Shown: positions 1 to 64,000 of the stretch, piece after piece | Numbering within the stretch: the first letter of the stretch is position 1 | How the letters are laid out: every line of letters starts with the position of its first letter | Source: Acidobacteriota bacterium | Lineage (GTDB): Bacteria > Acidobacteriota > UBA6911 | Assembly: GCA_031271905.1 (NCBI GenBank) | Contig: JAISUT010000014.1 | Coordinates: 1 to 64,000 of the forward strand | Reading direction: 5' to 3' | Length of the DNA: 64,000 nucleotides | Notes under the pieces: model-generated | Databases searched by the model: none | What the model was told of the DNA's origin: nothing | The model's input: the letters and a program-made list of their open reading frames with translations, nothing else | Made by a program: the position numbers and the translations under genes

Positions 1-93
1 CTGCGCCCCGGCGCCATGCCGCGTTTCGACACCGTTGCCCGCGTCTTGTCCGCCCTTGGCGTCAAACTGACCGCGACTCCGAAACCGGCGTAA
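1..93 (+). CDS. C-terminal end of XRE/HigA-like antitoxin (partial)
   Basis: Frame 1 is open from the window edge to TAA at 91-93 and gives 30 residues. The tail reads PRFDTVARVLSALGVKLTA. That pattern (PRxDTxxxVLxALGxxL) is typical of the last helix of the helix-turn-helix domain in XRE-family antitoxins that pair with HigB/RelE-type toxins. The toxin gene would normally lie just upstream, outside the window. Only the last helix is visible, so an ordinary XRE regulator is also possible. Confidence 0.55.
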   Translation: MRPGAMPRFDTVARVLSALGVKLTATPKPA

Positions 94-498
94 GGCGGGG
101 CTGCCCATGGCGCGACGGCGCCGCCCCGTGCGCTCGGCGGCGCTGATCTGCGAGCCGTTGCCGTCAGTACGGTACGGTGGAGCCGACGACTGACAGACGC
201 CGACGTCTCTGGCAGGCGGACCGAACCCGCGCAGAGAGGTCAAGGAGCCAGGGAATTATGTTTCGCACCCCGTAGGGGGTGCGAAACGAAACCCAAAACA
301 GTTTCTACCGCCATACGGCGGTTTGCCGCAGAGACGTTGCGATGCGGCGAAGCCGCGAGCTGCCGGCACCCGCCATCGCCCACGGTCGCACGGGCGCAGG
401 GCGGGCTCCGCAGGCGTACCCACGTACGTCGAGGAAGCCCGCCCAAGCAGCAACGCAGCGGACGCGCCGCCATGCGCCCGTGCGACACGAACGGCGGT
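94..498. other. Intergenic region with hairpins, no gene seen
   Basis: No reading frame here looks coding. At 261-286 there is a near-perfect hairpin with arms TTTCGCACCCC and GGGGTGCGAAA around a 4-base loop. At 308-321 a second hairpin pairs CCGCC with GGCGG around ATAC. Neither is followed by a clear T-run on either strand, so they are not confident terminators. The rest is GC-rich sequence between the antitoxin tail and the end of the M16 peptidase gene, which runs on the minus strand. Confidence 0.45.
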
Positions 499-3285
499 TT
501 ACCAGCTTACGCCGGCTTTGGCGAAATCGCCCGCGCGGAAGAAGCTCAGCGCCGCCGGGTCGATGTGCTTTTTCACCGCCGCCAGGATCTGCCCCGGCGT
601 CAGCGCCTGCACGTCTCGCTCCAGCTTGTTGGTGAACGTCAGAGGCCGGTTCCAGAAGCGGTAGTCGTTCAGATAGCTGACGACGCTGGCGTCCTGCGTC
701 CGGCTCATCGTCTGCTGCTGGAGCCAGCTCTTTTTCGCCGCCTCCACCTCCTCGGCGGCGAACCCCTCGTCCAAGAGTTTCGCCAGCTCCTCCTTGAAGA
801 CCGCCTCCACCTGGGGCGCGTTCTGAGGGGCGCAGATGGCGTAGGCGTAGACGGTCGCCCGGTCGGCCTCGCCGCCGAAGGTGACGCCGAACTGCCCGCC
901 GACGCCGTAGCTCAGCCCCTCCTTGTCGCGGATGCGCGAGAAGAGCCGCGAGTTCATGCCGCCCGCGCCGAAGATGTAGCTCGCCAGGTGTATCGCCGGG
1001 TAGTCGGGGTCGGTGTCCGTCATCTTGAAGGTCGAGCCCGCTATCCACATGGCGTTGGCCTTGTCCGGCGTCTGGAACGTCTCCACCACCGGCGACAGCT
1101 TCTGCCAAGGCGTCTTCACGCGGGCGTAGGGCGCGGGGCTCTTCCATCCGGCGAGGAGCCCGCGCAACTGCGCCTCGACCGCCGCCGCGTCGAAGTCGCC
1201 GACGACGCTCACCTGGCTGTTCGTCGCGCCGTAGAACTTTTTGTAGAACTCCTTCACCTGGTCGAGGGTCAGCGCGCCGTAGTCCGCGAGCTGCTCGTCA
1301 ACGGTCGGGACGTAGCGCACGTCCCCCTTGGGATAGGGCGAGGCGACAAAGCGCTCCAATGCCGTGGACGCTATGTTCATCGGCTCGCTCTTGGAGTTCT
1401 CAAGCGTCGCCAGCACCAGCTTTTGCAGCTCGTCGAACTCGTTTTGCGGGAAAGACGGCTCGCGCAGCATCTCGACCGCCAGCGCCAGCGCCTGCGACAG
1501 GTTCTCCCTCGTGGTCTGAAGCGTCACGCGCGCCGAGGTCGCCGAGCCGGAGACGCCGTACTGCGTCTTCAGGCGGTCGAACTCGTCCTGGAGCTGCTGG
1601 CGCGTGTGCTTCGCCGTGCCGCGCGAGAGCATGTCGCCCACCAGCGAGGCGGCGGTGTCGTAGCCCTTCAGGGAGTCCTCGTCGCCGAACTGGAAGCGCA
1701 TCTGCACGAAGACCTGCTCGCCGCGCGTCTTCTTGCTCAGGAAGGAGAACTTCGGCCCGTCCGGCATCTCGGAGCGGACGGTCCTCTTCTCGATGTTGTC
1801 CAGGGACGGATCGAAATCCTCCCCTTCGGCGACTTTCACCTTGCTCTGGTAGGAGCCGACCAGCGCCTCGACGTCTGGCGAAGGGGGGATCTCGGCGCGC
1901 AGAGGCTCCTCCGCGGTCGGGATGAACTTGCCGACGGTGCGGTTGGAGGGGAGGAGGTACTTCTCGGCAGCCTTTTGCGCCTGGGCGGCGGTGACCGCTT
2001 GGAGGCGGTCGCGGTAGAGGAACATCATCCGCCAGTCGCCCATCGACTGCCATTCGCTCAGTTGGAGCGCGGTGGACTGGGAGTTGTTCAGCAGCAGCTC
2101 GAAACTTTTCTGGTACTGGACCTTGGCGCGGTTCACCTCCTCGTCGGTGAACGGCGAGTCCTTGAGGTTGTCCAGCACCGAGAGCATGACGTTGGAAGCG
2201 TCGTCCATCGACTGGTCCTGGCGCAGGGCGGCGTAGGCCATCAGGAAGCCGGGGTCTTTCAGCGACTGCGCGCCCGCGCCCACCTCCACGGCCTTGCCCG
2301 GCTCGACCAACGCCTTGTAGAGCCGCCCCGAAGGCTGGTCGCCCAGGATGGAGGCGGCGATGTCCACCGCCGCCATGTCCTCGTGCGTCCCGGACGGGAC
2401 ATGGTACATGGCGAACATGAACTGGATGTCGCCGACGCGGCGCAAGGTGACCGAGCGCTCGCCGTCCTGGGCGGGTTCGACGGTGTAGGTGGCGCGCAGT
2501 TGGCGGTCGGGCTTGGGGATGGGGGCGAAATATTTATGCACCAGCCCCAGCGTCTTGCCCGCGTCGATCTTGCCCGCCACCACCAGCACGGCGTTGTCGG
2601 GCTGGTAGAAATGGCGGTAGAAGGCCTGCAGGCGCTCTATCGGCACCTGCTCGATGTCCGAGCGCGCCCCGATGGTGGTGTTGCCGTAGTTGTGCCAGAG
2701 GTAGGCGGTGGCGAGCGTCCGCTCCTGCAACACGTTGGCGGGGCTGTTCTCCCCGCGCTCGAACTCGTTGCGCACCACGGTCATCTCGCTGTCGAGGTCC
2801 TTCTTGGCGATGAAGGAGTTGACCATGCGGTCGGCCTCCATCGACAGGGCCCATTCGAGGTTCTCGTCGGTGGCGGTGAAGGTCTCGAAATAGTTGGTGC
2901 GGTCGAAGCTGGTGGTGCCGTTGGGCGACGCGCCGTGGTCCTGCAGCTCCTTCTTGATGTCCGCGTGGCCCGTCGAGCCTTTGAACAGCAGGTGCTCCAG
3001 CAGATGCGCCATGCCGGTTTCGCCGTAGTCCTCGTGGCGGGAGCCGACCATGTAGGTGATGTTGACGGTGACGTTGGTCTTGGTGGGGTCGGGGAACAGC
3101 AGCACCCGCAGCCCGTTGGGCAGGCGGTATTCGCTGATGCCCTCGACGCTCGTGACGTACTGGACGCCTTCGGGCAGCGGCGCGGGCGGCTGTTGCGCGC
3201 GAAGGCCCGCCGACAGGAAGGTCGATAAGATGAAAACGGCCGCGAGCGCCTTGCCGACGCGCCGTGCTGTGCGTGTTGTATCCAT
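499..3285 (-). CDS. M16 family zinc peptidase, secreted, two-domain
   Basis: This 928-residue protein is a pitrilysin/insulinase-like zinc endopeptidase. The inverted zinc motif HLLEH is at residues 94-98 and the third ligand is E174 in VRNE, at the spacing usual for the family. A signal peptide (about residues 1-30, ending at LRA) suggests export to the periplasm or beyond. The length fits two M16 units in one chain. The second half shows no HxxEH motif, so it is probably the inactive partner. The ATG is preceded by AAGGAG, which supports this start. It is divergent from the M13 peptidase gene, and the two may act together on exported peptides. Confidence 0.92.
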   Translation of the reverse strand: MDTTRTARRVGKALAAVFILSTFLSAGLRAQQPPAPLPEGVQYVTSVEGISEYRLPNGLRVLLFPDPTKTNVTVNITYMVGSRHEDYGETGMAHLLEHLLFKGSTGHADIKKELQDHGASPNGTTSFDRTNYFETFTATDENLEWALSMEADRMVNSFIAKKDLDSEMTVVRNEFERGENSPANVLQERTLATAYLWHNYGNTTIGARSDIEQVPIERLQAFYRHFYQPDNAVLVVAGKIDAGKTLGLVHKYFAPIPKPDRQLRATYTVEPAQDGERSVTLRRVGDIQFMFAMYHVPSGTHEDMAAVDIAASILGDQPSGRLYKALVEPGKAVEVGAGAQSLKDPGFLMAYAALRQDQSMDDASNVMLSVLDNLKDSPFTDEEVNRAKVQYQKSFELLLNNSQSTALQLSEWQSMGDWRMMFLYRDRLQAVTAAQAQKAAEKYLLPSNRTVGKFIPTAEEPLRAEIPPSPDVEALVGSYQSKVKVAEGEDFDPSLDNIEKRTVRSEMPDGPKFSFLSKKTRGEQVFVQMRFQFGDEDSLKGYDTAASLVGDMLSRGTAKHTRQQLQDEFDRLKTQYGVSGSATSARVTLQTTRENLSQALALAVEMLREPSFPQNEFDELQKLVLATLENSKSEPMNIASTALERFVASPYPKGDVRYVPTVDEQLADYGALTLDQVKEFYKKFYGATNSQVSVVGDFDAAAVEAQLRGLLAGWKSPAPYARVKTPWQKLSPVVETFQTPDKANAMWIAGSTFKMTDTDPDYPAIHLASYIFGAGGMNSRLFSRIRDKEGLSYGVGGQFGVTFGGEADRATVYAYAICAPQNAPQVEAVFKEELAKLLDEGFAAEEVEAAKKSWLQQQTMSRTQDASVVSYLNDYRFWNRPLTFTNKLERDVQALTPGQILAAVKKHIDPAALSFFRAGDFAKAGVSW

Positions 3286-3328
3286 ATGGGCTCTCCTTCT
3301 TCGGGTTCGGAAGCGAACTCGCCCGCCC

Positions 3329-3337
3329 AGTATAGCA
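3329..3337 (-). promoter_or_regulatory. Possible extended -10 element for the M16 gene
   Basis: On the minus strand the sequence TGCTATACT lies about 45 bases upstream of the M16 start codon. It fits an extended -10 element (TGn plus TATACT). No good -35 box is seen at 17 bases. The 164-base gap is shared with the divergent M13 gene. Confidence 0.3.
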
Positions 3338-3449
3338 GGTGCGCAGGGCTGCGCGCTGGATTCTTTCGGGGAATGCGGCTAAACTCTGAAGGGTGCGTGG
3401 ATACGCGATACGAAGAAGGAAAGCGATCCTGGACGGGGGGGAAAGCCTC

Positions 3450-5546
3450 ATGGACATGAAAAAGGTGCTATACATCGTGACGATTTTCTGCATGGCGTTG
3501 CCGGCCGGGTGCCGGAAGGACGAAGGGGCGGGCGGTGCCACGGCGCCCGCAGCCCCGCTCGCGTCGGGGATAGACGCGGCAAACCTCGACCAGTCCGCCG
3601 ACCCGAAGGCCGACTTCTACCAGTACGCCGGCGGCGGCTGGATGAAGAATCACCCGCTCAAGGACGAGTACGCCCGCTTCGGATCGTTCGAGCAGGTGGC
3701 GGAAGTCAATCGCGAACAGCTCCGGCAGCTCATCGAAGACGTCTCCGCAGGCTCGAACGAAGCGGGCTCCATCGCGCAGAAGATCGGCGACTTCTACAAC
3801 GTCGGGATGGGCATAGACGCCATCAACCGGCAGGGCGCGGCGCCGCTCGAGGGCGAGTTGCGAAGGATCGCCGCGCTCAAGGACAAGTCGGAATTGACCG
3901 GGCAGTTGGCGCGGATGGCGCTTCAGGGCGACGCCCTGGTCGTCGAGATCGACGCCGACGCCGACCTCAAGGACAGCGACATGACCATCGCCTGGCTCTA
4001 CCAGGGGGGCTTGGGCATCGGCGACCGCGACTACTACCTCTCCCAAGACAAGCATTTCGCGGAGACACGCGCCGCCTACGCGAAGATGCTCGCGAAGATG
4101 CTCGCGCTTTCCGGCTACTCCAAGCTGGCGGGGTTCGAGGGGGGCGAGGCCGCGATGGCGGCGCGCATCCTCGCCTTCGAGACCCGCCTCGCCGAGATCG
4201 ACATGCCGAAGGAGGAGTTGCGCGAGCCGGAGAAGATATACCACATCAAGACGGTGGACGAGGTGCAGCGCATCGTCCCGTCCATCAAATGGCGCGAATA
4301 CCTGGACGGGTTGGGGCTGGGGGCGGTCTCGACGGTCAACGCCGCCACGCTCCCTTATTTCGAGAAGCTGGACAAGGTGGTCGCCGGCTCCGACTGGGAG
4401 ACGCTCAAAGCCTACTGCGCCGCCTCGACCGTCATCGGCGCCGCCGATTTCCTGGGCGACGAGCTCTCCGACGTGAAATTCGACTTCTACGGGCGCGTCC
4501 TGTCCGGCAAGAAGGAGCAGCAGCCGCGCTGGAAGCGGGTGCTGTCGGCGGTGGAGCGCGGCATGGGCGAGGCGCTGGGGAGGCTTTACGTGGAAAAGCA
4601 CTTCCCCGCGTCCGCCAAGGAGCGGATGCTGCAACTGGTGGAGAACCTCCGCTTCACGCTCGGCGAGCGCATCAAGAAGAACACCTGGATGACCGGGCCC
4701 ACGAAGGAGCGGGCGCTGGACAAGCTCGCCGCCTTCCGCGTCAAGATCGGCTACCCCGACAAGTGGCGCGACTTCTCGGGCTTGGAAGTCGGCAAGGACA
4801 GCTACTACGCCAACGTGTCGCGCGCCGCCGCATTCAACACGCGCTACGAGCTGGACAAGATCGGCAAGCCCGTCGACCGGGACGAATGGCACATGACGCC
4901 GCAGACGGTCAACGCCTACTACAACCCCTCGACCAACGAGATATGCTTCCCCGCCGGCATCCTGCAGCCGCCGTTCTTCGACGCCGCCGCCGATGACGCC
5001 GCCAACTACGGCGCCATCGGCGTGGTCATCGGCCATGAGATGACGCACGGCTTCGACGACCAGGGGCGCAAGTTCGACAAGGTGGGGAACCTGCACGACT
5101 GGTGGACGCCTGCGGACAGCGCGGCGTTCGACGCCCGCAAGCAGACGCTGGCGGACTGGTTCAGCGGCATCGAGGTCTTGCGGGTGGACGGCAAGCCCCT
5201 GCACGCGAACGGGGAGTTCACCCTGGGGGAGAACATCGCCGACAACGGCGGGCTCAACATCTCCTTCGAGGCGATGCAGAAGGCGTTGCGCGACGGGGGG
5301 ATCGACAAGGAGAAGATGGACGGCTTCACGCCGGAGCAGCGCTTCTTCCTCGCCTACGCCATCGTCTGGGCGGGCAACATCCGCGACTCGGAGGTCATCC
5401 GGCGCACCAAGGAAGACCCGCACGCGCTGGGGAGGTGGCGCGTGAACGGGGCGTTGCCGCACGTCGCGCCGTTCCTCGAAGCCTTCGGCGTGAAGGAGGG
5501 CGACGCCATGTACCTCGCCCCCGGAAAGCGCGTGGAGATCTGGTAG
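3450..5546 (+). CDS. M13 family metallopeptidase (neprilysin/PepO-like), lipoprotein
   Basis: The protein has 698 residues. The catalytic motif is HEMTH in GHEMTHGFDDQGRKFD, and the third zinc ligand is in GENIADNGG, both diagnostic for M13. The upstream motif NAYYNPSTNEI is also conserved in the family. The N-terminus is a lipoprotein signal: a basic start, a hydrophobic stretch and LPAGC as lipobox, so it is probably membrane-anchored in the periplasm. The frame is open further upstream, but ATG 3450 is preferred because it sits after a G-rich ribosome binding site and begins the signal peptide. It faces away from the M16 peptidase. Confidence 0.93.
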   Translation: MDMKKVLYIVTIFCMALPAGCRKDEGAGGATAPAAPLASGIDAANLDQSADPKADFYQYAGGGWMKNHPLKDEYARFGSFEQVAEVNREQLRQLIEDVSAGSNEAGSIAQKIGDFYNVGMGIDAINRQGAAPLEGELRRIAALKDKSELTGQLARMALQGDALVVEIDADADLKDSDMTIAWLYQGGLGIGDRDYYLSQDKHFAETRAAYAKMLAKMLALSGYSKLAGFEGGEAAMAARILAFETRLAEIDMPKEELREPEKIYHIKTVDEVQRIVPSIKWREYLDGLGLGAVSTVNAATLPYFEKLDKVVAGSDWETLKAYCAASTVIGAADFLGDELSDVKFDFYGRVLSGKKEQQPRWKRVLSAVERGMGEALGRLYVEKHFPASAKERMLQLVENLRFTLGERIKKNTWMTGPTKERALDKLAAFRVKIGYPDKWRDFSGLEVGKDSYYANVSRAAAFNTRYELDKIGKPVDRDEWHMTPQTVNAYYNPSTNEICFPAGILQPPFFDAAADDAANYGAIGVVIGHEMTHGFDDQGRKFDKVGNLHDWWTPADSAAFDARKQTLADWFSGIEVLRVDGKPLHANGEFTLGENIADNGGLNISFEAMQKALRDGGIDKEKMDGFTPEQRFFLAYAIVWAGNIRDSEVIRRTKEDPHALGRWRVNGALPHVAPFLEAFGVKEGDAMYLAPGKRVEIW

Positions 5547-5555
5547 CCGAAAGGA

Positions 5556-5585
5556 GGGGGCGTCCGCCACGTCTGCGGCGCCCCC
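5556..5585 (+). terminator. GC-rich hairpin after M13 gene
   Basis: The arms GGGGGCGTCCGC and GCGGCGCCCCC pair with one bulge, 10 bases after the M13 stop codon. No T-run follows, so Rho-independent termination is uncertain. Confidence 0.3.
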
Positions 5586-5846
5586 AGGCGCCGGATCCCG
5601 GCGGAAAAAACATCCCGGCGCGCGGCGGGCGGAGGCGTGGCGCGCGCGGCGGATTTCCCGGTCCTATCAAAACACTTAGGATGACGGCTCTGGCGCATCC
5701 TGCGGACGGGCGCGAAGGGACGCTTGCCGGCATGTACTAAAATATCCATACGTTATCCACATACCATCGGCGGGCGGGTTCCCAGGCCGGGGCGGTTCGG
5801 GGGAAAGTGGAATTATTGTGCCTTGACGATTCCGGCGTTTGTGCGC

Positions 5847-6383
5847 ATGATAACACGCATGGCGAAAGTGGAGATGCATAGGCGCGAGGCGGGCAGGCGG
5901 AAGAAACGGAGCGTCCCCCTGACCAAGTTGCAGACTCCGGATGTGGTGAAGACCGTCCTCCGGCACCCCCGCAGGTTGGAGGAGTTGCTGGACATGCTGG
6001 GCGAGAAGGACTTGGTCTTGCGCGGACGGGCGGCGGCGACGCTCGCCAGTTTGGCGGAGACGCGCCCGGAACGGCTGGTCAAGGCGCTGCCCCGGTTGCG
6101 GGAATGCCTGGGCGACGACTCCGACTACGTGCGATGGCACCTTTTCTACGCCCTCGGGGCGCTGGGCGCGCGCTTCCCCGTGGCGACCCGCGAGTATTGG
6201 CGCGACATCTTCGCCGGCATGGAAGACGGCAGCCGCGTCGTGCGCCTGGTCGCGGGCAAGGCGTCGGCGCGCCTGATCGCCGGAGACCCGGAAGCCGTCG
6301 CGGCGGTCTACCGCGAAGCCCGGCGCGAGGTCCCGCCCGAAATCGCCGCCCTGCTCCCGCAAGACGCGCCCTCCGCGACGTAA
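5847..6383 (+). CDS. Small HEAT-repeat-like protein
   Basis: This protein of about 178 residues has a very basic N-terminus (RREAGRRKKR) followed by paired helices such as LRGRAAATLASLAE and VRWHLFYALGALG. These match the look of HEAT or Armadillo-type helical repeats used as binding scaffolds. No catalytic motif or signal peptide is seen. The frame is open to 5724, but ATG 5847 or ATG 5859 are the credible starts because the upstream translation is low quality. No operon partner is evident, and the function is unknown. Confidence 0.6.
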   Translation: MITRMAKVEMHRREAGRRKKRSVPLTKLQTPDVVKTVLRHPRRLEELLDMLGEKDLVLRGRAAATLASLAETRPERLVKALPRLRECLGDDSDYVRWHLFYALGALGARFPVATREYWRDIFAGMEDGSRVVRLVAGKASARLIAGDPEAVAAVYREARREVPPEIAALLPQDAPSAT

Positions 6384-6756
6384 GGACGCGGCCAAGGCGG
6401 TGCCATGCCTTGGTCGCCCCTCGCCTCTCCCTGCGCCCCTTGGCTCCGACGTTCTGACGACCCGATCTGATTTTTCTGCATAATTTTGCAATTTCCCATG
6501 TCCAGGCCAACACTCCTGTAGTACAATCCCGGTTTGCCGACATTCAAGCGATCGAGGCATGCAGCGCGGGTTCCTTCCGCGCACACTTGCGGTAAACCCA
6601 TGGGCGCCCTTGAAGACCTCGCAGGCGAGGCGCACCGTAGCGGAGAAAACGAAGTTTGCTTTTTAAGGTGGACGGGCGTTTTCACGCGAGGCGCGACGCC
6701 GCGGCAGGGTTTTTGACGGTGCCCCCATGTAACAAGGCGGGCAATTGGGGGAAGAC
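6384..6756. other. Intergenic region before the etf operon
   Basis: No gene is seen. Around 6465-6500 there is an AT-rich patch that could hold a promoter for the etf operon, but no convincing -35/-10 pair was found. At about 6602-6668 the sequence resembles the dispersed palindromic repeat of this window (it contains ACCTCGCAGGCGAGGCGCA), without the intact outer arms. It may be a decayed copy. Confidence 0.4.
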
Positions 6757-7548
6757 ATGCACATTGTGGTTTGCGTGAAGCAGGTCCCGGACACGGCGAA
6801 CGTCCGTATCAACCCGGAGACCAATACGCTGATGCGCGAGGGGGTCGAGAGCATCATGAACCCCTTCGACGAGTACGCGCTGGAAGAGGCGCTGAAATTG
6901 AAAGACGCGCACGGGGCGCGGGTGACGGTCATCACCATGGGGCCGCCCCAGGCTGACGTCATCCTGCGCGACGCGATGGCGCGCGGCGCCGACGACGCGG
7001 TGCTCCTGACCGACCGGGCCGTCGCGGGCGCCGACACCTTGGCGACCTCGTACGTCCTTTCGCTGGCGATCAAGAAGCTGAACGAGAAGCCCGACCTGGT
7101 GCTTTTCGGCAAGCAGGCCATCGACGGCGACACGGCGCAGGTGGGGCCGGGCGTCTCGGAGTTCCTCGACTACCCGCTGGTGACCTACGTGAAATCGCTC
7201 TCGGTCAAGGACGGCGTCTTCACGGTCGAGACCCTGATGGACGAGGGGACGGACGTCATAGAGGGGCGCCTGCCCGCCGTGATGACGGTGGTGAAGGAGG
7301 CCTCGACGCCGCGCTTCGGCTCGCTCGCCGGCTGGATAGACGCCAAGGACGCGGCGATTCCCGCCTGGGGCGCGAAGGACGTCCAGGCCGACATAGCCCA
7401 GTGCGGCCTGGACGGCTCGCCCACCAAGGTGGTGAAGATCTTCGCGCCGCCGACCAAGAGCGGCGGGCGGAAGGTGGACGGACGCGAGAAACCCGCCGAA
7501 GTCGTGGACGAAATCATGCAACTGCTCAAAGAGAAGGGGGTGCGATAA
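6757..7548 (+). CDS. etfB: Electron transfer flavoprotein, beta subunit
   Basis: This 263-residue EtfB/FixA-family protein begins MHIVVCVKQVPDTA, the usual N-terminus. It carries the nucleotide-binding core (ALEEALKLKD, VITMGPPQA) and the conserved LVLFGKQAIDGDTAQVGP segment. It forms a heterodimer with EtfA and passes electrons from flavin dehydrogenases. ATG 6757 with GGGGGAAG directly upstream is preferred over the TTG at 6745. The downstream etfA begins 3 bases after its stop, so they are translationally linked. Confidence 0.95.
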   Translation: MHIVVCVKQVPDTANVRINPETNTLMREGVESIMNPFDEYALEEALKLKDAHGARVTVITMGPPQADVILRDAMARGADDAVLLTDRAVAGADTLATSYVLSLAIKKLNEKPDLVLFGKQAIDGDTAQVGPGVSEFLDYPLVTYVKSLSVKDGVFTVETLMDEGTDVIEGRLPAVMTVVKEASTPRFGSLAGWIDAKDAAIPAWGAKDVQADIAQCGLDGSPTKVVKIFAPPTKSGGRKVDGREKPAEVVDEIMQLLKEKGVR

Positions 7549-7551
7549 GCC

Positions 7552-8742
7552 ATGGCGGACGCTCCTATCATCATCGATCCAGAGAAATGCAAAGGATGCA
7601 AGCTGTGCATCAAGGCGTGTCCCTTCGACGCGCTCTACATGGAGGGGAAGCTGGCGGTCCTCAAGCCCGAGGAGTGCCGGGCGTGCGGTTCCTGCGTGGA
7701 CGCCTGTAAATTCAAGGCGATCACCGCCGCCGAGTCGGCGGGGGCGAAGGTGGACTTGTCCGCCTACAAAGGCGTCTGGGTCTTCGTCGAGCAGCGCCAG
7801 GGCAAAGTGCAGGAGGTCGCCTACGAGCTGCTGGCGACCGGCAGGCGGCTTGCCGACGACCGCGGAAGCGAGCTGGCGGCGGTCATACTGGGCCACAACG
7901 TCACCGACGCGGCGGCGAGCCTCGTCGCGGCGGGCGCGGACAAGGTCTACGTCGTGGACCAGCCGGTGCTGGCCGAGTACGAGGCGAACGTCTACACCGA
8001 CGCCCTGAGCCAGGTCATCGCCAAGTACAAGCCGGAGGTGGTGCTGGCGGGGGCGACGGCCATAGGCCGGGCGTTCTTCGCCAAGGTGGCGGTGCGGTCG
8101 CGCACGGGGCTGACGGCCGACTGCACGATGCTCTCCGTGGACAAGGAGACGGGCCTCTTGCACCAGACGCGCCCCGCCTTCGGCGGCAACATCATGGCGA
8201 CGATCATGACGCCGAACCACCGCCCGCAGATGGCGACGGTGCGCCCGAAGGTGTTCAAGACCGCCCCCCCCGACCCGGCGCGCAAGGGCGAGACGCTCAT
8301 CGAGGCGCTCAAGCTGGTCGCGCCCAGCACGAAGATCGTGCGCACGGAGCGCGACGCGAGCGGCGTGAATATCGCCGAGGCGGAAGTCATCGTGGCCGGC
8401 GGCCGCGGCATGAAAAAGGGCGAGAACCTGGAGATGCTCAAGAAGCTGGCGAAGCTGCTCGGCGGCGAGATGGGCGTCTCGCGCGCCTGCGTGGACGCGG
8501 GCTGGTGCTCGGTGGCGCACCAAGTGGGGCAGACCGGCAAGACCGTGTGTCCCAAGCTCTACCTGGCCTTCGGCATCTCCGGCGCCATCCAGCACCTGGA
8601 AGGGATGCGCGCCTCTGACACGATCATCGCGGTGAACCGGGACGCGAACGCGCCGATATTCGGCGTGGCGGACCTCGGCATCGTGGGCGACCTTTTTGAC
8701 ATTGCTCCGCGGCTGATCTCAGCGCTGGAAGCCGCAAAGTAG
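7552..8742 (+). CDS. etfA: Electron transfer flavoprotein alpha subunit with N-terminal 2[4Fe-4S] ferredoxin domain
   Basis: The protein has 396 residues. The first 60 carry two cluster motifs, CKGCKLCIKACP and CRACGSCVDAC, typical of a two-[4Fe-4S] ferredoxin. The remainder is EtfA/FixB, with the FAD-binding C-terminal domain visible in GQTGKTV and GISGAIQH. Ferredoxin-fused EtfA subunits are known in anaerobes, including electron-bifurcating complexes with acyl-CoA or lactate dehydrogenases. Whether this one bifurcates cannot be read from sequence alone. It lies between etfB and ETF-QO in one operon. Confidence 0.94.
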   Translation: MADAPIIIDPEKCKGCKLCIKACPFDALYMEGKLAVLKPEECRACGSCVDACKFKAITAAESAGAKVDLSAYKGVWVFVEQRQGKVQEVAYELLATGRRLADDRGSELAAVILGHNVTDAAASLVAAGADKVYVVDQPVLAEYEANVYTDALSQVIAKYKPEVVLAGATAIGRAFFAKVAVRSRTGLTADCTMLSVDKETGLLHQTRPAFGGNIMATIMTPNHRPQMATVRPKVFKTAPPDPARKGETLIEALKLVAPSTKIVRTERDASGVNIAEAEVIVAGGRGMKKGENLEMLKKLAKLLGGEMGVSRACVDAGWCSVAHQVGQTGKTVCPKLYLAFGISGAIQHLEGMRASDTIIAVNRDANAPIFGVADLGIVGDLFDIAPRLISALEAAK

Positions 8743-8754
8743 GAGACATTAGAG

Positions 8755-10401
8755 ATGGCGACGACAAAGACAACTAAGCCGATTCAGACCGACATACTCT
8801 GCGTGGGCGCGGGCGTGGCATCGCTCTCGACGGCGTTGGCGCTCCTGCGCAAATTGAAGGCGGGCGGGTGCGAGAAGCTGCCGCGCGTGATGGTCATCGA
8901 CAAGGGACGCAACGTGGGCAGCCACGTCCTGTCCGGCGCGGTGATCGACATGAGCGGGTTCGACGGACTCCTGACCGCCGACGAAATCAAGAAGATCCCC
9001 GTCGAGGCGCGCGTGAACGGCAAGCGCGAATCGTTCCACATGCTCTTCGGCGAGAGCAAGTCGATGAAGATACCGTGGATGCCGCCGATGATGCAGGCGC
9101 ACGGCTATCCGGTCGGCTCCCTGACCAAGCTGACGCAATACTTGGCGGGGCTGTGCGAGAAAGAGGGGGCGCGGGTCTACACGGGCTTCGCGGCGGTGGA
9201 GCTTTTGGAAGACGACAAGGGGCGCGTCGTCGGGGCGCGCACCGGCGAGAAGGGGATAGACCACGAGGGCAAGCCCAAGAGCAACCACCTGCCGAGCGAG
9301 GCGGTCTACGCCAAGGCCGTGGTGCTGGGCGAAGGCGCCTGCGGCATCCTGACCGAAAAGCTCATCAAGCGCAAGGAGCTGGAGGGCGACCGCGAGCAAG
9401 CCTACGCGATCGGGGTCAAGGAGGTCGTCGAAGTCCCCGCCGACGAAAAGCGCGTGGGGGAGATCGCCCACACGTTCGGCTACCCCGCCGACATGCAGAC
9501 CTACGGCGGCGGCTTCATCTACCACGTCTCCGCGACGCAGGTGATGATCTGCTACGCCTACGCGCTGGACTACGCCGACCCCGCCTCCGACCCGCACGCG
9601 CTGTTCCGCAAGTTCAAGGCGCACCCGACGGTGGCCGAGCACATCAAAGGCGGCAAGTCCGTCGCCTACGGCGCGAAGGTCATCCCCGAAGGGGGGTGCT
9701 ACTCCGTGCCCAAGGTGGTGGCCGACGGCGCTTTGATCGTGGGCGACGGCGCGGGTCTGGTGGACACGTTGCGCATCAAGGGCATCCACCTGGCGGCGAT
9801 GTCGGGGCGCGCGGCGGCCGACACCCTGGCCGATTGCTGGAAGAACGACGACTTCTCGCTCAAGGCGCTCCAGCCCTATGCGGAGCGTTTGCGCGCGACC
9901 GAGGGCTGGAAGCAGCTCCGTCGGGTGCGCAACGTGCGCGCGCCGTTCTCGACGCACCTGACCTTCGGCGTGGCGTGCGCCGGCGCGGCGTGGGCGACCT
10001 TCGGGGCGTTCCCGTTCTGGCAGGTGCCGATGGAGGCGGACTACAAGGCGCTGAAAGTCCTGCCGGGCGGGAGGATGCCTGAGCCGGAGGCGCTGGAGGC
10101 GACGCCGACCTCGCCCGACCGCCTGACCGACGTCTTCATGTCGGGGACGATACACGACGAGGATCAGCCCTGCCACCTGAAGATACTCGACCGCAAGAAG
10201 TGCGCCGAGTGCATCAAGCGGTTCGGCGCGCCGTGCCAACGGTTCTGTCCGGCCGAGGTCTACCGGCTGGAGGAGGGGCGCATCCACGTCGATTTCTCGA
10301 ATTGCCTGCACTGCAAGACGTGCCAGATCAAGGATCCGTACCAGAACATCGAGTGGACCTTCCCGCAGGGGGGCGACGGTCCGCGTTACACGCGCATGTA
10401 A
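8755..10401 (+). CDS. Electron transfer flavoprotein-quinone oxidoreductase
   Basis: This 548-residue protein belongs to the ETF-QO/FixC family. The N-terminal dinucleotide-binding motif is VGAGVASLSTALALL. The C-terminus carries the [4Fe-4S] module (CPAEVY, CLHCKTCQIKDP) and ends with the family signature GGDGPRY. It takes electrons from ETF and reduces membrane quinone, here probably menaquinone given menA downstream. It starts 12 bases after etfA, and a strong terminator follows at 10412. Confidence 0.93.
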   Translation: MATTKTTKPIQTDILCVGAGVASLSTALALLRKLKAGGCEKLPRVMVIDKGRNVGSHVLSGAVIDMSGFDGLLTADEIKKIPVEARVNGKRESFHMLFGESKSMKIPWMPPMMQAHGYPVGSLTKLTQYLAGLCEKEGARVYTGFAAVELLEDDKGRVVGARTGEKGIDHEGKPKSNHLPSEAVYAKAVVLGEGACGILTEKLIKRKELEGDREQAYAIGVKEVVEVPADEKRVGEIAHTFGYPADMQTYGGGFIYHVSATQVMICYAYALDYADPASDPHALFRKFKAHPTVAEHIKGGKSVAYGAKVIPEGGCYSVPKVVADGALIVGDGAGLVDTLRIKGIHLAAMSGRAAADTLADCWKNDDFSLKALQPYAERLRATEGWKQLRRVRNVRAPFSTHLTFGVACAGAAWATFGAFPFWQVPMEADYKALKVLPGGRMPEPEALEATPTSPDRLTDVFMSGTIHDEDQPCHLKILDRKKCAECIKRFGAPCQRFCPAEVYRLEEGRIHVDFSNCLHCKTCQIKDPYQNIEWTFPQGGDGPRYTRM

Positions 10402-10411
10402 ACGACGATGT

Positions 10412-10457
10412 GGCGCGCCGCAATCGGCGTTTTCGCGGCGCGCCGCCGCCTTTTTTT
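10412..10457 (+). terminator. Rho-independent terminator of the etf operon
   Basis: A perfect 10-bp stem (GGCGCGCCGC with GCGGCGCGCC) has a 13-base loop and is followed by a short GC stretch and seven T residues. It lies 10 bases after the ETF-QO stop codon. Confidence 0.85.
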
Positions 10458-10465
10458 ATTCGACA

Positions 10466-10528
10466 GGGAGCCTCTAAAAAGCTCGCAGACAAGGCGCAAC
10501 GCAGCGTCCGGGGTTTTTAGAGGCTCCC
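10466..10528. repeat. Dispersed palindromic repeat, copy 1
   Basis: The outer arms are GGGAGCCTCTAAAAA and TTTTTAGAGGCTCCC, and the core reads CTCGCAGACAAGGCGCAACG and on to CCGGGG. The same element occurs at 63192-63252 in this orientation and at 16364-16418 and 47854-47914 in the other. It lies directly after the etf terminator, between genes. Confidence 0.85.
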
Positions 10529-10642
10529 GTCAGTCTATTCGGGTGCCGCTGCGGGAGCCTTCTCCCGCGTGGTCGCCGGAAACGCGGACAAGGCTGCGCC
10601 ATCCGCCGCCCGAGGTCGGGCATCCCCGCACGGATCGACGAT

Positions 10643-11527
10643 TTGGGTAAGACGAAAGCATGGATATTGGCGGCGCGCCCGAAGACGCTGGCGGCGTCCG
10701 CATCGCCGGTCGTGGCCGCCTCGGCGCTGGCTTGGCGCGACGGGGCGTTCGACGCCCTCCCCGCGCTACTCTGCCTCGGCGTGGCGCTTCTCGCGCAGAT
10801 AGCCGCCAACCTCGCCAACGACTATTTCGATTTCAAGAAAGGTGCCGACGACGAGACGCGGCTCGGGCAGCCGCGCGCCGTCGCCTCGGGATGGATAGCC
10901 CCGAAGACGATGCTGGTCGCGGCGCTCGCGACGCTGGCGGCCGCATGCCTTTGCGGTTGCGGGTTGTTGTCGTTCGGCCCGTGGCGGGTGTTGCTGCCCG
11001 TCGGGGCGGCGGTGGCGCTCTGCGTGCCGGCTTATTCGGCGGGTCCCTATCCGCTGGCGTACAAGGGCTGGGGCGACGTATGCGTCCTGCTCTTTTACGG
11101 GATCGTCCCCGTCTGCTTCACCTACTACGTCCAGGCGCGGGCGTTCACGGCGGACGCCGCATGGCTTTCGCTGGCGCTGGGCTTCCTCTCCGTGAACATC
11201 CTGCTGGTCAACAACTACCGCGACGTCGCGCAGGATCGGGCGGCGGGCAAGCGGACGACCGTCGTGATCTTCGGCCGCCGTTTCGGGCGCGCCCTGTATT
11301 TGGCGGACGCGCTCTTGGCGGTCGCTTGCGCCTGGCCCGCCTATTGGCGGCTCGATTGGCGGTGGTGGCTGCCGTTCCTGGCTTTCGCCGCGCTCCAGCT
11401 ATCCACATGGCGCGGCATGGTGCGGCGGGATGGTGCGGCGTTGAACGGGACGCTGGAGCAGACCGCCCGCAACGTGTTCCTGTTCGCCCTGCTCCTGGCT
11501 GCCGCCCTGTCGCCTCTGGCGTCGTAG
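10643..11527 (+). CDS. menA: 1,4-dihydroxy-2-naphthoate prenyltransferase (MenA-like)
   Basis: This 294-residue UbiA-superfamily integral membrane protein has about eight or nine hydrophobic segments. The first Asp-rich motif is NDYFDFKKGADDE and the second is NNYRDVAQDRAAGKRT, matching MenA. MenA attaches a polyprenyl chain to DHNA in menaquinone synthesis. The only in-frame start near the conserved N-terminus (KTKAWILAARPKTL) is TTG 10643, with a poor ribosome binding site. The rest of the men pathway is not in the window. Another UbiA-family prenyltransferase is less likely. Confidence 0.87.
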   Translation: MGKTKAWILAARPKTLAASASPVVAASALAWRDGAFDALPALLCLGVALLAQIAANLANDYFDFKKGADDETRLGQPRAVASGWIAPKTMLVAALATLAAACLCGCGLLSFGPWRVLLPVGAAVALCVPAYSAGPYPLAYKGWGDVCVLLFYGIVPVCFTYYVQARAFTADAAWLSLALGFLSVNILLVNNYRDVAQDRAAGKRTTVVIFGRRFGRALYLADALLAVACAWPAYWRLDWRWWLPFLAFAALQLSTWRGMVRRDGAALNGTLEQTARNVFLFALLLAAALSPLAS

Positions 11528-11591
11528 CTGCGGCTGGCGCCGAACCGTCCACCATAGTCGCACCTGCCCGCCAACATTTTCCCCCGCAAAA

Positions 11592-11678
11592 AACGCTTCC
11601 ATGATGTAATTATTAAAGATTATTATCAACCAGGATTTGCCGGGGGGGCGTTGTCCCGAAGCCCCCGGCGGAAGCGTT
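11592..11678. repeat. Nested inverted repeats in a spacer
   Basis: An outer 9-bp inverted repeat (AACGCTTCC at 11592-11600, GGAAGCGTT at 11670-11678) encloses an AT-rich patch and an inner GC hairpin (GCCGGGGG at 11639, CCCCCGGC at 11662). It sits between menA and the cupin gene. The left arm with its flank shares 16 bases (TCATGGAAGCGTTTTT, read on the minus strand) with 18078-18093, upstream of the radical SAM gene. Confidence 0.4.
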
Positions 11679-11809
11679 GGGCGGAACAAGGGCGAAGCCA
11701 GAGCCCGGAAAGATCGCGTCGGAGGGATCGCGTCCCCACCCCCGGCGTCATGTGCAATCTCCAATGCCAAAGGTCGTTGCAAAGGAAAAGGAAAGAAAGG
11801 ACGGAAGCC

Positions 11810-12301
11810 ATGCCGGAATTGAAGCACTCCAAATATTTTTTGCACGAACTCCCCGACGGGCAGCGCTTCAAGGGGTTTGGCAAGATGCCCGCGATGACGG
11901 TGTTCACCGACAGCGGCATCCTCGAAGGCAGCAACTATTTCTCCGTGATGGTCATGGGGCCTGACGCGGTGCGGCATCCGGGCCACGGCCCGCACGTCCA
12001 CGACGTCCCGGAGCTGCTCGCGCTCCTGGGGACGGACATGGACAAGCCGCGCGACCTCTGCGCCAAGGTGGAGATGTGCATGGGCGAGGAGATGGAGAGC
12101 CACATCGTGACGGAATCGACGATCATCTGGATTCCGCCCCGGTTCGTCCACGCGCCCTTCCGGGTGCTGGAGGTGACGCGCCCCTTCGTCCTGGTCCAGT
12201 GCCAGTACGCGCCCAAATTCACCGAGAAGGGGTTGAAGCAACTGGTCAGGGAGGAGTTGCGCGACAAGATGATATTCATCGACGCCGACGGGACCGAGTG
12301 A
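11810..12301 (+). CDS. Small cupin-like protein
   Basis: The product has about 163 residues. The segment HGPHVHDVPELL carries an HxH-type metal-binding pattern, with further candidate ligands in MEMS-free regions such as ESHIV and RFVHAPF, consistent with a one-domain cupin beta-barrel. No signal peptide is present. The frame is open to 11651, but ATG 11810 has a purine-rich site (AAAGGACGGAAGCC) just before it. The gene stands alone between menA and the convergent uxaC. The substrate cannot be inferred. Confidence 0.6.
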   Translation: MPELKHSKYFLHELPDGQRFKGFGKMPAMTVFTDSGILEGSNYFSVMVMGPDAVRHPGHGPHVHDVPELLALLGTDMDKPRDLCAKVEMCMGEEMESHIVTESTIIWIPPRFVHAPFRVLEVTRPFVLVQCQYAPKFTEKGLKQLVREELRDKMIFIDADGTE

Positions 12302-12471
12302 CGCGGCACGCCGCCGTCCCGGAGCCGCAAGCGGGCGGGAGTGTCCGGACGGTGTCACGGCGGATGAAAACATCCAGAGACATGATATGGATGGGGGATG
12401 GCAAGCGCATCCGTCGAACGCTGAAATGCCCGGTCAGAAGGACGGGGCGTTTCGGTTTCGACGGCGGCGCC

Positions 12472-13884
12472 TTACAGCTTGTAGGCGTCCTTCGCCAGGC
12501 GGTACGCCAAGTCCACGGCCGTCTCCCGCGCCTCGTCCTCCGTCAGGCGGTGCTCCGCGCAGAGGCGCGCCAGCCAGGCGCAGTCCATGCGCCGCGCCGC
12601 GTCATGCCGCGCCGGGATGGAGGGGAACGCCCGCGTGTCGTCGTTGAAGCCCACGGTGTTGTAAAACCCCGCCGTCTCCGTCGTCTTCCAGCGGTAGTAG
12701 CGCATCCCCTCCGGGCTGTCGTAGAACCACCAGGCGGGACCCAGCTTCAGCGCGGGGTAATGCCCCGCCAATGGCGCCAGCTCCCGCGCATAGGCGGTTT
12801 CGTCCAAGGCGAACAGGATGAGCGTGAGGCGCGGGTCGTTGCCGAAGCGGTCGAGCAGGGGCTTGAGGGCGCGCACGTATTCGGTGGCGAGGGGGATGTC
12901 CGCGCCCATGTCCCTGCCGAACTTCTCGAAGAGCGCGCGGTTGTGGTTGCGGAAGACGCCGGGGTGGAGTTGCATCACCATGCCGTCCTCGACGCTCATC
13001 CGCGCCATTTCGGTCAGCATCTGCGCGCGGAACGACTCCGCGTCGCCGGGTGAGGCGCCGCCGGCGACGACCCTGCCGAACAACGCCTCGCATTGCCCTG
13101 GCGCAAGGTCCGCCGTCGCCGCCGTCGCGTGGCCGTGGTCGGTGGCCGTCGCGCCTAGCGCGCGGAAATATTCGCGGCGCTTCTCCAAGGCGCGCAGGTA
13201 GCCGCGCCAAGCCCCCGTGTCCTCGCCCGTCAGCTCGCCGAGCCGGCGCACGTTCGCCGCGAACCCCTCGAACTCGGGATCGACCACCGGGTCGGGGCGG
13301 AACGTCGAGACGACGCGCCCGCGCCAGCCCGACGCCCGCAATCTCCGATGGTGCGCCAGGTCGTCCAGCGGCGACTCGGTGGTCGCCAGGACTTCGATGC
13401 CGAAGCGCTCGTACAGTGCGCGCGGGAGGAACTCGGGCCGGGTCAGGCACTCGGCGATCTGGTCGTAGACGCGGTCGGCGGTTTCCGCCGAAGGGGTCTC
13501 GCGCACCTGGAACACCTCGTAGAGCGTATGCGTCATCCAAAGGGCGCAGGGGGTGCCGCGAAAGCATTTCCAATGCCCGGCGAAACGCCGCCATATGCGA
13601 CGCGGGTCGGTTTCCCCCCTGCCGCCGCCCCTGTCGGCGATGCCGAGCGCCTCCAGCGGCACCCCTTGGCTGTAGAGCATCCGAAAGATGTAGTGGTCTG
13701 GCGTGACCAGCAGCGTCGCGGGGTCGGGGAAGGGCTGGTCGTCGGCGAACCAGCGCGCCTCGGTGTGTCCGTGCGGGCTGATGATCGGCAGGTGGCGCAC
13801 CTCGCCGTAGAGCCGCCGCGCGATCCCGCGTTGCGACGGCTCGGACGGGAACAGCCGGTCTTCGTGCAGCATGAGTTCACCCAT
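12472..13884 (-). CDS. uxaC: Glucuronate (uronate) isomerase
   Basis: This 470-residue protein matches UxaC throughout: the N-terminal ISPHGHTEARWFADDQPF carries the metal-binding HxH, followed by LLVTPDHYIFRMLYSQGV and LYERFGIEVLATTESPLDDL. The C-terminal GFNDDTRAFPSIPARHDAARR is also family-typical. It converts D-glucuronate to D-fructuronate (and galacturonate to tagaturonate) in the cytoplasm. It lies 47 bases downstream of the GH3 gene on the same strand, suggesting co-expression for plant-type glycans. No uxaB, uxuA or transporter is adjacent. Confidence 0.95.
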   Translation of the reverse strand: MGELMLHEDRLFPSEPSQRGIARRLYGEVRHLPIISPHGHTEARWFADDQPFPDPATLLVTPDHYIFRMLYSQGVPLEALGIADRGGGRGETDPRRIWRRFAGHWKCFRGTPCALWMTHTLYEVFQVRETPSAETADRVYDQIAECLTRPEFLPRALYERFGIEVLATTESPLDDLAHHRRLRASGWRGRVVSTFRPDPVVDPEFEGFAANVRRLGELTGEDTGAWRGYLRALEKRREYFRALGATATDHGHATAATADLAPGQCEALFGRVVAGGASPGDAESFRAQMLTEMARMSVEDGMVMQLHPGVFRNHNRALFEKFGRDMGADIPLATEYVRALKPLLDRFGNDPRLTLILFALDETAYARELAPLAGHYPALKLGPAWWFYDSPEGMRYYRWKTTETAGFYNTVGFNDDTRAFPSIPARHDAARRMDCAWLARLCAEHRLTEDEARETAVDLAYRLAKDAYKL

Positions 13885-13931
13885 GATCCCCCCTCTCCCC
13901 GATCCGCATCAGACACCGGTTTGGCGCAGTC

Positions 13932-16340
13932 TCACCTCACCGTCAGCGTGACCTCTTGCAGGTTGGCCGAGTCGCCGCCGACCATGACCTTGAACGTCCC
14001 CGGCTCCACGACGCGGCGCATGTTGCGGTCGAGCAGCGACAGCTCGTCCGGTCCCAGGACGAACTCCACCGTCTGCGACTCCCCGGCGTCGAGCGTCACG
14101 CGCCGGAAGCCCTTCAGTTCCTTCACGGGCCGCGTCACCGAGCTCACCTCGTCGCGGATGTAGAGCTGCACCACCTCGTCGCCGCGCACCGCGCCGACGT
14201 TGGCGACCTTGACCTTCACCGCGACCTTCCCCTCCGTCCCGATCACGGCCTCGGAGAGCTCCGGCTTGCCGTAGTCGAATTTCGTGTAGCTGAGCCCCCA
14301 GCCGAAGGGGTAGAGCGGCTTTTCGCTCCCGTCCACGTATGTGAGGCGCGCCGACGGCTTCTGGTTGTAGTAGACGGGCAGTTGCCCGACCGAGCGCGGG
14401 ACGGAGAGCGGCAGCTTGCCGCCGGGGTTGCAGTCGCCGAACAGCACGTCGGCGGCCGCCGTCCCGCCTTCCTGCCCCAAGTACCAGCCTTCGAGGATCG
14501 CCGGGACGTGCTCGGCGAGGTAGTTGATCGAGTTGGGCCGCCCGTGGATCAGGAAGGCCACGACGGGCTTGCCGAGCGCGACCATCGCCTTGGCCAGCTC
14601 GTCCTGCCCCGACGGGAGATCCAGGTCGAGCCGGTCGCCGAGGTGGTTCTCCCACGCCTCGCGGCTCGTCTGCTCGTTACCGCCGAGCGCGAGGACGATC
14701 ACGTCGGCCTTCTGCGCCACCGCCACCGCCTCTTTTATCCGCTGGGCGTTGCGCTCGGGGTCGCCCCAGGCCACCCCCTCGGCGAAAGTCGGCATCGTCT
14801 CCGAGCTCCCCGCGGTCTCGGTGATCTCGACGCCCACGGCGTACAGCACCTCCGCATCGTCGCCAGCCTTGGCCTTGACGCCGTCCAGGATGCTCACGAT
14901 CTTGGCGGGAAAGCCGCTGTAGCCGCCCAGGTGCGCGTCCTTGGCGTTCGGGCCGATGACGGCGATGCGCTTGTACGCCCCCTTCTTGAGCGGCAGCAGG
15001 CCGCCTTCGTTCTTCAGGAGGATGATCGACTTGCGCGCCGCCTCCAGGGCGACCTGCCGGTGCTCGTCGCTGCCGACCGCCTTCTCGGCGCGCTCGGGCG
15101 AGACGTAGGGGTCGTCGAAAAGCCCCGTGATGAACTTCGCGCGGAGGTTGCGCGCCAAGGCGCGGTCGATGGCCCCCTCGGAGACCTTCCCCTCGCGCGC
15201 CAGCCGCACCAGCTCAGGGTTGACCTCCCAATAAGGAAGTTCGATATCGACCCCCGCCTCCAGCGCCTGCTTGGCGGCCTGGGCGGGGCCGTCCGCGACA
15301 TGGTGCTTGGTGTCCAACTGCTTGATGCCGAAGTAGTCGGAGACCACCGTGCCGTCGAAGCCCCACTCCCCGCGCAGGAGGTCGCCCAGGAGCCAGCCGT
15401 TGGCATGCGAGGGGATGCCGTCGATCTCGTTGTAGGAGGCCATGACGCTCTCGATGCCCGCCTCGCGCACGGCGGCCTCGAACGGTTTCAGGAAGGACTC
15501 GCGCACGACCCGCTCGGAATAATTGCCGGGGCTGGTGTTGGCCCCCCCTTCGGGCTGCCCGTGCACCGCGAAATGCTTGGCTGTCGCGATGACGTGCTCC
15601 TTGTCGATCTTCAGCCCGCCGGAGCCTTCCCCCTGGAACCCCTTCACGGCGGCGACGCCGATGCGCGCGGCCAGGAACGGATCCTCGCCGTAGGTCTCCT
15701 CCGTGCGCCCCCAGCGCGGGTCGCGCACGATGTCCAGCACCGGGGTCAGGCACTGCTGGCTGCCGCGCGCGCGGACTTCCAGAGCCGTGGCGGCGAAGAC
15801 GCGCTCGACCGTCGCGGGATCCCAGGTCGAAGCCAGCGCCAGCGCCTGCGGGAACGAGGTCCCGCCCGTGGCGGCGTGGCCGTGCAGACATTCTTCGTGG
15901 AACAGGACGGGGATGCCGAGACGGGTCTGCTCCACCGCCCACTTCTGGACGGCGTTGACGAACTCGGCGTTCTCGCGCGGGCCGCGCATCATGCTGGGAC
16001 GCGACATCTGCCCGATGCCGTCCTTGAGCAGGGCGGCGGCGCGCTCGGGCTGGAACGCCCCCTTCTCGTCCACCAGCGTGGCTTGCGGGTCGTCGGCGCG
16101 GGCGGTGCGATCCATGACGCTGGTGAGCTGCGCCACCTTCTCTTCGAGCGTCATGCGCCCGACGAGGTCGGCGATGCGCCGTTCCATCGGCATGTCGGGG
16201 TTTTTGTATGGCGGGACCCCGGCGCTTGGAGCGGAACCGGGGGCGGGGCTTTGGGCGAAGCCCCAAGTTGCGGCCAGGCAGAAGAGGGTCAGGCGCAGGA
16301 TGGCTGTGGAAAAGCGAAAGCGCGAGTCAGGCACAGGCAT
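13932..16340 (-). CDS. Glycoside hydrolase family 3 beta-glucosidase-like, secreted
   Basis: This 802-residue protein has a signal peptide (about residues 1-30, ending GFAQS). The GH3 N-terminal domain shows the substrate-binding KHFAVHG and the nucleophile region VVSDYFGIKQL. The C-terminal (alpha/beta)6 domain follows (KSIILLKNEGGLLPL, AVIGPNA, GGNEQTSREAWENHLGDR), then a fibronectin III-like domain near the end (KPLYPFGWGLSYTKFDY). It probably cleaves beta-linked gluco- or xylo-oligosaccharides in the periplasm. It is transcribed toward uxaC. A dispersed repeat lies 23 bases upstream. Confidence 0.93.
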   Translation of the reverse strand: MPVPDSRFRFSTAILRLTLFCLAATWGFAQSPAPGSAPSAGVPPYKNPDMPMERRIADLVGRMTLEEKVAQLTSVMDRTARADDPQATLVDEKGAFQPERAAALLKDGIGQMSRPSMMRGPRENAEFVNAVQKWAVEQTRLGIPVLFHEECLHGHAATGGTSFPQALALASTWDPATVERVFAATALEVRARGSQQCLTPVLDIVRDPRWGRTEETYGEDPFLAARIGVAAVKGFQGEGSGGLKIDKEHVIATAKHFAVHGQPEGGANTSPGNYSERVVRESFLKPFEAAVREAGIESVMASYNEIDGIPSHANGWLLGDLLRGEWGFDGTVVSDYFGIKQLDTKHHVADGPAQAAKQALEAGVDIELPYWEVNPELVRLAREGKVSEGAIDRALARNLRAKFITGLFDDPYVSPERAEKAVGSDEHRQVALEAARKSIILLKNEGGLLPLKKGAYKRIAVIGPNAKDAHLGGYSGFPAKIVSILDGVKAKAGDDAEVLYAVGVEITETAGSSETMPTFAEGVAWGDPERNAQRIKEAVAVAQKADVIVLALGGNEQTSREAWENHLGDRLDLDLPSGQDELAKAMVALGKPVVAFLIHGRPNSINYLAEHVPAILEGWYLGQEGGTAAADVLFGDCNPGGKLPLSVPRSVGQLPVYYNQKPSARLTYVDGSEKPLYPFGWGLSYTKFDYGKPELSEAVIGTEGKVAVKVKVANVGAVRGDEVVQLYIRDEVSSVTRPVKELKGFRRVTLDAGESQTVEFVLGPDELSLLDRNMRRVVEPGTFKVMVGGDSANLQEVTLTVR

Positions 16341-16363
16341 TGCGACCTCCGGGAAACGTCGTT

Positions 16364-16418
16364 GGGAGCCTCTAAAAACCCCGGACGCTGCTTGTCTGCG
16401 AGGTTTTTAGAGGCTCCC
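16364..16418. repeat. Dispersed palindromic repeat, copy 2 (short core)
   Basis: The arms GGGAGCCTCTAAAAACC and GGTTTTTAGAGGCTCCC are intact. The core (CCGGACGCTGCTTGTCTGCG) lacks about eight bases present in the other copies and is in opposite orientation to copies 1 and 4. It lies just upstream of the GH3 start codon, so it could form an RNA hairpin in that leader. Confidence 0.85.
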
Positions 16419-16575
16419 CGTTGTCATTTATGGTCGTCATTCAGGCGAACGCACGACAAACGGCACAAAAACAAGGCGAGCCACTATAACATCCCGCCAC
16501 GCCGCGCCGGAAACAAAAAGGGAAGGGCGGGGCACTTCGGGAGGGCGGGGCGCGGGTTGCGGGCACCTGGGGTTT

Positions 16576-18054
16576 TCAACCGCCGGGGCTGGTTTCCGCG
16601 TCGCCCCAGAATTCTTCCGCCGTGACCCCCTCCCGCTCCAGCTTCGTCGTGAAAAAGAACTGGAATATCTCGGCGAACCAGGAGCGCCCGCCTATCCGCA
16701 CGTACCACCGCATCGCCAGGCGTTTCTTCCGATCCCGCAGGAAGAACAGGCGGAACAGCGACTTCGGACGCGCGTGCATGGTTATCTCGATGAATTTCAC
16801 ATAGAGGCAGACGAGCCACGCCGGCAGCGTCTGGTTGGCGAGTATCTGGTGCCGGTAGTCCCAGAAACGCAGATCCGTCAGGATGATCTTGCTCTTGCGG
16901 ACTTCCTGGTAGAAAGGCGTCCACCGGTGCGGCGTGGCGAAGCAAAACTGCACGAGGTCGGCGTCGTAGGACAAGAGCGTCCGCCAAAACCTGTAGTATC
17001 CGCCCAGAGTCTCGTCCCCGAAGGCGATGAGGAACGTCGCCGACATGAGGATGTCGTTCTTGCGCAAGAGCCGGATGGCCTCGCGGTCCTTGTCTACGTC
17101 GCCCTGCTTGTTGAGGCGCTTCAACACGGACTTGTCACTGTGTTCGATGCCCACCAAGAGCCGCGTGAACCCGGCCTTCTTGTAAAGAGGCAGGATGTCG
17201 GCGTCGCGGACGATGTGGTCGGCCCGCACCGCGCCGAACATCATCATGTCCATCCCCTCGCCGATCAAGGCGTCCAGCAGCTCCCGCCACACTTTGGGGT
17301 TGGGCGCGATGTTTTCGTCCGCGAAATTGACCACCCGCACGCCGTATTTGCGATGCAGCATCGCCAGCTCCCCGGCGAAACGGCTCGGGTCGCGGTGCCG
17401 CCACTTCTTCCAAAACAGCCGCTGCCCGCAGTAAGCGCAGGAATAGGGGCATCCGCGCGAGAACTGGACGACGGCGCCGCGATACCGCCCCCAGGCCGTG
17501 TAGTCGTAGCTTTCCATCAACTCCCACGCGACGCGGTAATCGTCGAGGTTCTCGATAGGCGGGGCGGGCGGCGTGCAGACGGGCCGCCCGCCTGCACGGA
17601 ACGCGACCCCCGGGCAGCCCTCAAGCGGGCGGCCGCTTTCCAGCGCGGCCACCAGGCCCAGGCACGCGGCTTCCCCCTCGCCGCAGACGACATGGTCGAT
17701 ATGCGGGTTCCGCGCCAGGATGTCGCGCCAATGGAACGTCGGGAACACGCCGCCGACGATAGTCCTTATCTCCGGGTTCTTTTCCCGGACCGCCTTCGTG
17801 ATTTCCTCGATGAACGGCTGGGCGGACGTCGAACCGGAGTGGCCGAGCAGGATGGCGTCGGGATTCCTCCTCGCGACTTCCGCCGCGACGCGGTCGGGAC
17901 GCATGTTGTCGATGTCCGCGTCCAGCAGCTTGACCTCGTGGCCGGCGTCGATGAGCGGCCCGGCGACGGCCAGCAGCCCCAACGGCGGCAGATGCTCCCC
18001 CGCCCTCCGGCTCCCGATGGACAGGTTCGGCGGGTTGACGCACAGTATTCTCAT
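16576..18054 (-). CDS. B12-binding radical SAM protein, BchE-like
   Basis: The protein has 492 residues. An N-terminal cobalamin-binding Rossmann domain (about 1-150; LLGHSGSTSAQPF, VGGVFPTFH) precedes a radical SAM core with the cluster motif CPYSCAYC at GCPYSCAYCGQRLFW. The later half (NKQGDVDKDREAIRLLRKNDI, TPHRWTPFYQEVR) resembles the anaerobic Mg-protoporphyrin cyclase BchE and related P-methylases. No chlorophyll genes are present, so the substrate is unknown. The family includes cyclases and methyltransferases. Start at ATG 18054 follows AAAGG. It is downstream of an ABC exporter in the same direction. Confidence 0.85.
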   Translation of the reverse strand: MRILCVNPPNLSIGSRRAGEHLPPLGLLAVAGPLIDAGHEVKLLDADIDNMRPDRVAAEVARRNPDAILLGHSGSTSAQPFIEEITKAVREKNPEIRTIVGGVFPTFHWRDILARNPHIDHVVCGEGEAACLGLVAALESGRPLEGCPGVAFRAGGRPVCTPPAPPIENLDDYRVAWELMESYDYTAWGRYRGAVVQFSRGCPYSCAYCGQRLFWKKWRHRDPSRFAGELAMLHRKYGVRVVNFADENIAPNPKVWRELLDALIGEGMDMMMFGAVRADHIVRDADILPLYKKAGFTRLLVGIEHSDKSVLKRLNKQGDVDKDREAIRLLRKNDILMSATFLIAFGDETLGGYYRFWRTLLSYDADLVQFCFATPHRWTPFYQEVRKSKIILTDLRFWDYRHQILANQTLPAWLVCLYVKFIEITMHARPKSLFRLFFLRDRKKRLAMRWYVRIGGRSWFAEIFQFFFTTKLEREGVTAEEFWGDAETSPGG

Positions 18055-18141
18055 CGTTTCGGCCTTTCTTGTTTTTTCATGGAAGCGTTTTTGAGGCGAT
18101 GCCTGCCGCTTGGGGCGCGTGCGCGTGCACGGCGGCATGCG

Positions 18142-19959
18142 TCATCCGTCGGAGAACTGGGCGGCGTGCAGCTCGGCGTACAGGCCGCCCCGGGCCAGCA
18201 GCTCCTCGTGCGTCCCCGTCTCGCGGATGCCGTCGTCGATGACGGCGATGCGGTCCGCCCCCCGGATGGTCGAGAGCCGGTGGGCTATGACCAGCGTGGT
18301 GCGCCCCTTGGACAGCTCCTCCAGCGCGCGCTGGATGCGCAGCTCCGTCGCCGAGTCCAAGGCGCTGGTGGCCTCGTCAAGGACGAGGATGGGCGGGTTC
18401 TTCAAAAAGATGCGGGCGATGGAGACGCGCTGCTTCTGGCCGCCGGAGAGCTTGATGCCGCGTTCCCCCACCAGCGTGTCGTAGCCGGCGGGCATCTCCA
18501 TGATGTCGTCGTGGATCTCGGCGCGGATGGCGGCTGCGACGATCTCCTCCTCGCTCGCGCCGACCCGCCCGTAGGCGATGTTCTCGCGGACCGTCCCGGC
18601 GAAGAGGAACACGTCCTGCTGCACGATGCCGATGTTGCGCCGCAGGGATTCGAGCGTCACGTCGCGGATGTCGCGCCCGTCTACGGTGATGGCGCCGTGG
18701 CGCAGGTCGTAAAAGCGCGGCAGGAGGTGGCAGAGCGTGGTCTTGCCGCCGCCCGAGGGGCCGACCAGCGCCAACGTGGTCCCGGCGGGGATGGAGAAGC
18801 TGACGCCCTCGATCACGTTCTGCGCGGCGGCTGCGACGGTGGCGGCATCCCCGCCCCCTGCCGCGCCGTCATCGCCGCCACCGGCGGTCGCGACGCCTTC
18901 GGCGTAGGAGAAGGTCACGTCGCGGTACTGGACGTCGCCGCGCACGTTCTCGAGCGGCGTCGCGCCGGGCCTGTCCTGGATGCCGGGCTTTATCCGCATG
19001 ATCTCCACGAAGCGCCCGAAGCCCGCCATGCCGGAGGTGAACTGCTCCGTGAAGTTCTGCAAACGCCGGATGGGTTGCAGGAACGCCGCCGCGAAAAGGT
19101 TGCAGGCGACCAGCTCCGCGAGCGTCATCTTCCCCTGCATGATGAGCAGCCCGCCCGTGGCGATCACCGCCACCATCAGGATGTTGGTCATGAACTCGAC
19201 CCGGCTGTGGAAGGACGCCATGGTCTTGTAGTAGTTCTGGCGCGCCGCCTTGTAGCTCTCGTTCCCTCCTTTGAACTTGCCCGTCTCGTAGGACTCGTTG
19301 GCGAACGCCTTGGCGACGCGGGCGCCGGAGATGCTCGACTCCAGCGCGGCGATGATCTCGGCGGTGCGCTCCTTCACCTTGCGGGAGGCGCGGCGCATGG
19401 CGCGGCGCGACAGCACCACGCCCAGGACGAGCATGGGCAGCAGGAGCATGAGCACCAACGCCATCTCCCAGCGTATCGTGAAGACCAGGGCGAACGAGCC
19501 GGCGAGCGTGAGCACCGAGATGAACAGATCCTCCGGGCCGTGGTGCGCCAGCTCCGTGACCTCGAAAAGGTCGGTCGTGACCCGCGACATGATCTTGCCG
19601 GTGCGGTTGTTGTCGTAGAAGGAGAAGGGGAGCCGTTGCAGGTGCCCGAACAGGTCGCGGCGCATGTCCGCCTCGATGAACGCGCCGACGGAATGCCCCC
19701 AGTAGGTGACGAAGTAGTTGAAGCACATGCGCAGCAGGTAGAGCGCCACCATCGCCGCCGCCATGGCGAAGAACATCCGGTAGAGCCCGCCGGGGAGCAG
19801 CCGCTCGATGGCGTACTTGGTCATCATCGGGAAGGCGAGGTCTGCGCCGGAGACCATGGCGGCGCACGCCATGTCGGCTAGGAAGAGCCTCCAGTGCGGG
19901 CGGTAGTATCCTGCGAAAATCCGCAGCGGCGACCTGTCGAAATCCAGTCTCGCAACCAT
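18142..19959 (-). CDS. ABC exporter, fused permease and ATPase (MsbA-like)
   Basis: This 605-residue half-transporter has an N-terminal six-helix exporter domain (about 20-300) and a C-terminal ATPase. Walker A is GPSGGGKTT, the signature LSGGQKQRV, Walker B ILVLDEATSALD, and the H-loop is in VIAHRLST. It would dimerise and export a lipid, peptide or drug-like substrate. Just after the A-loop tyrosine (VTFSYAEG) there is a Gly/Ala-rich insert of about 30 residues not usual in the family. It lies 87 bases upstream of the radical SAM gene on the same strand, so it may export that enzyme's product. Confidence 0.92.
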   Translation of the reverse strand: MVARLDFDRSPLRIFAGYYRPHWRLFLADMACAAMVSGADLAFPMMTKYAIERLLPGGLYRMFFAMAAAMVALYLLRMCFNYFVTYWGHSVGAFIEADMRRDLFGHLQRLPFSFYDNNRTGKIMSRVTTDLFEVTELAHHGPEDLFISVLTLAGSFALVFTIRWEMALVLMLLLPMLVLGVVLSRRAMRRASRKVKERTAEIIAALESSISGARVAKAFANESYETGKFKGGNESYKAARQNYYKTMASFHSRVEFMTNILMVAVIATGGLLIMQGKMTLAELVACNLFAAAFLQPIRRLQNFTEQFTSGMAGFGRFVEIMRIKPGIQDRPGATPLENVRGDVQYRDVTFSYAEGVATAGGGDDGAAGGGDAATVAAAAQNVIEGVSFSIPAGTTLALVGPSGGGKTTLCHLLPRFYDLRHGAITVDGRDIRDVTLESLRRNIGIVQQDVFLFAGTVRENIAYGRVGASEEEIVAAAIRAEIHDDIMEMPAGYDTLVGERGIKLSGGQKQRVSIARIFLKNPPILVLDEATSALDSATELRIQRALEELSKGRTTLVIAHRLSTIRGADRIAVIDDGIRETGTHEELLARGGLYAELHAAQFSDG

Positions 19960-20105
19960 AGCACGATAAAATACCCGAAATCGCGAGCGTGATGCACCAT
20001 ATTCTTTTCAGGGCAGGGCAGGCGAAGCTTTATGGACGGAGGGAGTCCGCCTATGTAAGACGAGGGGGGACGGTCGTTTCGCCCCCCTGCAACGGCGATT
20101 GCCTA

Positions 20106-20579
20106 CTACAGCGTGGAGTCGATGAACTTGGGGTAGTTCTGCTGCGCCGGCTTGAGCAGCTTCAGGTAGCGGGAGCCCTTGCCGACGTCCTGCAGCTCCT
20201 GCGCCAACTGGTTGCGCCGCGCCTCCACCTTCTGCGCCTTGATGACGCAGATTTTCTCCAGCTCCTGCGCCTGTGCGCGGACGGCTTCGACGATGCCGCC
20301 GATCTCCCGCCTGTCGGCTGCGTCCGCGTCGGCGCGGCTCCGCTCCCAGGCGTCGTACAGCCGGACCATGCGCTGGTTGATTTGTTGTATCTCCTCCAGG
20401 CACCCCCGGTTGTCCAGGATCGACTGGATGAGCGCCTGTGGATCCCCATCGTCGTCCACTTGGACGATGCGGGAGAAGTCGGCGGCGACGCGGACGTAGC
20501 CCTTGAGGACGTCCTCGAATTCGGCGGCAAGCTCGTTCACGGTGAGGGCGTCCTCCAACGCAATGGCAAGTTCGTTCAT
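20106..20579 (-). CDS. Probable flagellar chaperone-type protein downstream of fliS
   Basis: This 157-residue protein is almost entirely helical with long amphipathic stretches (LEEIQQINQRMVRLYDAWERS, EAVRAQAQELEKIC), no signal peptide and no membrane segment. Its position 8 bases after fliS in the fliD-fliS operon, its size and helical content fit a FliT- or FlgN-like export chaperone. I do not see a decisive family motif, so the role comes mainly from context. Confidence 0.55.
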   Translation of the reverse strand: MNELAIALEDALTVNELAAEFEDVLKGYVRVAADFSRIVQVDDDGDPQALIQSILDNRGCLEEIQQINQRMVRLYDAWERSRADADAADRREIGGIVEAVRAQAQELEKICVIKAQKVEARRNQLAQELQDVGKGSRYLKLLKPAQQNYPKFIDSTL

Positions 20580-20587
20580 GGCGCGCC

Positions 20588-21073
20588 CTACGCTGAGATG
20601 CTGAAAGATTTCATGATCGCGTCTGCGGACGCCTGTTGGAGACCCGCGAAGTCCGCCACCGCCGGAATCGCCACATCCACCTGCGCCGCCTGCGCGGCTT
20701 TACCCGAGGCGATCTGCCGCCATGCGGAGCGGAGGTTGGAGAGCAACCCCTCCACTTCGGCGATCAACCCCGGGTCTTGGTCGAGCCCGGCTTTGAACAG
20801 GGTGCCCTTCATGTAGTCGTACAGGCGGTTCAGGCCGCTGGCGATCTCGCCCCCCTCTTTCATGTTCAACGACGACTGCAACTCCGAGATGATGGCGACG
20901 CACTTGTTGACCTCCTTGGTCCTGCCGGCTATGTCGTTGCGCTGCATCTGCTCGCGCGCCTTCTCAAGGGAATTCACCGCCGCGTCGTAAAGCATGACCA
21001 CCAACTGCAGGGGTGTGGCGGTGTTGACGTCCACCTCCTGATAACGGTTGGCGAAATACTGGGTTCCGTTCAT
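20588..21073 (-). CDS. fliS: Flagellar export chaperone FliS
   Basis: This 161-residue protein has the family N-terminus (YQEVDVNTATPLQLVVMLYDAAV) and the following four-helix pattern, including the LNRLYDYMKGTL segment. FliS binds the C-terminus of flagellin in the cytoplasm to stop early polymerisation. It is 31 bases downstream of fliD, the normal order. The C-terminus is about 30 residues longer than the shortest family members. Confidence 0.93.
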   Translation of the reverse strand: MNGTQYFANRYQEVDVNTATPLQLVVMLYDAAVNSLEKAREQMQRNDIAGRTKEVNKCVAIISELQSSLNMKEGGEIASGLNRLYDYMKGTLFKAGLDQDPGLIAEVEGLLSNLRSAWRQIASGKAAQAAQVDVAIPAVADFAGLQQASADAIMKSFSISA

Positions 21074-21104
21074 TCAAACTCCTTTGGGGCCCGCCTGTGG
21101 CCGT

Positions 21105-22541
21105 TTAATTGCTGCTGCTGGTGAGGCTCGCAAGCGCGCTGGTGAGCGAGCTCTGGTTCACTTTCATGAGGCGCAACGCCAAGTCGGCGGCGTTGAACTG
21201 CGCCGTCAACTGCTCCTCTTTGAGCTCCAGCCGCGCCTCGTAGGTCTCGATGCTGTCCTGGATGCTCTTGATGTTCTTGTTCAAGCCGTCCATGGCGCTC
21301 TTGATCGGGTTCTGCAACGAGTCGGTCAGACCGGACAACGTCTCCCCCAGGGAGGTCAGCATGCTCTTGTGGTTCTCGTCCCCCAGGAAGAACGCCGCCA
21401 CGCCTTTGCTGTCATTGGACAGCGCCTCCTTGAGCTTGTCCTCGTCCAAGGTCATGCTGCCGTCCTTGTTGAAGCTGATGCCGAGCTGTCCCGCCGTCCT
21501 GTAGGGGGAGAGCGGGTTGGAGACGCTTTGCGTCACCTGCGACTGGAGCTTGGACTGGATGCTGCGCAACGTCGCGTCGCCCGCCAGCACGCCCGACGAC
21601 TCCGTGCTGGAGTTGTAGGTGAACTGGGTGTTGATGTAGGAGTTCGCGGAGTTGTACGCCGTGATCATGTCCTTGATCGCAGATACGATCGAGTCCGTGT
21701 TGACTGCCACGTCGAGCGCCACCGGGTCGCTCGACACCTTCTTCAGGTTGATGGTCACCCCGTCGATGGCGTCCTTGACCGTGTTGGAGTCGCTGGTGAT
21801 CGCGACGCCGTTGACCGTGAGTTGCGCGTCGGCGGCGGCCTGCGTCACGCCCCCCCCGAGCGCCGCCTGTCCGGCCGCGTCGAGGGTGAAGCTGTTGGCG
21901 GTCCCCGTCTTCGTGGAGGTCAAAAGGAGCCTGTAGCCCGAACCGTCGTTGATGATCGACGCCTTGACGGAGTCGTTCTTGACGGTCTTGGTCTCGCCGT
22001 TCTCGGTCACCGTGTACTCGTAATCGTTTATGGCCGTCTGCAAGTCTTTCAGCGAGGTCGCCTGGGAGAGGTCGATGGTCATCGCCGGGGCGCCCCCGCC
22101 CGGGGTGATGGAGATGGTGCCCGTCAACCCGTGATTCTCGGTGGCGCTGCTGAATTGCGCGGAGGCGTAGGACTGCGCCTTGGCTAGGCTGCTGACGGTG
22201 ATCGCGTAGCTGCCGCTGGCCTTCGAGCCGTCCGCGACGGCCGTGAGCACGTCCTCGTTCGACGAGGTGGCCGATCCCTTGGCGAATACGCTCTGCGCGA
22301 GCCTGTCCGCGAAAGAACTGGGCTTGACGGTCGGCGCCGTCGTCGAACCGTACAACATCGTGTTGACCTTGTCCGCCAGCGACGACAGCCTGGTGTTGAA
22401 AGACTGGTACGCGCTCACCTTGCTTTGCAGCGAGGTGACCCGCGATTCCAGCAATGTCACAGGCTGGCGTTCGATGAGCATCAAATTGCTCACGATGGAG
22501 GCGACATCGATTTGGCTTGCGATAACGTCAACTGAACTCAT
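21105..22541 (-). CDS. fliD: Flagellar hook-associated protein 2 (filament cap)
   Basis: The protein has 478 residues. The N-terminus (VDVIASQIDVASIVSNLMLIERQP, then TSLQSKVSAYQSF) is the FliD N-domain coiled coil. The C-terminus (LKEEQLTAQFNAADLALRLM) is the matching FliD C-domain with terminal coil. It forms the cap at the filament tip that folds flagellin into place. ATG 22541 follows AAGGCGG; the open frame further upstream is not family-like. It is first in the fliD-fliS-chaperone set. Confidence 0.94.
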   Translation of the reverse strand: MSSVDVIASQIDVASIVSNLMLIERQPVTLLESRVTSLQSKVSAYQSFNTRLSSLADKVNTMLYGSTTAPTVKPSSFADRLAQSVFAKGSATSSNEDVLTAVADGSKASGSYAITVSSLAKAQSYASAQFSSATENHGLTGTISITPGGGAPAMTIDLSQATSLKDLQTAINDYEYTVTENGETKTVKNDSVKASIINDGSGYRLLLTSTKTGTANSFTLDAAGQAALGGGVTQAAADAQLTVNGVAITSDSNTVKDAIDGVTINLKKVSSDPVALDVAVNTDSIVSAIKDMITAYNSANSYINTQFTYNSSTESSGVLAGDATLRSIQSKLQSQVTQSVSNPLSPYRTAGQLGISFNKDGSMTLDEDKLKEALSNDSKGVAAFFLGDENHKSMLTSLGETLSGLTDSLQNPIKSAMDGLNKNIKSIQDSIETYEARLELKEEQLTAQFNAADLALRLMKVNQSSLTSALASLTSSSN

Positions 22542-22761
22542 AACTTCCGCCTTTCTCGCATGGAATCCCGGCAAGCGGGGTAGCGTTGCGCCTGCCGGGC
22601 ACGCCATGCAAATCCGGTTCCTCGTCTGGTTCGGGAACCCTGGAACGTCCTGCATATCGGCAAGGGGGGGCGGGAGGAATAGCAGAAAATGCCGGAGGCG
22701 GGGAGGGGGAGGGGGGCGCGTCCACCCGTGCGGCGGGCGCGCCCACGTGCGCGAATCGCGG

Positions 22762-25104
22762 CTATATGCGCAGCAGGTAGCTGAACTTCACGAAGACTTG
22801 GCGGCCCACCGACGTGTCGGGGAACGACCCGCGCTGCACCAGCGGCGACTTGGACGGGTCGTAGCGCAGGTTCTCGTAGTTGTCCGTGTAGCCGACGTAG
22901 AGCGCCGTGCCGGGGTGCAGCATGTAGGTGAAGAGGAAATCCAGCCCCAGTTGCTTTTGGCGATCCGAAGACAAAAACAGTTTTTCATTGGGCAGCGTTG
23001 CGTAGTAATCCACGATCGCCCGCAACGAGAACTCCCGCGTGAACTGGTAGTTGACCTTCGTGCGCCAGATGTGGTTGTTGAAGATCGGGCGCGAACCGCC
23101 CCCCTCGGTCGCGAGGCGCGTGTACAAGTAGGTCTCGTCGATCTGCAACTGCGGCACCGGCAGGAGCGTCATGGCGAAGCTGGTGGCCGTGGAATTGGCG
23201 CGCGTCGGCGACATCCCGTAGGCGGGGTAGTAGTTGACGGCGGTCCCTTTGTCCAGGCCCCCCGACAGGCGCAGCCACTTCTGCCACTCGGAGGACAGCG
23301 ATATGGAGTCGCCCCGCATGCGGAAGTCGATGCCCTCAAAACGCTCGAAGATCTCGGCGTGCGAGTAGGTGAGCGTGGTGTAGCGCGGCAGGCTCACGGA
23401 GAAAGAAGGGGTGAAGTTCCAGTCTGTAAGCGTCCCTCCGTAGTCGTAGATGAACGACCCGGAGACGGACGGGCCGTAGCTGAGGACGACGCTCTTCTCC
23501 GGCCGCCAGGAATAGCCGACGTTCCCTCCCGTCTCGCGCACGTCCACGCGCGTGATAAACCCCAGGTCGGTCTCGAACTCCGGGGCGATGTCCCGGTAAT
23601 AGGCGCTGGCGTTGAAATGGCGCCCGGACTGCGAGAGTTTCACGTAGGCGCCGCCGCCGCTTCGGCTCGTCCCGTCCAAGCGCTCCGACCAACTGCGCAT
23701 CCACTGGCCGGTCAGGGTGGTGTTCGGCGTCAGCTTCAACCGCGTGTCCAGCGAGAAGACGCGGTTGGACGAGTCGCCGAAGTCGCGGCTGGTGAACAGC
23801 GCCCCCGCCCGCGACTCCTTGCCCAGCTCGCGGTAGAGCCGGAAGACCCCGACGACGGCGCGGTCTTCGTAATGCTCCGAGTCCTCCGGCATCGCCTTCC
23901 CCTGCGCCCGGTCGTCGCCCACCAGCGCCGCGACGCCCCAGCGGCCTATCTTCCCGGTCAGGCGCGCGCCGAACTGCGGGTCGGCCACGCGGCGCGAGAA
24001 GAACAGGTTCTCCGGCGTCGAGAAGTAGTCGGCGTTCTCCATGAAGAAGGGGCGTTTTTCTGGGAAATAGACCTCGTAGCGCTGGTTGACGGTGACCTGC
24101 GGCTCGTCCGACTCGACCTGGCTGAAGTCGGGGTTCACCGTCATGTCCAGAGTCAGCGAGTCGCGCAAGACGAACTTGGCGTCCAAGCCCGCGCGGAAGT
24201 CGTTGTCGTCGCCGTACCCCGTGCCGTACCCGGTGGGGCCGAGCAGGTCGGTGTCCCGGTTGCGCGAGCGGGAGAAGCCGACATACGGGATGAACTGCAT
24301 GTTGCGGGCGGGGGAGATGTCCCTGATCCCCGTCAGGTCGCCGAACTGCCCCGCCCAGCTCGGCATGAGCCGCCAGGTGACGTAGGGCCAGTTCGCCCAC
24401 TCGTTGTTGCGCTGGATGGCGCGGCTCAACATGACGCCCCACTTCTGCTCCGGCACGTTGGGGAAGCGCAGGCTCTTGAAGGGGATGGTGATCAGGACGA
24501 CGTAGCCGTCCTGCACGATGCGCCCCTCGGAGTACCACAGGGTGTCGAAGTTGATGTCGTCCGCGCCGTCGGTGTTCACCCCGTCGATCTGCACGCCGTA
24601 GGGGTTCGATTCGAACCAGTAGTTGCGGTGGTTGTCGTCGAAGGTGTCGAGCGAGATGTCGACGCGGTCGTCGCTGAAGATGGAGTCGCGGCGCGCGATG
24701 GAGGCGCGGATCTTCGACGGGTCGTCCTTGCAGACGAAGGCGGCGTAGATGTTCTTGTCGTCGTAGGAGAGGTAGGCGGTGGTGGGCTGGCTCACCGGGT
24801 CGCCGTCGCCGGGGTCGATCTGCCGGAAGTCGGTGATTGTCAGCTCGGCCTCGCGCGGCGTGCCGTCGATGAAGTCCTCGAACTTCGGCGCGCGCGACAC
24901 CCTGGGGATCTCGACGGAGCGGATCTGCGCCAGCATCTGGTGCGCCTTTTCCGCGCCGGTCTGCGCCCGGGCGGCCTGCGGCGCGTCCTGAGCCCGGACG
25001 GGGCGAGGCCCCATCGCCAATGCCGCGCAGGCCGCCCCCGCGCCAAGGGCGCGCAGGACAAAGGGTGATCTGGATGTGAACAAACGCCACAGTCTCATAT
25101 ACAT
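22762..25104 (-). CDS. DUF5916-type outer membrane protein with CBM9-like N-terminal domain
   Basis: The protein has 780 residues. A signal peptide ends near residue 38 (RPVRAQ). Residues of about 55-230 (PKFEDFIDGTPREAELTITDF, DDKNIYAAFVCKD, SLDTFDDNHRNYWFESNPYG) look like a CBM9-type beta-sandwich. The remainder has alternating strands with many aromatic residues and the conserved YFPEKRPFFMENADYF, typical of DUF5916 barrels, ending in a beta-strand (VKFSYLLRI) fit for outer-membrane insertion. Function of the family is not established. ATG 25098 is an alternative start. Confidence 0.85.
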   Translation of the reverse strand: MYMRLWRLFTSRSPFVLRALGAGAACAALAMGPRPVRAQDAPQAARAQTGAEKAHQMLAQIRSVEIPRVSRAPKFEDFIDGTPREAELTITDFRQIDPGDGDPVSQPTTAYLSYDDKNIYAAFVCKDDPSKIRASIARRDSIFSDDRVDISLDTFDDNHRNYWFESNPYGVQIDGVNTDGADDINFDTLWYSEGRIVQDGYVVLITIPFKSLRFPNVPEQKWGVMLSRAIQRNNEWANWPYVTWRLMPSWAGQFGDLTGIRDISPARNMQFIPYVGFSRSRNRDTDLLGPTGYGTGYGDDNDFRAGLDAKFVLRDSLTLDMTVNPDFSQVESDEPQVTVNQRYEVYFPEKRPFFMENADYFSTPENLFFSRRVADPQFGARLTGKIGRWGVAALVGDDRAQGKAMPEDSEHYEDRAVVGVFRLYRELGKESRAGALFTSRDFGDSSNRVFSLDTRLKLTPNTTLTGQWMRSWSERLDGTSRSGGGAYVKLSQSGRHFNASAYYRDIAPEFETDLGFITRVDVRETGGNVGYSWRPEKSVVLSYGPSVSGSFIYDYGGTLTDWNFTPSFSVSLPRYTTLTYSHAEIFERFEGIDFRMRGDSISLSSEWQKWLRLSGGLDKGTAVNYYPAYGMSPTRANSTATSFAMTLLPVPQLQIDETYLYTRLATEGGGSRPIFNNHIWRTKVNYQFTREFSLRAIVDYYATLPNEKLFLSSDRQKQLGLDFLFTYMLHPGTALYVGYTDNYENLRYDPSKSPLVQRGSFPDTSVGRQVFVKFSYLLRI

Positions 25105-25235
25105 GCTTCTCCATCAGGTTGAAGTTGAAATATCGAACGCGCAGGGTATCCTAAAACCGGCGGCGGGCGCAATCGATTTGTACGGCTTGGCGGTTTTTAT
25201 GGGCAAGTCCCGCCGCCGGACGGGGAGGGGATGGG

Positions 25236-25985
25236 ATGTCAAGGCCCATGGTCATAGCCCACAGGGGGGCGTCGGGGCGGGCGCCGGAAACCACGCTGGA
25301 GGCATACAGGCTCGCGATCGAGACGGGGTGCGACGGCGTGGAGGCCGACGTGCAGATGCTCGGCGACGGGACGCTCGTCGCCTTCCACGACCCGGATGTG
25401 GGGCGGACGACGGACGGAGCGGGGACGCTCGCGGAGCACACCTTGGAGTCGATAAAGCGGCTCGACGCCGGGAGCTGGTTCAACCGCGCGTTCCCGGAGA
25501 AGGCGCGGCGGGAGTATGCGGGCCTGCGCGTCCCCACGCTCCAGGAGCTGCTGGACTTGTTGCGGGAAAGCCCGCAGGAGCTTTTCCTCGAGATCAAGAG
25601 CCCGGAGCTCCACCCGCCGGAGTTCGAGTCGCTGCTGTTGGACGCCCTGCGGGTGAACCGCTTCGAGGGGCGGACGAGGATGATGTCCTTCAGCGCGGCG
25701 TCGCTGGCCAAAGTCAAGTCGCTCCGGCCGGGGATGCGCACCTCGCTGCTGGCGCACCGGGCGGCACCCTCCCTGGCCGATGCCGCGCTGGAGGCGGGGG
25801 CGGACGAGCTGGGCGTCCTTCACGAGCTGGCGGCGCCGGAGCTGGTCGATGCCGCGCACCGGCGGGGGCTGGTGTTTTCGGTCTGGACGGTGGACGAGCC
25901 GGAGGACGTCCGGCGGATGCTGGCGCTGGGGGTGGACTGCATCACCTCGAACCACCCCGAGCGGGTCTTGGCGGCACTCGCGTAA
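25236..25985 (+). CDS. Glycerophosphodiester phosphodiesterase
   Basis: This 249-residue GDPD-family protein has the catalytic/metal residues in VIAHRGASGRAPETT, GVEADVQMLGDG and AFHDPDVGRTT, then EIKSPE and a C-terminal VFSVWTVDEPEDVRRML with GVDCITSNHPE. It hydrolyses glycerophosphodiesters to glycerol-3-phosphate plus an alcohol. No signal peptide is seen, so it is probably cytoplasmic. The ATG follows GGGAGGGG. miaB follows closely on the same strand. Confidence 0.93.
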   Translation: MSRPMVIAHRGASGRAPETTLEAYRLAIETGCDGVEADVQMLGDGTLVAFHDPDVGRTTDGAGTLAEHTLESIKRLDAGSWFNRAFPEKARREYAGLRVPTLQELLDLLRESPQELFLEIKSPELHPPEFESLLLDALRVNRFEGRTRMMSFSAASLAKVKSLRPGMRTSLLAHRAAPSLADAALEAGADELGVLHELAAPELVDAAHRRGLVFSVWTVDEPEDVRRMLALGVDCITSNHPERVLAALA

Positions 25986-26019
25986 GGCCGGCGTGAAACC
26001 AAGCGGAGGCGTTTCGACC

Positions 26020-27483
26020 ATGACCCGTCCCACACCCAGCGCGGCGCCCCAGGCGGGCGGCGCCCCGCCGGTCCCCGACGAGCTGCGCGGCTACGCGCGG
26101 GGGCGGCGGTACCGCGTCCTCTCCTACGGCTGCCACATGAACGAGCACGACGGGGAAGCGTACGCGGGGCTGCTGGAGGCGGCCGGCTTCGCGCGCGCCG
26201 CGCCGGGGGAGGCGGCGGAGCTGTTGTTGGTGAACACCTGCTGCGTCTGCCGGACGGTGGAGCTGCGGATGGAGGAGGACTTGCGCTCCGTCGCCGCCCG
26301 CGACGCGGAGCTGGTCGTCGTGTGCGGCTGCCTGACCCAGCGGCAGGGCGAGGCGCGGCGCATCGCCCGCGAGTTCCCCTTCGTGCGGGTCGTCTTCGGC
26401 ACCGGCGGCATGGGGAAGCTGTACGGGCGCCTGTGCGAGGCGTTGGCGCGGCGCGGCGCGATCCATGCGTGGGAGGAGCCTGCGCCTGCGCCGGAGGGGC
26501 TGCCCATGCGCCGGGAGTCGGGGGTCTCGGCGCTGGTCGGCATCATGTCCGGCTGCGATCGCCGTTGCGCCTACTGCGTCGTGCCCCTCGTGCGTGGGCG
26601 CGCCGTCTGCCGCGACGCGGAGGCGGTGCTGGCGGAGGTTCGCGGCTTGAAGGCGCGCGGCTGCCGCGAGGTCACCCTGCTGGGGCAGAACGTCGCCGCC
26701 TATGAAGGCGGCGGGGCCTCCTTCACCCGGCTGCTGGAGCTCGTGTCCGAGACCGGCATGGATCGCGTCCGCTTTTACACCGCCCACCCGCGCGACGTCT
26801 CGCGGGGGCTGCTGGAGCTCATGGCGCGCACCCCCTCCATCGAAAAGCACCTCCACCTGCCGGTGGAGTCGGGGAGCGACCGGGTGCTGCGGGCGATGGG
26901 GCGCGGCTACTCGCGGCGCGACTACATGGCGACCGTGGAGGCGTTCTATGGGCTGATGCCCGACGGCTGCGTCAGCACCGACGCGATCGTCGGCTTCCCG
27001 GGGGAGACGGAGGGGGACTTCCAGGAGACGGTCTCGCTGTTCGGGCAGGTGGGCTTCGCCCACGCCTACCTGTTCGCCTACTCCCCGCGCGAGGGGACGG
27101 CGGCGGCGGCGGCGCCGGGGCAGGTCGGCGCGCAGGTCAAGCGGGAGCGTTTCTCGCGGCTCGCCTCCGTGCAGGGGGAGGCTGCGGCGCGCAGGCTGCG
27201 CCGGTTCACGGGCAAGGTGGAACGGGTGTTGGTCGGGGAGCAGCCGTGCGGCGAGCACCGCCTCCTGTGCGGGAGGACGTCTTCGGCGGTGGAGACGCTT
27301 TTCCACGGCGGCCCGGAGCTGATCGGCGGTTTCGTGGACGTCCTGGTCACCTCCTCGGACGAGCGGGGGTTGCGCGGGGAGGCGCTCCCCCCGGCGGGCG
27401 GCGGCGGGGCGGAAGCCGCAGCCTCCCCTGGCGGCCTGCGATCATCGGGGCGAGGACGGACATGCGATCAGACATGCGATTGA
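26020..27483 (+). CDS. miaB: MiaB-family tRNA methylthiotransferase
   Basis: This 487-residue radical SAM enzyme has the three domains of the family. The N-terminal UPF0004 domain supplies three cysteines (SYGCHMNEHD, VNTCCVC, CGCLTQR). The radical SAM core has CDRRCAYC, followed by VESGSDRVLRAMGRGYSR and VGFPGETEGDF. A TRAM domain lies near the C-terminus. It adds a methylthio group to i6A37 of tRNA; MtaB- or RimO-like specificity is less likely from the N-terminal motifs. The final about 35 residues are low-complexity and not conserved. It starts 34 bases after the GDPD gene; ATG 26020 follows AGCGGAGGC. Confidence 0.88.
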   Translation: MTRPTPSAAPQAGGAPPVPDELRGYARGRRYRVLSYGCHMNEHDGEAYAGLLEAAGFARAAPGEAAELLLVNTCCVCRTVELRMEEDLRSVAARDAELVVVCGCLTQRQGEARRIAREFPFVRVVFGTGGMGKLYGRLCEALARRGAIHAWEEPAPAPEGLPMRRESGVSALVGIMSGCDRRCAYCVVPLVRGRAVCRDAEAVLAEVRGLKARGCREVTLLGQNVAAYEGGGASFTRLLELVSETGMDRVRFYTAHPRDVSRGLLELMARTPSIEKHLHLPVESGSDRVLRAMGRGYSRRDYMATVEAFYGLMPDGCVSTDAIVGFPGETEGDFQETVSLFGQVGFAHAYLFAYSPREGTAAAAAPGQVGAQVKRERFSRLASVQGEAAARRLRRFTGKVERVLVGEQPCGEHRLLCGRTSSAVETLFHGGPELIGGFVDVLVTSSDERGLRGEALPPAGGGGAEAAASPGGLRSSGRGRTCDQTCD

Positions 27484-27553
27484 AAAAAAACTTGAAGACG
27501 CCCCTGAAAGGCGTCGCATGGGTGGCGGTTGCGGGGCTTTTGGTCGCGCGGCG

Positions 27554-28621
27554 CTACCAGCGCCCGGGGACTTCGACGCCGCACCCCGGACAGGCGGCGA
27601 CCCCGTGCGGGCGGCGCTCCAAGAGGTCTGCCTCGACGTGGAAGCCCCGCCGCCGGACCAGCGTCATGCCGCATCCGGGGCAACGGGTGTCCTCCCAGCC
27701 CCCCGTCCTCCCCGGCAGGTTCCCGGCGTAGACGAAGCGCAATCCGGCGCGCGCGCCGAGCCGCGCCGCCCGCAGCAGATCCTCCGGCGCGGCGTCCCTG
27801 GCGGTGCCCATCCGGTAGTCCCGGTGGAAGGCGGTGACGTGCCACGGGATGTCCGGGGAGACGCTGGCGACGAACTCCGCCAAAGGCGCCAGCCCCTCCT
27901 CCGCGTCGTTGAAGCCGGGGACTATCAGCGTCACCACCTCCACCCAGACCCCCGCCCGGTGCAGCCCCCGGATGGTCTCCAGCACCGGGGCGAGCGAGCC
28001 GCCCAGCCGCCGGTAGCCGCCCTCGTCGAAGGTCTTCAAATCGACCTTGAACAGATCGACCAGCGGCAGGAGGCGGGCGAGCGCCTCCTGCGTCGCGTAG
28101 CCGTTGGAGACGTACCCGGTCAAAAACCCGGCTTCACGGGCGCGCCGGAAGACCGCCTCGTTCCACTCCCCCGCGACGAGCGGCTCGTTGTAGGTGCTGA
28201 CGACCAGCTCCGCGCCGTGGTTGCGCGCGGCGGCGACCAGCTCCCCGGGCTCGACCCTCGCCACCCGCGCCCAGGCTTCGCCCCGTCCGTGCGGCGCCTG
28301 CGAGATCTCCCAGTTCTGGCAATAGCCGCAGCGGAAGTTGCACCCCAGCGTCCCATAGCTGAACGCGAGCGCGCCGGGGCGCACATGGTAGAAGGGCTTC
28401 TTCTCCACCGGGTCGCACTGCGCGCCGGAGACGTACCCGAAGGGCACCCGCAACTCCCCGTCGCGGTTGCCCCGCATCCCGCAACGCCCCCTGCCGCCTT
28501 CCGGCAGGAGGCAGCGATGCCCGCAGGCGAGGCAGCGGATCGCGCCCGCCTCTTCCACCCCCAGATCCCCCCGCGCCGTCAAACCCGCCGCGTCGCCATC
28601 CTTGACGAACCGCCCGTCCAT
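27554..28621 (-). CDS. amrS: AmmeMemoRadiSam system radical SAM enzyme (AmrS)
   Basis: The protein has 355 residues. The radical SAM motif is CNFRCGYC in GCNFRCGYCQNWEIS, the AmrS signature. An N-terminal cysteine pair region (CLACGHRC, GRCGMRGN) and DPVEKKPFYHVRPG are also conserved. The C-terminus has zinc-ribbon-like pairs CPGC, twice. AmrS normally acts with AMMECR1 and Memo-like proteins; neither is adjacent here. ATG 28621 has AAGGAG six bases upstream, making it far better than the longer frame to 28744. It converges with miaB. Confidence 0.9.
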   Translation of the reverse strand: MDGRFVKDGDAAGLTARGDLGVEEAGAIRCLACGHRCLLPEGGRGRCGMRGNRDGELRVPFGYVSGAQCDPVEKKPFYHVRPGALAFSYGTLGCNFRCGYCQNWEISQAPHGRGEAWARVARVEPGELVAAARNHGAELVVSTYNEPLVAGEWNEAVFRRAREAGFLTGYVSNGYATQEALARLLPLVDLFKVDLKTFDEGGYRRLGGSLAPVLETIRGLHRAGVWVEVVTLIVPGFNDAEEGLAPLAEFVASVSPDIPWHVTAFHRDYRMGTARDAAPEDLLRAARLGARAGLRFVYAGNLPGRTGGWEDTRCPGCGMTLVRRRGFHVEADLLERRPHGVAACPGCGVEVPGRW

Positions 28622-28763
28622 CCCCCGCTCCTTCCGCGACCGGAGGGCGGCCGCGCCGCAGCCCCCCCAAAAAAACGGCGGCCTTGCCGCGTCCCGCCTC
28701 AGTCCCAAAGGGGAAGTATTCGCCAAACCCCGCGCCGGTTGCAACTAAATCGACTCGCAGCGG

Positions 28764-31700
28764 TCACGCTTGCGGCGGGGCGGGGGGCGCCTCCGCCTCC
28801 AAGCGTCGGGCGATCTGGGCGAAGCCCGACTGCGCGACCTGATCCCGCACCCAGTCCAACAACTCCCCGCCCTCCTCGTAGTCGTAAAGGTCTAACGCCG
28901 CCAACACCCCGTCCACGCCGTCGATGTCGAATTCCAGCGCCGCCTCGCGCAAGGATTCCAGGAGCGCAGGGTCGGGCGCGTGGCGCACCCCCTTCCGGTG
29001 TTCGCCGTCCAGTGCGCCGACGAGCGCCCCGAGCCTTGACACGACGTCACGCGCCGCCTCCGTGAAAGCCGCGTTGTTCGCCTCCACGAAGAAGAAATCG
29101 CCCGCCTTCGCCGCCTTTTCCAGCACCTCCGCCTGATCCCCCAACGCCGCCGCGCCGACGTTGCGACTGGCGCTTTTCATCCCGTGTACGGTGATGGCGT
29201 AGTCGCCCAGCGCGTCCGGCGCGAGGTCCGCCGTCTTGTCGATGAGTTCGGGGGTGCTGCGCACGAAGGAGCGCAGGACGTTCAGGTAGGCGTCCTCGTC
29301 GCCGCCGAACCGCGTCAAGCCTTCTTGCAGGTTCACGCCGGCGACCTCCCTCCCCTCGAAGCGCCCGGTGTTCGCCGGGGACGTGCACGCCTCGGACGCG
29401 GAGGGGAGGAGGCCCTCCGCAGCCAGCTCCCTCTCCAGCTTCTTGTCGCGCACCCAACGGGTCACCACGTTGTCCAGTTTCATGATGTCGATCGGTTTGG
29501 CGAGGAAGTCTTGGAAGCCCTTGCCTAGGAACATCTCCTCGTTGCCGACGATGGCGTTCGCCGTCAGCACGATGATGGGGATGTTCTTCGCGTACTCCGT
29601 GCCGATCTCCTCCTTGATGATGCGCGTCGCCTCGACGCCGTCCATCCCCGGCATCATGTGATCCATGAACACGGCGTTGTACGCGGGCTCCCCTTTGCGG
29701 ATGAGATCGACCGCCGCCTGGCCGCTCATGACCGTGTCCACCGTCATGCCGTAGGGCTTGAGCAATCCCCGCGCCACGTCCAGGTTCGTCGAGACGTCAT
29801 CCACCACCAAGACCCGGGCGTAGGGGATGACGGCGCGCACGAGATGCGCGTTATGGTTGCGCTTGTGATCCACATAGCTGAATGCGGCGAGGTTCTCCGC
29901 GACCTTGGCGCCGATCACGTCGTCGGTCACCCACCCTTGGGCGATGCAGATGCGGAAGGTGCTGCCCTCGCCGTAGACGCTCTCCACCGTGATCGTCCCG
30001 TCCATCATCTCCACCATCTTCTTTGTGATCGCAAGGCCCAGCCCCGTCCCTTCGATCTTGCGGTTCTTCTGGACGTCCACCTGCTTGTACTCGCCGAAGA
30101 CGACGGGCAGATCCTCCTGTTTGATGCCGAGGCCGGTGTCGGTCACTTCGCCCGTCAACCATGCAGACTGCGGACGCGCCTCGTCGCGCGCGCACCGCAG
30201 GCGCAACGTCACACTCCCCTCGTTCGTGTACTTGAAGGCGTTCGACAGCAGGTTGTTGAACACCTGCTTGATGCGCAACTCGTCGCCGAACAGGCGCGCG
30301 GGCAGGTTCTCGTCCAAGTCGAGCTGGAACTCGATGGGCTTGCTGCCGATGCGCATGATGTTCAAGGTCACCAGGTCGTTGACCAGGCTCGGGATGTCGT
30401 AGTCCACGGGCGCGAGCTTGAATTCGCCGGATTCGATCTTGGACAGGTCGAGGAGGTCGTTGACCAGGCTCAGGAGGGTCGAGCCGGAGTTGTACACCTT
30501 CTCGATGTTGCTCCGCAGCTCCTCGTCGGCGCAATCGCGCGACAGGGAAAGCTCCGACAGCCCGATGACGGCGTTCAGCGGCGTGCGCATCTCGTGGCTC
30601 ATCTTCGCCAGGAAGGCGCTCTTGGCATGAGACGCCTCCTTGGCGACCTCCGTCTGCTCCTTGAGCTCCACCGTCCGCTCCGCCACGAGGCGCTTCAGCC
30701 GCGCCTCGTTGTTGCGGCGGTGCCAGAACAGGGCGCCGGTCAGCGCCAAGGCGCATCCGAACAGGATGCAGATGCCCGTCATGTACAAGTTGCGGCTCTT
30801 GGCCAGGGTCTTCTCGTAATCGTAGGTGATGTGCTTCCAACTGTTGGCGATGCTTCCCGTGTCGACCAGGCGTTGCGCCTTGGCGATGATGTCCGCCAGG
30901 ACGGCGGCGTCTTTGCCGAAGCCGAACCGCGAGTCCGAGGTGTAGTCGAAGATGAGGTTGATCTTGAAACCCGAGCGCTCCATGTAGTTCGTCACCGCCA
31001 GGATGCGGTTCTCGGTGGCCATGATGAAATCGACGTCCCCGCGGTCGAGGCCGTCGAAGGCCGCATAGATGTCGTCGTATTCCACCGCCGCGCGGATGTC
31101 CGGGAACCACTCGTGGAACATCTCCGTGTAGCCGGTGGCGCGCACCAGCCCGATCTTGGCGTAGAGTATCTGGTTCACCGAGATGTTCGGCTGCTCGCTG
31201 CGCGATATGAGGACGTGGCTGTCGGTGGAGTAGGGGGCGCTGGTCCACAGGAACAGGTCCTTGTCCTCGCGCTCCTTCGTGCGCAGCAGCTCCGCCACCA
31301 TCGGAACCGTCCCGTCCCCCAGCATGGCGAAGACGTCGCTCCAGCTCTTCGAGGGATCGTTGGCGATCATGAAGCGCATGCCGGTGAACGACCGGATCTC
31401 GGCGATGACGTCGAAGGCTATGCCCTCCCACTTCTTCTCCTTCCGGTTGTAGAAGTTCACCGGGTAGTTGGCGGGGCTGACGCCGACGAGGATGGGCTCG
31501 CCATCCCGGATGTGCTGTTCGTACCAGGCGCGCTCCGCCGGCGCGAGGCTCCGGAGGAACGCATGCCGCTTGAACTGCGTCTCACCCTCGACATAAAGCT
31601 CGTTCAGCTCCTTGAGGCCGCCGTTGCGCAGGTAGGCGTCCAACACCTCGATGAGCGGCGCCAGCTCCGGCAGCGCCGTGGTGATGGAGACGCGCTTGTA

Positions 31701-32456
31701 GGTCAGGGGCTTGAACATGGAGACGACGAGGTCGGAATGGGTCACAAGGTCGTCCACCTGGGTGCTGTCCGCCACGAAGGCGTCGATGCCGCCGGAGCGC
31801 AGGAGGCGCAACGCCTCGTCGCGGGTCGCGACTTCGACGGTCTCGTAGGCGAAATCGTATTTCCCCACGGTGTCCGACACCAGCGCGCGCGCGGTTGAGA
31901 AGGGTTGGAACGCATAGCGGACGGGACGGTCGGGCCGGAGGCCGTCGCCGTGGGGGAGGCCGTTCACGGTCACCATCTTGATGACGCGCTCGACGATGGT
32001 GGATGTCTTGAACACCTTCTCGGTGTCGCGCCCCAATGGCGTGTAGTCGCCGGAGAACTGCGCCTCGCCATCGAGCACCTTTGCGGTGAAATCCATCCGG
32101 CTGTAGACCCTCGGCTCGAAGCGCACGCCGAACAGCTCCGAGAGCCGGTCGGCGACGACGACCGCGAAGCCGCCGAGGTCGCCGCCCTCGGTCGGAAAGC
32201 ACTCCGAGCTTTCGCGCATCCCGTAGACGAAGGAGGTGCGCCCCTCGAGCGCCTTCTCCGCGGCGGCCGTCTGCGCCCGGGTCAAACCGGGGATGTCGCG
32301 GAAGGTCTTTATGCGCCGCGCGCTGACGGGGCCCGTGCGTTTGACCACCGCCTCTTGGCCGACGCATTCCGGAGACAACGCGAAGAAGAACAACAACGCC
32401 ACGAGGAGCAACACGATGCGACGCCAACGGTCGCGCAAGGCATCACATTTGCACAT
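28764..32456 (-). CDS. Hybrid sensor histidine kinase with two periplasmic solute-binding domains (EvgS/BvgS-like)
   Basis: This 1230-residue protein has an N-terminal membrane segment, two SBP_bac_3-type periplasmic domains (about 60-290 and 315-540), a second membrane segment near 555-575, a short coiled coil, HisKA (phospho-His in FLAKMSHEMRTPLN), HATPase (DTGLGIKQEDLP, GTGLGLAITKKM), a receiver domain (VLVVDDVSTN, MDHMMPGMDG) and a C-terminal Hpt domain (HGMKSASRN). This is the EvgS/BvgS plan for a phosphorelay that senses small solutes. It is last in the chemotaxis operon, 22 bases after the HD-GYP gene, which may be its output. Confidence 0.92.
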   Translation of the reverse strand: MCKCDALRDRWRRIVLLLVALLFFFALSPECVGQEAVVKRTGPVSARRIKTFRDIPGLTRAQTAAAEKALEGRTSFVYGMRESSECFPTEGGDLGGFAVVVADRLSELFGVRFEPRVYSRMDFTAKVLDGEAQFSGDYTPLGRDTEKVFKTSTIVERVIKMVTVNGLPHGDGLRPDRPVRYAFQPFSTARALVSDTVGKYDFAYETVEVATRDEALRLLRSGGIDAFVADSTQVDDLVTHSDLVVSMFKPLTYKRVSITTALPELAPLIEVLDAYLRNGGLKELNELYVEGETQFKRHAFLRSLAPAERAWYEQHIRDGEPILVGVSPANYPVNFYNRKEKKWEGIAFDVIAEIRSFTGMRFMIANDPSKSWSDVFAMLGDGTVPMVAELLRTKEREDKDLFLWTSAPYSTDSHVLISRSEQPNISVNQILYAKIGLVRATGYTEMFHEWFPDIRAAVEYDDIYAAFDGLDRGDVDFIMATENRILAVTNYMERSGFKINLIFDYTSDSRFGFGKDAAVLADIIAKAQRLVDTGSIANSWKHITYDYEKTLAKSRNLYMTGICILFGCALALTGALFWHRRNNEARLKRLVAERTVELKEQTEVAKEASHAKSAFLAKMSHEMRTPLNAVIGLSELSLSRDCADEELRSNIEKVYNSGSTLLSLVNDLLDLSKIESGEFKLAPVDYDIPSLVNDLVTLNIMRIGSKPIEFQLDLDENLPARLFGDELRIKQVFNNLLSNAFKYTNEGSVTLRLRCARDEARPQSAWLTGEVTDTGLGIKQEDLPVVFGEYKQVDVQKNRKIEGTGLGLAITKKMVEMMDGTITVESVYGEGSTFRICIAQGWVTDDVIGAKVAENLAAFSYVDHKRNHNAHLVRAVIPYARVLVVDDVSTNLDVARGLLKPYGMTVDTVMSGQAAVDLIRKGEPAYNAVFMDHMMPGMDGVEATRIIKEEIGTEYAKNIPIIVLTANAIVGNEEMFLGKGFQDFLAKPIDIMKLDNVVTRWVRDKKLERELAAEGLLPSASEACTSPANTGRFEGREVAGVNLQEGLTRFGGDEDAYLNVLRSFVRSTPELIDKTADLAPDALGDYAITVHGMKSASRNVGAAALGDQAEVLEKAAKAGDFFFVEANNAAFTEAARDVVSRLGALVGALDGEHRKGVRHAPDPALLESLREAALEFDIDGVDGVLAALDLYDYEEGGELLDWVRDQVAQSGFAQIARRLEAEAPPAPPQA

Positions 32457-32478
32457 AGGTCTCGATCTGGTCCCGGTG

Positions 32479-33558
32479 TTAGGGCATCGCCGCCAACGTC
32501 ACGCCGGCGAACTTGTCCGCGTTCTGCGTGAAGATGTAGACGAGGCACGGGTCGAAATGCGTCCCTTGCCCCGCCTCGATGATCTGCTGCGCCTCTTCCG
32601 CGCTGCAAGGCTTCTTGTAGGGGCGCTCGGAGATCAGGGCGTCGTACACGTCCACGATGGCCATGAACCGCCCTTCCAGCGGGATCGCCTCCGCCCTGAG
32701 GCCGTTCGGGTAGCCGGTGCCGTCCCACCGCTCGTGATGATAGCCGGCGAAGCGGCTCGCATGGGTCAGGAAGTCGTGTTCGGGGAGGTGCTCCTGTATC
32801 TGCCGGATGGCCGCCACGCCGATCGTCGTGTGGGTCTTCATGACCTCGAACTCCTCCGGCGTCAGCTTCCCCGGCTTGTTCAGGATGACGTCGCTGATGC
32901 CGATCTTGCCCACGTCGTGCAACTTCGCGGATGGGATGAGGAAGTCCAGGTTCCAGTCGCACATCTCATCGACGTAGACCCCCTCGGCCAGCGCAGTCCT
33001 GACGAGGATCTCGATGAAGCGCTCCGTCCGGTCGATATGCCCGCCGGTGACGTCGTCGCGGAACTCCACGAGGTTCGCGATGGTGCCGAGGATGGCGTTT
33101 TGCAGGTCGAACACCTGTTTCGTCTTGGCGGCGACCAGCTCGCCCAGCGACTTGTTGAACTCCTGCAACTGCCGCTTCTGCGACGCGGCGTCCAAGTGGT
33201 TCTCGATGCGCTTGAGCAGCAGCGGGGGGGGGAAGGGCTTGGACATGTAGTCCACGGCGCCGAGGCTCAGCCCCTCCAACTCCTTGTCCATGTCCACGTG
33301 CGAGGTCAGGAATATGACCGGGATGTCCTTCCACTTGGCGACGTGCTTCAGTTGCTTGATCGCCTCGTAGCCGTTCATGCCCGGCATCTCGATGTCCAGC
33401 AGGATCAGATCCGGCTGGATGTCGTTCAACAGGACGAACATGGTTTTCGCCGACGGGACCGTGAACACCTTGTAGTAGTCCTTCAAGATGTTCTTCCCCG
33501 TCGCCAGGTTGGTCTCGTTGTCGTCTACCAGGAATATCTTTTTGCGTTCTTGCGTCAT
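32479..33558 (-). CDS. Response regulator with HD-GYP c-di-GMP phosphodiesterase domain
   Basis: The protein has 359 residues. The receiver domain (KIFLVDDNETN, LILLDIEMPGMNGYEA, FLTSH) is followed by an HD-GYP domain with the metal-binding LHDVGKI and HHERWDGTGYPNGL, so the HD and GYP residues are intact. It should hydrolyse cyclic di-GMP when phosphorylated. It lies between cheR and the hybrid kinase, the likely phospho-donor. The window also encodes a GGDEF protein at 53773-55269, giving the opposite activity. Confidence 0.92.
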   Translation of the reverse strand: MTQERKKIFLVDDNETNLATGKNILKDYYKVFTVPSAKTMFVLLNDIQPDLILLDIEMPGMNGYEAIKQLKHVAKWKDIPVIFLTSHVDMDKELEGLSLGAVDYMSKPFPPPLLLKRIENHLDAASQKRQLQEFNKSLGELVAAKTKQVFDLQNAILGTIANLVEFRDDVTGGHIDRTERFIEILVRTALAEGVYVDEMCDWNLDFLIPSAKLHDVGKIGISDVILNKPGKLTPEEFEVMKTHTTIGVAAIRQIQEHLPEHDFLTHASRFAGYHHERWDGTGYPNGLRAEAIPLEGRFMAIVDVYDALISERPYKKPCSAEEAQQIIEAGQGTHFDPCLVYIFTQNADKFAGVTLAAMP

Positions 33559-33616
33559 GGCTTCACCCCTCCTTTGGAACTTGCACGCCTGTCCGCCTTG
33601 GGACGACGGTCGGCGC

Positions 33617-34474
33617 TCAGGGTTTCCTGTACATCACGGTCGCCCCGTAGCGCTCGGTGACGAAATCTTTGTTCAGGCCGTACAGGTTCTCGGCGGAGCC
33701 GAGCATCAGGTAGCCGCCTGGCGCCAGTATCTGGAAGAACTGCGCGAGTATCTTCCGCTTGGCGTCGTCGTTGAAGTAGATCAGGATGTTCCGGCAGAGG
33801 ATGACGTCGAAGCCGCCGAGCTGCGAGAACGGCTCCTGGATGTTCAGCGCCTTGAACTCCATCATGCCGCATATCTCCTTGCGGACGTGGAACGAGTCGC
33901 CGTCGCGTTCGAAATAGCGGTCGCGCATCTCGGGCGGGAGGCCGCGCGCGACGTCCAACACGGTGTACTTCGCCTCGAGGGCCTTGGACAAGACCCGTGA
34001 GGAGATGTCCGTGCCGAGGATGCCGAAATCCTCCAGGAGCACCGTGCCCATGCCTTTCAACTTGACCGCGTCGGCGATCAGCATCCCGAGGGAATACGCC
34101 TCCTGGCCGGTGGAGACGGCGGCGCACCAGATGCTGACCTTCGGCCCCCGGCGCTGGTAGGAGCGCGCCTTGCGCTCGCGCACCCGCTTGAACAAGTCGG
34201 GCAGCATCTTGTCGCGGAAGGCGACGAAGGGGTGTCCGTCACGGAAGAAGGACGTCTCGTTCGTGGTCATGGCGTTCACGATCTTCTCACGGGTGACGAA
34301 GCTCGTGACGCCGCCGGACAAGCGTTTGGCGAGGTCGGTCAGATCCTTGCACCCCAGGTCGGGGAGCACGGGGGTGAGCCGTTGCTGCACCAGGTATTGC
34401 TTGTCCTCCCCGAGGACGATGCCGCAGGTGTTGAACACGTAATTGGTAATCGCCTTGTATTCGCCAGTATTCAT
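33617..34474 (-). CDS. cheR: Chemotaxis protein methyltransferase CheR
   Basis: The protein has 285 residues. The N-terminal helical domain is followed by a SAM-binding domain with WCAAVSTGQEAYSLGM and the later DVILCRNILIYF, both CheR hallmarks. It methylates glutamates of chemoreceptors. Its start overlaps the cheB stop by 4 bases (34471-34474), so the two antagonistic enzymes are translationally coupled. Confidence 0.94.
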   Translation of the reverse strand: MNTGEYKAITNYVFNTCGIVLGEDKQYLVQQRLTPVLPDLGCKDLTDLAKRLSGGVTSFVTREKIVNAMTTNETSFFRDGHPFVAFRDKMLPDLFKRVRERKARSYQRRGPKVSIWCAAVSTGQEAYSLGMLIADAVKLKGMGTVLLEDFGILGTDISSRVLSKALEAKYTVLDVARGLPPEMRDRYFERDGDSFHVRKEICGMMEFKALNIQEPFSQLGGFDVILCRNILIYFNDDAKRKILAQFFQILAPGGYLMLGSAENLYGLNKDFVTERYGATVMYRKP

Positions 34475-35637
34475 TTCACCACCATTTCAATTCTTTCAAG
34501 CACTGCGTCCGGGACGCGCATCAACGACACGACCTTGTCTAAAAGGCCGGTGGCCGCCGCCGCCCGGGGCATGCCGAACACCACCGAGGACTCCTCGTTT
34601 TGTGCGATCAGATATGCGTTCCTCTGTTTCAGGCTCGGTAGCGCGGGCGTGCCGTCGTTGCCCATCCCGGTCAGGATGATCCCGATCAGGGTGTCGGACG
34701 GATAGGCGCGGGCGGCGGAGCGGAACAGGACGTCGACGCTGGGACGGCAGCCGTTCTCGGGCGGATCCTGGTTGGTCTCCAAGACGAAGTCCCCGCCCCG
34801 CGCCCTGACCGTCATGTGGGCGCCGCCGGGGGCGATGTAGACGTGCTTGGGTTCGACCACCATCCCCGGCCCGCCCTCCACCACCTTGTGCCTGCACTTC
34901 ACGTCCAGGCTGCTCGCGAGCGACTTGGTGAAGTTCGGCGGCATGTGCTGGACCAGGATGACGGGCAGGTCGGTGACCGCGCACAGCTTCGGCAGCATGT
35001 CGGACAGGGATTTCGGTCCGCCGGTCGACACCCCCAGGACGATCGCCTGCACCGGCTTGGTGTGCGGCGAGGGCTTGGCGAGCGTGTACGCGAAACCGGA
35101 CGTCGTGACGATTTTTGCGACGCCGTCCGCAAGCGCCTGCGCCTCGGCCTTCTCGGACGCCGCCGCCGCAACCTTGGCGGTTGGCGGTAGCGGCGGGGGG
35201 GGGACGGGGCACCGTTTGTTCTTCCAGGCGTTGATCGCATTGCGGACGATCTGCGTCAGGTATTCGTGGGCGTTGGGCTTGTCCGAGCCCGGCTTCCCGA
35301 TGATGTCGAACGCCCCCAGCTCCAACGCCTTGATCGAGAGGTCGGTGCCGGGCTGGGTGTACGAACTGACCACCAGCACGTCGGGCGTCGCCTTGAAGGA
35401 CGACTTCTGCACGGACATCTCCTCCAACGCCTGGATGCCGTCCATGTCAGGCATGTCCACGTCCAAAGTCATCAGATCCACAGTCCGCAAACGGAGGAAT
35501 TCCAAGGCGTCAGTGCCCTTGCCGACGCCCCCCACCACTTGGAACCCGGGCGTCGAGGAGATGATCTTCTCCATGATGTTGCGGAAGACCCTCGAGTCAT
35601 CGACGATCAAGACGCGAGTAGGTAATGCTGTTGCCAT
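34471..35637 (-). CDS. cheB: Chemotaxis response regulator protein-glutamate methylesterase
   Basis: The protein has 388 residues. The receiver domain (VLIVDDSRVFRN, LMTLDVDMPDMDG) is joined by a variable linker to the methylesterase domain, with catalytic Ser in VLGVSTGGPKSL, His in VQHMPPNF and Asp in LTGMGNDG. It removes methyl groups from chemoreceptors after phosphorylation by CheA. ATG 35637 begins the conserved receiver; the frame extends to 35715 without family similarity. Confidence 0.93.
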   Translation of the reverse strand: MATALPTRVLIVDDSRVFRNIMEKIISSTPGFQVVGGVGKGTDALEFLRLRTVDLMTLDVDMPDMDGIQALEEMSVQKSSFKATPDVLVVSSYTQPGTDLSIKALELGAFDIIGKPGSDKPNAHEYLTQIVRNAINAWKNKRCPVPPPPLPPTAKVAAAASEKAEAQALADGVAKIVTTSGFAYTLAKPSPHTKPVQAIVLGVSTGGPKSLSDMLPKLCAVTDLPVILVQHMPPNFTKSLASSLDVKCRHKVVEGGPGMVVEPKHVYIAPGGAHMTVRARGGDFVLETNQDPPENGCRPSVDVLFRSAARAYPSDTLIGIILTGMGNDGTPALPSLKQRNAYLIAQNEESSVVFGMPRAAAATGLLDKVVSLMRVPDAVLERIEMVVK

Positions 35638-35733
35638 GGCAAATCCCATGCGGCGCCGCTGCGACGGGAGGGGGCGGGGGGATGGCGCGGTCGAAGGACG
35701 CGCGCCCTCTCCCATCCCCGCCTCCCCTGCGTC

Positions 35734-37476
35734 TTACGCCACCTTGAAATGGTTGACGATCTCCTTCAACTCGGCGGCCATGCGGGCAAGGTCTTCCGAG
35801 GACTGGTTCACCTGGGTCGCCCCTTGCGCCGACTCGCGCGCCGCCATGCTCATCGAGCTTATGTTGGAGGCGATGTTGGTCGCCCCTTTGGCCGCCTCGC
35901 CCGCCGTCTGGCTGCCTGCGGCGGATCCTTTGGCGACCTCGCCGATGGAGGCGGCGACGGTCTTCGCGCCCGTGCTCGCCTGCGCGACGTTGGAGGCGAT
36001 CTCGTTGGACGCCTTGGTCTGCTCGCTCACGTGGCCGGAGATGATCTCCACGGAGGTGTTGATCTTCTGGATGATCTCCGACACGGCGCCGATGACGTTG
36101 ACGGCGGAGCCGGTCTCCACTTGGATGCCCTCGATGCGGCGGGCGATGTCGTCCGCGCTCTGGGCGCTCTGGTTCGCCAGCTCCTTGATCTCGCCCGCGA
36201 CCACGGCGAAGCCCTTGCCCGCCTCGCCCGCGCTCGCCGCCTCGATGGTGGCGTTCAGCGCCAGCAGGTTCGTCTTGTCGGCGATCTTCTTGATCACGTC
36301 GGTGACCTGCCCGATCTCCTTGGCGGCCGCGCCCAGCTTGCCCATGACCTCGGTGGCGTCGTTGGCCTTCTGCGTCGCCTCGGTCGCGATCTTCTGCGCC
36401 TCGGAGGCGTTGGCGGCTATCTGGGAGATGCTCATGCTCATCTCCTCCACGGCGGCGGAGATGGTGTCCATGTTGGTGCTCATCTCCTCTGCCGCGCTGG
36501 CGACCTCGTTAGAGTTCACGCTCGCCTGCTCGGCGGCGCTCGCCATGGTGTTGATGTTGATCGATATCTCCTCGGTGGCGCTGGCGACGGTCGTCGCCTG
36601 GTTCACCGTCTGCTCGGAGGCGGACGCGAGCTGGCGCGACACGGCGGAAAGCTCCTCGGAGGCGCCGGCGAGGGTGTCGGAGTTCATGTGCAGGTTTTTC
36701 AAGATCCCCTGCAAGTTGGAGAAGAACTCGTCGGAGTCGTGCGCCACCACGCCGATCTCGTCGCCGCGCACGAGGCCCGAGCGGGCGGTCATGTCGCCGT
36801 TGCTGGCCTTCTTGAGCAGCTCCACCAAGGCGTTGATCGGCCGGGTGAGGGACAGGGTCATGAATATGCCGCAGAAGACGGCGAAGCCGCACATGACCGC
36901 CATCGCGATGGTGCTGGCGATCTTGACGCGCTCGGCGGCGTTGTCGTTGTCGGCGCTGGTCTGCTTGGCGTATTCCTGCTTGATGTCGACGAACCGGTCC
37001 GATGTCGCCATCAGCTTCTCGGCGATGTCCTTCATGTCCTGCGGTATCTTCTGCGGGCCGCCTTGCTCGATCTCCTCGGCGAAGGCCTTGACCATCTTCG
37101 CGTACTGATCCACGTTGGCGCTGTAATCCTCGGCGAGCTTCTTGCCTTCGTCGGTCGCCACATACTCCAACTGCCAGGCGACGTCCTTTTTCACGGTGGC
37201 AGCCAGCGCCTCGACCTCGTTGACGAGCTCCTGCCGTTTGCCCGTGCTCTGGTTTTCCGGCGCCACCAGCTTGTAGACGTCCATGCGCATCGCCTGGACG
37301 TTCTGCACGATGTCGATCAGCCTGCCGAGGGGGTCGGCGCCTTTTTCGAAAAGCATCGTGTCACGGTCGTTCATCTCCGTCATCGACAGGATCATGTACG
37401 TGCCGATGCTGACCGCGACGACGGCGATGAGTATGTAAGAACCCAGCAGCTTCACTCCGATCTTGATGTTCTTCAT
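35734..37476 (-). CDS. Methyl-accepting chemotaxis protein
   Basis: This 580-residue receptor has a first membrane segment (about 10-30), a helical periplasmic domain of roughly 150 residues rich in Glu/Lys (four-helix-bundle type), a second membrane segment near 190-215 ([19 protein letters not shown]), a HAMP domain ([18 protein letters not shown]) and a long cytoplasmic coiled coil with the hairpin tip [16 protein letters not shown]. The C-terminus (VNHFKVA) lacks an NWETF-like CheR docking peptide. Being inside the che operon suggests it is the main receptor for this CheA. It starts 1 base after cheW. Confidence 0.94.
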
Positions 37477-37477
37477 C

Positions 37478-38002
37478 TTAGTTGGGACCTCCCTGTTTTG
37501 TAGTTGCCTTGTTGCCGGCGCCGAGGATGTGTCCGGCGTTGAGCACCAGCAGCAGTTCTTTTTCCAGCGGGCACACGCCTATGACCACGCCTTCGCGGGC
37601 GTGGCGCATGTCCCGCATCTCGGGTATGGCGTCACCCCCTGCGGCGCGCCTGTCCACGATGCGCTTGGGATCGACCGAGACCACGTCGCAAACCTCGTCC
37701 ACCAATATCCCGAAAGGCTCGTCAACGGAGGACTTGAACACCACGATCTTGCCGGCCTGGCTGGCGTTGTCCTTCTGGTCGAACCCGAAGGTCTCCCAAA
37801 GGTTGACGACCAAGAGGATCTGCCCGCGGATGTTGATGTAACCGCAGATGTCGGGCGAGGCGTGGTAGATGGGGGTTATGTTGACGTTCTCGTTCACTTC
37901 CTTGACGTCCAGGATGTCCACGCCGAACAGGCGGTTCGCCATCCTGAACGTGCACATCTGGACTGTGAAACGGTTGAAAAAACTGTCAATGTTGTTGTTC
38001 AT
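37478..38002 (-). CDS. cheW: Chemotaxis coupling protein CheW
   Basis: This 174-residue protein is a single CheW-like domain: [28 protein letters not shown] and [16 protein letters not shown] match the family. It links the receptor to CheA. It lies 10 bases after cheA and 1 base before the receptor gene. Confidence 0.92.
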
Positions 38003-38012
38003 GTCTCCCTGC

Positions 38013-40439
38013 CTACGCCGTCTGCTCCCCGTACCACATGCAGTCGATCATGTTCACCAACTGCTCCAGGTTCACCAGGACGGTCATCTTGTTCTTTATC
38101 AGGACGGTGCCCTCGACCCCCGCCGCGCGGTAGCTGTCGTGGTTCAACCGCACCTCGTAATGGCCCGAGTCGATGAGCTTCTCGACCAGCAACCCGTAAG
38201 GTTTGCGCGAGGTTTGCGGGATCAGCAGGAACATGTTCTCGGGTTGCGAGCAGGATTGCAGCCCGAGGCCGTCTTCCAGCCGCACGACGCGGGTGGAGAC
38301 GCCGTCGAGCGTGAGATACTCCTGCGAGCCGATGCGTTCGATCTTCGACGTCTCGACCGCCTCCACCCGCTTGACGTCCTGCATGGAGATGCCGAACTGC
38401 TCGCTGCCGCCGTTGGAGAACAGGAGCAGGGATCGGAGCTCGCCGCTCTCCGAACCTGCCGCTACCTTTTTCTCCTCCGGCCCGCCGCTCACGTCCCTGA
38501 CGTTGTAATGGCGCGCCAGCCCCATGGCGTCCAGGATCATCGCCACCTTGCCGTCTCCCAACACCGTCGTGCCGGAGTACAGCGCGATGTCCTTGACGGC
38601 GCGGTGCATGGGCTTGACCACGATCTCCTCGCTGCCGATGATCCGGTCGATGATCAGGCCGAAGCGGATGTTGCCCGCGCGCAGGACTGCGAAGTTGAGC
38701 GACACGTGCAGGGGGTGCCCCGCAGCCTCGGCCTCCTTCATCTTCGCAGCCAGCTCCTTGCGCGCCTCGGCGTTCATCCCGGTCACGCTGGACAGCGCGG
38801 CGTCGTCGAACACCTCCACCCGCGCCAGCGCCTCGCGCAGCCGCACCATCGGGAGCAGGCATTCCCGGAGCCGGAACACCTCGCGCACGTCGGCGCACTC
38901 GATGCGGGTGAGCACGTCCTCGTCGTAAAGGCAGACCAGCTCCTCCAGGTTCACCTGGGGGATGGCGAAGCGTTCGTCGCCCGACTGCACGATCAACGAC
39001 GGGATGATGGCGAGGGTCAGAGGCAGGCGCAATTTCACGATGGAGCCCGAACCCTCGGTCGAGGATATGGACACGGAGCCGCCGAACTTCTCCACGCCGG
39101 TCTTGACGACGTCCATGCCGACGCCGCGCCCCGAGACCTCGGTGACGACGGTGGCGGTCGAGAACCCAGGCAGGAAGATCATGTCCAAGAGCTCCTGGTC
39201 GCTGACGTGCGACAACTCGCTCTCGGTCTTCAGCTTCTTCTCCAAGACCTTCTTGCGGATGGTCTCGCGGCTCATGCCCCTGCCGTTGTCCTGGATGTCG
39301 ACATGTATCTGCCCGCTCTCGTGGTATGCCGACAGCGTCACCCTCCCCGCGTCCGCCTTCCCGGCGGCGGCGCGCTCGGCAGGCGTCTCCACGCCGTGGT
39401 CGCAGGCGTTGCGGATCAGGTGCGTCAGCGGGTCGGCGATGGCCTCCAACATGTTCTTGTCCAGCTCCACGTCGTCGCCCTCGGTCACGAACTCGATGTC
39501 CTTGCCCAGCTTGCGGCTCAGGTCGCGCACCATGCGCGAGAACCGCGAGAACACCGTGCCGATGGGCTGCATGCGGGTGCGCATGATGGTTTCCTGCAGC
39601 TCCGTGGTGACGGCGTTCAGGCTGGTGGTGATGCCGCGCAGCGTGGGGTCGGCCTGGTCCATGTGCATGAGCTGCTGGTTGCGCACCAGCACCAGCTCGC
39701 CCGCGAGCATCATCAGGCGGTCGAGGATATCGACCCGGATGCGCAGGAACTCCTCGTGCTTGGTGACGTCGCTGACGGATGTGGACGGTTGCGCGACTTG
39801 GTGGACCGCCTGTGGCGCGGGGTCGCGCTCGGCCGCCCGCGTCGGAGGCGTCGCAGGCGATGGCGCGTCCTCGGCGGCCGGGGGCGCACCAACCTCCTCG
39901 GCAGCCCCGGCCTCCTCGGCTTCCTTGACCTCGTCGTCGTTCGCGACGGGAGAGGGCTCCGCAGGCGCGGGCTGCGGGGTGACGCCCGCCGCACCCTCGG
40001 CGGACGTCGCCGCCGTCTCCGCGTTTTTCCCCGCCGCCGGGGCGTTGTCCGTCGCAGGCGGGGTTTGTCGAAGACGCTTCAAGACATCGACCAGGGCGTT
40101 CACGTCGAACTCGGCGCTCTTGGACACGTCGTCAAACATGTTGTTCAACATGTCCACGCCTTCGATGAGCGCTTCGGATATGTCCGGGTTCATCACGAGC
40201 GCCCCTTCGCGCAGGTCGTCAAGCAGGCTCTCCATCGCGTGGGTGAGCGTGCTGATGTTGGTCAGCTCCAAATACCCGGCAGATCCCTTGATGGTGTGGA
40301 TGGCGCGAAACAGGTCGTTGATGGCGTCCGGCGACGTCTCCCCGGTCTTCTTGATCTCCACGAAGATTTTTTCGGCGTGTTCCAGATGGGCGCGGGATTC
40401 CTCGACATATTCGGCCAAAATATCCAGATCGGTTTCCAC
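38013..40439 (-). CDS. cheA: Chemotaxis sensor kinase CheA with tandem CheW-like domains
   Basis: The protein has 808 residues. An N-terminal Hpt domain carries phospho-acceptor H48 (AIHTIKGSAGYLE). A Pro/Ala-rich linker (about 145-255) replaces a clear P2. The dimerisation helices, the HATPase domain (LIRNACDHGVE, DNGRGMSRE, GRGVGMDVVK) and a CheW-like P5 domain (SGDERFAIPQVNLEELV) follow. The last about 140 residues look like a second CheW-like domain (GISMQDVKRVEAVE, KPYGLLVEKLIDSG). GTG 40439 is the start: GGGAGGTTCC precedes it directly, and the upstream frame is not CheA-like. First gene of the operon. No cheY is adjacent. Confidence 0.93.
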   Translation of the reverse strand: METDLDILAEYVEESRAHLEHAEKIFVEIKKTGETSPDAINDLFRAIHTIKGSAGYLELTNISTLTHAMESLLDDLREGALVMNPDISEALIEGVDMLNNMFDDVSKSAEFDVNALVDVLKRLRQTPPATDNAPAAGKNAETAATSAEGAAGVTPQPAPAEPSPVANDDEVKEAEEAGAAEEVGAPPAAEDAPSPATPPTRAAERDPAPQAVHQVAQPSTSVSDVTKHEEFLRIRVDILDRLMMLAGELVLVRNQQLMHMDQADPTLRGITTSLNAVTTELQETIMRTRMQPIGTVFSRFSRMVRDLSRKLGKDIEFVTEGDDVELDKNMLEAIADPLTHLIRNACDHGVETPAERAAAGKADAGRVTLSAYHESGQIHVDIQDNGRGMSRETIRKKVLEKKLKTESELSHVSDQELLDMIFLPGFSTATVVTEVSGRGVGMDVVKTGVEKFGGSVSISSTEGSGSIVKLRLPLTLAIIPSLIVQSGDERFAIPQVNLEELVCLYDEDVLTRIECADVREVFRLRECLLPMVRLREALARVEVFDDAALSSVTGMNAEARKELAAKMKEAEAAGHPLHVSLNFAVLRAGNIRFGLIIDRIIGSEEIVVKPMHRAVKDIALYSGTTVLGDGKVAMILDAMGLARHYNVRDVSGGPEEKKVAAGSESGELRSLLLFSNGGSEQFGISMQDVKRVEAVETSKIERIGSQEYLTLDGVSTRVVRLEDGLGLQSCSQPENMFLLIPQTSRKPYGLLVEKLIDSGHYEVRLNHDSYRAAGVEGTVLIKNKMTVLVNLEQLVNMIDCMWYGEQTA

Positions 40440-40722
40440 AGGAACCTCCCGTGTTTTTTTGTCGCTTTTTGTGTAGATTCGAAAGGCAGCGAGAGCCAGT
40501 GCGAACAAACTGGTAAAAGCATTCGGCAGAAGCAGCTTCAATCTTTAATCTTTTTTCGGCGATGTCGCAGGGGGGGGAGGGAAGGGGTGGGGGCGTAGGC
40601 GACGGTTGCGCCCGATGACGCTCGAAATCGCGACGTGGAGAAGGGAACGCCGCGAACGCCGGCGGGAAAAAGCGGACGGGGCGCGGGATGCCGGGAAGGC
40701 GGGCGCAGGGAAGGACGCCCCG
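40440..40722. other. Intergenic region between cheA and bioB
   Basis: This spacer holds the upstream region of the seven-gene che operon. Near 40535-40560 there is an AT-rich patch, but no clear promoter pair was found. No gene or strong hairpin is seen, and the remainder toward bioB is GC-rich. Confidence 0.4.
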
Positions 40723-41697
40723 CTACTCCGGCTCGAACCCCGCTTCGCGGATCAGGCGCAGGGTGTCCTCGACCCCTTGCCCGCCTGCGGTGAGGTAACC
40801 CGAGGCGAACACCGAGTCCACGGCCATGAACATCTCCCGCTCATGCCCCGCCAGATAGACCTCCCGGCCCGCCGCGCAACGGACATCGGCGCGCGGGGCG
40901 GTGAAGCGGGCCAGGCACAGCACCTTGAGGCAGTATGCGGGGGTGAGCCGCGCCGTCTCCGCTTCCGCGAGCTTCGTCCCCGCCAAGGGGATCAGGAAGT
41001 TCACCGGCACGGCTTCGGGGGCGACGGCGGCGATGTCCTCGAACAGGTCGGCGACGTCCTCGTCCCCCTCGCCCATGCCGACGATGCCGCCGCAACACAG
41101 CTCGAACCCGACCCTGCGCAGCATCGCGAGGTTCGCAAGCCGCTCGTCATAGCCGTGGGTCGTGCAGATTTTCGGGTAATGGCGCCTGCCCGTGTTGAGG
41201 TTGTGGTTGATGCGACCCACCCCCGCCTCTTTGAGGCGGCGCGCCTGGGCTTCCGTGAGAAAGCCGATGGAGCAGCAGATCGGCGTAGGCGAGGAGGCGC
41301 GCAACCGGGCGACCTTCGCGGCGAACTCTTCGATCTCCTCGTCGGTGAAGCGCAGCCCTGAAAGGCCGATGCAGTGCCGCGCCAGCTTCAATGCGTCTAT
41401 CCTCGCCCTGGTCGCGTCCAGGCGTCTGTAGTCCGCCGCCCGGTAGGTCTCGATGTCCGCAGTGGAGTCCTTCGCTTGGGCGCAATAGGCGCAGTCTTGC
41501 GTACACCCCCCGCTGCGGGCGCTGGAGAGCAGTTGCACGCCGACTTTCATCCCCTTGTGCGCCTGGCGCAGGGCGAACGCCCCTTCCAGGAGTTCGTCCA
41601 GCCGGCCGTCGGGGAGGGCGAGGACGCCCAGCGCCTCCTCGCGCGTGGGGGGGAGCCCCTTCGCGGATTTTTCGGTCAATCGTTTTATGTCGAGCAT
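40723..41697 (-). CDS. bioB: Biotin synthase
   Basis: This 324-residue radical SAM enzyme shows the SAM cluster motif CTQDCAYC in SGGCTQDCAYCAQ, the conserved YNHNLNT-type segment (here GRINHNLNTGRRHYPKI), CCGGIVGMGE and NFLIPLAGTKL. It inserts sulfur into dethiobiotin. No other bio genes are adjacent. The predicted start MLDIKRLTEK is near the family N-terminus. Confidence 0.94.
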   Translation of the reverse strand: MLDIKRLTEKSAKGLPPTREEALGVLALPDGRLDELLEGAFALRQAHKGMKVGVQLLSSARSGGCTQDCAYCAQAKDSTADIETYRAADYRRLDATRARIDALKLARHCIGLSGLRFTDEEIEEFAAKVARLRASSPTPICCSIGFLTEAQARRLKEAGVGRINHNLNTGRRHYPKICTTHGYDERLANLAMLRRVGFELCCGGIVGMGEGDEDVADLFEDIAAVAPEAVPVNFLIPLAGTKLAEAETARLTPAYCLKVLCLARFTAPRADVRCAAGREVYLAGHEREMFMAVDSVFASGYLTAGGQGVEDTLRLIREAGFEPE

Positions 41698-41808
41698 AAT
41701 AGGGCGAACATGGGACGTGGCGACCGTGCCGACCGGCCACGGCAGGCGGCTGCCGCTGTTTTGACGCAGGAGGAACCCGCGGTGGGCTGCGACGGCGGCG
41801 CCTCCACG

Positions 41809-42687
41809 CTATTTTTTCTTCAACACGAAACCGGTGCGCAACCGGCCGTCCTGCTCGGACGACCAGAAGTCTGCCGCCTGGTACCCTTTCTGGAAATAGC
41901 CGCGAAAGGCATGCCGCAGGTTCCGTTGCCACTCCATCGCCGCCCCCAGGTCGCGGTTCTTGATTTCGGGCAGGTTGTAGGGGACTTCAAACAGGAACAT
42001 GTCCGCCGTGCAGTCGGTTTTCACCGGCGAGGAGGCGTAGAGCCCTGGCGCCGCCTCAGTCAACTGGTTGACGGCCGGGGTGCGCTTCAACTCCTTGCGG
42101 AAGTCGTGCCGCGCAGGCCCCGTCTCCAAGAGTTTGGTCGTCTCGGCGTCCTTCAAGTCCCAGGCCGAGGACATCCTGTCCGTGGGCAGCCCCCGGTCGA
42201 ACTGGCTGGTGGTCTCCCCGTAGAGGTTTTCCTCGTAGGCGAACGCCTTGAACCCCATCTTGCCGAGGAAAAAGTAGGCGTGCAGCGGTTGCATGGGGTC
42301 GAACGACGCCGTGACGGCGGCGATCTTGCGCCTGAGCGCCTCCTCGCGCAGGGCGACCAGCAACTTGAAGCCCACGTCGAAGTTCCTGTATGCCGCCCGC
42401 ACCGCCAACATGCAGCAGTTATGGACTGGTTTGCCGTCGATGTGCCCGAAGATGCTGAAGATGAACCCGACCATGTCGCCTAGGCCGCTGTACGCCCCGA
42501 GCAGGATGCCGCCGACGCGGTGCGCCTGCAGGAGCATGGGGATGGGGATGACGTCGATGTCTTGGCTATGCAACGCCTCGCGCTGGATGTCCTCGCAGAC
42601 CTTGTAGTCCGCCGGGTTGCGAAACGGCTCGATAGAAACTTTGATTTCGTCTTTTCGCTTTTTCCTGCGGATAGTCGTCGCGCTCAT
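41809..42687 (-). CDS. GNAT-superfamily acetyltransferase-like protein
   Basis: The protein has 292 residues. The central part looks like a GNAT fold: MVGFIFSIFGHIDG, then LAVRAAYRNFDVGFKLLVAL as the acetyl-CoA region, and HAYFFLGKMGFKAF. It resembles the COG3375 type of predicted acetyltransferases; this assignment is from memory of the family pattern, not a search. The P-loop Q/RxxGxG/A motif is weak (YRNFDVG), so catalysis is uncertain. The basic N-terminus (RRKKRKDE) is unusual. It lies between namZ and bioB on the same strand. Confidence 0.6.
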   Translation of the reverse strand: MSATTIRRKKRKDEIKVSIEPFRNPADYKVCEDIQREALHSQDIDVIPIPMLLQAHRVGGILLGAYSGLGDMVGFIFSIFGHIDGKPVHNCCMLAVRAAYRNFDVGFKLLVALREEALRRKIAAVTASFDPMQPLHAYFFLGKMGFKAFAYEENLYGETTSQFDRGLPTDRMSSAWDLKDAETTKLLETGPARHDFRKELKRTPAVNQLTEAAPGLYASSPVKTDCTADMFLFEVPYNLPEIKNRDLGAAMEWQRNLRHAFRGYFQKGYQAADFWSSEQDGRLRTGFVLKKK

Positions 42688-42754
42688 CCCTGTCCCTTCC
42701 CTCGCATGAATGAATATCCAGGCGGCTTCCCGGCGGCCGCACCGTGCCGTCGAA

Positions 42755-44026
42755 TCACGAATTGTAGATCAAAACTTTGCGCCTCGCGGCAATAAAATGC
42801 AGGAAATCAAGATTTTTTTCCCAGTCGGCGGCCTTCGGCGTCGCACCACCCTTGAGCGTCCGCATGGCGGCGGCGTTTCCCAGCAGGCTGAGGACGCCGT
42901 CCACCTCGAAGGTCTTGGGATAAAGCCGATGCAGGGTCGCGCCCATCTCCAGCCCCAGGGCGACGGAGTCGAGCTTTTCGGGATCGGTGGGGATCAAGTT
43001 CACGCCGCCGCAAAGGGCTCCCTTGTGCTTGCTCGCCGTCGGCGTGAACTGGACTGGGACGACTGCGACGCCGCCGACCCCCGCCTCGCGCAAACGGGCG
43101 GTCAATTGCGCGGCGAAGCGTCCGGGCTCTATCCAAGGGGCGCCGACGAATTCGAAGGGGGCGTCCGTCCCCCTGCCCACCGACACGTTGGTCGCCTCCA
43201 GGAGGCACACGCCGGGGTAGAGTATCGCCGCCGTGACGCTGCGCATGTTGGGCGACGGGTTCACCCAGGTCTGGCCGGTGTCCCAGAACATCTGCGCGCG
43301 CCGCCAGCCGTTCATCGGGATCACCTCCAGGCGCGCGCCCAGCTTCTTTTCGGCGTTGAAATACCGCGCCAGCTCCCCGACGGTCATCCCGTGGCGCACT
43401 GGCAAGGGCATGTAGCCGGTGAAGGAGGCCTTGTCCGCGTCCAGCATCGGGCCCTCGACCTTGACGCCGCCTATCGGGTTCGGCCTGTCCAGGACGTAGA
43501 AGGGGATGCCCGCACGCGCCGCCGACTCCATGGCGTATGCCATGGTGGTGATGTAGGTGTAAAAGCGCGCGCCGACGTCCTGGATGTCGAACACCAGCGC
43601 GTCGATGCCGCGCAACATCTCCGGCGTAGGCCGCCGCGTCTTACCGTAAAGGCTATGGACGGGGAGTCCGGTCGCCGCGTCGATGGACGAGTCCACCCGC
43701 TCGTCGGCCACGCCCCGGATGCCGTGCTCGGGGCTGAACAGCGCGACCAGCGTGCAAGCCTCCGCTTGGAACAACAGGTCGATGGTGGATGCGCCGTCCA
43801 CGGCGCGACCCGTGTGGTTGGTTATCAATCCGACGCGCTTGCCCGCAAGCGGCGCGAAATCTTGCGCCCTCAACACGTCGATGCCGTTGAGCACGCGGGG
43901 GCGCGTCTCCTGCGGCATGGTGGCGCCGTTTTCGGCGGCAGACGGCGGCGGCGGCAATGCCAGCGACAGGGCTATGCCGACCATGGTCATGATGGCTATG
44001 CGGGATTTGACGAGTTGCGTATTCAT
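42755..44026 (-). CDS. namZ: Exo-beta-N-acetylmuramidase NamZ-like (DUF1343), secreted
   Basis: The protein has 423 residues. A signal peptide (about 1-32, TMVGIALSLAL then PSAAE) is followed by the DUF1343 core: KRVGLITNHTGR, LFSPEHGIRG, DIQDVGARFYTY, LDRPNPIGG and QTWVNPSPNMRS. Characterised DUF1343 members release terminal MurNAc from peptidoglycan fragments, so it may recycle or scavenge cell-wall material in the periplasm. ATG 44026 begins the signal peptide; the ribosome binding site is weak and the frame stays open to 44125. The VOC gene ends 83 bases upstream on the same strand. Confidence 0.85.
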   Translation of the reverse strand: MNTQLVKSRIAIMTMVGIALSLALPPPPSAAENGATMPQETRPRVLNGIDVLRAQDFAPLAGKRVGLITNHTGRAVDGASTIDLLFQAEACTLVALFSPEHGIRGVADERVDSSIDAATGLPVHSLYGKTRRPTPEMLRGIDALVFDIQDVGARFYTYITTMAYAMESAARAGIPFYVLDRPNPIGGVKVEGPMLDADKASFTGYMPLPVRHGMTVGELARYFNAEKKLGARLEVIPMNGWRRAQMFWDTGQTWVNPSPNMRSVTAAILYPGVCLLEATNVSVGRGTDAPFEFVGAPWIEPGRFAAQLTARLREAGVGGVAVVPVQFTPTASKHKGALCGGVNLIPTDPEKLDSVALGLEMGATLHRLYPKTFEVDGVLSLLGNAAAMRTLKGGATPKAADWEKNLDFLHFIAARRKVLIYNS

Positions 44027-44109
44027 GGCGACGGCGACATAGAGGCATAAAGGGGGAAAGGGCGGGGAAGGGCTTCCCATCGCCCGCGACCTTTCCCCGG
44101 GAAAGGGGG

Positions 44110-44487
44110 CTATCCCTTGGCGCACAGGCAGAACGGATGCCCGTCAGGGTCGAACATCGTGGTGAAATGGTCCCCGCCGAACTGGTCGGACGCCTTGACC
44201 GCTCCCAGCGCCTCGGCTTCGGCGACGGCGGATTTCACGTCGTCCACGGTGAAATCGAGGTGGGTCTGCTTTTGTTGCTTGCCGGGCTGCTCGGGCCAGA
44301 CCGGGCGTTCGTAAGACATGCCGTCCTCCGGCGCGAACAGCAACGTGAAGCCGGTCGGCGCCTTCGCCACCGGCATTCCGAACATCTCCGCCTCCTCCCA
44401 TCCCAAGAGGCTGGCATAGAACTTGCGCAGCTTCTTGGCGTCCTTGCAGTCGATGGTGATGTTTGTCAATGCGATTCCTTTGATCAT
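44110..44487 (-). CDS. VOC (glyoxalase/bleomycin-resistance fold) family protein
   Basis: This 125-residue protein has the paired beta-alpha-beta pattern of the VOC superfamily: ITIDCKDAKKLRKFYASLLGWEE in the first half and LDFTVDDVKSAVAEAEALGA with FTTMFDPDGHPFCLC in the second. The tail DPDGHPFCL is a common end for this group. Potential metal ligands are His and Glu at the usual positions, but the substrate is unknown. It is upstream of namZ on the same strand. Confidence 0.85.
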   Translation of the reverse strand: MIKGIALTNITIDCKDAKKLRKFYASLLGWEEAEMFGMPVAKAPTGFTLLFAPEDGMSYERPVWPEQPGKQQKQTHLDFTVDDVKSAVAEAEALGAVKASDQFGGDHFTTMFDPDGHPFCLCAKG

Positions 44488-44724
44488 TCGAACACCTCCA
44501 TTGGCATGGCGTTTGCGGCCTTCGTGGGCGCCTTGGGCGCATCAAGCGCCGCCTCAGTCCCGCTCGGAAACGCCCAGCCGACCGGTGGGAATTCCGTTTC
44601 CGCGCTTCGCGCGCCCTGTACGCGAAGACCTTCAAACGCAATCAATAATGATTTTACGGTGTGGTTCCGCAAGATGGCAACGTTTTTTTGCGTGCGCCCC
44701 TGTTCGCCCCGCCTGCAACCGCCG

Positions 44725-46509
44725 TCAATCGGTGACAGCTTTCCAGCCGCGGCGGTTCAAATCGCGGTAGATGACGCCCCCCGCCGCCAACGCCACGGCG
44801 AGCAACACCAGACCCTTGCCGGTCGCGCCGAAGATGATCTTGCCCACGCCGAACAGCGTCAGGTAGACCATCACGCAACCGCATGCCCAGCAAAGGAGGT
44901 TGTGGAGGCCGTCCCGCGGTGCGGCTACGTCGGGGGCCTTCGCGGCGACCGGTTTCCAGAATGTCGCGCCGGGGCGCACCCGCCGGTAGAAGGCGACGAG
45001 CACCGCTTCTTTTTCGGGAGCGGTGGCGAAAGTGACCGCCAACCAGATGACGGTCGAGCCGGCGACGGTGAACAAGACTATCCAGGCGAAATCCAGCGGG
45101 GCGTCGTTGTCCATCCCCAGCACGACCTGCATGAAGATCGAGATGTAGAACGACGCCGCCATCGCCGCCACCTCGCTCCAAGCGTTGATGCGCCACCAGA
45201 ACCAGCGCAAGATGAACACGCTGCCGGTTCCCGCGCCGATGGCGAGCAGGAACTTCCACGCACCGGCGATGGAGTCTTGGTGCCAGGTGACGACGCAGGA
45301 CGCCAGCATGATGAGGATTGTCGCCACCTGCGATGCGGCGACGTAATGCCGTTCGCCTCGGCCTTTGACGCAAAAGCGTCGGTAGAGGTCGTTGACCAGG
45401 TAGCCCGCGCCCCAATTCAACTGCGTGCTGATGGTGGACATGTAGGCGGCGCCGAACGCCGCCAGGATCAGCCCGCGCAGGGCGGCGGGGAACACCCCGG
45501 GATCCATCAAGACCATGACGAAGCCCGATTCCTTGTCCTCCAGCGCGGGGTAGAGCACCAGCGACGCCAGCGCCGTCAATATCCACGGCCAAGGACGGAC
45601 GGCGTAGTGGGCGATGTTGAACCAGAGCGTCGCCAACAGGGAGTTTTTCTCGTCCCGGGCGCTCAATATCCGCTGGGCGACGTAGCCTCCACCCCCCGGC
45701 TCCGCCCCCGGGTACCAAGTCGCCCACCAGTTGACCGCCAGGTAGACGACGAAGGTGAGCATCGGCATCCATGCCGAGCCGATCTCCGGCACGAAGGAGA
45801 GGATGGAGCCTTCCCCCCCCGCCACCCCCTTGGCGCGGTCAAACTCCAGCAACCGCTCGGTCAATGCGTCCATGCCGCCGACGGCGCGCACGGCGAAGAA
45901 CGCCAGCAGGATCATCATCCCCATCTTGAGGATGAACTGGAAGAAGTCGGTGAACAGCACCCCCCAGAGCCCCGAAAGGCTGGAGATCGACGCCGTCACG
46001 AGCATGATGGCGAAGACGGCGCCAAGCGCCTGGAGCTTGGTGCAACCGAAGACCAGCATGAGGATCTTCACCATCGCCAAGTTGACCCAGCCCATGATGA
46101 TGCAGTTGACCGGAAGGCCGAGGTAAAGGGCGCGGAAGCCGCGCAGGAATGCGGCGGGGCGACCGCCGTAGCGGATCTCGGCGAACTCCACGTCCGTCAG
46201 CACCCCCGCGCGACGCCAGAGCCGCGCGTAGAAGAACACCGTGAGCATGCCGCTCATCAGCATGTTCCACCAGAGCCAATTGCCTGCGATGCCGCTGGAC
46301 GCCACCATGCCGGTGACCGCCAGGGGGGTGTCTGCGGCGAAGGTGGTCGCCACCATGGATGTGCCCGCCAGCCACCAAGACACCTTGCGCCCGCCGACGA
46401 AATAGTCCTCGGTGGAGGCGGTGGCGCGCTTCCGGCAATAGAGCCCGATGGCGAGGTTCAACAAGAAGTAGGCGGCGATGACCAGCCAGTCGATGGTCGC
46501 AAGTCGCAT
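44725..46509 (-). CDS. Sodium:solute symporter family protein
   Basis: This 594-residue polytopic membrane protein has about 13-15 hydrophobic segments. The N-terminus (YFLLNLAIGLYCRKR, then STEDYFVGGRKVSWWLAGTSMVATTFAADTP) is typical of the SSS family and includes first-helix residues of the sodium site. The substrate cannot be named. It lies 15 bases downstream of the DUF47 gene, so the two are probably co-transcribed, which is unusual because DUF47 proteins normally accompany PiT phosphate transporters. Confidence 0.9.
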   Translation of the reverse strand: MRLATIDWLVIAAYFLLNLAIGLYCRKRATASTEDYFVGGRKVSWWLAGTSMVATTFAADTPLAVTGMVASSGIAGNWLWWNMLMSGMLTVFFYARLWRRAGVLTDVEFAEIRYGGRPAAFLRGFRALYLGLPVNCIIMGWVNLAMVKILMLVFGCTKLQALGAVFAIMLVTASISSLSGLWGVLFTDFFQFILKMGMMILLAFFAVRAVGGMDALTERLLEFDRAKGVAGGEGSILSFVPEIGSAWMPMLTFVVYLAVNWWATWYPGAEPGGGGYVAQRILSARDEKNSLLATLWFNIAHYAVRPWPWILTALASLVLYPALEDKESGFVMVLMDPGVFPAALRGLILAAFGAAYMSTISTQLNWGAGYLVNDLYRRFCVKGRGERHYVAASQVATILIMLASCVVTWHQDSIAGAWKFLLAIGAGTGSVFILRWFWWRINAWSEVAAMAASFYISIFMQVVLGMDNDAPLDFAWIVLFTVAGSTVIWLAVTFATAPEKEAVLVAFYRRVRPGATFWKPVAAKAPDVAAPRDGLHNLLCWACGCVMVYLTLFGVGKIIFGATGKGLVLLAVALAAGGVIYRDLNRRGWKAVTD

Positions 46510-46524
46510 ATTTTCAAGGTGCTT

Positions 46525-47142
46525 CTAGGTGTTTTTCACGATGATCGACTCCAAGACGTTGGCGACGTCTTCCGCTTTGTCGGTCGCAGCCTCCAGCGTC
46601 TCGATGATCTCCTTGCGCTTGATAACCTCAATGGGGTCTTTGACATGGTCGAACAGGGCGGCGATCGCGGTCTGGCGATGCTGGTCCGCCTCGTTCTCCA
46701 GCCGGTTGATCTCGATGCAATGCGCGATGACGTTGTCGCTGTTCCTGAGTACGGAGACGGCTTCGCCCAACTCCTTCGCCTGGCTCAGCAGGACGGAGCA
46801 GATTTCCGGAACGGCGGTGATCGGCTCCTTGATCTTGTACAGGACGATGCACTTCGCCACGCTGTCCATCAAGTCGATCACGTCATCCAAGGCGGAGCAG
46901 AGGCGTTGGATGTCCTCGCGGTCGATGGGGGTGATGAAGGTCTTATTCAGTTCGTCGATGACATGGTGCGTCAGCGCGTCCCCTTTGTGCTCCAAGTCTT
47001 TGATTTTTTGCGCCAACGGGGCTTGATCCACCGTTGGCGTGCCCAGCATGGTCTGCAAAAGCTGCGCGGCTTCCAAGATGTGTACCGTCATCTCACTGAA
47101 GATATTGAAGAACTTCTCATCTTTTTTGAAAAGTTGCGCCAT
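46525..47142 (-). CDS. DUF47 (PhoU-like) family protein
   Basis: The protein has 205 residues and is all-helical. It shows the family pattern FFNIFSEMTVHILEAAQLL, IKDLEHKGDALTHHVIDELNKTFITPIDREDI, LCSALDDVIDLMD and INRLENEADQHRQ. The E/DxxxD clusters are the metal-binding motifs shared with PhoU. DUF47 proteins regulate or assist PiT-type phosphate transporters; here the partner is an SSS symporter. A strong promoter is visible at 47234-47262. Confidence 0.9.
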   Translation of the reverse strand: MAQLFKKDEKFFNIFSEMTVHILEAAQLLQTMLGTPTVDQAPLAQKIKDLEHKGDALTHHVIDELNKTFITPIDREDIQRLCSALDDVIDLMDSVAKCIVLYKIKEPITAVPEICSVLLSQAKELGEAVSVLRNSDNVIAHCIEINRLENEADQHRQTAIAALFDHVKDPIEVIKRKEIIETLEAATDKAEDVANVLESIIVKNT

Positions 47143-47233
47143 GGTCTTTCCTAGAAATCATCAATAGTTCGGAGTGTTTGCTGAAGTTTTGCGCCTGCTT
47201 TTGGCACCCGGCTCCAGCGCAATGTGAAACCGC

Positions 47234-47262
47234 ATTATATTCATTGGACGCACCTTGTTCAA
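47234..47262 (-). promoter_or_regulatory. Sigma-70 promoter for the DUF47-symporter operon
   Basis: On the minus strand TTGAAC (47262-47257) and TATAAT (47239-47234) are separated by exactly 17 bases. The -10 is perfect and the -35 differs from TTGACA at two positions. Transcription would start near 47227, giving a leader of about 85 bases before the DUF47 start at 47142. Confidence 0.75.
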
Positions 47263-47340
47263 GTTTAAAAAATATCATAAATTGTATGAATTATATGAAT
47301 AATAGGCTTTATATGAAGGCAAACCCTTTGAAATTAAAAC

Positions 47341-47431
47341 GTTGCCCCTGCACCTCTTTCACAGGAATTTGCAAATTATCCACAGCTTTTGTGAATAATC
47401 GTGGATAATTCAGTTTTTTAACAGGGGCAAC
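47341..47431. other. DnaA-box cluster within a 10-bp inverted repeat (possible origin or DnaA-controlled site)
   Basis: Three DnaA-type boxes lie within 33 bases: TTATCCACA at 47376-47384 (plus strand, perfect), TTATTCACA at 47390-47398 (minus strand, perfect) and TTATCCACG at 47400-47408 (minus strand, one mismatch). They are flanked by GTTGCCCCTG (47341-47350) and its inverse CAGGGGCAAC (47422-47431). An 80-base stretch of about 79 percent A+T adjoins on the left and could serve as an unwinding element. No dnaA or dnaN gene is in the window. Confidence 0.65.
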
Positions 47432-47446
47432 CAATTGGAGGAACAG

Positions 47447-47560
47447 ATGTTTTTATCATTTTGCATAAAAAATGTGCATTCGCTTCGCCCCGACGGCGAC
47501 CGTGCCCGAACCTGCCGGGGCGAGTCTCGGCAACTCGTTCACACCGCTATGGGTTGGTAG
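47447..47560 (+). CDS. Possible 37-residue small protein
   Basis: A strong ribosome binding site (GGAGGAACAG) precedes ATG 47447. The frame encodes 37 residues beginning MFLSFCIKNVHSLRP and stops at 47560. It overlaps the 3' end of the opposite-strand gene at 47539-47766. The product has no recognised motif and half of it is polar and Arg-rich. The spacing of the site is the only real support. Confidence 0.3.
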   Translation: MFLSFCIKNVHSLRPDGDRARTCRGESRQLVHTAMGW

Positions 47561-47766
47561 TTTTCCGTCCAAAAACCGTTTTTCGCGACCACACTTTCTG
47601 ACATGGTGCCGACTGTGGCGAGGTTGTTGGCGGATGGAATGAAAGGCGTGACGATCAGCATTCGGTTGCGAGTGCGTTTTTCCGCCACCGCTCGGGAGAG
47701 CAACTGCCCCAGGTCGCGGCTTTCCAAAGTTTTCCCTTTTATGACAACGTGATAGACCTTGTTCAT
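47539..47766 (-). CDS. Uncharacterised 75-residue protein near lexA
   Basis: The product begins MNKVYHVVIKGKTLESRDLGQLLSRAVAEKR and continues with a short hydrophobic strand (RMLIVTPFIP). It looks like a small soluble alpha/beta protein; no family is recognised. ATG 47766 has AAGGAAAGG about nine bases upstream; ATG 47775 is too close to that site. It lies downstream of lexA on the same strand, with a dispersed repeat between them, so co-regulation by LexA is possible but unproven. Confidence 0.6.
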   Translation of the reverse strand: MNKVYHVVIKGKTLESRDLGQLLSRAVAEKRTRNRMLIVTPFIPSANNLATVGTMSESVVAKNGFWTENYQPIAV

Positions 47767-47853
47767 GGCAGACATCCTTTCCTTGTTCCTTAGACGATTG
47801 TTCCCATGGGATGCTTTGTAAAGCCCCGGATCAGGTTTGTCCATTGCCTGCTG

Positions 47854-47914
47854 AAAACCTCTAAAAACCCCGGATACTGCGTTGTGCCTTGCCTGCGAGG
47901 TTTTAGAGGCTCCC
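47854..47914. repeat. Dispersed palindromic repeat, copy 3
   Basis: The arms are AACCTCTAAAAACC on the left and GGTTTTAGAGGCTCCC on the right; the left end has lost the GGGAG part. The core CCGGATACTGCGTTGTGCC and on to CTGCGAGG matches the other copies with a few substitutions. It is located between lexA and the 75-residue gene. Confidence 0.8.
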
Positions 47915-47920
47915 TACGGG

Positions 47921-47944
47921 CTTTTTAAGGGCATCCTTAAAAGG
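47921..47944 (-). terminator. AT-rich hairpin after lexA
   Basis: CTTTTTAAGG and CCTTAAAAGG pair around GCAT, 34 bases beyond the lexA stop. There is no separate T-run, so termination is only possible, not shown. Confidence 0.3.
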
Positions 47945-47977
47945 CTGCGACCTAGATCAAAATTATCTTATTATTTA

Positions 47978-48580
47978 TCAATACTTGCGCATCACACTAA
48001 CAACCACTCCTTGAAGTTTCACCCGTTGCGGCTCCACCACTATCGGGGCTAGGGTCGCGTTGGCGGGCTGGAGGCGAATCCGCCCGTTTTCCGGGTAATA
48101 TTTTTTCAGGGTGACGTTCTCGTTGTCGATCAACGCCACCACCGTTTCTCCCGGGACGGCCGCCGTTCGCGACTCCACCACGACGTAATCCCCATCTTGG
48201 ATATGGTCTTCGATCATGGAGTCCCCTTTCACTTTGAGCACGTAACAGTCATTCCGTCGGGAAAGGAAGAACTCGGGAATGGGCATGGTTTCAGAATTGG
48301 AGATCGCTTCGATGGGATGTCCTGCCGCCACATAGCCGAAAAGCGGAAGGTTTTGAACCCCCGCCGTGGCTCCGGCGGACAGTTCGATGGAGCGGGCGCG
48401 GTTGGCGTCTCGTCGAAGGTATCCCCGGCTCGACAATGCTTCTAAATGTTTATACACCGCATTCAGCGAGGCGAACTTGAAGTGTCCGGCGATCTCCTCC
48501 ATGCTCGGGGAATAGCCGTTGCCGTCGATAAACTCGGTGATGAAATCCAGAATTTCTTTTTGCCTCTGCGTCAGTTTCAT
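47978..48580 (-). CDS. lexA: LexA repressor
   Basis: The protein has 200 residues. A winged-helix DNA-binding domain (about 1-65; LTQRQKEILDFITEFI, GYSPSMEEIAGHF) is joined to an S24 peptidase domain. The self-cleavage bond is Ala86-Gly87 in YVAAGHP. The catalytic serine is S121 (VKGDSMIEDHI) and the lysine is K159 (NVTLKKYY). It represses the SOS genes until RecA triggers cleavage. A good promoter with an inverted repeat lies just upstream, fitting autoregulation. Confidence 0.96.
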   Translation of the reverse strand: MKLTQRQKEILDFITEFIDGNGYSPSMEEIAGHFKFASLNAVYKHLEALSSRGYLRRDANRARSIELSAGATAGVQNLPLFGYVAAGHPIEAISNSETMPIPEFFLSRRNDCYVLKVKGDSMIEDHIQDGDYVVVESRTAAVPGETVVALIDNENVTLKKYYPENGRIRLQPANATLAPIVVEPQRVKLQGVVVSVMRKY

Positions 48581-48583
48581 ATG

Positions 48584-48640
48584 TTCACCTTTTTTTCACT
48601 ATCCGGACGACATCATAGGTGGCATAAAGGTGAAAGTCAA
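48584..48640 (-). promoter_or_regulatory. lexA promoter with candidate operator
   Basis: On the minus strand TTGACT (48640-48635) and TATGAT (48617-48612) are 17 bases apart. An inverted repeat, TTCACCTTT at 48584-48592 and AAAGGTGAA at 48626-48634 on the plus strand, places one half-site in the promoter spacer and the other just before the start codon. This arrangement fits an autorepressor site, but it is not a known LexA box. Confidence 0.65.
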
Positions 48641-48726
48641 CATTTTTTTCCAAAAAAATTAATTTCGGGGGCACGTCCCTGTATAGTTATCGTTCATGCC
48701 GTGACGGCGACCTGTAAGGAGGCGTT

Positions 48727-51498
48727 ATGCGAAAGAACATACCATGGATCATCGTTCTCGTCGTGGTTTTCATCGTGCTGGGCGGGTTGTCGTTCACCGT
48801 GAACATGTACTTCGACTACCTTTGGTTCGCCGAGCTGGGGAAGGAGGTCATATTCACGACCACCCTCTATGCGCAAAGCGCGCTGTGCACCCTGACCCTC
48901 CTCGCGGGATTCCTGTTCCTGTACGTCAACTTCACCGTGGCAAACCGAGCCCCTGGCCTGATCGAGATCGGCATCCCGACGCCGACGGGGCAGATCACGG
49001 CGTTGCGCATCCAGCCCGAGACGGTGCAACGCATGGCGGGTCTGGGCGCCCTAGCCGTCGGCTTGATGGTGGGGACGAGTTTTGCCTCGCGCTGGGAGAT
49101 GGTCTGGAGCTGGTTGCACCGCGTTCCCTTCGGTGAGGTCGATCCGGTGTTCGGCAGGGACATATCCTTCTACTTCTTCTCGCTCCCGTTCTGGCGGGAC
49201 GTCGTCCAGACGGGGTTGTTGCTGGTCGTCGCAGCCGTGGTGGGCAGCGTCGTCATCTACTATTTCAAAGGGGCGATGTCTTGGCGCACGGTGCGCAACG
49301 GCGCCGTGCGGTGCGGGCGCGCGGGCGTCCACATCTCGTCGCTCGGGGCGCTGGCGTTCGTCTTTCTCGCCTTGGGCGCATGGCTGGGGCGGTACGAGCT
49401 CCTGTTCGGCTCCAACGACGTATTTTCAGGGGCGAGCTACGCCGACTTGCACGCGCGCCTGCCGATGGCGGTGGTGCAGGCGGTCGCGGCGCTTGCGGGG
49501 GCGGGGCTCTGGCTGTACAGCGCCTTCTCCGCGCGCATCCGCACCGGAGTCTACGCGGTAGTCCTCTACGTCGCCGTCGCCTTCCTCGGCGGCATCTATC
49601 CCTCCGTCGTCCAGAAGTTCTTCGTCGATCCCAACGAGTTGGACAAGGAGAGCCCCCAGATCGCGCACAACATCAAAGCGACGCTCAAGGCATACGGATT
49701 AGACCGGGTGGAGGAGCGCGATCTTTCCGGAGACAAAGCGCTCACGCCGCAGGACATTGAGCGCAATGCGCCGACCATTCACAGCATCCGCCTCTGGGAT
49801 CACGAGCCGTTGCTGGACGCGCTCAAGCAGATACAGGAGATACGCACCTACTACGACTTCGTCTCGGTGGACAACGACCGCTACCATTTTAACGGGGAGC
49901 TCCAGCAGACGATGCTCTCGGCGCGGGAATTGAACTCGTCGAGCCTTCCGGAGCGCAACTGGATCAACGAGCGTCTGAGCTACACGCACGGCTACGGCAT
50001 TGCCCTAGGACCGGTGAACCGCATGACTTCTGAGGGGCTGCCGGTGTTGCACGCGCAGAACATCCCGCCGGCCTCCGCCTATCCGGCGTTCAAGGTGACC
50101 AGGCCCGAGATCTATTTCGGCGAGCTGACTCGCGGCTATGCGGTGGTGGGCACCGGCCAAGAGGAGTTCGACTATCCGTCAGGCGAGGAGAACGTCTATA
50201 CCAAATACAAGGGATCGGGAGGCGTCCAGGTCGGCTCCTTACTGCGCAAGCTCCTTTTCGCCATCTATTTCCGCGACTTCAACATCGCCCTCTCGCCGCT
50301 GGTCACATCCGAGAGCCGGTTCATGTACTTTCGGAGCGTCGGGGAGCGGCTTTCGCGTCTGGCGCCGTTCCTTATGCTGGATCGCGACCCGTACATGGTC
50401 GTCTCCGAAGGGAAGCTCTATTGGATCCAAGACGCATACACCGTCTCAGACCGCTACCCGTATTCGACGGCGACTGCGGGCGTGGGGAATTACATGCGCA
50501 ACTCCGTGAAGATGGTCATGGACGCCTACGACGGCGACGTGGACATGTATGTCGCCGACCCGGACGATCCGGTCATCAAAGTCTGGCAGAGCGTCTTTCC
50601 CGGCGTTTTCCGCCCCATCTCGGACATCCCGCAAGACCTCGGGCTGCACCTGCGCTATCCAGAGGACATCTTCCAGGTGCAGACCTATGTCTATTCCACC
50701 TACCACATGACCGCGCCGCACATCTTCTACAACAAGGAAGACCTCTGGCAGATCCCCTCCATCGCCTCGGGGCGCGGCGACGCGCCGATGTCGCCTTATT
50801 ACACGATCATGCGCCTGCCGCAGGAGGAGAGCGAGGAGTTCATCCAGATGTTGCCGTTCACGCCGGGGCGCAAGGACAACCTCTCGGCATGGATGGTGGC
50901 GCGTAGCGACGGGAAGGATTACGGGCGGTTGGTGGTCTACCGTTTTCCGAAGCAGAAACTGGTCTACGGGCCGCGCCAGATCATCGCCCGCATCAGCCAA
51001 GACGCCGAGATCGCGCGGCAGATATCGCTCTGGGACCAGCGTGGCTCGCAGGTGATCCAAGGCAACCTCCTGATCATCCCGATCGAGGAGGCGCTGCTTT
51101 ACATCCGACCGCTGTACCTGCGCGCGGAGAGCGGGAAGATCCCCGAGTTGAAGCGCGTCATCGTGGCGTATGAGAACCGCATCGCGATGGAGGAGACGTT
51201 GGAGGCGTCGATTGGGAAGATATTCCAGCAAAACCTGTCGTTGCCTGCGCAAGGGGCTGCGCCGCTCGCCGATGGAGACGGCGGCGCTCCGGCACCGGTG
51301 GTGCGACCCGCCGGAGCGGCTCCAGCGGCACCAGAATCCGGTGCGTCTGACGCGACGCAATTGATCGACAAGGCGGGCGACGCCTACAACCGCGCAATCG
51401 CCGCACAGCGCGCCGGGGACTGGGCGAAATACGGCGAAGAATTGAAGAAGCTGGGCGAAACCCTGGAAGAGCTCAAGGGGCGAAATCGCGCCCAATAG
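48727..51498 (+). CDS. UPF0182 family large membrane protein
   Basis: This 923-residue protein has about seven N-terminal membrane segments (to roughly residue 290) and a long extracytoplasmic domain with the conserved segments IRLWDHEPLLDALKQIQEIRTYYDF, ELNSSSLPERNWINERLSYTHGYG and LYWIQDAYTVSDRYPYS. The C-terminus has a Pro/Ala-rich linker and a short helical tail (AYNRAIAAQRAGDWAKYGEELKKL). All are typical of UPF0182, whose function is unknown. The ATG follows AAGGAGG at ideal spacing. It is divergent from lexA. Confidence 0.92.
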   Translation: MRKNIPWIIVLVVVFIVLGGLSFTVNMYFDYLWFAELGKEVIFTTTLYAQSALCTLTLLAGFLFLYVNFTVANRAPGLIEIGIPTPTGQITALRIQPETVQRMAGLGALAVGLMVGTSFASRWEMVWSWLHRVPFGEVDPVFGRDISFYFFSLPFWRDVVQTGLLLVVAAVVGSVVIYYFKGAMSWRTVRNGAVRCGRAGVHISSLGALAFVFLALGAWLGRYELLFGSNDVFSGASYADLHARLPMAVVQAVAALAGAGLWLYSAFSARIRTGVYAVVLYVAVAFLGGIYPSVVQKFFVDPNELDKESPQIAHNIKATLKAYGLDRVEERDLSGDKALTPQDIERNAPTIHSIRLWDHEPLLDALKQIQEIRTYYDFVSVDNDRYHFNGELQQTMLSARELNSSSLPERNWINERLSYTHGYGIALGPVNRMTSEGLPVLHAQNIPPASAYPAFKVTRPEIYFGELTRGYAVVGTGQEEFDYPSGEENVYTKYKGSGGVQVGSLLRKLLFAIYFRDFNIALSPLVTSESRFMYFRSVGERLSRLAPFLMLDRDPYMVVSEGKLYWIQDAYTVSDRYPYSTATAGVGNYMRNSVKMVMDAYDGDVDMYVADPDDPVIKVWQSVFPGVFRPISDIPQDLGLHLRYPEDIFQVQTYVYSTYHMTAPHIFYNKEDLWQIPSIASGRGDAPMSPYYTIMRLPQEESEEFIQMLPFTPGRKDNLSAWMVARSDGKDYGRLVVYRFPKQKLVYGPRQIIARISQDAEIARQISLWDQRGSQVIQGNLLIIPIEEALLYIRPLYLRAESGKIPELKRVIVAYENRIAMEETLEASIGKIFQQNLSLPAQGAAPLADGDGGAPAPVVRPAGAAPAAPESGASDATQLIDKAGDAYNRAIAAQRAGDWAKYGEELKKLGETLEELKGRNRAQ

Positions 51499-51522
51499 TC
51501 GTCCATATTGGCGGGCATCGAC

Positions 51523-51594
51523 ATGAAAGTGATCCCCGAAGTGATCTTGCTTGTCGCGGCGGGCTTCGCCATCTACAAGCTGGCGGTGAAATGA
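51523..51594 (+). CDS. 23-residue single-span membrane peptide
   Basis: The frame encodes MKVIPEVILLVAAGFAIYKL and three more residues, then TGA at 51592-51594. It is one hydrophobic segment with Lys at both ends, the look of a tiny phage coat or membrane peptide. The next gene starts at 51596, one base after its stop, suggesting translational coupling. There is no clear ribosome binding site for its own start, so it may be read through coupling or be spurious. Confidence 0.45.
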   Translation: MKVIPEVILLVAAGFAIYKLAVK

Positions 51595-51595
51595 C

Positions 51596-51847
51596 ATGGC
51601 GATAGAAGATATTTTTGGGTATGGGGGCGGAGATTCTTTTTTCGACACAAACGGATATTTGGCATACGTGAATCCGACCGACATCGAGGAGGCCACGCCG
51701 GAAAGCGCAACACCCGTCGTGCAGTCAACCGAGACGACAGGAGCGGACGGCAAGACGTTTCTTTGCGAGTTCCGCTTCGATTGGACTGAAATCATCTTGG
51801 CGGTGGCCGTCGCGGTGGCGGTCGGCTACGCGATAGGAAAAAAATGA
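51596..51847 (+). CDS. Small protein with C-terminal membrane anchor
   Basis: The product has 83 residues: an acidic, polar N-terminal part (FGYGGGDSFFDTNGYLAYV, then a Thr/Glu-rich stretch) and a C-terminal membrane span (IILAVAVAVAVGYAIGKK) ending in lysines. No family is recognised. Its stop overlaps the next start (ATGA at 51844-51847). The setting between a tiny membrane peptide and a beta-rich protein resembles virion-protein gene clusters; this is inference only. Confidence 0.6.
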   Translation: MAIEDIFGYGGGDSFFDTNGYLAYVNPTDIEEATPESATPVVQSTETTGADGKTFLCEFRFDWTEIILAVAVAVAVGYAIGKK

Positions 51848-52668
51848 TCGTGACAGTCTACACAAGGCAACCCCAACCGCATTCCGTCATAGCCGTTGAC
51901 GACGCCGACTTCGCCGATGTGTGGTTCGGGACGTTCAACAACGACCAGATTCTGTTTCCACAATTCAGCTACGCCGGCGTGATGGACACGTCCAGGTTGA
52001 GATGCTTCTTCGGATTCACGAAGATAATGAAAGACCTGAACGGGGATTTTATGAACACCACGACATTACGGAACAAAGTGAATACGTCGGGATACCAGGC
52101 GTTAGCTTTCAACGTGACAAGTACTTCAAGTGGTACAGCTTTTACTTACGCTATAATAAGAACAGTGACGGGAAATTTCGATTATCTATCTACCGCACAG
52201 CCATATGATTTGAGTACGATATTTGAAGCACGGAGTGAAACGACTCTTGCTCCGACGATCAACGAATTGAACGCCAAGCTTTTTATTAACGGCGTCTTAT
52301 ACAGGTCTGGACAACAAAGCAGCTTGGCGACTCAAAACCAAGCAAGAGATCCGCAGGTGATTTCAAGCATTCCCGACATCTACATGACGAACAGCGGAAC
52401 GTCAACAGTGCCAGCGAATTCGTCATTGTTATGCGTCCGCGACGTGGTTTTGCGGTGGTATGACGACCTGGGAAACTCCGAGGAATACCGAGTGATTCCG
52501 AACATCAAGGAAAAATCGTTCAAAGTCAGAAAGAGGATATTCCAAAACGAGAAGCTTATGTCAACTTCCTATTTCCCGACCGGGATCACGGCCGTCAACA
52601 ACGTGTTCGCGATCAGTAGATTCGACGACCTGTCACTCGGTAACCTGACCTACATGGAGACTCTATGA
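51844..52668 (+). CDS. Uncharacterised 274-residue beta-rich protein, possible viral capsid-like
   Basis: No signal peptide or membrane span is seen. The sequence is rich in short strand-like segments, Thr, Ser, Asn and aromatic residues (for example SLLCVRDVVLRWYDDLGN), unlike cellular neighbours. It overlaps both adjacent genes by four bases. Base composition is clearly lower in GC than the flanks (about 37-47 percent in sampled lines). The length is close to that of small double-jelly-roll capsid proteins, but no motif proves this; a phage tail or adhesin role is equally possible. Confidence 0.6.
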   Translation: MIVTVYTRQPQPHSVIAVDDADFADVWFGTFNNDQILFPQFSYAGVMDTSRLRCFFGFTKIMKDLNGDFMNTTTLRNKVNTSGYQALAFNVTSTSSGTAFTYAIIRTVTGNFDYLSTAQPYDLSTIFEARSETTLAPTINELNAKLFINGVLYRSGQQSSLATQNQARDPQVISSIPDIYMTNSGTSTVPANSSLLCVRDVVLRWYDDLGNSEEYRVIPNIKEKSFKVRKRIFQNEKLMSTSYFPTGITAVNNVFAISRFDDLSLGNLTYMETL

Positions 52669-52958
52669 GAGCAGAGATGTACAACAACGATTTCATAATC
52701 AACTGCGAAAACGACCACGAGGCCGGCAAGATCGAAGTTTTCCTGGACTCCATCGGCGTCAAGACCATCAAGGCGCCTGAGAAATACGACGAGGCCATCA
52801 TCGACTTTTACGGCAATATCAAGGCGCAGATCGAGGCGGCCGCTTCGGCGGACGAATCCAGGGCAAGGGAAGAGGGCGACCTAGAGGAGACCGCAGAAGC
52901 CGTCAAAGCGCCGCAGAAGACCGTTCTTCCACCCTACGCGACCAGCAATTGGCGGTAG
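52665..52958 (+). CDS. Uncharacterised 97-residue acidic protein
   Basis: The start overlaps the previous stop (ATGA). The N-terminal half looks like an alpha/beta fold (FIINCENDHEAGKIEVFLDSIGV). The C-terminal half is Ala/Glu-rich and probably helical or disordered, ending YATSNWR. No family is recognised. It is the last of four tightly packed frames in the low-GC island. Confidence 0.6.
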   Translation: MRAEMYNNDFIINCENDHEAGKIEVFLDSIGVKTIKAPEKYDEAIIDFYGNIKAQIEAAASADESRAREEGDLEETAEAVKAPQKTVLPPYATSNWR

Positions 52959-53048
52959 CATCAGACGCAACGGCGGCGCCCAATGGCGCGAGAAAGGCTT
53001 GATTTTCTGGCGCCATGTCATATCATTTCTTCGCAGGCTCTGAATTGT

Positions 53049-53080
53049 TCCCCGCGTCAGTGGGCCCGCTTCAGCGGGGA
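53049..53080 (+). terminator. Hairpin after the small-gene cassette
   Basis: CCCCGC (53050-53055) and GCGGGG (53074-53079) pair around 18 bases, followed by an AT-rich stretch without a clear T-run. It may end the cassette that starts at 51523. Confidence 0.3.
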
Positions 53081-53165
53081 TGATTAAATTGCTCCGATTA
53101 AAGGAGTTTTGCCTTCTGATTCAGGGCCTGCCTGGTTGAACTGGACACCATTAAGGGGGAATGAC

Positions 53166-53345
53166 ATGGCGAAGAAAGCAGTGAAGAATGTCGAGTTCGT
53201 CAGCAAAGGAAGAAAAGTGCAGTTCAAGGCGAAGGTCAAATCAAAGGTTGATAAGAAAGATGATTTGTATTTTAAAACATACCATCCGAAAAGGCTTCCA
53301 AAGAATCCTAAATTAGAACCGATCAGGTATTTCCCACCAGAATAA
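53166..53345 (+). CDS. Small lysine-rich protein upstream of a PIN fragment
   Basis: The product has 59 residues, very basic (KAVKNVEFVSKGRKVQFKAK), with a Pro-rich tail (KNPKLEPIRYFPPE). ATG 53166 follows GGGGGA. The next gene begins 1 base after its stop. The position before a PIN-type gene suggests an antitoxin, but it has no recognised DNA-binding fold and could instead be a phage-type small protein. Confidence 0.45.
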   Translation: MAKKAVKNVEFVSKGRKVQFKAKVKSKVDKKDDLYFKTYHPKRLPKNPKLEPIRYFPPE

Positions 53346-53346
53346 A

Positions 53347-53622
53347 ATGCTATTTGACACAAGCATAATAATAAATCATCTGCGCGGCGATTTGAAAGCA
53401 ACAAAAATGCTTGAAAATTGCCGCTTAAGACATATTTCAGAAGTTACGGCATTTGAAGTTATCAGCGGTTCTGGGAAAAAGTTTAAAATACATTATGAAT
53501 ATTTAAACAAGTCTTTCATTATAATGCGATTGACAAAGGAAATACGAAAACGAACGATAGCAATGGATGCAAGTTTTCATGGAACGGTGGTTGAAAAACG
53601 AGGCGCAATTCTGGACGGATGA
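53347..53622 (+). pseudogene. Truncated PIN-domain (VapC-like) toxin
   Basis: The 91-residue frame begins FDTSIIINHLRGD with the first catalytic Asp and later has EVTAFEVISGSG with the catalytic Glu. It then reads VEKRGAILDG and stops. Intact PIN toxins are about 125-135 residues and continue from this point with DALIAATA and a final Asp. The last about 35 residues, with at least one acidic ligand, are missing, so it is probably inactive. Confidence 0.6.
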
Positions 53623-53683
53623 AGGGGAATATGACCCGGTGCAGTCAAAAAAAGCATCCACTGACAAGGAGGTCGCAAGATGA
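53567..53683 (+). CDS. Short ORF after the PIN fragment
   Basis: This frame of 38 residues (MQVFMERWLKNEAQFWTDEG and on) overlaps the end of the PIN frame in a different register. Its stop overlaps ATG 53680 of an 18-codon frame (MTASDKGYYVNFSLDPHI) ending at 53736, which has GGAGG just upstream. They may be remnants of a second two-gene module cut off at the edge of the island. There is no family match. Confidence 0.3.
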   Translation: MQVFMERWLKNEAQFWTDEGEYDPVQSKKASTDKEVAR

Positions 53684-53772
53684 CAGCTTCTGATAAGGGA
53701 TATTATGTAAACTTTTCCCTGGATCCTCATATTTGACGTCCACCACGCCCGCCGCCTGTGCGCCTGCCACGG

Positions 53773-55269
53773 TCAGGCTGTCGCGCCCCCGATGGCGGGT
53801 TCGACAGTCGGGGCGTCCCATGACGCCACGCGGTTGCGCCCCGAATTCTTCGCTTGGTACAGGGCCAGGTCGGCGAGGTGGATGATGTCGTCGGGCTTCA
53901 TGTGCGGCGCGGGTACTATCGTCGCCACGCCGACGCTTATGGTGACGATGCCCGCAACAGTCCCCTTGTGCGGCAACCTGGCGTTCTCCACGCATTGGCG
54001 GATTCGTTCAGCCAGCACCAACGCCCCGTATTTTGTGGCGCGAGGCAGGACTACGACGAACTCCTCACCGTCATAGCGCGCCACCATGTCGCTCGAACGC
54101 AACAACGACTCGCCTAGAATGCGCGCCACCTGCCGCAGGCACTTGTCGCCCGCCAGTTGCCCGTAGCTGTCATTGTAGAGCTTGAAGTTGTCCACGTCGA
54201 TGAACAGCAGCGAGAACGGCGACTGTTCGCGCACGGCGTTGTACCATTCGCGGGCGAGCTGCATGTCCAGGCTCAAGCGGTTGGCGAGACCGGTCGGATG
54301 GTCGATGGCAGCCTTCGCGTTCGCTTCTTGGAAGGCGTCGGACATGTCCTGGAACAGCCTGTCCCGGGCGTTCAACGCAGAATTCACCGCATAGACGACC
54401 GCCAGGTTCACGCACAGGAAAATCTGGAGCAGGAATATCCCGTGCCGGTTGTGCAACGGTCCGGAGATGGAGAACGGGCCCGAATAGCGCTCGGTGAAAT
54501 ACACTGCTGGCGCGGCGATCAGCAAAATGGCGATGGCGGCGCCCGTGCCGCGCAGATAGAAGACAGCGAGCAACAGGACAGGGACGACTAGGAAGATGAT
54601 GGGCAGGCTGTCCTGCAGGAAGACGACGCTGGAGACCGCTGCGACGCTGACGAAGATCGCAGCCGCCTCCAATCGCTTCTTGCTGCCAAACAGCACCTTC
54701 AGCTCCGTGCGGTCGATCGCCAGGAAAAGCGGCGTCATCAACGCGATGCCCATGATGTCGCCGACCAGCCAGTCCAGCACCGTCTTGAGCAGGTAGGGGC
54801 GCTCGAAAACGTTCAGGCACAACCAGACGAACAACGTCGATGAAAGCGGCGCCAGGATGACGGCGCAACAGACGAACCGCGCCAAGATGCGAAACTTGGT
54901 CAGGTCGGGAGGGATGCCCTCGTCCGTGGACAACCAAGTGGCGGCGACTAGCACCTCGACGGTGTTCCCCATCGTGAACAGCAGGGATTGGTAGAACGTG
55001 AAGCCGAAGCCGATGTGTACGGCGACGTTCGCCACGACGCTCATGAGCATGTAGCTCGCCCAGAAACGTCGCCGGGTTTGCAAAATGAATGCGAGCAGTA
55101 TGCCGTTGGCAGTCCAGATGATGTCTTGTACGGCAGGGGTCGGCGTAAGCATGTTGCCGAACCAAGAGGCGCACAGGTAGATCAAGGCGACCACGCCAAG
55201 CCTGACGGCGGAGTCTGGAAGTATCCAGTAAGCAGTGCGAGCGACCAACGAAGACGACCGGAACCTCAT
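53773..55269 (-). CDS. MASE1-type membrane diguanylate cyclase (GGDEF)
   Basis: The protein has 498 residues. The N-terminal about 300 contain some eight hydrophobic segments, fitting a MASE1 sensor domain (SWFGNMLTPTPAVQDIIWTANG, WLVGDIMGIALMTPLFLA). A GGDEF domain follows (DHPTGLANRLSLDMQL, FIDVDNFKLYND). The active-site motif reads DGEEF instead of GGEEF, and an inhibitory I-site RSSD lies five residues upstream. It probably makes c-di-GMP, though the variant lowers certainty. ATG 55269 follows AAGGGG; the upstream frame is not conserved. Confidence 0.88.
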   Translation of the reverse strand: MRFRSSSLVARTAYWILPDSAVRLGVVALIYLCASWFGNMLTPTPAVQDIIWTANGILLAFILQTRRRFWASYMLMSVVANVAVHIGFGFTFYQSLLFTMGNTVEVLVAATWLSTDEGIPPDLTKFRILARFVCCAVILAPLSSTLFVWLCLNVFERPYLLKTVLDWLVGDIMGIALMTPLFLAIDRTELKVLFGSKKRLEAAAIFVSVAAVSSVVFLQDSLPIIFLVVPVLLLAVFYLRGTGAAIAILLIAAPAVYFTERYSGPFSISGPLHNRHGIFLLQIFLCVNLAVVYAVNSALNARDRLFQDMSDAFQEANAKAAIDHPTGLANRLSLDMQLAREWYNAVREQSPFSLLFIDVDNFKLYNDSYGQLAGDKCLRQVARILGESLLRSSDMVARYDGEEFVVVLPRATKYGALVLAERIRQCVENARLPHKGTVAGIVTISVGVATIVPAPHMKPDDIIHLADLALYQAKNSGRNRVASWDAPTVEPAIGGATA

Positions 55270-55478
55270 GGCGCACCCCTTAGTTGGAAAGCGTAAAACT
55301 AAAAACCCGTCCGTCGTAAAGCCATCAGGACTGCTAATACAACTACTACAAATTGTAAGGAAATTACAACTAATAAATGCGGACAAGCGGGAATTCGTCG
55401 TTTTCACCTGTCGCCCCCCCCAGCCGCTTGGACGTGACGACGCGGCGAAAAGACCTCGCGTCCAAGGTGCCGCCGAGG

Positions 55479-56228
55479 TCAGAGGCTGGCTTTGGCGAAG
55501 TCTGTCCGTCCGTCCTCGCCCCGCATCTCGACGTCCACGCACATCGAGTGGAGTCGCGAGCGGAGACGGACGCCGATGCGGTCGGCAAGGGTTTCCTCAC
55601 CGGGTCTGGAAGGTGCGTCGAGGTAGTTGGATGTGAAAAAGGTGAGTTTGCTTTTGACGTAGCGGTTGTTGATGATGTGATAGAGCGTGTCCCGCACCCA
55701 ATCCGTGACCTTGTTGGCGCCCAGCTCGTCCAGCACCAGCACCTTGGCGTCCATCACGGGGCGCAGGACATCCAACTCCGACGTCTGCGCGATGGGATTC
55801 CAACTGTCTTGGATTTCCTTCAACAGGTCGCTGAAATTGTAAAACAGCCCCACTTCGCCGGTCTGGGCGATCAACTGCCGCAAAAGCGCCACCGCCAAGT
55901 GGGTCTTGCCGACGCCGCACGGCCCCATGAGCAACAGCCCGACGCTCTTTTTGGGGTCGTCTTCCTTGAGCAGTGGGTATTGGCGCAGGAACCCTTCCAC
56001 CTGGAGTTTGGCGTTTTTATGCGACACGTCCCTAAACGTCTTGAATGATTCGAGGTCGCAGTTCTGGTAGCGCTTGGGGATGTTCGCCGACGCCTGTAAC
56101 CGCGCCATGCGCTGCTTTTTCCAGCAGTCGCAGCGTCGGACTGCGCCCGCAACCTCCGTCGGCGCCCACCCCGACCCGCCGCAGGTCGGGCAGATGTCGT
56201 CCACATTCCGCTCGTCCATATCCGTCAT
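55479..56228 (-). CDS. DnaC/IstB-like AAA+ ATPase (helicase-loader type)
   Basis: The protein has 249 residues. The N-terminus has a four-cysteine zinc-binding region (CPTCGGSGW, CDCW). The ATPase core shows Walker A GPCGVGKTH, Walker B LVLDELG and the sensor region FFTSNY. This architecture is common in primosomal DnaC/DnaI-like loaders encoded away from transposons. IstB of IS21 elements is less likely because no istA or transposase is nearby. It begins 42 bases after the HtrA-like gene ends, on the same strand. Confidence 0.85.
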   Translation of the reverse strand: MTDMDERNVDDICPTCGGSGWAPTEVAGAVRRCDCWKKQRMARLQASANIPKRYQNCDLESFKTFRDVSHKNAKLQVEGFLRQYPLLKEDDPKKSVGLLLMGPCGVGKTHLAVALLRQLIAQTGEVGLFYNFSDLLKEIQDSWNPIAQTSELDVLRPVMDAKVLVLDELGANKVTDWVRDTLYHIINNRYVKSKLTFFTSNYLDAPSRPGEETLADRIGVRLRSRLHSMCVDVEMRGEDGRTDFAKASL

Positions 56229-56270
56229 GACATTTAATCCTGGTATCCGCTTGGACCTAGGCTGCCGCCG

Positions 56271-57455
56271 TCAAATCCTCCGGCGCGACTGCGTAGATTG
56301 CGGCGCCTCCACCAGCGGGACTTTCTTCTGCATCCGCGACGCGCCGCGGTACAGCGTGACGGTCACCGCGTCCCCCGGTTTCTTCGATTCGAGCAACAGG
56401 CGCAACTCCTCATGCGAAGAGACCGCCTTGCCGTCGATCTCGGTGATGATGTCGCCGCCCACGCCTATGCGGTTGTTCAACCAACGCACCACCCCGCTCG
56501 CGCCACGGAGGTCTGCCTGCTCCGCCGAGCTCCCGCGATAGATGCGGTAGACCAGGATGCCGCGCGACACCGGCAACTCCAAAAGCTTGGCGAGGTCTTC
56601 GTTTATGGTGTATCCCTCAATGCCGAACCAAGGGCGCAGGACGCGCCCGTCGCTGATGAGCTCTGCGGCGACCCGTCGGATGGTTGCGGCAGGGATGGAG
56701 AACCCGATGCCGATGTTGCCGCCGCCGATGGTGAAGATCGAGGTGTTGATGCCGATCATCTCACCAGCGGTGTTCAACAACGGCCCGCCGGAATTGCCGG
56801 GGTTGATGGCGGCGTCGGTCTGGATGACGTTGTCCACCAAGTCGCCGCTTTGCGTCTCGATGCGCCGCCCCAAGGAGCTGATGATGCCGACCGTCAGCGT
56901 GTTCTGCAAACCCAGGGGGTTGCCTATCGCCAGCACCTTCTGCCCGACCTTGAGCCCGTCGGAGGCGCCGAGCGAGATCGGGTGCAACCGATCCTTCGGC
57001 GCGCCCTCCAGCTTGAGGACCGCCAAGTCGTTCTGCGGATCCGCCCCGACCAGCGTCGCCTTGTACTTGGTGCGATCCGGCAGGGAGACCTCAAGGCTCG
57101 CGGCGTTCTCCACCACATGGTAGTTGGTCAGGATGTGCCCGGCGTGGTCCAGCACGCAACCGCTCCCCGTGCCGCCGTCCTCCTCGCGGATGATCGCCCG
57201 GAAGAAGTAGCGCTCCTCGACCATGACCCGCGTGGTGATGTTGACCACCCCCGGGCTCACCTGATCGTACACCCTGACGTTCACCTCTTCGTCGTCGCTG
57301 AGCGTCACCTGCCCCGACGGGGCGAAGGCGAACGCCTCGCGCGCCTCGTCCTGCACCTTGACGCCGGGAACCAGATCCCAGCGTAATGCCACCAGCGTCG
57401 CGGCGACCGCCACGAGCGCGGTGATGAGGATGAGGCGAAGCGGATGTCCGTGCAT
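56271..57455 (-). CDS. Membrane-anchored trypsin-like serine protease with one PDZ domain (DegS-like)
   Basis: The protein has 394 residues. An N-terminal hydrophobic anchor (LILITALVAVAATLVAL) is followed by the protease domain with the triad His in LTNYHVVEN, Asp in NDLAVLK and Ser in GNSGGPLLN. One PDZ domain follows (RGILVYRIYRGSSAEQADL, GDIITEIDGKAV). A single PDZ plus an uncleaved anchor is the DegS plan, usually part of envelope stress signalling; a general HtrA role is also possible. Confidence 0.93.
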   Translation of the reverse strand: MHGHPLRLILITALVAVAATLVALRWDLVPGVKVQDEAREAFAFAPSGQVTLSDDEEVNVRVYDQVSPGVVNITTRVMVEERYFFRAIIREEDGGTGSGCVLDHAGHILTNYHVVENAASLEVSLPDRTKYKATLVGADPQNDLAVLKLEGAPKDRLHPISLGASDGLKVGQKVLAIGNPLGLQNTLTVGIISSLGRRIETQSGDLVDNVIQTDAAINPGNSGGPLLNTAGEMIGINTSIFTIGGGNIGIGFSIPAATIRRVAAELISDGRVLRPWFGIEGYTINEDLAKLLELPVSRGILVYRIYRGSSAEQADLRGASGVVRWLNNRIGVGGDIITEIDGKAVSSHEELRLLLESKKPGDAVTVTLYRGASRMQKKVPLVEAPQSTQSRRRI

Positions 57456-57623
57456 AGGCGAAAGAACACCTTTACGAGAGGAAAACGCCTTCTTGCTTAT
57501 GTGCTTATGCGACTGCTTGCGCGGCGACCGCCCATGGGCAGAGCCGCCGATTGGCGCAAAGGCGCGAACGCCCCTGTCGGGACTCGCCCCCGCGCCAATC
57601 GGCGAGTTGTTGCGCGCACAACG

Positions 57624-58784
57624 CTACCGGACGGAGATGCCCACCGTGTTGGCAATGTTCACGCTCATCGCCAACGACGACTTGGCTTCTGCGGGTATCG
57701 TAACCCTGGCGTTCATGCCCAAGGCCCTGAACGTCAAGGTGTAGTCGCCCGGAGGCACCGGCGTGTTGAACCGGCAAGAGCCGTGGTTGCCGTCGGTGAT
57801 GATGTAGCCGGACTGGAACGTGCCGTTCGCGCCGCTGAGCACGATGACCGACCCGTCGAGGCGATCCATCGACCAATTGCCGCTCTGCTTGTTGATCGAC
57901 ACGCCGATGGACTTCGGAGCCTTCTTGAGCGCCTCCGTCTCACGGTCGCCCTCGGCGCGCGCCTTCGCCCGCTCCCTGACGTCGCCGACCCACTTGGCCT
58001 CGAGCGCCGGCACGTCCAAGGCGGCGATGACGGCGTTGATCCTCTTCAGAAGCTCCGCGTCCCCTTTGCGCACGGCGACGGCGTAGGAATAAGGGTTGAC
58101 GAGCTCGTTCAGGATGTTCACGTTGGTGAAGCTAGACCCCTCGCTTGCCACACTGTAGTTGAGCAGTATCTCGTCGCCGACCACCGCGTCGATCTCCGTG
58201 CGGTTCAGATAACCCAAGGCGTCGTCGATCGTCGGGTACTTCATGATGGTGACGCCGGTCGCCGCAGTCTGCGACGCCATGAAGGCGTCCGCCGGACGAC
58301 CCTCCACGACCCCCACCTTCTTGCCGGATAGCGAGGCGAGGCTCGTGATGCCGAAGTCCTTGCGATGGTGCGCGATCACGTCGCCCGTCTTGTAATAGGG
58401 GTCGGAATACTCGACCTCGGTGCGGCTGGGGTCGCTCGCCACCGACGAGATGATGAAGTCCACCGTGACACCTTCCTTGATCACGTCGAAAAGGTGGTTG
58501 GCGCCCTTGTTGGATTTCACCCACTTGAGGGGTTGCCCCAGCTCTTTCGCAATCGCCTCGCCCAAGTCGGCGCCCAGGCCCTGCACGCCGGTGCCGTCGC
58601 CGTACTCGAACGGCGCGTTGATCGCTTCGGTCAGGATGTGGACTTCGCGGTTCTTCGCGATGGTTTCCAGGGAGTTGGGCGCCGCGCCCTCGCCGCCGCC
58701 GCCGCAACCGACACAACCGACAACGGACAGCGTCACGAGAAGCGCCGCGCCGATCAACAACAACAAATGCCTTCTACTTCGCAA
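57624..58784 (-). CDS. Solute-binding lipoprotein with C-terminal beta-sandwich extension
   Basis: The protein has 386 residues. A lipoprotein signal with lipobox VVGC lies near residue 24. The SBP_bac_3 domain follows (REVHILTEAINAPFEYGDGTG, GLGADLGEAIAKELG, SGKKVGVVEGRPADAF). The last about 100 residues (SVIVLSGANGTFQSGYI, PPGDYTLTFRALGMNARV) look like a carboxypeptidase-regulatory-type sandwich not usual in this family. No permease or ATPase genes are adjacent, so it may act as a sensor or shared receptor. Confidence 0.88.
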   Translation of the reverse strand: MRSRRHLLLLIGAALLVTLSVVGCVGCGGGGEGAAPNSLETIAKNREVHILTEAINAPFEYGDGTGVQGLGADLGEAIAKELGQPLKWVKSNKGANHLFDVIKEGVTVDFIISSVASDPSRTEVEYSDPYYKTGDVIAHHRKDFGITSLASLSGKKVGVVEGRPADAFMASQTAATGVTIMKYPTIDDALGYLNRTEIDAVVGDEILLNYSVASEGSSFTNVNILNELVNPYSYAVAVRKGDAELLKRINAVIAALDVPALEAKWVGDVRERAKARAEGDRETEALKKAPKSIGVSINKQSGNWSMDRLDGSVIVLSGANGTFQSGYIITDGNHGSCRFNTPVPPGDYTLTFRALGMNARVTIPAEAKSSLAMSVNIANTVGISVR

Positions 58785-58997
58785 TTCGAACCTCCTTCGG
58801 GGAAACAGGGGTCACCAGACACCAACCATAAACACGAATCGGACATTATAAGCCAAATGCCCGCGCCGCCCATAGATTTTTTCATCGTGCAACATCTAAA
58901 AAACCGGATCGCGCGCCGCCCCCGCCAACGCCCCGCCAAGGCTCCCCGCCCGCCGCCCGTCGAAGGACGCGCCGGAAAGGCGACCATGCGGACGCGG

Positions 58998-60584
58998 TCA
59001 TTTAGCCTGGCCGCGCAACCAAGTGAAATATTTGTCCAGCGCCTGCAACTTGTCCATGTTGGGATAGGGCTCCACCGTCCCGGTCGTCGCACCGAAGGTC
59101 AGCACCTGCGGCGAGCCTTCGTCATAGGCGGGCCATTGCGGCAGGTCTGCGACATTGGGGTCGCCGGTCTTGGCGAAGTTCACCCAATAGTCGCTGATGA
59201 GGTCGGACAGCGCCACGTCCTCGGCCGACGGCGCCGCGCCCTGCGCACTGGTGAGGGTCTGGAAGGCGTAGGGGACGTCCGTTCCATGCCCCGCGCCGTC
59301 GGGGGCGGTCGCCGCGTGATGGTCGTAGTAATAGACGAACGCCTTCCCCCTCCCTTTCTGCGTCTGCAGGCGCGCCCAAGTCCAAGTGCCCCAGCCGAAG
59401 GTGTTGTCACGCGAGACCTGCTTCAACGAACGGGTGGCGTCCTCGTCCGTGGCGTGCGGGTATACCGCCAGGATTTCCTTGGCGGCCGGGCCGTAGCCCT
59501 TCTTGATCTGACTGGAGAACTCGGCGGGCGTCGCCTTGCGCGCGCCGAAGGAGGCCGCCTCGTCCGAGGTGGTGCCGACCAAGATGGGCGTGTCGTTGAA
59601 ATCGCCCGCCTCGTACATCAGGTACTGGCTGTCGGGGATGATGCGCCCGTCGGCGGCAGGCCGGAACGAGGCGCCGCTGCCGGCGATGGCGTCTTGGATG
59701 GCTTGGGCGTCAAGGGCGCGTGCCGCCGCGATGTCCTGCGCCCCCAACTTGCCCAAGAACGCCGCGCCCACGCCCTCGGCAAGTTTCAGCGTCGGGATGC
59801 TGGTCCCCGGCTCGTCCTTGGTGCGAAGCGGGGCGAAGCCGCCGCCGCTCATGCTGATCACGCCGTGGAACAGCCCTTTCGCCTCGGGGGACGCGGCCAG
59901 AATGGCGACAGCCATGCCTCCCGCCGAGTGCCCGAAGATCGTCACCTTCGAGGCGTCGCCGCCGAACTGCCCCACGTTCTCCTTGACCCACCGGAGCCCG
60001 TGGATCATGTCCGCCATGCCGTAGGCGCCGGAACCTTGGCCGCTCTCCGCGCTGAGTTCGGGATGCGCCAAGAAGCCGAACGGCCCCACGCGGTAGGCGA
60101 TGCTCACGACCACCACCCCTTTTTTCGCCAGGCGCTCGCCGTCGTACATCGGCACGCTGGTCATGCCGCCGGAAAAGCCGCCGCCGTAGATCCAGACCAG
60201 CACCGGCAGCCGGTCGCCAGCGTCCGCCGCCGGACTCCAGACGTTCAGGTAGAGGCAGTCTTCGCTGATCTCGGACTTGTCTCCCATGGAGCGCGCCATC
60301 GCCATGTCCTGCATGCAGGCGTTGCCGAAGGCGACGGTCTTTTTGACCCCCTCCCAGGGCGCGACCGGCTGCGGCGCCTTCCAGCGCAGATCGCCCACGG
60401 GGGGCGCGGCGAACGGAATGCCTTTGAACACGGAAAGCCCGTCGGCGACGACGCCCTCCACCTCGCCGCCAACGACCTTGGCGGTGGGGATGCCCGGTGC
60501 CTTGGTTTCCTCGACATTGGTCGTACACGCCGCCAGCGCGAACGCCAACCCACACAACGCCACGATACCCGCGATCTTGCTCAT
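58998..60584 (-). CDS. Type B carboxylesterase, lipoprotein
   Basis: The protein has 528 residues. A signal peptide with lipobox LAAC is followed by the carboxylesterase/lipase fold. Family motifs include FKGIPFAAPPVGDLRWK near the start, EDCLYLNVWSP, the oxyanion region IYGGGFSGG and the nucleophile Ser in FGHSAGGMA. The catalytic His is probably in HGTDVPYAF. It hydrolyses carboxylic esters at the cell envelope. Confidence 0.92.
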   Translation of the reverse strand: MSKIAGIVALCGLAFALAACTTNVEETKAPGIPTAKVVGGEVEGVVADGLSVFKGIPFAAPPVGDLRWKAPQPVAPWEGVKKTVAFGNACMQDMAMARSMGDKSEISEDCLYLNVWSPAADAGDRLPVLVWIYGGGFSGGMTSVPMYDGERLAKKGVVVVSIAYRVGPFGFLAHPELSAESGQGSGAYGMADMIHGLRWVKENVGQFGGDASKVTIFGHSAGGMAVAILAASPEAKGLFHGVISMSGGGFAPLRTKDEPGTSIPTLKLAEGVGAAFLGKLGAQDIAAARALDAQAIQDAIAGSGASFRPAADGRIIPDSQYLMYEAGDFNDTPILVGTTSDEAASFGARKATPAEFSSQIKKGYGPAAKEILAVYPHATDEDATRSLKQVSRDNTFGWGTWTWARLQTQKGRGKAFVYYYDHHAATAPDGAGHGTDVPYAFQTLTSAQGAAPSAEDVALSDLISDYWVNFAKTGDPNVADLPQWPAYDEGSPQVLTFGATTGTVEPYPNMDKLQALDKYFTWLRGQAK

Positions 60585-60713
60585 AACGCCCTCTCCATGT
60601 CCTTGCGTCGCCTCCGCCCGCCTCGGCGGGCATCCCCCGGCGGGATGCCCAAGGGGGCTTGAAAAAGCGAAGATAAACCATCGGGGGAATTCCGCGCAAG
60701 GAAATTCAATGTC

Positions 60714-60735
60714 GGGGTCGGGGTCGGGGTCGGGG
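60714..60735 (+). repeat. Four-tract G4 (quadruplex-type) repeat
   Basis: Four GGGG tracts are separated by TC in each case (hexamer TCGGGG repeated). It lies in the gap between the carboxylesterase start and the end of ftsY, about 130 bases upstream of the esterase start codon. It fits the general rule for intramolecular G-quadruplex formation. Confidence 0.6.
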
Positions 60736-60781
60736 CGCTCCCCATTTTTCGCGGCGCTGCCCGCCTGGGGGCGCGGCGACG

Positions 60782-61771
60782 CTATTTGAACAACGAGTTG
60801 ATGAAATCCTCGGGGGAGAATTCGATGAGGTCGTCGATGCCCTCACCGATGCCGATGTAGCGCACGGGGATGTCCAGCTCCTCGGCGATGCCGAAAAGGA
60901 CGCCGCCTTTGGCGGTGCCGTCGAGCTTGGTAACGATCAAGCCCGTGATACCGGTCGCCTTCATGAACTCGCGCGCCTGCGCCAGGCCGTTCTGCCCCGT
61001 GGTGGCGTCCACGACCAGGAGCGTCTCATGCGGCGCTCCCGCGACCACCTTGCCCGCGACGCGGCGCATCTTGTCCAGCTCCTTCATCAGGTTGCTTTTC
61101 GTGTGCAGCCGTCCGGCGGTGTCGACCAGCACCAGGTCGGCGGCGCGCGCCGTCGCCGCCGCCAGCGCGTCGTGCAGCACCGCCGAGGGGTCTGCGCCGA
61201 TCTTGCTCTTGACCAGATCCGTGCCGGAACGCTCCGCCCAGACCGCCAACTGCTCGATGGCCGCCGGGCGAAAGGTGTCCGCCGCGCAGACCAGCGTCTT
61301 CCTGCCTTCGGCGGCGAGGCGCGCCGTGAGCTTGCCGACCGTGGTGGTCTTGCCCGTGCCGTTGACGCCGACGACCATCCAGACCTGCGGCTTCGGGGGC
61401 GCAGCCCCGGCTTCGGACGGCGCCTGCGCGGCGGCGCCCGCGTGGGATGCGAGGATGGCGCCGAGTTGGTCGCGTATCTCCGCCTTGGCATCCTCCGGCG
61501 TCTTGAGCACCCCTTTTTTGAACTGCGCCCGCACGGCGGTCATGATGCGGTCGGTCACCGCAACCCCCAAGTCCGCGCCGAGCAGCGTCCCCTCCAGTTC
61601 GTCGAGCGCGTCCTCGTCCATCGAGGAAAAAGTCCCCAGCACCGCCTCGATCTTGCCGACGAGGTTCTCCTTGGTCGCGCCGAGGGCTTGCGTCATCCTT
61701 GCCAGCAACCCGGCCCTCTTCTCCTTCTTTTCCGGCGCGTCTTCCTTTTCCTTGGAGCGTTTGAAGAACAT
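60782..61771 (-). CDS. ftsY: Signal recognition particle receptor FtsY
   Basis: The protein has 329 residues. A short charged N-terminal region (FFKRSKEKEDAPEKKEKR) precedes the NG domain: GVNGTGKTTTVGKL (G1), DTFRPAAIEQL, VDTAGRLHTKSNLMKEL (G3), VTKLDGTAKGG (G4) and GIGEGIDDL near the end. It docks SRP-ribosome complexes at the membrane for co-translational insertion. ATG 61771 follows AAGGAGG; the longer frame to 61864 lacks support. Its leader contains a 15-bp tandem repeat further upstream. Confidence 0.96.
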   Translation of the reverse strand: MFFKRSKEKEDAPEKKEKRAGLLARMTQALGATKENLVGKIEAVLGTFSSMDEDALDELEGTLLGADLGVAVTDRIMTAVRAQFKKGVLKTPEDAKAEIRDQLGAILASHAGAAAQAPSEAGAAPPKPQVWMVVGVNGTGKTTTVGKLTARLAAEGRKTLVCAADTFRPAAIEQLAVWAERSGTDLVKSKIGADPSAVLHDALAAATARAADLVLVDTAGRLHTKSNLMKELDKMRRVAGKVVAGAPHETLLVVDATTGQNGLAQAREFMKATGITGLIVTKLDGTAKGGVLFGIAEELDIPVRYIGIGEGIDDLIEFSPEDFINSLFK

Positions 61772-61963
61772 CGCACCCCCCTCCTTGTCCGGGGTTGCGC
61801 CCGCCGCACGAGCGCCGTGTTTCCATCCATCTGTAAAACCGACTTGGGGACGCCGCCGCGCCATGCGCCGGATTCCGCCAGCATTCTACCAAACGGACCG
61901 CCCTGTTTGGGATGGTTGTTTTGGCATCGGCGCGGCCCGCCCCCCGAACCCGAACCCCGCCCG

Positions 61964-62052
61964 AAGCGCACCCGCAAGCGCACCCGCCCGATAAGCGCAC
62001 CCGCCCGAAGCGCACCCGCCCGAAGCGCACCCGCCCGAAGCGCACCCGTCAG
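61964..62052. repeat. 15-bp tandem repeat
   Basis: The unit AAGCGCACCCGCCCG is repeated about six times: a 12-base partial at 61964, then copies at 61976, 61993, 62008, 62023 and a diverged copy at 62038. Two bases (AT) interrupt after the second unit. The three copies at 61993-62037 are identical. It is in the gap between ftsY and the divergent secreted-protein gene. Confidence 0.85.
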
Positions 62053-62241
62053 AAAACCGTTGCCATCGCACGCAATCCTGCCGTAGAATCGAACCTTTCG
62101 CGCGACCCGGGGCGGCCCGGGAGCGCGAAGTCGATGCACGGAAGTCGCGATGCGCAATGGCGGCGGGGGGTTCGCCCATCCCGGCATCCGCTCATCTGCG
62201 GGCGATGATCGACAGACAACCATCATCAGGAGGAAATTCCA

Positions 62242-63174
62242 GTGAAACGAACGCATCTCGTCATGATCTGCATCGCGCTCTGCGTCGCGATGTCAATCCC
62301 CGTGTTTGGCCAGGCGCCGAAACCGGCACCCGGCGCGCCGGGGCCGAACGTGCAGGCTTCGCAATTCCCCGTGGTGTCCTGCCAACGCGGCGGGTTGCAA
62401 CACGCAGTCCGGCTGTACCTGGAGGCGCAGGCCAAGGGCGACATCTCCATCCTGCCGCTCGCCAACGGCCTCGGCTACCAGGAGAACATGAAGCCCGCCG
62501 ACATCAAGACCGGCTTTCTCACCAAGCCGCTCGTCATCGACAAGCACATGAGCCTGTACGACGACGCCTCGTGCCAGACCTTCACCGAAGTCATCTCGAC
62601 CGACAAGGCCAACCCCTATGTGATCGGCGTGCGGATGCGCGTCAACCACGAGAAGATCGCCGAGGTCGAAGTGATCACGACCACCACGGGCCAGTGGCTG
62701 TTCAACGCCGACAACTACCTGAAGTTTTCGACGGACGAGAACTGGGGTCCCATCCCGGCAGACCGCCGCAACAGCCGCGCCGAGCTGGTGCGCGGGGCCA
62801 ACGCCTACCTCGACGCCTTCCTCGAGGCGAAGATCGACCTGGTCCCCTGGGGCTATCCGTGCGTGCGCGTCGAGGGCGGCGCGACCACGGCGACCGGGAC
62901 GGACGCGGACACCTGCGAGGCGGGCGTGCCGACCGGCGTGAACATCGCCAACCGCCGCTTCGTGGTTGACGAGGTGATCGGCTCGGTCGTGGTCTGGTGC
63001 ACCTTCGGCGCGGGCGGTCCGGGCGGCATGGTCGGCGCGCCCGACACGCACCTGTTCCGCATGGAGAACGGCAGGCTGCGCTACGTGCACACGCTGACCC
63101 ATCTCAATATGAGCGACTTCGCAGGCCCCACGGGCACCAGCGCCGACAAGCCGGCGCCGAAGGCGAAGCAGTAA
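62242..63174 (+). CDS. Secreted DUF8021-like protein
   Basis: The protein has 310 residues with a Sec signal peptide (about 1-23, ending PVFGQ). Two SnoaL/NTF2-like halves seem to follow: RGGLQHAVRLYLEAQAKGD with YVIGVRMRVNHEKIAEVEVI, and LVRGANAYLDAFLEAK with FRMENGRLRYVHTL. This matches the DUF8021 pattern as I recall it, a family without known activity. Four or more Cys may form disulfides. Ribosome binding site GGAGG precedes the ATG. A dispersed repeat follows 17 bases after the stop. Confidence 0.75.
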   Translation: MKRTHLVMICIALCVAMSIPVFGQAPKPAPGAPGPNVQASQFPVVSCQRGGLQHAVRLYLEAQAKGDISILPLANGLGYQENMKPADIKTGFLTKPLVIDKHMSLYDDASCQTFTEVISTDKANPYVIGVRMRVNHEKIAEVEVITTTTGQWLFNADNYLKFSTDENWGPIPADRRNSRAELVRGANAYLDAFLEAKIDLVPWGYPCVRVEGGATTATGTDADTCEAGVPTGVNIANRRFVVDEVIGSVVVWCTFGAGGPGGMVGAPDTHLFRMENGRLRYVHTLTHLNMSDFAGPTGTSADKPAPKAKQ

Positions 63175-63191
63175 CACGAAGGTGACACGAA

Positions 63192-63252
63192 GGGAACCTC
63201 TAAAAACCTCGCAGACAAGGCGCAACGCAGCGCCGGGGTTTTCGAGGCTCCC
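63192..63252. repeat. Dispersed palindromic repeat, copy 4
   Basis: The left arm is GGGAACCTCTAAAAACC and the right arm is GGGGTTTTCGAGGCTCCC. The core CTCGCAGACAAGGCGCAACG is identical to copy 1. It lies directly after the DUF8021-like gene and could act as its terminator hairpin, although no T-run follows. Confidence 0.85.
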
Positions 63253-63373
63253 TGGAAAGACAAGGGGCGGTGCGCCGCCCCTTGTCTCGCCATCCCTCCC
63301 GCATAGTCCGCGCCGCATCACCGAAGCTCGATTTTGAGGCTGGGATCGGTCTCCCACGCATCCACGACCACGC

Positions 63374-64000
63374 TCAGGCAGCCCGGTTCCCTTTTCCTTC
63401 TCCGGCGGCCAGAACCGGCTCCAAGAGGTTTCGTGCGAGGAATCGAACCACGGGGACTGCGACCCCGTCGCCCGCCAGATGACAGGCGTCGTTGTAATTT
63501 TCCGGCAGGATGTAGCTGTCCGGCAATCCCATCAGCCGGGCGGCCTCCCGCGGCGAAAGGAGCCGCGACCGCACCGATTCGCCTTCGACGATTATCAGTA
63601 TTTGGCGGCTGGAGCCTCCGGCCGGGGTGCGCAGGCATCCGGCGATGCCGTCGAACCGGACTTCTACGCGCTGGACGCTCCTCCCCGCGACGTCTTTCCG
63701 CGTGCGCTTGTAGGCGCTTCCGACCATGCGCCCCCCGGCAAGCATGGCCGTTTTCACTTTGAGGCGGTTCGCCGCGCTCATCATCGACAACAAGCGCCGG
63801 GTTTCCGCCGACGTATGCCAAGCGACCCCTTGCGGGACTTGGTCGACGAGTTCGGAGAAAACCGACTGTCGTTCCGGCGGCGCCGGAAGCGTCCACCATA
63901 TCCAGTTTTTTTGCGACCGGCGCGACAGTTGTCCGAAAACAGCCGCAAGGCGGGCCGGGTGCCATCGCCCGTCCGGTTGGGGCGACATCAATCCCGGCGG
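63374..64000 (-). CDS. C5-cytosine DNA methyltransferase, C-terminal part (runs off the window)
   Basis: The frame is open to the right edge and ends at 63374. The visible 209 residues include the target-recognition region and the conserved C-terminal motifs: FDGIAGCLRTPAGGSSRQ, SRLLSPREAARLMGLPD (motif IX type) and HLAGDGVAVPVVRFLARNLL (motif X type). These fit Dcm-like enzymes that methylate cytosine at C5. The catalytic PCQ motif would lie upstream, beyond 64000. The in-frame TTG at 63991 is not credible as the true start. Confidence 0.8.
   Translation of the reverse strand, partial: PPGLMSPQPDGRWHPARLAAVFGQLSRRSQKNWIWWTLPAPPERQSVFSELVDQVPQGVAWHTSAETRRLLSMMSAANRLKVKTAMLAGGRMVGSAYKRTRKDVAGRSVQRVEVRFDGIAGCLRTPAGGSSRQILIIVEGESVRSRLLSPREAARLMGLPDSYILPENYNDACHLAGDGVAVPVVRFLARNLLEPVLAAGEGKGNRAA

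Follow-up and report, generated by a model that had tools for sequence, protein, structure and literature searches.

A DnaA-box cluster downstream of lexA

The window, i.e., the whole stretch of 64,000 nucleotides that we analyzed, lies on contig C52 of a 3.4-Mb Acidobacteriota genome in 67 contigs. Close to 47.4 kb, lexA and a small open reading frame (ORF) are followed by an intergenic element of ~103 bp, beyond which an AT-rich tract precedes a leftward DUF47 gene (Table 1). The small ORF has a conserved start and follows lexA genus-wide, without a Pfam match. Three DnaA boxes make up the right third of the element and, on the minus strand, the order is left module, IHF-like site, and boxes.

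Table 1. Positions of the element, its parts and its neighbors in the window
Feature	Position	Strand	Remarks
DUF47/PhoU_div gene	46525-47142	-	box I side of element; neighbor in window and L008, not in G005
AT-rich tract, outside element	47261-47340	-	promoter-like sites TTGAAC-17-TATAAT and TTCATA-16-TATAAT facing DUF47 gene
Whole element, ~103 bp, intergenic, DARS-like	47375-47478	-	full-length match to model R1 in own genome (66.5 bits, E 6.8e-18)
DnaA box I TTATCCACA	47376-47384	+	inverted vs boxes II and III
DnaA box II TTATTCACA	47390-47398	-	5 bp from box I; most relatives read TTTTCCACA
DnaA box III TTATCCACG	47400-47408	-	1 mismatch; 1 bp from box II
CCTGTTAAAAAAC, conserved in genus	47413-47425	-	reads as degenerate reverse DnaA box; CTGTGAAAAAC in G019
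IHF-like site CCAA-TTGG-TTG	47428-47438	-	1 mismatch to TCAAN4TTR; perfect in 6/9 family members
Left module TGCACATTTTTTATGCAAA, imperfect inverted half-sites, DnaA-box-like	47460-47478	-	phylum form TGCACA-N5-TGTGCAAA
Small conserved ORF, KGRTLESR motif	47539-47766	-	between lexA and element
lexA	47978-48580	-	TIGR00498 193.9 bits, cut-off 110.95; upstream neighbor of element in genus

An earlier note on this DNA had described two perfect and one near-perfect DnaA boxes in mixed orientation. A rescan confirmed this, and the triple proved to be conserved across the phylum. The three-box core at 47376-47408 is the sole such core in the 64-kb window, in which one-mismatch DnaA boxes number 45, compared with 26.6 ± 5.5 in shuffles. 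Two further observations of that note, an enclosing 10-bp inverted repeat (GTTGCCCCTG/CAGGGGCAAC, 47341-47350/47422-47431) and ~79% A+T over 80 bases (78.8% when measured), also held. Neither the repeat nor the AT-rich tract was conserved in the relatives compared, and we took the repeat as incidental; the tract, judged from its sequence, looks like the promoter of the DUF47 gene.

Across the phylum, the approximate consensus of the element is TGCACA-N5-TGTGCAAA-N2-G ... CAA-N4-TT ... TTTCCACAGG-TTTTCCACA-N5-TGTGGAAAA. The IHF-type motif TCAA-N4-TTR is enriched in its middle, with a mean of 1.67 mismatches vs 2.64 ± 0.11 in mononucleotide shuffles, and, besides an IHF-beta equivalog (above the NCBI cut-off), the genome of the window encodes an IHF-alpha-like protein and other members of the HU/IHF family. 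Two other identities were considered for the left module. An XerCD dif site was rejected for TGCACAT..TTATGCAAA on half-site spacing, and a LexA operator was rejected for the TGCACA palindrome, since the motif present at the lexA promoters is a TTCACC/TCACC direct repeat. This repeat, TTCACC...TCACC at the lexA promoters L088-L117, is the putative LexA operator of the clade, and in the genus AAAGGTGAA is found near the start codon.

Other features of the window were recorded in passing. A dispersed repeat (CTAAAAACCCCGGA with flanks) occurs at 47861-47874, 10507-10520, and 16372-16385 of the window, at L001:918-931 and 2377-2390, and in L004 and L217-L219; it has many copies in the genome, including one between lexA and the small ORF and others on both sides of dnaA. 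At 55479-56228 on the minus strand lies a DnaI/DnaC/IstB-like ATPase (PF01695, 55.8 bits) that also matches the DnaA model and is possibly a helicase loader or a relic of an IS21 helper. Two ORFs without a Pfam match (51844-52958) lie in or by a region of unusually low G+C (0.489 at 52-54 kb).

Distribution, gene neighbors and box spacing

Searches of relatives with the region and with lexA placed the ~103-bp element on the 3' side of lexA in each of the eight genus loci containing that gene. The element lies 3' of lexA in several further families of the class too, and its internal spacing of 80-82 bp is kept even where the intervening sequence has changed. R1, a sequence-only model with rough E-values, detected the element in 111 of the 297 Acidobacteriota genomes that were sampled (37%; E <= 0.001; ~0.3 expected by chance), 14 of the 297 having supplied the model. 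Matches were mostly near full length, with one to three copies per genome, and included class members without an adjacent lexA. The hit L007 (G012:C48) was rejected as an element, its 25 matching bases lying within DNA that seems to be coding.

Second copies were present in four genus members, and in G005 and G006 these sit beside an ATP-grasp acyl-CoA ligase-like gene. The genome of the window yielded no second copy at E <= 0.1, and none beside its own acyl-CoA ligase-like gene. Elsewhere the element adjoins genes for methylmalonyl-CoA mutase, rmuC, priA, and others, which are mutually unrelated among those examined, and in G005 it sits between convergent genes. Thus, what is conserved is the form of the element and not a target gene beside it. 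None of 16 phylum-level copies checked was spanned by an ORF of at least 80 aa in a simple non-overlapping set.

We then compared the spacing of the boxes. A 5-bp spacer between boxes I and II, with box I inverted, is shared by the window copy and nearly all phylum copies, while the spacer between boxes II and III varies: it is 1-2 bp in genus copies beside lexA (1 bp in the window), 3 bp in second copies within the genus, and 3 bp in most relatives outside it. Of 20 phylum-level copies from other classes, 16 had spacers of 5 and 3 bp (5/3), with box I inverted, in their best-scoring three-box core. This is the arrangement of the DnaA-reactivating sequence DARS1 of E. coli, TTATCCACT-N5-TGTGGATAA-N3-TGTGTATTA, and of the DARS2 core, which was located by the same scan and whose 35 bp are bracketed exactly by published DARS2 deletion primers (PMC4585315); the comparison with DARS was made only after the element had been seen.

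When all spacers were allowed, neither 200 kb of E. coli sequence including oriC nor the datA region yielded a three-box core, and two such cores, both with spacings other than 5/3, came from 1.84 Mb of background DNA from Acidobacteriota. Run on 9.7 kb of E. coli DNA, R1 ranked the DARS1 and DARS2 cores second and third, behind a further DnaA box close to DARS2. Across the class, the spacing of inverted box pairs has two peaks, one at 2 bp, where several pairs lie upstream of dnaA, and one at 5 bp, where most belong to the element.

Alternative readings of the cluster

The earlier note had proposed a possible replication origin at 47.4 kb, and the AT-rich tract adjoining the boxes would suit one. 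However, dnaA, dnaN, and clusters of DnaA boxes all lie on contig C49, with four boxes in the dnaA-dnaN gap, and the GC skew of the window is flat, without a change at 47.4 kb. We also examined the GC skew of relatives, taking 20 samples of 20 kb at even distances along each genome. In G150 and G151, each a single contig with dnaA at its start, the skew turns at dnaA (p < 0.0002 and p ~0.01, respectively), far from the copies of the element; those of G150 are at 0.91 and 1.14 Mb on a contig of 2.32 Mb, and that of G151 is at 4.97 Mb on one of 7.48 Mb. The skew of G026 and G046 was below the permutation null and uninformative. Some genomes hold several copies of the element. The cluster thus departs from oriC in GC-skew minimum, in adjacency to dnaA and dnaN (usual, not universal, for an origin), and in a conserved AT-rich unwinding element. 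Given the location of dnaA and the skew in relatives, we rejected an origin at 47.4 kb, to which we give next to no probability.

A function in RNA is scarcely more credible. If the element were a non-coding RNA or a 3' structure of an mRNA, with a fortuitous likeness to DnaA boxes, its fixed length and the folding of the single sequence (stronger than that of shuffled sequences, z ~-3 to -3.9) would find an explanation. Against this, the consensus fold has 6-7 pairs with zero compensatory changes, there is no Rfam match, and mismatches in the stem formed by boxes I and II persist in the genus while each half is still a good DnaA box; a structured RNA was rejected for want of covariation, and we regard it as very improbable. 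Control of a nearby gene, with DnaA or another factor acting on DUF47/SSF or the lexA operon, is improbable too. DnaA does regulate genes elsewhere, DARS1 itself lies just upstream of uvrB, and promoter-like sites adjoin the element. The DnaA-controlled promoter suggested in the earlier note is nonetheless unlikely, given that the element is preserved in form between convergent genes 3' of lexA as well as next to unrelated genes; since the G005 copy sits between convergent genes, it is not a promoter of DUF47. The main rival, unlikely in our view but to be taken more seriously than any of these, is a datA-like or plain titration site, at which DnaA (with IHF) would be sequestered or its ATP hydrolyzed, restraining initiation. 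A cluster of DnaA boxes outside oriC with an IHF-like site would fit E. coli datA as well, B. subtilis has box clusters outside oriC, and one element of G150 is near the terminus. In datA, however, the IHF site is flanked by essential boxes of a single orientation, whereas box I of the element is inverted and its IHF-like site lies beyond box III; moreover, the box spacing agrees with DARS, and no such inverted 5/3 core occurs in the datA region. Of the titration alternative raised earlier, a DnaA-box element outside oriC stands, while the box geometry fits DARS rather than datA.

A proposed DARS-like element and its relation to known systems

DARS cores are defined in PMC5742627, and the assembly of ADP-DnaA and the release of ADP at DARS1 and DARS2 are described in PMC5742627 and PMC4245941. 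By analogy with these sites, we read the cluster, with moderate confidence, as the core of a DARS-like element outside oriC, which would promote the exchange of ADP for ATP on DnaA together with an IHF-type bender. Following the E. coli model, boxes I and II would be occupied by ADP-bound DnaA in a head-to-head arrangement and box III by a third molecule; an IHF-type protein would bend the adjacent arm and trigger the release of ADP, and DnaA would then be reloaded with ATP. The element would therefore govern how much active initiator is available and would not itself start replication. The window copy has three boxes outside oriC, an opposed box I, and a 5-bp spacer between boxes I and II, as DARS does, but its spacer between boxes II and III is 1 bp instead of 3 bp, for which reason we describe it as a DARS-like variant and have not filed it as DARS. 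Two further points tell against the DARS reading: R1 detects the element in only 37% of the sampled genomes, and the chromosomal position varies, one G150 copy being at the terminus.

More tentatively, Acidobacteriota may carry one to three orthologous or convergent copies of DARS per genome, with an extra TGCACA-N5-TGTGCAAA module and an IHF-type bender, and DARS-type control might then not be a gamma-proteobacterial speciality. According to PMC4245941, the DARS2 core is specific to those gamma-proteobacteria that are related to E. coli, and Fis, which is required at DARS2, is gamma-proteobacterial; DARS-like sites have been described for V. cholerae, and B. subtilis is reported to be without IHF, datA, and DARS (PMC13220808). 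If the proposal is true, the cycle that recharges DnaA from ADP to ATP would either be ancient or have evolved twice, each time with 5/3 geometry. The element would also offer a second, distant lineage for testing DNA-driven recharging of DnaA, DARS having been described in E. coli and related gamma-proteobacteria, and the sequence model would give an annotation target in many genomes that now have no annotation there. Our literature search, which covered papers available without subscription, found none joining DnaA-reactivating sequences and Acidobacteria, and the novelty is therefore provisional.

Within these Acidobacteriota, the nearest comparison is with the trios of boxes upstream of dnaA, which are probably oriC or serve dnaA autoregulation. 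They consist of the same boxes and show the 3-bp tandem spacing in several genomes, but their inverted pair is spaced at 2-3 bp, not 5. Conserved dnaA-upstream boxes with a 2-bp inverted spacer were observed at G005:C19:78324, G006:C64:11120, G008:C223:19243, and G012:C1:74741.

Compared with E. coli DARS, the element belongs to another phylum, its IHF-like site is only ~20 bp from the core, its left module is without a recognized counterpart in DARS1 or DARS2, and its activity is proposed by analogy. In common with both, it has box I opposite boxes II and III across a 5-bp spacer and, in most Acidobacteriota copies, 3 bp between boxes II and III. DARS2 carries its IHF consensus on the box III side, as does the element its IHF-like site. 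DARS1, in the bioD-uvrB gap, is likewise intergenic and similar in length (101 bp vs ~103 bp), and it lies beside an SOS gene, uvrB, as the genus copies of the element lie beside lexA.
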